Below, piece by piece: positions 1-28,800 of a stretch of DNA of 28,800 nt. Each line of letters starts with the position of its first letter. Position 1 is the first letter of the stretch. This DNA is from Gleimia europaea ACS-120-V-Col10b (lineage in GTDB: Bacteria; Actinomycetota; Actinomycetes; Actinomycetales; Actinomycetaceae), in the NCBI RefSeq assembly GCF_000411155.1, contig NZ_KE150268.1:1-28800 (forward strand), read 5' to 3'. Below the pieces are notes generated by a model. That model did not search any database. It worked only from the letters and a program-made list of their open reading frames with translations, and had not been told where the DNA came from. A program made the position numbers and the translations under genes.

Positions 1-91
1 CCAGTATTCCATACCGAACCTGGAAGCTAAGCCCGTGAACGCCGATGGTACTGCACCTGGTAGGGTGTGGGAGAGTAGGAAACCACCGCAA
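1..91 (+). rRNA. rrf: 5S ribosomal RNA, 3' part (5' end outside window)
   Basis: The first ~90 bases match the 3' two-thirds of a bacterial 5S rRNA: the CCGAACCTGGAAG-type loop, the 'CGCCGATGGTACTG' helix region and the late 'GGGAGAGTAGGAAACC' segment are in the expected order. The last bases (CCACCGCAAC) would pair with the missing 5' end to close helix I, which places the 3' end near base 91; a few bases of uncertainty remain. The partial gene implies that 16S and 23S genes lie to the left. Confidence 0.93.
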
Positions 92-106
92 CCACACATA
101 AAAACA

Positions 107-142
107 TTTTGGGGCCCCACCAACACGGTGAGGGCCCCAAAA
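107..142. terminator. Strong hairpin terminator after 5S rRNA
   Basis: TTTTGGGGCCC at 107-117 pairs perfectly with GGGCCCCAAAA at 132-142, and the stem continues with CACC (118-121) against GGTG (127-130) past one bulged A, leaving the five-base loop AACAC. It begins about 15 bases after the 5S end, so it most likely ends the rRNA transcript. There is no T run after the stem on the plus strand; on the minus strand a T-rich stretch follows, so it could also stop transcripts leaving the CDF gene. Confidence 0.8.
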
Positions 143-315
143 CACACCCAAAAACACACACGCGGGATCGATCTATCAGAGGGTCCATCGGCTCGGCAGT
201 CTGATGATGGCGCACGAACGATTCATACGGGTTGGTAGGCGCACGTACAAGCATGTTGTAACCCCAAGTGAGAACTCTCGGATCGCTCGGGACTGAGGGC
301 GCGGGGTGAGCGGCC

Positions 316-1230
316 TTACTTGTGGACTACGTCTTCTTGACTGTGTCGGAAGCCCTCGGGCTCCAACTGTAGCGTTGTATGCGTTAGAGACACGCCATGG
401 TGTTCGCGCAAGCACTCCTCGGCATTCAGTAGTACATCAAGGCCGTGCCCGTGGGCAAAGCACTCGTCAGAGAGGATGATGTGTGCGCTGAAGGTGGTCT
501 GCCCCGTACCGATGGTTGAAGCATGCATATCATGCACGTCCACAACATGCTCTAAGCTCAGTAGGTGTTTGCGAACCTCATCGAGATCAAGATCTTTCGG
601 AGTGAACTCCATGAGAATCCGACCGGCCGACCGCAAGATGACAATGGCGCGAGGCACAATGAGCGCCGCGATAATAAGGCTCGCAATCGAATCCGCCTGG
701 TGCCAGCCCGTGGTGCTAATGATGATGGCTGATGCGATGACGGCGACGGATCCAAGGGCGTCGTTCAAAACTTCGAGGAATGCGGCGCGCATGTTTAGGT
801 TGTGTTCGCGCGCTCCAGAAAGCACGATCAGGCTGGCGATGTTGCCAAGCAAACCGACGATTCCAACCAGTAGCAGTCCTGTGCCCTCGATTTCGGGAGG
901 AATGATGAAGCGGCGGATTGCCTCAGCTACCGCGTACACGCCCACCCCGATGAGGATAATGGCCTGCATCGCGGCGGCGAGCACTTCGGCACGCGCCCAA
1001 CCCCAGGTGCGCTGCTTATTGGCCTGCCTGGTCGCGAGCTTCGCGGCGAGTAGTGCCATTCCTAATCCGAGAAGGTCGGTTAGCACGTGCCCGAGGTCAA
1101 CGAGGACGGCGAGGCTCGAAGTCACGATAGCCCCGATTACCTCAACGATCATTACCGTAGCGGTGACTCCAAACGCAAACCAAAGCCTGTTAGTTGGTGC
1201 GCCTGCTCCGTGGTTATGCTCGTGGCTCAC
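316..1230 (-). CDS. Cation diffusion facilitator (CzcD/ZitB-type Zn2+/metal exporter)
   Basis: A 304-residue inner-membrane protein of the cation diffusion facilitator family, which exports Zn2+ and related divalent cations in exchange for protons. The N-terminus is His-rich (SHEHNHG), as usual in CzcD-like members, followed by about six membrane segments and a cytoplasmic C-terminal domain with further histidines (FAHGHG, REHHG). The second membrane segment carries the metal-site motif DLGHVLTD. The equivalent fifth-segment motif reads EVLND where CzcD/ZitB-type proteins usually have HVLGD, so one metal-binding His appears replaced by Glu. The GTG start at 1230 is supported by AGGAG eight bases upstream. 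It lies 85 bases downstream of manA on the same strand and may be co-transcribed. Metal specificity cannot be read from the sequence. Confidence 0.92.
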   Translation of the reverse strand: MSHEHNHGAGAPTNRLWFAFGVTATVMIVEVIGAIVTSSLAVLVDLGHVLTDLLGLGMALLAAKLATRQANKQRTWGWARAEVLAAAMQAIILIGVGVYAVAEAIRRFIIPPEIEGTGLLLVGIVGLLGNIASLIVLSGAREHNLNMRAAFLEVLNDALGSVAVIASAIIISTTGWHQADSIASLIIAALIVPRAIVILRSAGRILMEFTPKDLDLDEVRKHLLSLEHVVDVHDMHASTIGTGQTTFSAHIILSDECFAHGHGLDVLLNAEECLREHHGVSLTHTTLQLEPEGFRHSQEDVVHK

Positions 1231-1315
1231 TGTTCATCTCCTATACTACTTGCCGTACGTCATCTATAGTAGGCCTTTGTCAGCGGGTTGTACGAAGTGG
1301 CCGGGGTAGTGTCAG

Positions 1316-2500
1316 TTAGTGTGCGACGCTCCAGACTATAGGACCGTCGGCGATGGAAACTACGGCGACTTTTACGGCGCCACGCAACTCGAACTTGCCA
1401 TTTGCGGGAATCCACATTGCGCTACCTCGCGCGAGGGCCTGATCATTAACAAGGCCCTCGCCATCGATGGCCACTACCACAGTGTCAGCCGTTGCCGTGC
1501 CAAGGAGCGCATCGTCGCTCGCATCCGCAATATCGAGGCGGAAGTCTTCTACGGCAGGTTGATACGTGAGGACTTGGCTACCACACTCAGGGTGTTCAAC
1601 CGGTTCTACAAGCATGGGAACCGATGGGTGCAAGTTTGCGGTGGACAGCAGGCCTTCGACATCAATGTGCTTATTTGTGAGACCAGCGCGGATCGTGTTC
1701 GCAGAGGAAGACATCACCTCGAATCCAACCCCCGACAGGTACGAGTGAATGGTTCCTGCGGGCGTAAATAGGGCCTGGCCCGGCTCTAGGTCGAGGATAT
1801 TCATGAGCGCGGCCACAAGCAGCGATGATTGTCCGGGAAAGAATGAGTGGACAAACTCAAGCATGCTAGCGCGTTTCGCAATGGCAGGGTCGGAGTGGCT
1901 GGCAAGCGCCGTGCATCGTCGCGCATACTCCTCCACATATTCGATGGGAGGCTTCAAGCCGTCGCGTAGAGCTGATGCGGCGGGGCGTTCCAATCCTTGC
2001 TCGCGAATCAGACTAGCAATGTGCAACGATAGTGGGGTGGCAACCTCTTCGTTGAATCGGATGAGTTCTAACTCAGGTGCAAAACCAACTAGCGTGCGCC
2101 ACGGAGTGAGCGCAAGGAGCATCTCCGGCTTGTGGTTGCGATCCACAAACACGCGGTTAGGGGCGTCTAAGGGGATGCCGAGTTCATTTTCCCGGTCGAA
2201 TCCCGCTTCGGCCTCTTCAATGGATGGGTGTACCTGGATGGAGAGAGGCTTAGCGGGGGCGATCAGTTTTGCGAGGTAGGGGAATCCGTCGACGTGGGCG
2301 CCTATCCTGCGTGGTGCGACAACGTCTTCGAGGAGCGTTCCATCTTCCAGCCTTGACGGCCCGCCGCGATGGGTGCCGTACCAGATTTCAGCGAGAGGTT
2401 TGTCGTCTGCGGGCGTGCCACAAAAGTCGTGGAGCGCGTGGACGTCACCCCAGTCGTAGTGCATGGGGTAGCCGGAGATTCTACGTGGCGTTGGATTCAA
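1316..2500 (-). CDS. manA: Mannose-6-phosphate isomerase, class I
   Basis: A 394-residue type I phosphomannose isomerase, interconverting fructose-6-phosphate and mannose-6-phosphate in the cytosol and feeding GDP-mannose and glycan synthesis. The N-terminus has the family pattern YPMHYDWGD. The Zn2+ ligands are visible as QVHP (Gln89, His91), NHKPE (Glu126) and GTIHSY near residue 250. Length is normal for the family. The start at 2500 is a TTG with only a weak Shine-Dalgarno sequence (AAAGCGAG); it is chosen because the conserved N-terminus begins almost at once. A TATACT hexamer about 30 bases upstream could be a -10 box. The gene is followed by the CDF gene on the same strand. Confidence 0.95.
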   Translation of the reverse strand: MNPTPRRISGYPMHYDWGDVHALHDFCGTPADDKPLAEIWYGTHRGGPSRLEDGTLLEDVVAPRRIGAHVDGFPYLAKLIAPAKPLSIQVHPSIEEAEAGFDRENELGIPLDAPNRVFVDRNHKPEMLLALTPWRTLVGFAPELELIRFNEEVATPLSLHIASLIREQGLERPAASALRDGLKPPIEYVEEYARRCTALASHSDPAIAKRASMLEFVHSFFPGQSSLLVAALMNILDLEPGQALFTPAGTIHSYLSGVGFEVMSSSANTIRAGLTNKHIDVEGLLSTANLHPSVPMLVEPVEHPECGSQVLTYQPAVEDFRLDIADASDDALLGTATADTVVVAIDGEGLVNDQALARGSAMWIPANGKFELRGAVKVAVVSIADGPIVWSVAH

Positions 2501-2706
2501 TCGAACTCGCTTTCATTACCGGCATTCAGTATAACGAAAAGCCCGTTTCGCCGCGTTTTAGCAGAGCTTCCCATGGCTACGAGCGCCGCGTGCCACCGCT
2601 GATCCAGCATGTTCGGGAGCGTGCTTCGGCCACAAGATCCGGGCGGCATGTTTCGGTGCGTGTCTTGGGGAGAGGGGGGAGAGACTCTGCTGTGTGTTCA
2701 GGGTGT

Positions 2707-2930
2707 GTGAGGGGAAGTGGCGAATCTAGGGGTGATTTCTGGCAGTTTGGGTCTGAATATCGTGTGAGCGGGGGTGCTGTAATCAGGTGCGTGAGGGGAA
2801 CTGGCTTTTTTGGATCCTGTTTTGGGTGTTTTGGGTCTGAATACTGATGGGGGTGGGTTCGGCTGGTTGGTATTCAGAGGGGAAGTGGCGAATCTAGGGG
2901 TGGTTTCTGCCAGTTTGGGTCTGAATACCG
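2707..2930. repeat. 224-bp direct repeat, left copy (three 51-nt units on an 84-bp period)
   Basis: This block recurs at 4108-4331 with the same length and only three mismatches, all in the first unit. It contains three 51-nt units starting GAGGGGAA and ending GGGTCTGAATA, at 2709-2759, 2793-2843 and 2877-2927, separated by two unlike 33-nt stretches, so the period is exactly 84 bp. Unit 2 is diverged in its middle. The minus strand is open through all units and would read 28-residue repeats starting V/I-FRPK, but no convincing start or ribosome-binding site is seen, so I do not call a gene. Confidence 0.95.
2836..2878. repeat. Inverted repeat inside the direct repeat
   Basis: TCTGAATAC at 2836-2844 is the perfect reverse complement of GTATTCAGA at 2870-2878, a 9-bp stem around a 25-nt G-rich interval. 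It joins the end of one 51-nt unit to the start of the next. The same structure is present in the right-hand repeat at 4237-4279. Confidence 0.75.
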
Positions 2931-2960
2931 TTAGAGCCGCCACGTAGCCTCGGCATCTGT

Positions 2961-3011
2961 GAGGAGAGGTGCCAGAAAAGTAGCGCTGAAGAGCCACTAT
3001 GGGTCTGAATC
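2961..3011. repeat. Degenerate fourth 51-nt unit, in phase with the 84-bp period
   Basis: Exactly 84 bp after the third unit the sequence again starts GAGGAGAGG and ends, 51 nt later, in GGGTCTGAATC. The middle is strongly diverged. The unit is missing from the right-hand repeat copy, so it belongs to the original array at the left side. It ends 27 bases before the start codon of the dehydratase gene, so it probably lies in that gene's promoter or 5' untranslated region. The rest of the gap between manA and this gene, 2501-2706, holds no other recognisable element. Confidence 0.6.
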
Positions 3012-3038
3012 GCGGTAGGGGCGTGAGAGAATCGGAAC

Positions 3039-4040
3039 ATGCATTTGCTTGTAACCGGAGGAGCGGGCTTTATCGGCTCTAACTTCACATCGTTGGCTCT
3101 CGCAAGAGGGGCACGCGTCACGGTGCTCGATGCCCTCACTTACGCTAGCGGCAAGCAGTTTGTCGAGGCAGATATGAGTCTCTACCCGAACATGTGCAGG
3201 CTCGTTGTGGATAGCATCTTGAATCGGGAAACGGTTTACGACCTGGTGCGTGAGGTCGATGCTGTTGTTCACTTTGCGGCGGAATCGCACAACGATAACT
3301 CGTTGCAGGACCCACTGTCGTTTGTGCGCACGAACGTGGAGGGCACGGCGATTCTTCTAGAGGCGGCTCGCGAGTTCAACGTGCGGCTCCACCATGTTTC
3401 AACAGATGAGGTATACGGAGATTTACCGCTGAACGCCGATCAGAAGTTCACGGAGAACAGCCCGTACCGGCCCTCCTCGCCCTACTCGGCTTCGAAGGCG
3501 GCGGCAGATCATTTGGTGCGAGCTTGGGTGCGTTCATTCGGGTTGCCAGCCACGATTTCTAACAGCTCGAACAACTTTGGGCCGCGCCAGCACGTGGAGA
3601 AGCTGATCCCCCGAACTATAACGGAGCGCCTCCTCGGCCGCTGCCCGCGCGTCTACGGGACAGGGCAAAATGTTCGCGATTGGATCCACGTCGATGATCA
3701 TAACGAGGCCGTGTGGCGGATCCTTCAGAGCGGGCAGATGGGTAGAACATACCTGATTGGGGGCGAGCAGCAACGCTCAAACTTAGAGGTAGTTAGGTAT
3801 ATTAACTTTCTTATGGGAGCGGAGCGAGACGACCTCGAGTTTGTTGTAGACAGGCCGGGGCATGACCGCAGGTATGCGCTTGATGCGCAGCGGATTCGCG
3901 AGGAACTTGGGTGGCGCCCCGCACGATTAAGGTTCGAGGACGAGCTAGCTAAAACTATCCATTGGTACGAGCAGAACCGCTCCTGGTGGGAGCCAATGAA
4001 GACTGCAACAGAACAACGTCTCTCCAAGCACGGCTACTGA
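3039..4040 (+). CDS. rmlB: dTDP-glucose 4,6-dehydratase-like NAD-dependent sugar-nucleotide dehydratase
   Basis: A 333-residue extended short-chain dehydrogenase matching RmlB, which converts dTDP-glucose to dTDP-4-keto-6-deoxyglucose for rhamnose and deoxysugar synthesis. The Rossmann motif TGGAGFIGS is at residues 6-14, HFAAESH near 78-84, the catalytic STDEVYG at 121-127, and the YxxxK pair at Tyr149/Lys153 (YSASK). SNNFGPRQ and RDWIHVDDH match the substrate-binding segments NNYGPYQ and RDWLYVEDH. The start at 3039 gives the canonical N-terminus directly; only a weak GAGAG lies upstream. No rmlA, rmlC or rmlD is adjacent and the gene is bracketed by 224-bp direct repeats, so it may be a displaced or mobile copy. 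A related 4,6-dehydratase specificity (e.g. GDP- or UDP-sugar) is less likely, given the TDEVYG motif. Confidence 0.88.
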   Translation: MHLLVTGGAGFIGSNFTSLALARGARVTVLDALTYASGKQFVEADMSLYPNMCRLVVDSILNRETVYDLVREVDAVVHFAAESHNDNSLQDPLSFVRTNVEGTAILLEAAREFNVRLHHVSTDEVYGDLPLNADQKFTENSPYRPSSPYSASKAAADHLVRAWVRSFGLPATISNSSNNFGPRQHVEKLIPRTITERLLGRCPRVYGTGQNVRDWIHVDDHNEAVWRILQSGQMGRTYLIGGEQQRSNLEVVRYINFLMGAERDDLEFVVDRPGHDRRYALDAQRIREELGWRPARLRFEDELAKTIHWYEQNRSWWEPMKTATEQRLSKHGY

Positions 4041-4076
4041 CAACTTCCGGCAACACGCTGACTATGGGTACGCATG

Positions 4077-4086
4077 CCCCCCCCCC
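4077..4086. repeat. Homopolymeric C10 tract
   Basis: Ten consecutive C residues lie 37 bases after the dehydratase stop codon and 21 bases before the right-hand 224-bp repeat. Tracts this long tend to change length by slipped-strand mispairing. It lies between genes here, so it cannot alter a reading frame. Confidence 0.9.
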
Positions 4087-4107
4087 ACTGCCTCATCTAC
4101 AACGACC

Positions 4108-4331
4108 GTGAGGGGAAGTGGCGAATCGAGGGGTGGTTTCTGCCAGTTTGGGTCTGAATATCGTGTGAGCGGGGGTGCTGTAATCAGGTGCGTGAGGGGA
4201 ACTGGCTTTTTTGGATCCTGTTTTGGGTGTTTTGGGTCTGAATACTGATGGGGGTGGGTTCGGCTGGTTGGTATTCAGAGGGGAAGTGGCGAATCTAGGG
4301 GTGGTTTCTGCCAGTTTGGGTCTGAATACCG
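4108..4331. repeat. 224-bp direct repeat, right copy
   Basis: This is the second copy of the block at 2707-2930, displaced by exactly 1401 bases without indels. Differences are confined to the first unit (for example CGAGGGG for CTAGGGG, and CTGCCAG for CTGGCAG), where this copy agrees better with its own third unit. The remaining 170 or so bases, including both 33-nt intervals, are identical. The degenerate fourth unit of the left array is absent. With the C10 tract and the terminator it fills the gap between the dehydratase and transporter genes. Confidence 0.95.
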
Positions 4332-4361
4332 GGTGAGGGGACGGCCACCTCCACACCCGTG

Positions 4362-4400
4362 CAGAAGAAAGGGCGGACAGTTCAAACGAACTGCCCGCCC
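4362..4400 (-). terminator. Rho-independent terminator of the AspT/YidE-type transporter gene
   Basis: Read on the minus strand, a 13-bp stem (GGGCGGGCAGTTC against GAACTGTCCGCCC, with one G-U wobble) closes a four-base loop at 4371-4400 and is followed by TTTCTTCT. The wobble would be an A-C mismatch on the plus strand, which fits termination of the leftward transcript. It starts 22 bases after the transporter stop codon. Confidence 0.85.
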
Positions 4401-4421
4401 GATCGCTTATGCTGGTGCGGT

Positions 4422-6017
4422 TTAGAGACCGCCCAGAACCTGCGCAACGAGGATCTTGCCGATCATCGCAACTGGATAGATGAGGGCGTAGCCAAGTGCC
4501 ACACGCGGATCCGAGTTGGTACGCGAGTTCGCGAATGCGAGCACCGCAGGCTGGGTTTGCGAGCCTCCGAGGAAGCCGGCAAGCTGCGTGCCACCCATCT
4601 TGAATATCCACCTCATAATCACGTACAAGCCAACGGCCATGATAGAGGTGATCACCACACCGAGTATCAGGATGTTTAGCCAGGAACCGGAAGAGAACGC
4701 CTCGCCGATCTGACCACCTGCAACTGTGCCTGCCTGGGCGAGGAAGACGAGGAGGCCGAACTCAGAGAGCACCATTGCAGCGGTGTAGGGAATAGCAGTC
4801 ACGACCTTGCCGATACGCCCGATCTTGCCGAAGATTAAGCCAACAATCAGTGTGCCTGCTGCAGATCCGATTGAGAAGTATTCGCCGGACGGGGTGAGGA
4901 TTGGCAACTCGCCAAGCGCGATGCCGAGCGCCATGCCGAGTCCCAGCGCCACCGGGTTGATGTCGGAAAGACCGCGCGCCGAGTCACCGAAGAACTTCGT
5001 GATCTCTCGCATCTTCGAGGTGGGGGCTACAACGCGTACGCGGTCGCCCTGCTGAAGTACGAGGCCCGGTTCGCCAACCATGTCGATGTCGCCGCGGCGA
5101 ACACGCGAGATGGTTGCGGAGAACTTGTTGCCCATGTCGAGGTCGGCAACAGTGCGGCCAGCCAGCTTCGGGTCAGACACGGTTATGCGGCGGAAGTCCA
5201 GGTATGAGCGGTCTTCCATGAGCGAGTGGGACGATCCGTGTCCCAGTTCAGTTGCAACGCGTGCAACGAGTTCGCGCGGGCCAACAACGGTTACGAGGTC
5301 GTCGTGGTTAAGCGAGTCGGACATGGCCGGCTTCTTGATAGGGCCGGTTTCGCCGCGCCTGATGCGCGAGAAGGTGACCTTCTTGCCCATCATTTCGTAG
5401 ATGTCGCCAACCAGGGGCTTGTCAGAACGCTCAACGCGGATGGTGCGGTTAGCAAGCGGAGACGGCTTGTCAGTGTCATTCTTCCCGGCGTGAAGAGCGG
5501 CCATCGCCGCGATCATCATTCCGATAACGCCGAATAGGTAAGCGATGGAGTAGCCAACGGTTGCGAGGCCGGGGTCACCGGACGCTTGACCAGCGGCTGC
5601 CAGTGCAGGCGTGTTGGTGAGTGCGCCAGCGAAAGTACCGGCAACTAGGGCAATGTCCATGTCGAACACGTACACGCCGAGGCCGTATGCGGCTCCCGCG
5701 GCAACAATGTATAGGGCGACAGTGGCCAGGATGGGGCCGAGCGCGGTCTTGATGTTATGGAAGAAGCTGGGGCCAGAGTTAACGCCGATTGCGAATGCAA
5801 AAACGGCGAGGCCAAGGACACCAAACACAGCAGGAATTCGAATTTCCACTCCGAGAGTTTCTGCCCATGCGGATACAAAAATCGCTAGGAATAGAACAGC
5901 GGCGGCGCCAAGAGAGACGCCTTTAATTTTGATGTGTCCAACGAGCATGCCCAGGCCAATCAAGATGAAGAGCATAAGGACTGGTTGTTCGGCAAAGAAA
6001 GTGAATACGGTTACCAA
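4422..6017 (-). CDS. AspT/YidE/YbjL-type membrane transporter with two TrkA_C domains
   Basis: A 531-residue integral membrane protein with the architecture of the aspartate:alanine exchanger (AAE) family: about five N-terminal membrane segments, two central cytoplasmic TrkA_C-like regulatory domains (roughly residues 190-350), then five to six more segments. The duplicated family signature is visible as GTFAGALTNTPALAAA in the first half and GFLGGSQTQPAVLAFA in the second. The substrate is not deducible; family members exchange dicarboxylates or amino acids. The TTG start at 6017 has AGGAG unusually far upstream (12-nt spacer), so the true start may differ by a few codons; Met14 is an alternative. 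It is preceded on the same strand by the ThrE-like gene with a 200-bp gap and ends at its own terminator. Confidence 0.88.
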   Translation of the reverse strand: MVTVFTFFAEQPVLMLFILIGLGMLVGHIKIKGVSLGAAAVLFLAIFVSAWAETLGVEIRIPAVFGVLGLAVFAFAIGVNSGPSFFHNIKTALGPILATVALYIVAAGAAYGLGVYVFDMDIALVAGTFAGALTNTPALAAAGQASGDPGLATVGYSIAYLFGVIGMMIAAMAALHAGKNDTDKPSPLANRTIRVERSDKPLVGDIYEMMGKKVTFSRIRRGETGPIKKPAMSDSLNHDDLVTVVGPRELVARVATELGHGSSHSLMEDRSYLDFRRITVSDPKLAGRTVADLDMGNKFSATISRVRRGDIDMVGEPGLVLQQGDRVRVVAPTSKMREITKFFGDSARGLSDINPVALGLGMALGIALGELPILTPSGEYFSIGSAAGTLIVGLIFGKIGRIGKVVTAIPYTAAMVLSEFGLLVFLAQAGTVAGGQIGEAFSSGSWLNILILGVVITSIMAVGLYVIMRWIFKMGGTQLAGFLGGSQTQPAVLAFANSRTNSDPRVALGYALIYPVAMIGKILVAQVLGGL

Positions 6018-6217
6018 TTCTTTCTTGTACTCCTGACTAAAACATTCCGGGCGGTTTCAGTTTCCTTGGGACTGTCTTGGCGTCCCCTGGTCTTTAATCG
6101 CGGACTTTCGTTCTAGCGTTTCACGCTTTCTAAACCATAGCACGAAGCGGTAAGCACATCTTCTCACTGAAATGAAAGTTTTAGAGAAAAATTACGTTGT
6201 ATTTGAAGTTGTTTTAA

Positions 6218-7708
6218 TTAGGGAATGATCTTCGACTTCTTTGGCGAATCGAAAGTCCACCCCGGATCGGTAATCATTCGTGAGATAGCGAGTCCGACAC
6301 CGATAGCGAGGATAACAAATGACACATCCGCGATCGAGGCGAATGCGGTAAGCGTTTCACCTTGGTTGACCGCTGTGATGGCCCTGTAAAACGGCACGCC
6401 TGGGATCATGATGACGACGGCTGGCACGGATAGTGTGACGCGTGACGAGCCGACCTTCGTGGATAATAGCGCGGCAAAAAGGCCCACCAGCATACTCATC
6501 AGGCCCACCATTGCCTGATTTGGATATCCGAGAGAAACTAGCAGTATTCGCAAAGGATTCAGAAGAGCGCTGACGAGGCCGGCGGTTGCGGCGATGGGTA
6601 AAGGCGTATTGAAGAGTACGCCGAATGATGTGGCAGCGATAAAGGTAGCTAGGGCATTTAGCGCTAAAAGCAGTAGCGGAGCGATAACTTCAGGGGTGCT
6701 GGGCTTTACAGACCAGTTGGTTACGAAAGTGACTGCCCAAACGGATACGCCTGCGGAAACCATTAGAATCGCTACGTAGGTGCCTCTTGTAATACCCGCA
6801 TTCAGGTCTAGACGTACAAGGTCGAGTATCGCTGTCACCAGTGGAAAGCCAGGTACGAGGAAAAGTATCGCGGATACCGCGCCTGCCTGGTGGGTATTAT
6901 CGGCGAAACCGAAAGACACTATTGCTGACACCATGCCAATGTATATGGAGGCGGCGATTGCAGAGCAAACCATCCAGGTGGCCACGTGGTTGAATCGTTT
7001 ACCCAGCATCATGGAGCGCACGTATTGGCCAATGAAAGCAGCTACAAGTACTGCCAAACATTCGATGAGGCCGCCCTTGTTCAAGAATGCGAAACCAGCA
7101 CAACCGATTCCGGACGCCACAGCGAGTTGGAGGCGGGAATATAGGTGAGGTTGTGCTGCGATGGCGTCAAGCGCGCGGTCAGCATCCTCAGCCAACATGT
7201 TGGGGCGCAGGGAGCGGGTGAACTGTAGAAGGGCATCGATCCGCGCAGCGTTAACTCCGACAACACGCTGTTCTATAATCTCCGTGCGGAACGTGTCTTT
7301 TTTGAAAGCAGTAGTGTTAAGCTCCATTAGCGACGCGTGGGTTTCGAGCTTTTCGATTCCGATGGCTTGTGCTAGACGAGCCATAGATGCCTTTACGCGG
7401 TAGGAGCCGGCTCCAGCAGCCATTAGCATACTGCCGAGCTTTATTACAACACTCGTCTGATAAGCGAGGCGTTCGCGTCTGATGCGGTTTTCCCGGACTT
7501 CTTCTTCTGTAAGGGACAAAATTTCGAGTTGTTCAGCCAGTTCCTCCGCGTTGTCGGTAGTGCTCGCTGTGAGCGCGCTTATGACGTCTTCGGTTGGCTT
7601 CGGGATGGGTGTCGGATCTTCTTTTTCCGCGTTTGTTCCGCTAGCCTCGACACCTGTATTGGCTTTGCGAAAGCGGCGCTTAAATAAGTGCAATATTTGC
7701 CTAGACAC
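6218..7708 (-). CDS. thrE: Threonine/serine exporter family protein (ThrE type)
   Basis: A 496-residue protein resembling Corynebacterium ThrE, a proton-driven exporter of threonine and serine. It has a hydrophilic N-terminus of about 85 residues, a conserved cytoplasmic ThrE-N region (SSVVIKLGSMLMAAGAGSYR-like, here TSVVIKLGSMLMAAGAGSYR, followed by the helical domain to about residue 190), then roughly ten membrane segments ending near residue 485. Length equals that of fused ThrE proteins, in contrast to the split YjjP/YjjB form. The GTG at 7708 is the most upstream plausible start, but its ribosome-binding site is weak. No hairpin terminator was found in the 200 bases downstream. It lies back-to-back with the ilv operon. 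Confidence 0.88.
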   Translation of the reverse strand: MSRQILHLFKRRFRKANTGVEASGTNAEKEDPTPIPKPTEDVISALTASTTDNAEELAEQLEILSLTEEEVRENRIRRERLAYQTSVVIKLGSMLMAAGAGSYRVKASMARLAQAIGIEKLETHASLMELNTTAFKKDTFRTEIIEQRVVGVNAARIDALLQFTRSLRPNMLAEDADRALDAIAAQPHLYSRLQLAVASGIGCAGFAFLNKGGLIECLAVLVAAFIGQYVRSMMLGKRFNHVATWMVCSAIAASIYIGMVSAIVSFGFADNTHQAGAVSAILFLVPGFPLVTAILDLVRLDLNAGITRGTYVAILMVSAGVSVWAVTFVTNWSVKPSTPEVIAPLLLLALNALATFIAATSFGVLFNTPLPIAATAGLVSALLNPLRILLVSLGYPNQAMVGLMSMLVGLFAALLSTKVGSSRVTLSVPAVVIMIPGVPFYRAITAVNQGETLTAFASIADVSFVILAIGVGLAISRMITDPGWTFDSPKKSKIIP

Positions 7709-7940
7709 ATTATGTATTCTACTTTTTGCGATCTGGTCGAGAAAGCGCGAAGCACGTAAATGTGCTCACATCCCTGCAGTCTTAAGGTCGATATGACCTT
7801 CGTTTCTGCTTGTAACAAGAAGTTTTACAAACAACGCTCATAGCTCAAAAAGACCCTACTTTTTCGTTTTCGGTGTTGTAAAACGGCATCGACGTATACC
7901 TGCTTGGCACATCCATTATTTGAGATCGTTCACCGCCAGT

Positions 7941-7977
7941 TTCACGTTTCTATCTTGAAGTTGCGTAGTGTGTACCC
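7941..7977 (+). promoter_or_regulatory. Putative promoter of the ilv leader, apparently leaderless
   Basis: TAGTGT at 7966-7971 ends seven bases before the leader ATG at 7978, the spacing expected if transcription starts at the A of the start codon. No Shine-Dalgarno sequence precedes that ATG, which agrees. A TTCACG at 7941-7946 is a possible but poorly spaced -35 element. An alternative is TTCACC (7929-7934) with TATCTT (7951-7956), which would give a short untranslated leader. The region from 7709 to 7940, upstream of thrE and of this promoter, shows no other gene or strong structure. Confidence 0.4.
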
Positions 7978-8049
7978 ATGGCTTATTCAATTCAGATTGT
8001 CTCTTCGCGCCGCGTGATTGTACGTTGGCGTGCGGGCTTTGCTGGATAA
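7978..8049 (+). CDS. ilv operon leader peptide (attenuation)
   Basis: A 23-codon open frame starting ATG GCT TAT TCA and ending TAA, encoding MAYSIQIVSS followed by RRVIVRWRAG and FAG. Six residues are Ile or Val (5, 7, 8, 13, 14, 15), including the run Val-Ile-Val. It sits directly before a hairpin and a terminator and 78 bases before ilvB. This is the layout of a ribosome-mediated attenuator: shortage of charged Ile or Val tRNA would stall the ribosome at the VIV codons and change downstream folding. There is no ribosome-binding site, so it is probably read from a leaderless transcript. Its role is inferred from position and composition. Confidence 0.8.
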   Translation: MAYSIQIVSSRRVIVRWRAGFAG

Positions 8050-8065
8050 AGATAAGCCGCACGCC
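8027..8065 (+). promoter_or_regulatory. Attenuator hairpin overlapping the end of the leader peptide
   Basis: GGCGTGCGG at 8027-8035 pairs perfectly with CCGCACGCC at 8057-8065, and CTT (8037-8039) extends the stem against AAG (8054-8056) past a bulged G. The leader stop codon lies in the loop, so a ribosome at the stop would break this stem. A competing pairing of GTGCGGG (8030-8036) with 8069-8077 would exclude both this hairpin and the terminator. Which fold acts as antiterminator cannot be settled by eye. Confidence 0.7.
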
Positions 8066-8068
8066 TTA

Positions 8069-8099
8069 CCCTCGCACCCCAAAAGGTCGAGGGTTTTTT
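8069..8099 (+). terminator. Intrinsic terminator of the ilv attenuator
   Basis: CCCTCG at 8069-8074 pairs with CGAGGG at 8088-8093, followed at once by six T residues (8094-8099). It lies between the leader peptide and ilvB in the direction of transcription, so it acts as the conditional terminator of the attenuator and not as the end of a gene. Confidence 0.85.
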
Positions 8100-8127
8100 A
8101 TTGCCGCCCTAACCTTGGGAGACTGAA

Positions 8128-9944
8128 GTGAAGAAACAGGGAAGATCTAAGTCAAGGAAACCGCTTCCTAGCTTCGACGCTCCTCTTGGCCGCGAACATG
8201 CGGCTAAACCGGAGCGTATTAGTGGAGCGAGCGCGGTTGTTCGCAGTCTTGAAAACTTGGATGTGACGGATATTTTCGGCATGCCTGGCGGCGCGATTAT
8301 TCCCGTTTATGACGCGCTTCTTGACTCGAAGAAGCTGAACGTAATTTTGGTTCGCCACGAGCAGGGGGCGGGGCACGCGGCCCAGGGTTACGCGATTTCT
8401 ACGGGAAAAGTTGGTTGCGCCGTAGTTACCTCCGGCCCTGCGGCAACGAATACGTTGACGGCCCTTGCGGACGCAAACCTCGATTCGGTTCCTATCGTCG
8501 TGATCACCGGCCAGGTCGGAGCGAGCTTTATCGGAACCGATGCGTTCCAGGAAGCCGACATCGTGGGTGCGTCCATGCCGCTGGCGAAGCATTCGTTCCT
8601 GGTCACCAAGGCTGAAGATATCCCCAGCAGGATTGCGGAGGCATTCTACCTGGCGTCTTCGGGCCGGCCCGGTCCCGTCCTCGTGGATATAACAAAATCG
8701 GCGCAAAACGAGATGCTTGATTTTTCGTGGCCACCAAAACTCGACCTGCCCGGATACCATCCGGCGTCACGCCCGCACAGCAAGCAGGTGCGCGAGGCGG
8801 CGAAGGCGATTCATGAGGCCGAGGCTCCCGTGTTCTACGTTGGTGGCGGCATGATTCGTTCTGGGGCGAGCGATGATCTAGCTAAGTTGGTTGAGCTGAC
8901 GAATGTGCCCGTGGTGACAACGCTGCCGGCGAGGGGAGCGTTCCCGGACTCAGACCCGCATAACCTGGGTATGCCGGGCATGCACGGAACCGTGGCGGCG
9001 GTGGGTGCGCTGCAAAAGGCGGATCTCATTGTGTCTTTGGGAGCGCGTTTTGATGATCGCGTGACCGGCAAGCTGGACTCATTCGGCCCGCGCGCAAAGG
9101 TTGTACACGTCGATATTGACGCCGCAGAAATCTCAAAGAACCGTTATGCAGACATCCCGATTGTGGGCGACTTGGCTCTGACCGTGAGGGCGCTAGTAGA
9201 TGCCGCGAAACCGTTGTACGAGGAGGAGGCAACTAACCTGTCGGGCTGGTGGCGCTATCTTAACCGCCTGCGTCACACGTACCCGCTGGGCTATGAGGAG
9301 CTGGGCGATGCTATGGCCCCTCAGTACGTGCTCGAACGCCTATCCGAAGTGGTAGGGCCGGACGCCATCTATACGACGGGCGTGGGCCAGCACCAGATGT
9401 GGGCGGCGCAGTTCGTTAAGTATGAGAGGCCGCGTAGCTTCATCTCTTCGTGCGGACTTGGCACCATGGGGTACTGTGTGCCCGCGGCGATGGGGGCGAA
9501 GGTCGGAAACCCGGACAGGGTGGTGTGGGCGATCGATGGTGACGGTAGCTTCCAGATGACTAACCAGGAGCTCGCCACCTGCACGATCAACCACATTCCG
9601 ATCAAGGTCGCGATTATTAACAACTCGGTGCTAGGCATGGTGCGTCAGTGGCAGAACCTGTTCTACAACCAGCGTTACTCGCACACGTTCCTAAATACTG
9701 AGGACGAGCAGATCCCAGACTTTGTGAAACTCGCGGACGCTTACGGCATGGCCGCTCGCCGCGTAAGAAAGCCGGAGGAGGTCGACGCGGCTATCGAGTG
9801 GGCGATGGGCATAAACGATCGCCCGGTATTGATCGACTTTCGCGTGTCGAAAGACGCGATGGTCTGGCCGATGGTGGCTGCCGGAGTGTCTAACGACGAA
9901 ATCAAGTACGCGCGCGGTATCGCGCCCCAGTGGGAGGAAGACGT

Positions 9945-9948
<4 letters not shown>
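8128..9948 (+). CDS. ilvB: Acetolactate synthase, large (catalytic) subunit
   Basis: A 606-residue thiamine-diphosphate enzyme (acetohydroxyacid synthase) that condenses pyruvate with pyruvate or 2-ketobutyrate, the first shared step of valine, leucine and isoleucine synthesis. The N-terminal TPP domain carries the catalytic glutamate in [15 protein letters not shown] (Glu78). The central domain follows, and the C-terminal TPP/Mg2+-binding motif [12 protein letters not shown]...NN begins near residue 470. The N-terminal extension of about 30 basic residues is common in actinobacterial IlvB. The GTG start at 8128 has GGGAG six bases upstream. The stop overlaps the ilvN start by four bases. The gene is controlled by the upstream attenuator. 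Confidence 0.97.
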
Positions 9949-11481
<1,533 letters not shown>

Positions 11482-11523
11482 ACCCACTGATATCTGGTCG
11501 GTAACTAGACCATTCACGTCATA

Positions 11524-11572
11524 AAGGCTCCCCGTTAGTGCAACCGAGGAATCGGCACTAACGGGGAGCCTT
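11524..11572. terminator. Terminator between the convergent ilvC and ABC-protein genes
   Basis: An 18-bp perfect stem, AAGGCTCCCCGTTAGTGC at 11524-11541 with its complement at 11555-11572, closes a 13-nt loop. It lies 43 bases after ilvC and 67 bases beyond the stop of the minus-strand ABC gene. Short T-rich stretches follow on both strands (TTGTTT on plus, TTTAT on minus), so it probably serves both convergent transcripts. Confidence 0.88.
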
Positions 11573-11639
11573 GTTTGGCTTTCACAGATACGTGGCACGC
11601 ATGAAGCGGTAAACAGCGCGGAGCTTTCGTAGCTAAAAA

Positions 11640-13556
11640 TCAGTGTCTTAGAGCTTCTGCCGGCGTAATTCGACTTGCCTTCCACGCCCCGGTTAGCGAA
11701 CCTGTTGCTCCGACAATGATTGCCAGCGCGATTCCTCCGGGAATCATGATTGGGTCGATGATTGGTTGCCACCCTCGGGCGATTGTTACCCCGAGAATGG
11801 TTAGCATTGCTAGAGCAGTACCAATTAGCCCACCGATCGCTGAAACAATTAGAGCCTCGAGCAAAATAATGCTTGAAATGTGCTTGCGCCTGGCACCGAT
11901 GGTGCGGCGAAGCCCGAACTCGTGAGTTCTTTGCCGCACCGTGCCGGTCATCGCCGCAGTGAGTGCGATGACAGCAGCGGCAACTGACACCACCGTTAGC
12001 GTCAAGAGGATCGCTGTGACGGATGATTCAACGCTTGCCCGCAGATCCTTAGGATCTGGAGGAGCATTTACGGAAAGGCTATCCGCAGCTATCGGCACCC
12101 AAGCGATTGGAGCTTGCCCCGCAACCTGCGCAGCGGCACCGGGTTTGGTACGCAATTCGAGGTTTATCCATACAGGAGAGGCATGGGAGGCACTCGCCTC
12201 GCTCGTGATGACTGCTGAGTCGAGTAGATCTCCGAGGAGACCAGCCGAGTCAATAATGCCTACGGCGGTGTAGGGCACTCCATCGATGGTGATAACTGGA
12301 TGAGCCGATATCGGTCCTAATCCCATCTTCTTCGCAGCCGTGATTCCGACGAGCACCTCCTCATTACTCAACGGCTTTTCCGCGTTATATTCGTTGGTTT
12401 CAAGCTGGTCAGTGATGGTTGTTGGATCAACGATAGAGACGAGTTGAGTGGATTCTTCTCGTCCTGGTCTGGGCGATACTTCCACGTCACCATGATGGAT
12501 GAAAACAGTGGCGTTTTCGACGCCAGCGACGGCGCGGACTCGTTCCAAGCTAGTGGGTTCTCTGGCCGCTTCAAGGATGGCGTCTGCAGCGGCGTCCGAT
12601 TGCGAGGGGGATGCGACTACCGCGACTCGACGGTTCAAGGTCGCATCGAACAGCTCCGATACTTGATATTTGGCGCTAGTAGCAATCCCTATTGTTGACA
12701 GGGTAAACACAACCGCCAGACCAACTGCAGAAATAAGTGAAATTGTCCTTGCGAAATGTGCAAATAGTCCTGAAAAAACATCTTTAACCATGTCTTTTCT
12801 ACGAACGTGCGAGTATTTGCGCCTCAGCATGGGAGCCGGAGCGGGATCTCTGTAGCCTTCTGGCGATTCTACCGAATCGCTTCGTTGGGTATCGCTGATG
12901 ATTTGCCCATCTTTAAGGGCGATTATTCGATCCGCGCGCTCGGCCATGGAAGCATCATGCGTGACTACAATCAGGGTCGCCCCACGCCGGTTCAAATTCT
13001 CCAGCGTCTCAATAACGGTTTTGCCAGAGGCACTGTCCAAGTTTCCTGTGGGCTCATCAGCGAGGATCACAGGTGCCCCGGTAGTAATCGCCCTCGCAAT
13101 AGCGACTCGTTGGCGCTGGCCCCCTGAAAGAGTGGACACCTGCTGCATCATGGATTGCTCAAGATCTGCAAACTTTAGTGCGTCCTCGGCAAGGTTTTCT
13201 CTATCGTGCTCATCGAGCCCTTGATACAGCGTTCCTACGGCAACGTTTTCTATGGCGGAGCGCTTGTCCATTAGGTGGAAAGACTGAAAAATAATCCCGA
13301 ACGTCTTGGCGCGCAGGATTGCCATTTCAGTTTCGCTGAGTGTGCCTGTCTCAACTCCGTCGATCAAGTACGAGCCGCCGGTCTGTTTTCCCAATAGCCC
13401 AAGGATATTTAGAAGCGTGGATTTTCCTGATCCGGAAGGCCCAATTAGAGCAACGTACTCGCCTTGGTCGATAGTTAGATCGATTCCTTTGAGGGCGTAT
13501 ACAGGGTAATCGCCAGCGTAGGTATGATCGACCTGTTTTAGAACTAACTGCCCCAT
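11640..13556 (-). CDS. MacB-like ABC transporter: fused ATPase and FtsX-type permease
   Basis: A 638-residue fusion. Residues 1-225 form an ABC ATPase with Walker A GPSGSGKST (39-47), signature LSGGQ (143-147) and Walker B ILADEPT (164-170). The remainder is a MacB/FtsX-type permease with a first membrane segment at about 268-292, a large extracytoplasmic region (roughly 295-515), and three membrane segments at the C-terminus. This is the layout of MacB, a mechanotransmission transporter that drives export or membrane-coupled processes with an adaptor protein. The start at 13556 is an ATG three bases after the stop of the adaptor gene, so the two are translationally coupled. The substrate is unknown; peptide, antibiotic or lipoprotein-linked export are possible. 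Confidence 0.9.
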   Translation of the reverse strand: MGQLVLKQVDHTYAGDYPVYALKGIDLTIDQGEYVALIGPSGSGKSTLLNILGLLGKQTGGSYLIDGVETGTLSETEMAILRAKTFGIIFQSFHLMDKRSAIENVAVGTLYQGLDEHDRENLAEDALKFADLEQSMMQQVSTLSGGQRQRVAIARAITTGAPVILADEPTGNLDSASGKTVIETLENLNRRGATLIVVTHDASMAERADRIIALKDGQIISDTQRSDSVESPEGYRDPAPAPMLRRKYSHVRRKDMVKDVFSGLFAHFARTISLISAVGLAVVFTLSTIGIATSAKYQVSELFDATLNRRVAVVASPSQSDAAADAILEAAREPTSLERVRAVAGVENATVFIHHGDVEVSPRPGREESTQLVSIVDPTTITDQLETNEYNAEKPLSNEEVLVGITAAKKMGLGPISAHPVITIDGVPYTAVGIIDSAGLLGDLLDSAVITSEASASHASPVWINLELRTKPGAAAQVAGQAPIAWVPIAADSLSVNAPPDPKDLRASVESSVTAILLTLTVVSVAAAVIALTAAMTGTVRQRTHEFGLRRTIGARRKHISSIILLEALIVSAIGGLIGTALAMLTILGVTIARGWQPIIDPIMIPGGIALAIIVGATGSLTGAWKASRITPAEALRH

Positions 13557-13559
13557 GCT

Positions 13560-14777
13560 CTATCGATCCACTCGAACTTGAGCACCTTCGGACACGGTCT
13601 CATCTTCACTACGAATCGCGCAGGTTCCGTTTGCGCAACCGAGCTGTTCAATTTCAGTAACTTGAAACTCGGATTCGCCAGACTTTACTAATACCGTTAG
13701 ATTCCCATTTGCGTCCGATGCGATTGCCCGTTCCGGGACTATGAGCACATCTGTAAGAGGCTCTGACAGCGCAACTTCAACTCGAATTGGTTGATCGGTG
13801 TCTATTAGACTCCGCAGGGCCTCAGCATTCTCGGTTACTTTGAATGTAACAACTGAGGAGTTGTCTGGTGATGCTTGATCGGAGTCTGCCGCGGCCTCAA
13901 TCTTCTCAAGGGAGAGAGAAACTTCTTGGTTTTCGACGAAGGCTCGAGCTTTCATGCCCGCTTCCAGGACAGTTGCGTCAGCTCCGCCAACAGTTCCAGT
14001 AACGCTTATGTCACCTGTGCCAAGTAGCATCTTTGAGTTCTCTTCATCGAGAACGGTGCCGACCGCCGGGATTGACGTAACCGTAACGGGCATTGATGTG
14101 AGCATTATGATTTCAATTTTGGGAACTGTCACGACTTTCGGCGTCTGCGTCGGTTGTGGGCTCCTCGCAGCATCGCCCTGATTTGGTTGGACATCATCGG
14201 ATGGCGCGGGCGCTGGATCCGTTCTAACCGCTTCGGAACCGATCGCCTTATAGAGCTTTTGAATGCTGCTCGCAGTGCGCGGGCCGAATACGCCATCAGT
14301 GGCTATCCCATATCCGAGCTCATTTAGCGCAACCTGGAGCTCTCTAACATCCTCCCCCTTATCGCCTTCTGAGAGATCTCGCCAGAGGGGGAAGGCTCCC
14401 TTCAACGCTATAACCGGCCGTCCGTTTATCCAGGTCACTACATTGCCCGCATTGAGTGTTTCACCTGTGTTAATGCCGAGCTGGCTAACAACCGATACGT
14501 CGGATTGGCGAGGTATCGTGATTTCCGACGTTGTCGCACCTTTTACCGTGGCACTTACAAACTTGGAATCTTGAAGATCTCCACGGTCAATGGGGATAGT
14601 TATAGGCAAAGGTTCTGGCGGTTCGGCAGAGGCTTCGCGCTGTGCCGGAGACTGAACCTTCCAAGCGATGATCCAAGTGAGCGCAACTGCGAGGATAAGA
14701 ATCAATGCGAAACCCGCGAGGAACAATCCCGTACGGCGTTTGCCAGGTTTGCGTTGTGGTGTGGTACTAGCTGGCAT
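13560..14777 (-). CDS. Membrane-anchored adaptor protein with peptidoglycan-binding domain
   Basis: A 405-residue protein with a basic N-terminus (KPGKRR), one membrane anchor at about 17-40, then an extracytoplasmic portion. Residues about 132-178 match a PG_binding_1 fold (SEGDKGEDVRELQVALNELG, DGVFGPRTASSIQK). The rest resembles periplasmic-adaptor (HlyD/MacA-type) beta-barrel segments, with a Cys pair CANGTC near the C-terminus. Such proteins pair with MacB-like transporters in Gram-positive actinobacteria, which matches the coupled ABC gene downstream. The ATG at 14777 is preferred: it overlaps the end of the preceding reading frame by 11 bases and gives a compact signal anchor. A TTG at 14828 would add 17 residues. 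Spacing implies one operon with the broken lipoprotein gene and the ABC protein. Confidence 0.82.
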   Translation of the reverse strand: MPASTTPQRKPGKRRTGLFLAGFALILILAVALTWIIAWKVQSPAQREASAEPPEPLPITIPIDRGDLQDSKFVSATVKGATTSEITIPRQSDVSVVSQLGINTGETLNAGNVVTWINGRPVIALKGAFPLWRDLSEGDKGEDVRELQVALNELGYGIATDGVFGPRTASSIQKLYKAIGSEAVRTDPAPAPSDDVQPNQGDAARSPQPTQTPKVVTVPKIEIIMLTSMPVTVTSIPAVGTVLDEENSKMLLGTGDISVTGTVGGADATVLEAGMKARAFVENQEVSLSLEKIEAAADSDQASPDNSSVVTFKVTENAEALRSLIDTDQPIRVEVALSEPLTDVLIVPERAIASDANGNLTVLVKSGESEFQVTEIEQLGCANGTCAIRSEDETVSEGAQVRVDR

Positions 14778-15624
14778 ATTCTCTGATGATTTCTCGAGCG
14801 GTCTCGGTAAGTTTCTTATTTTTCTCAATTAGTGGGGCGAGATCGCGAGAATTCTCCTCTACCAGTTTCTCTTGCTCGGCAAATTCTTTGTCATACATGG
14901 CCTCAGTGATTCCCGACGATTCTCGGCATTTAGCATCCTCGATCGCGAGCTCAATCTCTTCTTGACCCGCGGGTGGAGCATCCCAATCTGCCGCAGTGTC
15001 TAGCCCAAACTTTTGCCCAAGTGTTGGTCCGGGCATGTCGTCGGGGTTAGCGGGAGCGTCTGGTATTCCAAGTGGTGCTATGCATTCTTGCCAGCGAGCT
15101 AACGCTTGTTCGACTTCATCTCCTGACAGATAATCGGCGTTCGCTGCCAGTTCTCCTGCGTAATCGGTGATAGTTGCCCAATCGATTCCACGCTCTTTAA
15201 CGCGGGGCTAGCACTCCGCAGTTGCCGCGCTCCAAGCGGCGTCATTCGCGGAATAACGATTCTGAGCCTCTTCGGCAGAAAAGCGAAGCTGAGGCGCATT
15301 GTGATAACCGTACTTTTGCGCAATCTCGAGGTTGAACAGTTTACGACCAACCGCGTTAGTGGTTTCCTGCAATGGCGCGTTCTCGTCGTAACGCACCACA
15401 GTGTACGGTTGCCCTTGCTCTTCCATGCACTCTTTCATAACAAGATCAGTAGCGTAGGCAAGAAGGTGCATGTTTGGAGGGCGAAACTGATCTAGGGGCA
15501 AAGCCCATTAAGATAAATCCTTCTCCGTGGGCTCTACTTCAGCAACGTTCGACCCACCACACCCGGCTAATGCGAGCGCGGATACGGCGATGAACAACAG
15601 AGGTTCAAAATGTTTTTTGGACAT
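14767..15624 (-). pseudogene. Lipoprotein gene interrupted by two in-frame stop codons
   Basis: One continuous minus-strand frame runs from an ATG at 15624 to the stop at 14767, 285 codon positions, with a TAA at 15508-15510 (codon 39) and a TAG at 15208-15210 (codon 139) inside it. The first 38 codons make a clear lipoprotein signal: MSKKHFEP, a hydrophobic stretch, then the lipobox LALAGC with Cys22. A good ribosome-binding site (GGGGA) lies upstream. After each stop the same frame continues with protein-like, acidic, helix-prone sequence containing spaced cysteines (KECMEE, AEC, QECIAP, AKCRES). There is no frameshift. The likely original was a surface lipoprotein expressed with the adaptor and MacB-like genes. 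I do not recognise the family. Sequencing error at both sites is the alternative explanation; a truncated 38-residue lipopeptide is still producible. The 154 bases between this gene and the next, 15625-15778, show nothing clear. Confidence 0.8.
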
Positions 15625-15778
15625 GGTAATCCCCAAGTCAATTGGAAAACCGTGGTCGAATGATCACAGATTCTGCTTCAGCAGCTACGTTGCTACCTGC
15701 TCAAAGCATAGTGGAGCTAGCATGCGCCACGCGTATTTACGGCTCAAAAAGTCACAATGTGACGCCTACTTATTGCAC

Positions 15779-17014
15779 TCACACAATCTCGCGGGTCTCT
15801 AGGTAGTAGCGCTTTTCGGTTGCCTCGCCTAGCGAGAAAGACTTACGAGGCATTGCGCCCTGCTTCGCCACGTACTCGAATAGGGATGAGCGTTCCAGGG
15901 AGGGCAGCTCAATGCCGATTGCGTTTTGATCGGCAACAAGCCGCGCGAGCTCCCCACTTCCGTGCACGTACTCGCATGCGTGCGCTGGATCCAACCCGTG
16001 CTCATCGATCAGCTGGTCGATAATTTCCTGGAGCGGTTCCACAACGAGAGCACCCGGTTGCACGAGCTCCAGCGTGTCTTCACCGCTTGCCGAAAGAAGG
16101 TTCAGCGAGACTACCTCGCCCTCATGGCTCTCATTCCACTTCGACGCGCCAGCTTTCAAATCCGCGACGCTAATGCCGCGTAGCAGGCGGTGAATCGGCT
16201 CCATCACGAGGCCGTCATCGTGAATGTTAATCAGCTCCACGAGGGCGTAGCGAGCGGGATGGCTTGCAGCCTCCGACGCGCTCAGCTTTGGCTTTAGATG
16301 CTCCCAGTGCGATTTTGCGGCAGCCAGCGAATGATTCCCATCGCCCACGATGAACCGGAAGCCGTGACGAGTTTCGAGGCCGTCCAGCACGCTCTTAACG
16401 CTTGCCCATAGCTTTGAATCGCCCGGGATGAGCCAGCCTTTGACCGCCCCGCCCTCCTGCATCAACTCCGTGCTATACAGGGGTTTCAGCGAGTCCGGAT
16501 CGATAAGGTTTTGGATCTCTAAATAAGGATCGTCGTAGAGCACCTGCACGTGAGGCAGTTCCAGCACAGCGCCTTTACGCACGGCCTCGCGGGCGGGAAT
16601 ACGCTCCAAAACTGTTGCCTCAGATGCGCGCGCATCGACCTCTTCGCCCGTGTAGGAGTAGTCCTCCAAGTCGAGTGCCAGCACGAGACTGCGGCGCTTT
16701 TCAACGTAGGGCGTCTTACGCTCGGTGTAGATAACCGCGTTTTCGAGCACTTCGATTTGCGAATCGCGGTAGTCGCGCATCGCCGCGTGCGCTGCTTCAA
16801 CGCGCGCCTGTATCTCGGCCTCGTCCTCGATCGCTAAATACACTTCCGGAACGATCATGCGAAGCGTGGAGGGCGCTGCTCCAACAATCTTCTCTACTTC
16901 GCTCCAATAGGCGGGGGAGGCGGAAAACTGATCTGCTGCAATTACGCACCAGGTATACAAATCTGCGTCTTTAGGCAGTCCGATATTTGCGGGGAACACG
17001 TGAGCTGTGGTCAA
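15779..17014 (-). CDS. DUF1015 family protein
   Basis: A 411-residue cytosolic protein of the DUF1015 family. The family motif GDGNHSLAAAKSHWE is clear in the middle, along with the N-terminal pattern LYTWCVIAADQF and SPAYWSEVEKIVG. There are no membrane segments or signal peptide. The biochemical role of the family is not established, so none is assigned. The start is a TTG at 17014, favoured by AAGGAG five to six bases upstream; a GTG four codons further in has no such site. It is divergent from ilvE, sharing a 156-bp promoter region. Confidence 0.88.
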   Translation of the reverse strand: MTTAHVFPANIGLPKDADLYTWCVIAADQFSASPAYWSEVEKIVGAAPSTLRMIVPEVYLAIEDEAEIQARVEAAHAAMRDYRDSQIEVLENAVIYTERKTPYVEKRRSLVLALDLEDYSYTGEEVDARASEATVLERIPAREAVRKGAVLELPHVQVLYDDPYLEIQNLIDPDSLKPLYSTELMQEGGAVKGWLIPGDSKLWASVKSVLDGLETRHGFRFIVGDGNHSLAAAKSHWEHLKPKLSASEAASHPARYALVELINIHDDGLVMEPIHRLLRGISVADLKAGASKWNESHEGEVVSLNLLSASGEDTLELVQPGALVVEPLQEIIDQLIDEHGLDPAHACEYVHGSGELARLVADQNAIGIELPSLERSSLFEYVAKQGAMPRKSFSLGEATEKRYYLETREIV

Positions 17015-17061
17015 GGGGACTCCTTAATCGGTGGCTGGCCTCATCATCTCAAATAGAGCAA

Positions 17062-17093
17062 GGCTTTTGCGACCCGTATCAAAACGCAAAGCC
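17062..17093. repeat. Inverted repeat in the DUF1015-ilvE divergent promoter region
   Basis: GGCTTTTGCG at 17062-17071 pairs with CGCAAAGCC at 17085-17093 except for one bulged T, around a 13-nt loop. Its place between two divergent genes suggests an operator-like element or a small hairpin in one 5' untranslated region. No activity can be assigned. Confidence 0.4.
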
Positions 17094-17170
17094 GTTCAAG
17101 GTGTGACCAACCGGCGTATGTATGCGGCGCGATCCCTAAACTAGACCTTATATAAAGGAAAGGAAGCATC

Positions 17171-18322
17171 ATGACTGATGGGCTGACCCATAACATGACG
17201 GCGCTCGAAGCTGCGGGAGAGCGCGCGCTACCCGCAGCCGAGGACGTAGCAAAACGTTTCAAAGTGCTACCGCACCCGGCGCCCGCGAGCGACGAAGCGT
17301 GGGCAAAGGCAATGGAAGAGCTCGACTTCGGTGCCGCCTACTCTGACCACATGGCGCGCGCGGTTTGGACAAAAGGGGAGGGGTGGCACAGCAAGCAGAT
17401 CGTGCCGTTTGGGCCGCTAACCCTCTCGCCCGCCGCGGCTGTGCTTCACTACGGGCAAGAAATCTTCGAGGGGATGAAGGCGTACCGCCACGATGACGGC
17501 TCGATCTGGACCTTCCGCCCCGCCTATAACGCCGCCCGCTTTAACGCTTCGGCAAAGCGCATGTGCATGCCGCAGCTGGAAGTTGAGGATTTCGTAGGCG
17601 CAATCGCCGCCCTCGTGAAGGAGGACGCGAAGTGGGTGCCAACGCCGTTTGGCTCATCGCTCTACCTGCGCCCTGTCATGTTCGCCTCCGAGGCGTTCCT
17701 CGGCGTGCACGCTGCGAGCGAGTACACGTTCTTAACTATCGCAACCCCCGTTGGTCTCTACTTCAAGGACGGCCTGAGCCCGGTATCAATTTGGGTTGCC
17801 GACGATTACCACAGGGCTGGCCCAGGTGGTACAGGTGCGGCAAAGACGGGCGGTAACTACGCCGGTGCGCTCCTGCCGCAAGAAAAAGCCGCCGAGGCCG
17901 GCTTTGATCAGGTGTGCTTCCTGGATGCGCGCGAGAACCAGTACTTGGAAGAGCTCGGCGGCATGAACGTGTTTGTCGTCCGCTCCGACGGCTCGGTGGT
18001 AACACCCGCGCTGACCGGAACGATTCTGGAAGGCTCCACCCGCTCCGCGATCATCCGGTTGCTGCGCGACCGCGGCACGCCCGTATTCGAAGAGCGTATT
18101 CGCCTAGCCGACCTCGCAGATGACATTAAGCGCGGTGAGGTAACCGAAATGTTTGCGTGCGGCACGGCTGCCGTGGTCACTCCAATCGGGAGGCTCGCAT
18201 CGACAGACTTTGACCTGGAAATCCCGGGAACTGCCGTCACACTTTCGGTTTACAACCAGCTGGTTGGCATCCAAAACGGTGAGGAACCCGATCCCTACAA
18301 CTGGCTCTACCGCATCGCGTAG
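17171..18322 (+). CDS. ilvE: Branched-chain amino acid aminotransferase
   Basis: A 383-residue fold-type IV PLP aminotransferase that interconverts branched-chain 2-keto acids and leucine, isoleucine or valine, using glutamate. The PLP lysine is Lys225 in AAKTGGNYAG. FEGMKAYRHDDGSIWTFRP and the EELGGMNVFVV segment are typical of class II BCATs of actinobacteria. The C-terminal CGTAAVVTPIG motif binds the cofactor phosphate. The length and the N-terminal extension before VLPHPAPASDE are normal for this class. The ATG at 17171 follows AAAGGAAAGGAAGC. It acts in the same pathway as ilvBNC but is a separate unit with its own terminator. Confidence 0.97.
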   Translation: MTDGLTHNMTALEAAGERALPAAEDVAKRFKVLPHPAPASDEAWAKAMEELDFGAAYSDHMARAVWTKGEGWHSKQIVPFGPLTLSPAAAVLHYGQEIFEGMKAYRHDDGSIWTFRPAYNAARFNASAKRMCMPQLEVEDFVGAIAALVKEDAKWVPTPFGSSLYLRPVMFASEAFLGVHAASEYTFLTIATPVGLYFKDGLSPVSIWVADDYHRAGPGGTGAAKTGGNYAGALLPQEKAAEAGFDQVCFLDARENQYLEELGGMNVFVVRSDGSVVTPALTGTILEGSTRSAIIRLLRDRGTPVFEERIRLADLADDIKRGEVTEMFACGTAAVVTPIGRLASTDFDLEIPGTAVTLSVYNQLVGIQNGEEPDPYNWLYRIA

Positions 18323-18353
18323 AACCTTCGCTCAGTTATAGCCTGAACATTTC

Positions 18354-18388
18354 ATCTCGGGAGGTCGCCCTGGCCTCCCGAGATTTTT
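18354..18388 (+). terminator. Rho-independent terminator after ilvE
   Basis: ATCTCGGGAGG at 18354-18364 pairs perfectly with CCTCCCGAGAT at 18374-18384 across a nine-base loop and is followed by TTTT to 18388. It starts 31 bases after the ilvE stop and separates ilvE from the RiPP operon. Confidence 0.93.
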
Positions 18389-19085
18389 GTCCCGGCCCGT
18401 GTCGCTCCGTGAAGGAGCTTGCCGGGTAGCTCACGCGCATTCTGACTTCCATGTGGTCAAAGCGTAGCGCCGCGTTAGCAAGGCGGTAAACGAACGCTAA
18501 ACAGTTCGCTCAGATGGCGACGCGCGCGCTCTCTGTGGCGAGTGTCACAAAAGCGCAGCTCGGGATCTTTATTTAATCAAAGATTTTGTTAGAAGCCGAA
18601 GTTATTGTTGTGAAGCGCTGTTTACGCTCTGTTAATTTGGCATCGCGCATGATGCCAAGAAGGTTAACGACTATGCGCCGCCGCCCCGCCGGAGGGCGTG
18701 TTGCCTATTTGCTGACCGCGCGTCTTAACGAGCGCGGCCGAGAGATGTTTCCGATCCGCTTGCTGGTGGGTTGATGCCGCAACGCCGCCCCAGGGTTTTG
18801 GCCGTGCCGATCCGCTACCGGGCGCCTAGCGCAACCTCGCGGCCGCTCGCTTTGTCGATCGTATGCGTTAACAAATGTGATCGCGTTTTTGAAGTGTTCA
18901 CTCTTTATTAATGAAGTGAGCCGCAAAAAAGCATCGATATCGGCACAAGATTTCGTCACCAAACCTACGTCTCGGGTGCCGGACGCACAGGGCGCGGGGC
19001 ACTTTCGCTGTGTTAGTCTCGAGCCCGAGATCGCTCAGAGATCTCGCTCACATACCGTTTCCGAACTTGAACGGGAAGATGACCG
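18389..19085 (+). promoter_or_regulatory. Upstream region of the RiPP operon, no convincing gene
   Basis: About 700 bases between the ilvE terminator and the first RiPP gene. I see no open frame with family resemblance on either strand. It holds an imperfect long inverted repeat near 18631-18668, a second small dyad CGAGAT/ATCTCG at 19026-19046, and a GGGAAG ribosome-binding site at 19073-19078 for the first RiPP gene. The operon promoter must lie here, but no hexamer pair is clear enough to name. The length is large for a simple promoter and suggests regulator binding, or remnants of a lost gene. Confidence 0.5.
18637..18658. repeat. Operator-like inverted repeat TTGGCATC-N6-GATGCCAA
   Basis: A perfect 8-bp inverted repeat with a six-base centre (GCGCAT). 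Outer bases GTTAA (18631-18635) and TTAAC (18664-18668) extend the symmetry. The 22-bp core has the size of a dimeric repressor site. As RNA it would form a hairpin partly covering AAGAAGG at 18657-18663, which precedes an ATG at 18673 with a 33-codon frame of low credibility. Confidence 0.5.
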
Positions 19086-20777
19086 ATGCACGACAGTGAC
19101 AGGCCCTGGCTCAGAAAAGACACGATCTACGCAACGGCTCCCGATGGTGTTCTAATCTCGAATGCCTCCACGGGCTTCGAAATCGCCGGCCGAAGTGCGT
19201 ACGCGCTTTTCGATAAGGTCGCGCCCCTCTTCAACGGAACCGTGTCGGTTGGTGAAATCAAATCGTCGGTACCCGAAAACGTTTGGAAACTGATGCTCCA
19301 AATCATCAATCCGCTCGCGGAGCACGGGTTCTTGCGGTGGATCCCACAAACCGACTTCGACCTCCTGCCCGATGACCTTCGCAGTCAGTACCTGGATCAG
19401 ATTGCATTCCTAGCGCAATACACCGACGAACCTCACGCCGCATTCTTAGACTTTCACGAAGCTGAGATAGTGCTCGTTGGCAACGACCCGATTCTTGACT
19501 CCCTGCGCGCAAACCTGTCAGAAAACGGCGCTTCCCACCTCACTTCTGTTTCCTCCATTGATGAGGACGTGGCTGGCGACCTGCTTATCTTCGGACCCAC
19601 GGGGCTTGAGTCTCTCGATAAGGCGAAGCGCAGCGCTGCAGCTCAGATGGTCATTTGCCCCGCGGGTAACAAGATCTGGACGCTGCCCGTTAGGTGGTCT
19701 CGGGCAGATGCTCACTGGCGATCGGGACTGAACTCGCTTCGAAGAGGAGCAGTAGCGGGGGAGTGGGACGAGGCATTTCGCGAGGCGAAAGCGGGCAATC
19801 CCGCGTGGAGCTACGCAACATCGTCCGAGGCCGTTCAGCGCCTTTACGGCGCGCTACTCGCATACGAAGTTTTCAAAGGCATCACGGGCGCAATCAAGGC
19901 CGAAACAGGAAACTCGCTGTTCGCACTGGATTGCCTGAGCGGCGAAACCGAGATTCATAAAATCACGCCCATTTTCGAATCCGTCGATTACAAGACCCAC
20001 GAGATGCTCGCGAGCGGCCGTGGCGGCGTAGACGAATGGGACGCGCGAGATGCCGTGCAGGCCCGCCCGCAGTTTTCAAACGCGGATTCGCGTAGCGCGC
20101 AATACGACGCCTACTGGGCGCCCCTAGTCGATCCGGTTACTATGCCCGCATTCAGTTTCGATGATTTGGATCTGCCTCAAATCCCGCTCAAAGTTTCAGC
20201 CGTGTGCACGCGCTTCGGCGTCGTTCGAACCGCGAGCGCGTGGACTACCGCGGACGCGCGAATCGATGGCATTGCAACGGCGTACGGGCTCGCCCTGTCA
20301 GAGCACACGCGAAACGACGGGCGGCCACTCCAAACCGTATTTGGCGTTGATCGAACACCTCACGACGCAGTTGCAAGAGCGCTCGAACTCATTGCTAACG
20401 CCATCGAGTTAGCGCCGGGCGTATCCATTGGCAGACACGTTATTCCTGGACGCCTGGGTGCATTCATTGACGACGTCTCAAAGGGCAGCGTTGCACTCGA
20501 ATACATGGGCGAGGTCGCCGGATTCCATCTCGTTAAAGCACGCGCCGGCCAGTGGGCCCACACAAGCGTGGGCGCAACGCCCGAGCAAGCGCAGGCGAGC
20601 GCCGCCCTGGAGGTCCTCGGCTCAGCGCAGACCGGGTCGGCCTCGGATATCAACATTGAGCTTGATGAAGATTTCCAGACCCTGCTGACGAGCCCGCCGA
20701 GGATTCGAATCGTTGCGCTGGCCGATGGATGGTACGTAGCGATCGCTTGTGCGAATGGAAGCTGTAGTAACCAATGA
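19086..20777 (+). CDS. ocin-ThiF/E1-like TOMM cyclodehydratase partner (leader-peptide binding)
   Basis: A 563-residue protein matching the E1-like (ocin-ThiF-like) component of azole-forming RiPP pathways, which binds the precursor leader and delivers it to YcaO. Residues 1-88 read as a winged-helix RiPP recognition element: a beta-strand pair (GVLISNASTGFEIAG) followed by helices (AYALFDKVAPLF, VSVGEIKSSVPENVWKLMLQ) and AEHGFLRWI. Residues from about 126 resemble a Rossmann-like E1 fold, but the glycine loop is AEIVLVGNDPILDSL, not GxGxxG, and there are no paired CxxC zinc motifs. It is therefore likely non-catalytic, as known for this family. The remaining C-terminal half is conserved only at family level. 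The ATG at 19086 has GGGAAG seven bases upstream. It is the first gene of the operon, and its stop overlaps the YcaO start (ATGA). Confidence 0.82.
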   Translation: MHDSDRPWLRKDTIYATAPDGVLISNASTGFEIAGRSAYALFDKVAPLFNGTVSVGEIKSSVPENVWKLMLQIINPLAEHGFLRWIPQTDFDLLPDDLRSQYLDQIAFLAQYTDEPHAAFLDFHEAEIVLVGNDPILDSLRANLSENGASHLTSVSSIDEDVAGDLLIFGPTGLESLDKAKRSAAAQMVICPAGNKIWTLPVRWSRADAHWRSGLNSLRRGAVAGEWDEAFREAKAGNPAWSYATSSEAVQRLYGALLAYEVFKGITGAIKAETGNSLFALDCLSGETEIHKITPIFESVDYKTHEMLASGRGGVDEWDARDAVQARPQFSNADSRSAQYDAYWAPLVDPVTMPAFSFDDLDLPQIPLKVSAVCTRFGVVRTASAWTTADARIDGIATAYGLALSEHTRNDGRPLQTVFGVDRTPHDAVARALELIANAIELAPGVSIGRHVIPGRLGAFIDDVSKGSVALEYMGEVAGFHLVKARAGQWAHTSVGATPEQAQASAALEVLGSAQTGSASDINIELDEDFQTLLTSPPRIRIVALADGWYVAIACANGSCSNQ

Positions 20778-22372
20778 GGCCGATCGAGGGGATGCGGTAC
20801 GCGGTCTTACCGGGCGAGGGCGCGTGTCGCACCTGCTTGCAGCAGCAGGTGATAGACACGGACAGGTTCATGTTCCGAACCGGTAATCCTTTGAACGCCG
20901 TGAGCGCAAACAGAACCAATCCCTTCTTTGCTCGCGCGCTTCAGGCCGCTTCTAAGTGTGGGTTCGCAGGCGGGCTCTCGATTAGCAAAGGCTCGCTATC
21001 TACACGCTCCGCTCGATCCACTTGCAGGCATGTTCAAACCGGTAGCGATGAGGCCGTGACATCGGCACGCTATCGAGCAAAGAAACTCCCAGACTTCTTC
21101 ACAGCGGCTAGGGAAACAGACTTCATAAGCCCGGTGCACGCGACCATCGGCACCTTCATTGACTACGACGTTTCAGGCCTTGCCACCGCGAAATCATCCG
21201 GCTTCATGATTCGCTACAGCGGAAGTGATTCATTCACGAGGCCGTGGGGCGGCCACTGCGAGAACTTCAACGACGCAACGCGCCTCGGCATCCTCGAAGG
21301 AATCGAGCGCGTTGCCTGCGAGAGCCCGGCACCCGAGCAAGTGGCGGTAGACGCCGAAGACTTCGCAGAAACGATCGGCTTGGAGAAGTTCGGCATAGAC
21401 ATTGGTCCGTGGAAAACCGCACAGCCAAAAGTGAGGGCCTGGACCCGAGGATGGGCGCTGGGGGAGCGCGAACCCGGTTTCCTCGGGCGCGAAGTAGCGC
21501 TACCGGAAAGACTCGTCTACTTCGCGCCAACTGCAGATACTGAACCATGGGTGCAAGACTCCTCCAACGGTTGTGCCGTTGGTGGCACGGATTCGGAAGC
21601 GATTCTTTTCGGGCTCTTAGAGGCCGTGGAGAGAGACGCGTTCCTGGCCGCCTGGTATGGCGGTTTGGAACTGTCACCGATTGCTCCAGAATCGATTCAA
21701 AACGACGTATCCAATAGCTACTTACAACGCCTCGCGCTAAACGGAGTGCAGGTCGTATTGCTCGACGCGACTGTTGGAATACAGATTCCCACGGTCGTCG
21801 CGGTGTGCGAAGAACCGGGTGGTTCCACGTGCGTTGGCGCGGGCTGTCATCCAGATCCTGAACGCGCGTTGAAAAGCGCTTTGATCGAAGTGGCCTCAGA
21901 CTTCCAAGTGGTTGCCGCGCACCGCGAGCAGCGCCGCGAAGAGCTCAAAGCAATGCTTGCCGACTATTCTCTTGTGCGCGTCATGGAAGATCACGCGGAC
22001 ATGTTCGCGCATCCGGATGCGCGAGGCCTTATATCGCGCTGGCGACATCCGCGAAAACGGCAGATCTCTTTAGACACGCTCAAGCGGGCAGGTAACGCTG
22101 ATCGATCCGTGGAGAGCGATTTGCGCTTCAGCATTAAGCAGTGCCGCGAGGCCGGTTTCGAGCCGATCGCGTGTGAGCTGACAGACGGCCTCGCCCGCGC
22201 TGTTGGTGCACACGTGTGGAAAGTGGATGTGCCCGGCCTCATACCAATCGACTTCGGGCGCTACCAGCGCGTCTACAGCATGAGCCGGCTTGAAGATGTC
22301 GCCCGAGCATTTGGCGATTTGCCGGCCGGCGCCAAGTTCCAGCCCGTCACGATTCCCCATCCATTCCCGTAG
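20774..22372 (+). CDS. YcaO-domain azoline-forming cyclodehydratase
   Basis: A 532-residue YcaO protein of the TOMM (SagD-like) type, which uses ATP to cyclise Cys, and sometimes Ser/Thr, onto the preceding amide to give thiazolines/oxazolines. ATP/Mg2+ site motifs are visible: LGILEGIERVACE near residues 172-184, GLLEAVERDAFLAAW near 280-294, and ERALKSALIEVASDFQ further on. The C-terminus ends in PHPFP, the PxPxP motif that marks azoline-forming YcaOs and helps their activity. The N-terminal 100 residues carry a CRTC pair (Cys18, Cys21). The start overlaps the upstream stop by four bases, implying coupled translation with its leader-binding partner. A macroamidine- or thioamide-forming YcaO is unlikely, given the E1-like partner and adjacent dehydrogenase. 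Confidence 0.93.
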   Translation: MRPIEGMRYAVLPGEGACRTCLQQQVIDTDRFMFRTGNPLNAVSANRTNPFFARALQAASKCGFAGGLSISKGSLSTRSARSTCRHVQTGSDEAVTSARYRAKKLPDFFTAARETDFISPVHATIGTFIDYDVSGLATAKSSGFMIRYSGSDSFTRPWGGHCENFNDATRLGILEGIERVACESPAPEQVAVDAEDFAETIGLEKFGIDIGPWKTAQPKVRAWTRGWALGEREPGFLGREVALPERLVYFAPTADTEPWVQDSSNGCAVGGTDSEAILFGLLEAVERDAFLAAWYGGLELSPIAPESIQNDVSNSYLQRLALNGVQVVLLDATVGIQIPTVVAVCEEPGGSTCVGAGCHPDPERALKSALIEVASDFQVVAAHREQRREELKAMLADYSLVRVMEDHADMFAHPDARGLISRWRHPRKRQISLDTLKRAGNADRSVESDLRFSIKQCREAGFEPIACELTDGLARAVGAHVWKVDVPGLIPIDFGRYQRVYSMSRLEDVARAFGDLPAGAKFQPVTIPHPFP

Positions 22373-22382
22373 GAGCGAAACG

Positions 22383-23924
22383 ATGCAGCAATGGTGTAAA
22401 CCCGGTGAGGCGGCAGTAGCTTACGCGAGCCTCATTTATTTTCGCGTTCGAGACGGGATGCTCATAAACGATTGGAAAGTCGACTGGGCGCACGAACCGC
22501 TCACGCACTCCTACTACGAAACTGATCAGGTGGAGTCGATTCCGCTTCCAAGCCCAGATAGCGATCTTCTGCAGGGCGTGCCCGAATCATCCCCTGACTA
22601 CATTGCGGGCCTGCTCTATTGCGCCTACGGCTTCACTGGGCTGCGCCTCATCACCAACCGTAATGATCGCTCGGATGTTTACCGGTCGATGAAGGCCGTT
22701 AAGTTTGGCCGTCACACGGCCTCTGGCGGAGGTCGCTACTGTGCGGACTTCTACCTGGTCGAATCCGGGCGCGGTAGCGGGCACCTACCGCCGGGAATCT
22801 ACCATTACTCACCGCTTCGCCACGTCTGGGAGACCCTAGCGAAGGGCGACTACACGCACGACCTCGCCCGCGCGCAGGGGTACGAATCCACCTGCGAGCG
22901 CTACCTTCTACTCACTATCGACTACTGGCGAAGCGGTTTTAAATACAACGACTTCGCCTACCAAGCAACCGCCATGGACATCGGCACCGTCGTCGGGTCG
23001 ATCGCCGAAATCACGGGCGAGCGCACCGCGGGCACATGGGACGTGTGGATAAACGAGGTCGCGTTGTCGAAACTCCTCGGGCTTGATACAGACCGAACGG
23101 GCATCTACGCCGTCCAGGGTTGGGGCGAGCAAATCCCGACAGATCAGGCGAAGGTAGCCCCCGGTGCTCCCCAAGTCCCGCCGCGAGTCGATTCCGATTT
23201 CCAAAATGTCATGGACTTTAGCACCACTCTTGCAATGCAGCGTGACATGCAGGAGTTTGGGCAGCGGCCAGCAACCTTTACCTGCAATCCAGTTCCGAAC
23301 TGCCCGGGCGCACGCGGCAAGAGCAGATGGTGGGAGGAACTCCACCGCCGGCAAACGAGTTTTGGACGATTTACCGGTGAAGCATACCCCGCGCGTACGC
23401 TAACCACTCTCTTGGAAGCAGCAGATGCGGCATGCGAGCAGTTTCGCGTAGCTACGGGCGACGGACAGCTCGAGTGGGAATACCTCGTGTTTGTAAGCAA
23501 TGTAGACGGCCTAAAGCCGGGCCTCTACTCCTATAGGGACGCGAAGTTAAAACTGGTGCAAGATGATCCGCAACAAGATTTCCTTGCCGGAACTTACTTC
23601 CTGAAAAACTACGACGGGCGAAAAGCCGCGGCAACGATCATTCCGTGCGCCAACGTGTTCGAAGTGTCAAAACGATGGGGCGTGCGCGGATACCGGCTCG
23701 TTAATGCGCTAATTGGCGCCGCGTGCCAAGCAATATCGGTCGAGGCCGTTCGATGCGGCGTGGGCACTGGCACCGCACTCGGATTCGATGCGCAGGCGCA
23801 TGCGGAACACGCCGGTATGGGCAAAGACGAGATGACGCCAATGCTCATGATCATGACGGGCGTCGACAATCCTTACGCCGGCGAGTTCCGCACTGACGCA
23901 TCACTTATGTGGGGTGACAAATGA
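22383..23924 (+). CDS. SagB-type FMN-dependent azoline dehydrogenase, two nitroreductase-like domains
   Basis: A 513-residue protein expected to oxidise azolines to azoles with FMN. The N-terminal half has the SagB pattern FGRHTASGGGRYCADFYLVE, followed by YRSGFKYNDFAYQATAMDIG-like residues (here YWRSGFKYNDFAYQATAMD) and SKLLGLDTDRTGIYAVQGWG. A second, more diverged nitroreductase-like domain follows (SFGRFTGEAYPARTLTTLLE, GYRLVNALIGAACQAISVEA, VGTGTALGFD). Double-domain forms occur in thiopeptide clusters; one half may be structural only. The ATG at 22383 has AGGAG at 22372-22376. The open frame extends upstream, but this start lies ten bases after ycaO. The stop overlaps the next start by four bases (ATGA). 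Confidence 0.9.
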   Translation: MQQWCKPGEAAVAYASLIYFRVRDGMLINDWKVDWAHEPLTHSYYETDQVESIPLPSPDSDLLQGVPESSPDYIAGLLYCAYGFTGLRLITNRNDRSDVYRSMKAVKFGRHTASGGGRYCADFYLVESGRGSGHLPPGIYHYSPLRHVWETLAKGDYTHDLARAQGYESTCERYLLLTIDYWRSGFKYNDFAYQATAMDIGTVVGSIAEITGERTAGTWDVWINEVALSKLLGLDTDRTGIYAVQGWGEQIPTDQAKVAPGAPQVPPRVDSDFQNVMDFSTTLAMQRDMQEFGQRPATFTCNPVPNCPGARGKSRWWEELHRRQTSFGRFTGEAYPARTLTTLLEAADAACEQFRVATGDGQLEWEYLVFVSNVDGLKPGLYSYRDAKLKLVQDDPQQDFLAGTYFLKNYDGRKAAATIIPCANVFEVSKRWGVRGYRLVNALIGAACQAISVEAVRCGVGTGTALGFDAQAHAEHAGMGKDEMTPMLMIMTGVDNPYAGEFRTDASLMWGDK

Positions 23925-26518
23925 AAGCCGTCGATAACTACACGCAGCTACGTCTAGGTGGCGTGCCGCAAGAGTGCGTGCAAGATCTCTACTGCCCGCC
24001 GTTTGCAAGCGGAGTTGCAGACGTCGCGATTGCCAAAGCGAAGTTGTCTAGAGGCCGAGACCAAATCAGCGACGCCCTCCACGCGGCGATCGGTGAGCTC
24101 GAGCAGGATAAACGCAAGCCCGCAATCGCGCTGCGACGCGAACTTTACAAACTGAACGTGGCCAAGGCCGTTGCGATCTGGCGCGAAATTGATGCAGATA
24201 CGCGCCAAACCATCGATGCGCACGCGCCCAACACCGCAGAAATAGCGCAGTCATTTGCGGCGGGGCTTGCCACGATTAGTGAAGAGTTCGAAGACGCCAT
24301 GCAGTGGGAGCGCGAAGCGATCACCGCGTTTCGCTCCGATCAAGAGCTCATGTCCGGCCTCGCCATCTCCGCGCCAGCTCTCATTCCGGCACTCGAGCGA
24401 CTCGGCGCTCACGTCGAGGCTGGGGCCGTAGATAAAGAGGATAAAAAGGCTGAGCGGTCCATGCATTCCTACATCCTGCGTGCGGCCACAAAGACGAGTC
24501 CGTTCTCCACGCTTGGGCCGATCTCGATCGTCTCGCGCGAGGGAACCCCCTCGGGTAAGAACCGGGCGTCGCGCCCTTCGATCTACCCAATCGCTAGAGT
24601 GTTCAATCAGCTCTTATCCGAGCCCGCAAGACTTGGCAGTTTGGAAGTGCGAATCTCAAACGACGCGCGCGATGCCGACGGGGAGATCACTGTAGACCGC
24701 GCCGCGTGGGAGTTTAAAGACAACAACACGCGCACCGACTTCGCCAAATGTACCGAAAACACGGTTCGCATAAAGCAAAGAGCACTAACTGATGCCGTGG
24801 TTGGTCTCATTGGGTCAGGCAAAACAACGCTTGGCAGTTTGGCACAGCGGATTAGCGACGGAGCCAGTATCAAACTTGAAACGTCCTACGAGCTACTCGG
24901 AGATCTCATTCGGCTCGGTTTCCTTGAAGTGCCGGCGCTATCCTTCCACCCCTACGACGCAGCTCGGCTTCACGAAGTTGCTGGCAGCGTGCGCGTTTTG
25001 GATGAAGAGCTGGCTGACCTAATCAGTGAATACATCGAGCGAGCCGAGCGGTTTGTACACCTGGATTCTCCCGCGCAGCGCAGCGCAGAGATAGAAACTC
25101 TTCGAGACATTATCTCGCGCATGTACGAGCTCGCGGGCGTCACTGGGAAACTACCAAGATCCGTGGTCTATGAGGACGTCATGGTAGACGCGGACCTGCC
25201 CGGCGTGCGCTTTGAAGACGAGATTCAAGACGAAACAATTCGAAAGCTATTTGCGCTACTTGATCTTCTCGATGATTCCAACGTAAAGCACGCGCTCATG
25301 GTCGGGTATTTCAAGAGTCGCGAGGTCGACGCCATGGAAGCCGACGCGTTCATCCAGGGGTTTATCGACGAACTGTTCGACTCGTTCGAATCCTACGATC
25401 TTGGTGCTGTCGCGGATGAAGACCTCGAGGAAGACCCCTGGCTGCGCTGGGGAGATGCCTGGACCTGGGTTGCAGCTCGCCGACTGCTCACCGAGGAACT
25501 GAAGACTTTCATGACGTGTGAACCGGTCACCGCCGGCATGACGACTCTCGGCGACCTCACGCCAATCGATGCAAGTGAAGCGTTGGCGAAGGCGGTCTCG
25601 GTAGTGAATCTGTTTAAGCCGGCCTTCCGCCACTCCAATATTCTCGTGCAGCGGTGCGATAGCGGGCAGTGGGTGATAAACGATGCGTTTGGGGGCATAG
25701 GCTTTCAGATTTCGCGCTTTACCCACCTGCTTGATCTGCAAGCTCCGGCTTACACGCAGGACACGGGGGCGTGTGCAAATAAGTGCGGTGTCAAACTGGC
25801 GGAACTCTCGGGCGGCGCGCTCTTTTCTAATCTGAACCTGCACGAACCGCTGTTGCATTCGCGCATTGCGTTGCCGGGAGAGCCGGTTCGTAGTAGCTCC
25901 CAAGAAACGATTACCCTCGACGAGCTCACGGTTCGATACTCCGAGCGCGAGCGTCGCCTCGCGATCTTTCAAGGCGACGTGGAAGTACACCCGGTCTACT
26001 CCGGCTATCTCGTTCCGGCCGCTACACCGCAACGCAACCAAATACTGTCGCTTTTTACGCCGTCGGGGCAGATGAGCCGGAAACTTCCCGAAATTGTGAC
26101 TGATACGCCTGCGCCCGGCCACGTCACCCTAATCCCGCAGATTCGCCTGGACAACCTTGTAATAGCAAGAGCGCGGGCGATCGTGCCGGCAGTCGACGTG
26201 CCTAAACACAGCCCGCTCACGGCCTCGGGGTACGAAGAATGGGTCAGGTTTTGGACCGATCGCGGCCTGCCCATGTCTGGATTTATCCGGATTCGTGATG
26301 AATCGACTTCATCAAACAAGCCGTACTTTTTCGATATTCGCCAGATCCTGTCCTGCTCGAACTTGCACAACGACGTTCGAAAGGCCGAAGGAAAAGCGTT
26401 TATTGAAATCTCCGAAGTCCTTCCCAAAAACCCGAACGTCGAATATGAGGGCGAGGCCGTGGTGAGTGAGCAGATGGTCGGAATCAACTGGATGGAGGAT
26501 GCACCTTGCCAGTCCTAA
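23921..26518 (+). CDS. Split LanB dehydratase, glutamylation (N-terminal) protein
   Basis: An 865-residue protein matching the lantibiotic dehydratase N-terminal domain. In thiopeptide and goadsporin pathways this protein transfers Glu from Glu-tRNA to Ser/Thr side chains of the azole-modified precursor. The diagnostic stretch SYILRAATKTSPFSTLG is at residues 183-199. FKPAFRHSNILVQRCDSGQW-like and GAVADEDLEEDPWL segments lie in the second half. It lacks the C-terminal elimination domain, which is encoded by the next gene, so this is the split type and not the full-length NisB type. The start overlaps the SagB stop as ATGA; the end overlaps the next start by 13 bases. Confidence 0.92.
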   Translation: MKAVDNYTQLRLGGVPQECVQDLYCPPFASGVADVAIAKAKLSRGRDQISDALHAAIGELEQDKRKPAIALRRELYKLNVAKAVAIWREIDADTRQTIDAHAPNTAEIAQSFAAGLATISEEFEDAMQWEREAITAFRSDQELMSGLAISAPALIPALERLGAHVEAGAVDKEDKKAERSMHSYILRAATKTSPFSTLGPISIVSREGTPSGKNRASRPSIYPIARVFNQLLSEPARLGSLEVRISNDARDADGEITVDRAAWEFKDNNTRTDFAKCTENTVRIKQRALTDAVVGLIGSGKTTLGSLAQRISDGASIKLETSYELLGDLIRLGFLEVPALSFHPYDAARLHEVAGSVRVLDEELADLISEYIERAERFVHLDSPAQRSAEIETLRDIISRMYELAGVTGKLPRSVVYEDVMVDADLPGVRFEDEIQDETIRKLFALLDLLDDSNVKHALMVGYFKSREVDAMEADAFIQGFIDELFDSFESYDLGAVADEDLEEDPWLRWGDAWTWVAARRLLTEELKTFMTCEPVTAGMTTLGDLTPIDASEALAKAVSVVNLFKPAFRHSNILVQRCDSGQWVINDAFGGIGFQISRFTHLLDLQAPAYTQDTGACANKCGVKLAELSGGALFSNLNLHEPLLHSRIALPGEPVRSSSQETITLDELTVRYSERERRLAIFQGDVEVHPVYSGYLVPAATPQRNQILSLFTPSGQMSRKLPEIVTDTPAPGHVTLIPQIRLDNLVIARARAIVPAVDVPKHSPLTASGYEEWVRFWTDRGLPMSGFIRIRDESTSSNKPYFFDIRQILSCSNLHNDVRKAEGKAFIEISEVLPKNPNVEYEGEAVVSEQMVGINWMEDAPCQS

Positions 26519-27576
26519 CGAAAGTCCCAGCCTCTTTGGAACGCGAATACCGCCTGCGCGAAGAAAACGTCTGGCGCGCGTATCACGTTTTTTACGGAGG
26601 CACCCCTCTGACCGTGTTGCGCGGGTGCATACTCCCACTCGCGAAACAACTGGTTGACGACGGTGAAATCGTCGAATACTTCTTCATCAACTATTGGCTC
26701 GAGGGCTCGCACGTGCGCCTGCGTCTGCGCGTCAACCCAGATAATGTCCGGCGCGTTGACGCAAAAGTGATGAGCTATGTCGAACGCTACTTAGCGCAGC
26801 ACCCGTCTTACCATCCGATGGCAGAACTTGCGGACAACAACTTTTATGAAAGCCTGTTCAAAGGCGAGTTCACGGATGCGGATCGTCCCAAGTACTTCGA
26901 CGCGGAGGGGAATCCGAAGTTCGCCAAGAATAACTCGATCGAGATTCGCGAATACGAACCCGAGTGGTTACGCTACGGCGGCGAAGTTGGCATGCTCATC
27001 TCCGAGCGTCAGTTCGTGGATTCGACTGAACTCATGGTGAAACTTGCAGCCCTTGGCAACATGGGTGTGCGCACGATACTGCTCGGTATTTCGACCCAGA
27101 TCACCTTCATCACCGCGGTCTGCATGCTGAAAGACCTCGACCTCATCGAGGACTTCTTCGTCGCCTACCACCATCGTTGGGCAGACGGCTACGACACGAA
27201 CCCGGCGTACGGCACCGAGGAAGGGCGGCGCCAACACAACGCGACCGTTGAGAACATACGCCGCAAGATCGTCCCCCGCGCAAATTCGATTCTCACCGGC
27301 GACATTGATGACTTCCCGCAGATTCTTCGAGACTGGGCAAAAACCTGTACGAAAGTGCGCCAGCAAATCGAAGAAGCCTGCGCGGTCGCCCCGCTGAAAT
27401 TCGAGTACGAGGACGGGGTGCGCGAAGTGTCTGACCCGAAGGACGCCGCGTGGTCTTTGTGCCATTCCTACATTCACATGACCAACAATCGAATGATGGT
27501 CTCGGTAGCCGACGAAGCATTCATTGCCTACCAGATTGTGGAAGCTATGCGAAGGGCGAAAAGCGATGTCAACTGA
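26506..27576 (+). CDS. Split LanB dehydratase, glutamate-elimination protein (SpaB_C/thiopeptide-type domain)
   Basis: A 356-residue protein of the thiopeptide-type bacteriocin biosynthesis (SpaB_C) family. It would eliminate the activated glutamate to give dehydroalanine/dehydrobutyrine. Family features are WRAYHVFYGG at the N-terminus, FFINYWLEGSHVRLRLR near residue 60, IREYEPEWLRYGGEVGM (147-163) and the C-terminal SYIHMTNNRMM (321-331). The same fold is used by [4+2] pyridine synthases, but the YGG and HMTNNR elements and the position beside the glutamylation gene favour elimination. The start is a TTG at 26506 with GGAGG at 26494-26498; the start lies inside the previous gene. It overlaps the protease gene by 11 bases. 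Confidence 0.87.
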   Translation: MPVLTKVPASLEREYRLREENVWRAYHVFYGGTPLTVLRGCILPLAKQLVDDGEIVEYFFINYWLEGSHVRLRLRVNPDNVRRVDAKVMSYVERYLAQHPSYHPMAELADNNFYESLFKGEFTDADRPKYFDAEGNPKFAKNNSIEIREYEPEWLRYGGEVGMLISERQFVDSTELMVKLAALGNMGVRTILLGISTQITFITAVCMLKDLDLIEDFFVAYHHRWADGYDTNPAYGTEEGRRQHNATVENIRRKIVPRANSILTGDIDDFPQILRDWAKTCTKVRQQIEEACAVAPLKFEYEDGVREVSDPKDAAWSLCHSYIHMTNNRMMVSVADEAFIAYQIVEAMRRAKSDVN

Positions 27577-28657
27577 GCTAAAGAGCTGGGTTCCAAGCCC
27601 CATACCGCAACTCGAACTCGGGCCGGCAAGATGGAACGGGACGGCGATAGTCAGCGACATCAGTGCTGCGGGCTCGCAGCGTCTAATCGGGATCGGCCTC
27701 ATTGAGCGGCTCGTCCTCGAAAGCATTGACGGCGAGAAGTCAGTGGAACAGATCCTGGAGGGGCTACGAGCAGACGGTCTCGATCTGCCTGAAGGCAAAC
27801 TTCACGCGATACTGAACAAGTTCGCGTTTTTTGGAGTCATAAAGAGGCCGTTCACAACCGGGCGAGGTATCGGACAGGTTGATTCGGAATCTGCGCGTGC
27901 GCCGGGCGTTCGCGAAGACCAAGTCACAACCGCCAAAGAGCAGCGGGGAGTGCTTGCGCTTTGGAAGAACATGACCCGTCTAGCCACACCACCCATGTTC
28001 ACGATCCTCACGGTGTGTGGCATCGCGGCTCTCGTAGCGCTCGCGGTCACGGTGCCAAGAGCGCTAGAAACCCTGAAGGGTGCCGAGATCCTCTTTCTCG
28101 CGTTAGGCGTGTTCATCGCCATCTTATGGTCAATGATTGTGACCATCACACACGAAAATGCGCACGCAGCCGTGTTCAACGCGTACTCCAGCAGGGAGCC
28201 CTACTTAGCTCTAACGCGTTTTGGGATCATCCTCATGCCTAATACGCACATGCCCGGTATCTCGCTCATGAAACCGAAGCGGAAGGTAGCGGTCGTATCC
28301 GCAGGGCCCCTCACTTCAATGCTTCTAGCCGCGATACCCGTCGCGATCTATTGGGCTAGTGAAAATCCAGATGTTCAAACCGTTGTTGCAGCCTGCATCG
28401 TCCTAGACGCCCTCATCATCGGACTTGGCATCTCACTGTTCCCAAACACTGATGCAACTCGCGTTCTCGAAACCATCAGCGGAGTAGACCAAATCCAGGC
28501 GGTTGGATTTCGCACATTGGCGCGCAAATACCGCCTGCCCGCGTCGCTTCCGAAGAAAACGCGCGTATCCATACGCGCCTATCCAGTCTTGCTACTAGCT
28601 ACAACCGGAATCTGGCTAGTGGCAATAGGTTGGGCCATACGGCTCATCCTCAACTAG
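27566..28657 (+). CDS. M50-type membrane metalloprotease with N-terminal PqqD/RRE-like domain
   Basis: A 363-residue membrane protein. Residues about 25-96 look like a PqqD-like winged helix, with helices in IGLIERLVLESIDGEKSVEQ and EGKLHAILNKFAFFGVIKR, the kind of domain that binds RiPP leaders. After a linker come about five membrane segments (near 143-165, 172-195, 243-262, 270-292, 340-362). HENAH at 196-200 fits the HExxH zinc site of site-2/M50 proteases, and FPNTDATRVLE (292-302) fits the second conserved N/PxxD motif seen in YydH-like peptide zinc metalloproteases. It could cut the leader in the membrane, assist export, or give self-protection. The ATG at 27566 overlaps the previous stop by 11 bases; an in-frame upstream start at 27524 is less likely. 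It sits 30 bases before the precursor gene. Confidence 0.8.
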   Translation: MSTELKSWVPSPIPQLELGPARWNGTAIVSDISAAGSQRLIGIGLIERLVLESIDGEKSVEQILEGLRADGLDLPEGKLHAILNKFAFFGVIKRPFTTGRGIGQVDSESARAPGVREDQVTTAKEQRGVLALWKNMTRLATPPMFTILTVCGIAALVALAVTVPRALETLKGAEILFLALGVFIAILWSMIVTITHENAHAAVFNAYSSREPYLALTRFGIILMPNTHMPGISLMKPKRKVAVVSAGPLTSMLLAAIPVAIYWASENPDVQTVVAACIVLDALIIGLGISLFPNTDATRVLETISGVDQIQAVGFRTLARKYRLPASLPKKTRVSIRAYPVLLLATTGIWLVAIGWAIRLILN

Positions 28658-28668
28658 CCCCGCGGGGC
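28657..28668. repeat. Short perfect palindrome GCCCCGCGGGGC before the precursor gene
   Basis: A 12-bp perfect palindrome starts in the last base of the protease stop codon and lies 19 bases before the precursor ATG. It is too tight to be a normal hairpin loop, but could fold as a weak stem or serve as an mRNA processing site that lets the precursor be expressed more than the enzymes. A long T run is absent, so it is not a terminator. Confidence 0.35.
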
Positions 28669-28687
28669 AAAACAAGAAGGAGAGATC

Positions 28688-28800
28688 ATGAATCTCGAAG
28701 CACTCGCAAGCGAACTAGATACTTTCACGACTGAGACCTTTGAGGTCAAGGATTACGTTGACTACGCGGATATGGCCTTTGGCTCGACCTGCTCGTCTTC
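28688..28800 (+). CDS. RiPP precursor peptide (thiopeptide/goadsporin-like), C-terminus beyond window
   Basis: An open frame begins at ATG 28688 with a strong AAGGAGAG at 28677-28684 and runs off the window after 37 complete codons. The visible sequence starts MNLEALASELDTF, continues TTETFEVKDYVDYADMAFG and then STCSS, with a 38th codon beginning TC (Ser in any case). The acidic, helical leader with TFEVKDYVD resembles thiopeptide leaders, where an FE(I/V)xD motif is common. The change to Gly-Ser-Thr-Cys-Ser-Ser marks the likely core start at Ser33 or Thr34. Cys35 would be the first azole and the Ser run a source of dehydroalanines. The core's length and end are not visible. Confidence 0.85.
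   Translation, partial: MNLEALASELDTFTTETFEVKDYVDYADMAFGSTCSS

What the first reader, a model, noticed from the sequence alone, without database searches (positions are those of the whole stretch)
19086..28800. Uncharacterised thiopeptide- or goadsporin-like RiPP operon
Six overlapping or near-touching genes encode an E1-like leader-binding protein, azoline-type YcaO, SagB dehydrogenase, split LanB glutamylation and elimination proteins and an M50 protease, followed by a precursor with a Ser/Thr/Cys core. Established knowledge: this enzyme set makes peptides carrying both azoles and dehydroamino acids. The observed core start (STCSS) differs from the SCT- and SCN-type cores I recall for well-known thiopeptides, so the product is probably new.
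Basis: partly seen in the sequence, partly recalled or inferred. Interest (0 to 1): 0.95.

Follow-up and report, generated by a model that had tools for sequence, protein, structure and literature searches.

The report
Frozen-core azole peptide gene cluster
This stretch of an actinobacterial genome holds most of a gene set predicted to turn a small peptide, rich in cysteine, serine and threonine, into a linear, ring-studded compound, likely an antibacterial; relatives from several bacterial families keep the product part of that peptide nearly letter for letter, which suggests one specific product, and no described one was found.

Summary
In detail: six packed genes (19086-28657) plus a precursor cut off at 28800. 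It is not a thiopeptide operon. The LanB-C protein carries the NisB glutamate-elimination residues; their key histidine is kept in 14 of 14 family members and is tyrosine in 6 of 6 pyridine synthases. Five of six relatives' genomes hold no second such domain. The enzymes are sister to those of the 'coryneazolisin' clusters named in 2015 (LanB-C tree 100/100). Relatives show what lies past the edge: 1-4 precursors, an ABC exporter, a second YcaO and usually a small membrane protein. Cores are STCSSSSSSSCSSTCTSCCTSTSSCATA or close; Ancrocorticia and Microbacterium share all 28 residues while 21 of 28 codons differ synonymously. The protease is predicted to be an RRE fused to a site-2-type metalloprotease, as in daptides. 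Predicted product: a linear azole- and dehydroalanine-rich peptide; chemistry and target untested. 'Goadsporin-like' holds for the chemistry, 'thiopeptide' does not. New variant of a known kind.

The parts
19086..20777 (+). F gene: leader-binding, ocin-ThiF-like N-terminal part (563 aa), proposed to present the precursor to the cyclodehydratase
   Evidence: TIGR03693 partial match, 48.5 bits, below cut-off; conserved as first enzyme gene in relatives
20774..22372 (+). D1 gene: discrete azoline-type YcaO cyclodehydratase, C-terminus IPHPFP
   Evidence: PF02624 181.8 bits; C-terminal PxP
22383..23924 (+). B gene: SagB-type flavin dehydrogenase, azoline to azole (predicted)
   Evidence: TIGR03605 93.6 bits over cut-off, PF00881; start by homology and upstream sequence
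23921..26518 (+). LanB-N gene: split dehydratase, glutamylation half (predicted glutamyl-tRNA dependent)
   Evidence: PF04738 61.1 bits
26506..27576 (+). LanB-C gene: split dehydratase, glutamate-elimination half (predicted)
   Evidence: PF14028 123.9 bits; NisB R786/R826/H961 equivalents R73, R156, H324; tree
26722..26724 (+). codon of R73 (NisB R786 equivalent)
26971..26973 (+). codon of R156 (NisB R826 equivalent)
27475..27477 (+). codon of H324 (NisB H961 equivalent; Tyr in the 6 pyridine synthases aligned)
27566..28657 (+). predicted RRE fused to a site-2-protease-like (M50) membrane metalloprotease, proposed leader peptidase
   Evidence: HExxH H196/E197/H200 and D296 invariant in 20 of 20 rows; predicted model matches RRE TbiB1 and SpoIVFB
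27587..27856 (+). RRE-like domain (residues 8-97) of the protease
28151..28165 (+). HENAH zinc-binding motif (residues 196-200)
28688..28800 (+). first precursor peptide gene, truncated by the window end: leader MNLEALASELDTFTTETFEVKDYVDYADMAFG and first five core residues STCSS
   Evidence: complete homologues

Best explanation
The operon is predicted to make a linear peptide carrying many thiazole/oxazole rings and some dehydroalanines, by a pathway whose enzymes are sister to those of the uncharacterised coryneazolisin clusters. Proposed order (inferred from goadsporin and thiomuracin): the F protein holds the conserved leader (ETFEVKDYVDY); the YcaO D1, with or beside the second YcaO D2 that relatives encode downstream, would cyclodehydrate Cys and part of the Ser/Thr of the core; SagB would oxidise azolines to azoles; LanB-N would glutamylate remaining Ser and LanB-C would eliminate glutamate to give dehydroalanine; the RRE-bearing site-2-type protease would remove the leader at the membrane, probably at FG|STC; and the ABC exporter would release the product, with the small membrane protein as likely immunity. 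No pyridine macrocycle is expected. Shown by sequence: genes, order, catalytic residues, kinship, core conservation. Inferred: every reaction, the cleavage site and the antibacterial role.
For: Gene set and families. Elimination residues: the H961 equivalent is His in 14/14 window-type, 10/10 Streptomyces-type, 4/4 coryneazolisin and 7/7 proteins that I took as thiopeptide elimination partners, Tyr in 6/6 pyridine synthases; the R786 equivalent is Arg in 35/35 of the former and 1/6 of the latter; NisB R786A, R826A and H961A glutamylate without eliminating (PMC4979651 passage). Profile A1 scores the elimination partners 47-99 bits and the pyridine synthases 24-35 bits. One PF14028 domain per genome in 5 of 6 relatives. 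Coryneazolisin identity of L033-L036: precursor pattern of 10 C/S/T, Ile, 5-7 C/S/T in 4 of 4, as described (PMC4603692); clade 100/100 with the window type. Core: in twelve 28-mers from seven loci (two of them near-copies, L006 and L007) 22 of 28 positions never change. Precursor family NF033400 thiazolyl_B 40.7 bits, cut-off 30, for the Ancrocorticia homologue. Protease.
Confidence: 0.75

Rival explanations
1. A true thiopeptide: the LanB-C protein, or an unseen enzyme, would join two dehydroalanines into a pyridine and release a macrocycle.
For: Best PDB fold match is TbtD; weak NF045556 match; the precursor family carries the name thiazolylpeptide-type bacteriocin.
Against: Elimination histidine kept, Tyr in 6/6 pyridine synthases; one PF14028 copy per genome in 5 of 6 relatives and no NF045556 match over cut-off in 7 of 7 genomes, though the Streptomyces genome G643 has two further weak matches; a gene with HExxH follows LanB-C in 24 of 24 loci tested, whereas pyridine synthases themselves eject the leader (PMC7210931 passage).
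Confidence: 0.08
2. A coryneazolisin in the strict sense, i.e. the same product class as the Corynebacterium clusters named in 2015.
For: Same enzyme set (F, two YcaO, SagB, split LanB, HExxH protease) and sister enzymes.
Against: The described core pattern with a central Ile is absent from all 19 complete window-type STC precursors; the second YcaO ends CHPFA in the four coryneazolisin loci, against PH(P/A/S)FS in 9 of 10 window-type loci and LHPFS in L022.
Confidence: 0.12
3. A decayed or silent cluster without a product in this organism.
For: No expression data; the precursor is cut by the window end.
Against: All six genes are open, of the same length as in the relative L001 and collinear with it; codon-level sign of purifying selection on the core in relatives.
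Confidence: 0.05

Closest known systems
Coryneazolisin type 1/2 clusters (Cox, Doroghazi and Mitchell 2015, PMC4603692 section 26)
   Same: Two YcaO proteins, split LanB dehydratase, SagB, no [4+2] enzyme, HExxH protease, S/T/C core; LanB-C clade 100/100
   Different: Core is longer (22-30 aa against 16-18 counted by my script) and lacks the central Ile; second YcaO C-terminus differs; the paper calls the coryneazolisin product uncharacterised
Goadsporin (God), with the related spongiicolazolicins
   Same: Azoles plus dehydroalanine in a linear peptide; FMN dehydrogenase and split LanB (GodF/GodG) (PMC5303826 passages; spongiicolazolicins only from a PMC10676384 passage)
   Different: Goadsporin has a fused cyclodehydratase (PMC4603692) and an N-acetyltransferase GodH, and its leader is likely cut by the ABC transporter GodB; here F and YcaO are discrete, relatives have a second YcaO, an RRE-site-2-type protease is present and no acetyltransferase was seen in the operon
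Thiopeptides (thiomuracin Tbt, lactazole Laz)
   Same: Leader-binding F protein, YcaO, SagB-type dehydrogenase, split LanB, NF033400 precursor family
   Different: No pyridine synthase found; separate protease
Daptides (MpaP protease)
   Same: RRE fused N-terminally to an intramembrane site-2 protease (PMC10036551 passages); weak NF041824 match, 33.8 of 300 bits
   Different: The C-terminal amine chemistry and Thr-ending cores of daptides have no counterpart here
Dehydrazoles (carnazolamide, PMC10676384)
   Same: Azoles plus dehydroalanine in S/T/C-rich cores (abstract)
   Different: Dehydration by a DUF4135 enzyme, not by split LanB

Membership tests
Thiopeptide | [4+2] pyridine/piperidine synthase (TbtD-like) | tested here: not met
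   LanB-C has the elimination residues; no second PF14028 in 5 of 6 relatives' genomes, two in the sixth; no NF045556 match over cut-off in 7 of 7. The window's own genome is not held.
Thiopeptide | Central six-membered nitrogen ring in the product | not testable with these tools
   needs the product
[quoted passage not shown]
   PF02624 181.8 bits; D1 ends IPHPFP; PxP as mark of azoline-forming YcaO from a PMC7136475 passage
[quoted passage not shown]
   needs mass spectrometry
Goadsporin type | Split LanB (GodF/GodG) with an FMN dehydrogenase | tested here: met
Goadsporin type | Fused cyclodehydratase | tested here: not met
   F and D1 are separate genes in the window; a second YcaO follows in relatives
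Goadsporin type | N-acetyltransferase GodH | tested here: inconclusive
   none among the assigned genes from F to the membrane protein in L001-L004; the window is cut at 28800 and other places were not searched
Coryneazolisin | Two D (YcaO) proteins, LanB-like dehydratases, no [4+2] enzyme | tested here: met
   met in relatives that hold the right-hand part; in the window only the first YcaO is visible
Coryneazolisin | Core of 10 C/S/T, Ile, 5-7 C/S/T | tested here: not met
   0 of 19 complete window-type STC precursors have it; 4 of 4 Corynebacterium loci do; the window's own core is cut after 5 residues
Dehydrazole | DUF4135-cyclase dehydratase (LanMbC) | tested here: not met
   the dehydratase is PF04738 + PF14028; no other dehydratase among the six window genes
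RRE-site-2 protease (daptide MpaP type) | N-terminal RRE and membrane HExxH metalloprotease | tested here: met

The most novel reading that the evidence does not exclude
An undescribed actinobacterial class of ribosomal peptides in which two YcaO enzymes divide the work (for example thiazoles by one, oxazoles by the other) and a split LanB dehydrates what is left, turning a 28-residue, 93% Cys/Ser/Thr core into an almost fully modified azole/dehydroalanine ribbon. Its structure is held fixed across families because it acts on one conserved target, and its leader is cut by a protease that carries its own leader-recognition domain.
Probability: 0.35. Interest if true: 0.72.

Novelty: new variant of a known kind. 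Interest (0 to 1): 0.5.

Why it matters
Ser and Thr can be taken by either YcaO (azole) or LanB (dehydroalanine); how a pathway sorts them is stated to be unknown (PMC10676384 passage). A core such as that of L001 and L003 (14 Ser, 6 Thr, 6 Cys and 2 Ala) is an extreme case of that sorting problem, and several families keep its order fixed. The cluster is compact (about 14 kb in L001), occurs on an oral Actinomyces plasmid among other places and has relatives in cultured strains (L003, L007), so the question can be tested directly.
Full report
What is in the window. Six genes on the + strand from 19086 to 28657 and the start of a seventh at 28688 form a packed operon. Families over curated cut-offs are YcaO, nitroreductase/SagB, LanB N-terminal and LanB C-terminal; the first gene matches the ocin-ThiF-like leader-binding model only in part (48.5 bits, cut-off 561.9) and the sixth matches Peptidase_M50 weakly (16.6 bits, cut-off 27.2). 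Upstream are an ilvE-like gene (17171-18322) and an ilvB/N/C-like set (named by eye, not from a family search).

Relatives. A protein search with LanB-C gave 81 proteins. A scan of one genome per species gave 11 loci, a plasmid of Actinomyces oris one more, and sampling gave 6 of 396 genomes in the order and 5 of 213 in the family of Ancrocorticia at E<=1e-40, and 5 of 242 in the genus of the Corynebacterium hit at E<=1e-20. Each tally includes the query locus's own genome, and not every match is of the window type: four of the five in the last are coryneazolisins, and L023 of the first is nearer to the Streptomyces type. The closest locus, L001 (Actinomycetaceae MAG), has the same operon beside the same ilvE-like gene, with proteins 68.6-88.2% identical and 35 of the 37 visible precursor residues identical.

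What lies beyond the right edge. L005, L008 and L020 end at a contig edge. In L012 D2 and the membrane protein follow the precursors directly and ABC ATPase and permease matches lie about 4 kb on; in L021 and L022 D1 points the other way, and L022 has no membrane-protein hit. D1 ends PHPFP in 13 of 13 window-type loci where it was read (window, L001-L008, L012, L019, L021, L022) and in L074. D2 keeps a C-terminal PxP (PHPFS) in 7 of 10 window-type loci where it was read (L003, L004, L006, L007, L012, L019, L021) and in L074, but ends PHAFS in L001, PHSFS in L002 and LHPFS in L022. A C-terminal PxP marks azoline-forming YcaOs (PMC7136475 passage), so D1 looks azoline-forming throughout, while D2 does in most loci but not clearly in the window's two closest relatives. 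For this reason I put the two-enzyme novel reading at 0.35 and not at 0.4 as first drafted.

The core. Nineteen complete precursors from ten loci start STC after FG. Twelve, from L001-L007 (L006 and L007 are near-copies), are 28 residues long; 22 of their 28 positions never vary, and the other six vary only among S, T, C and A. Ancrocorticia (L003) and Microbacterium (L006) have one identical core (28/28) while 21 of the 28 codons differ synonymously and the adjoining leader is 20/30 identical; their other proteins are about 28-52% identical (the values for F and D1 are L001 against L006). This points to selection on the amino-acid sequence and not to recent exchange. So the freeze holds for one branch and not for the whole family.

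Kinship. In the LanB-C tree the 28 rows of window-type, Streptomyces-type and coryneazolisin proteins form one group (100/98), and window-type plus coryneazolisin another (100/100); the window type by itself has 86/86. Elimination partners and pyridine synthases are two further deep groups on long branches, and the tree does not say which of them is nearer. The four loci from the Corynebacterium genus were identified as coryneazolisin by their core pattern, 10 C/S/T, Ile, 5-7 C/S/T, in 4 of 4, as stated by Cox et al. (PMC4603692 section 26, read in full). The tree also places Corynebacterium sp. MSK297 (L004) inside the window type and away from coryneazolisins, which points to transfer between families.

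Mechanism. By analogy with goadsporin, where azoles come first and are needed for glutamylation (PMC5303826 passages), F plus D1 (and perhaps D2) would form azolines, SagB azoles, LanB-N/LanB-C dehydroalanines, then the protease would free the core and the ABC exporter would release it. Every reaction is inferred. What D2 does (oxazoles, a second set of sites, or a partner role) is open.

Novelty. The precursor family is annotated in public records (thiazolylpeptide-type bacteriocin; NF033400) and the sister class was named in 2015. No product or study of the STCSSSS core was met in the searches, which cover open-licence PubMed Central papers only and listed a part of the hits where many were found. 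Hence: new variant of a known kind.

Papers. PMC4603692: abstract, sections 19, 21, 26 and passages. PMC10676384: abstract and passages. PMC5303826, PMC7210931, PMC4979651, PMC4341554, PMC10885120, PMC9576775, PMC7470986, PMC7136475, PMC12338566, PMC10036551: passages only. All others: search listings only. No supplementary file was read.

Noticed in passing
window 2707-2930 and 4108-4331: A 224-base direct repeat, 99% identical, flanks the sugar-nucleotide-dehydratase-like gene 3039-4040 (named by eye); a 31-base unit recurs at 84-base steps in and beside it (4 + 3 copies). Origin unknown.
   Followed up: partly
L025 4277-4468: The Actinomyces genome G006 (in which L008 lies) also has a second PF14028 gene and, about 4 kb from it, a Cys-rich precursor-like open frame ending ACASCPSCSACASTSSC, perhaps a separate thiopeptide or LAP cluster.
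   Followed up: no
L075 16055 and 16308: A relative with one YcaO hit only and two precursor-like frames with many Cys (one ending CCSTTSCACSTTSCCSCSTSSTCSTSCSCGSTSSCA), perhaps a simpler form of the pathway.
   Followed up: no
L009, L010, L064, L067, L068, L069: Streptomyces-type loci carry a related two-YcaO cluster with a precursor ending ...LAG(S/C)TS(C/S)SSTSTCSSTTSTTSCSA, on the opposite strand after D2.
   Followed up: partly
L012 14216-15287: The Actinomyces oris plasmid cluster holds four tandem precursor genes with three different cores, and a two-component system lies between it and the ABC genes.
   Followed up: partly
L005 1439-2281: A transposase-like frame (judged by eye only) lies just before the Brevibacterium copy of the operon, in line with mobility.
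   Followed up: no
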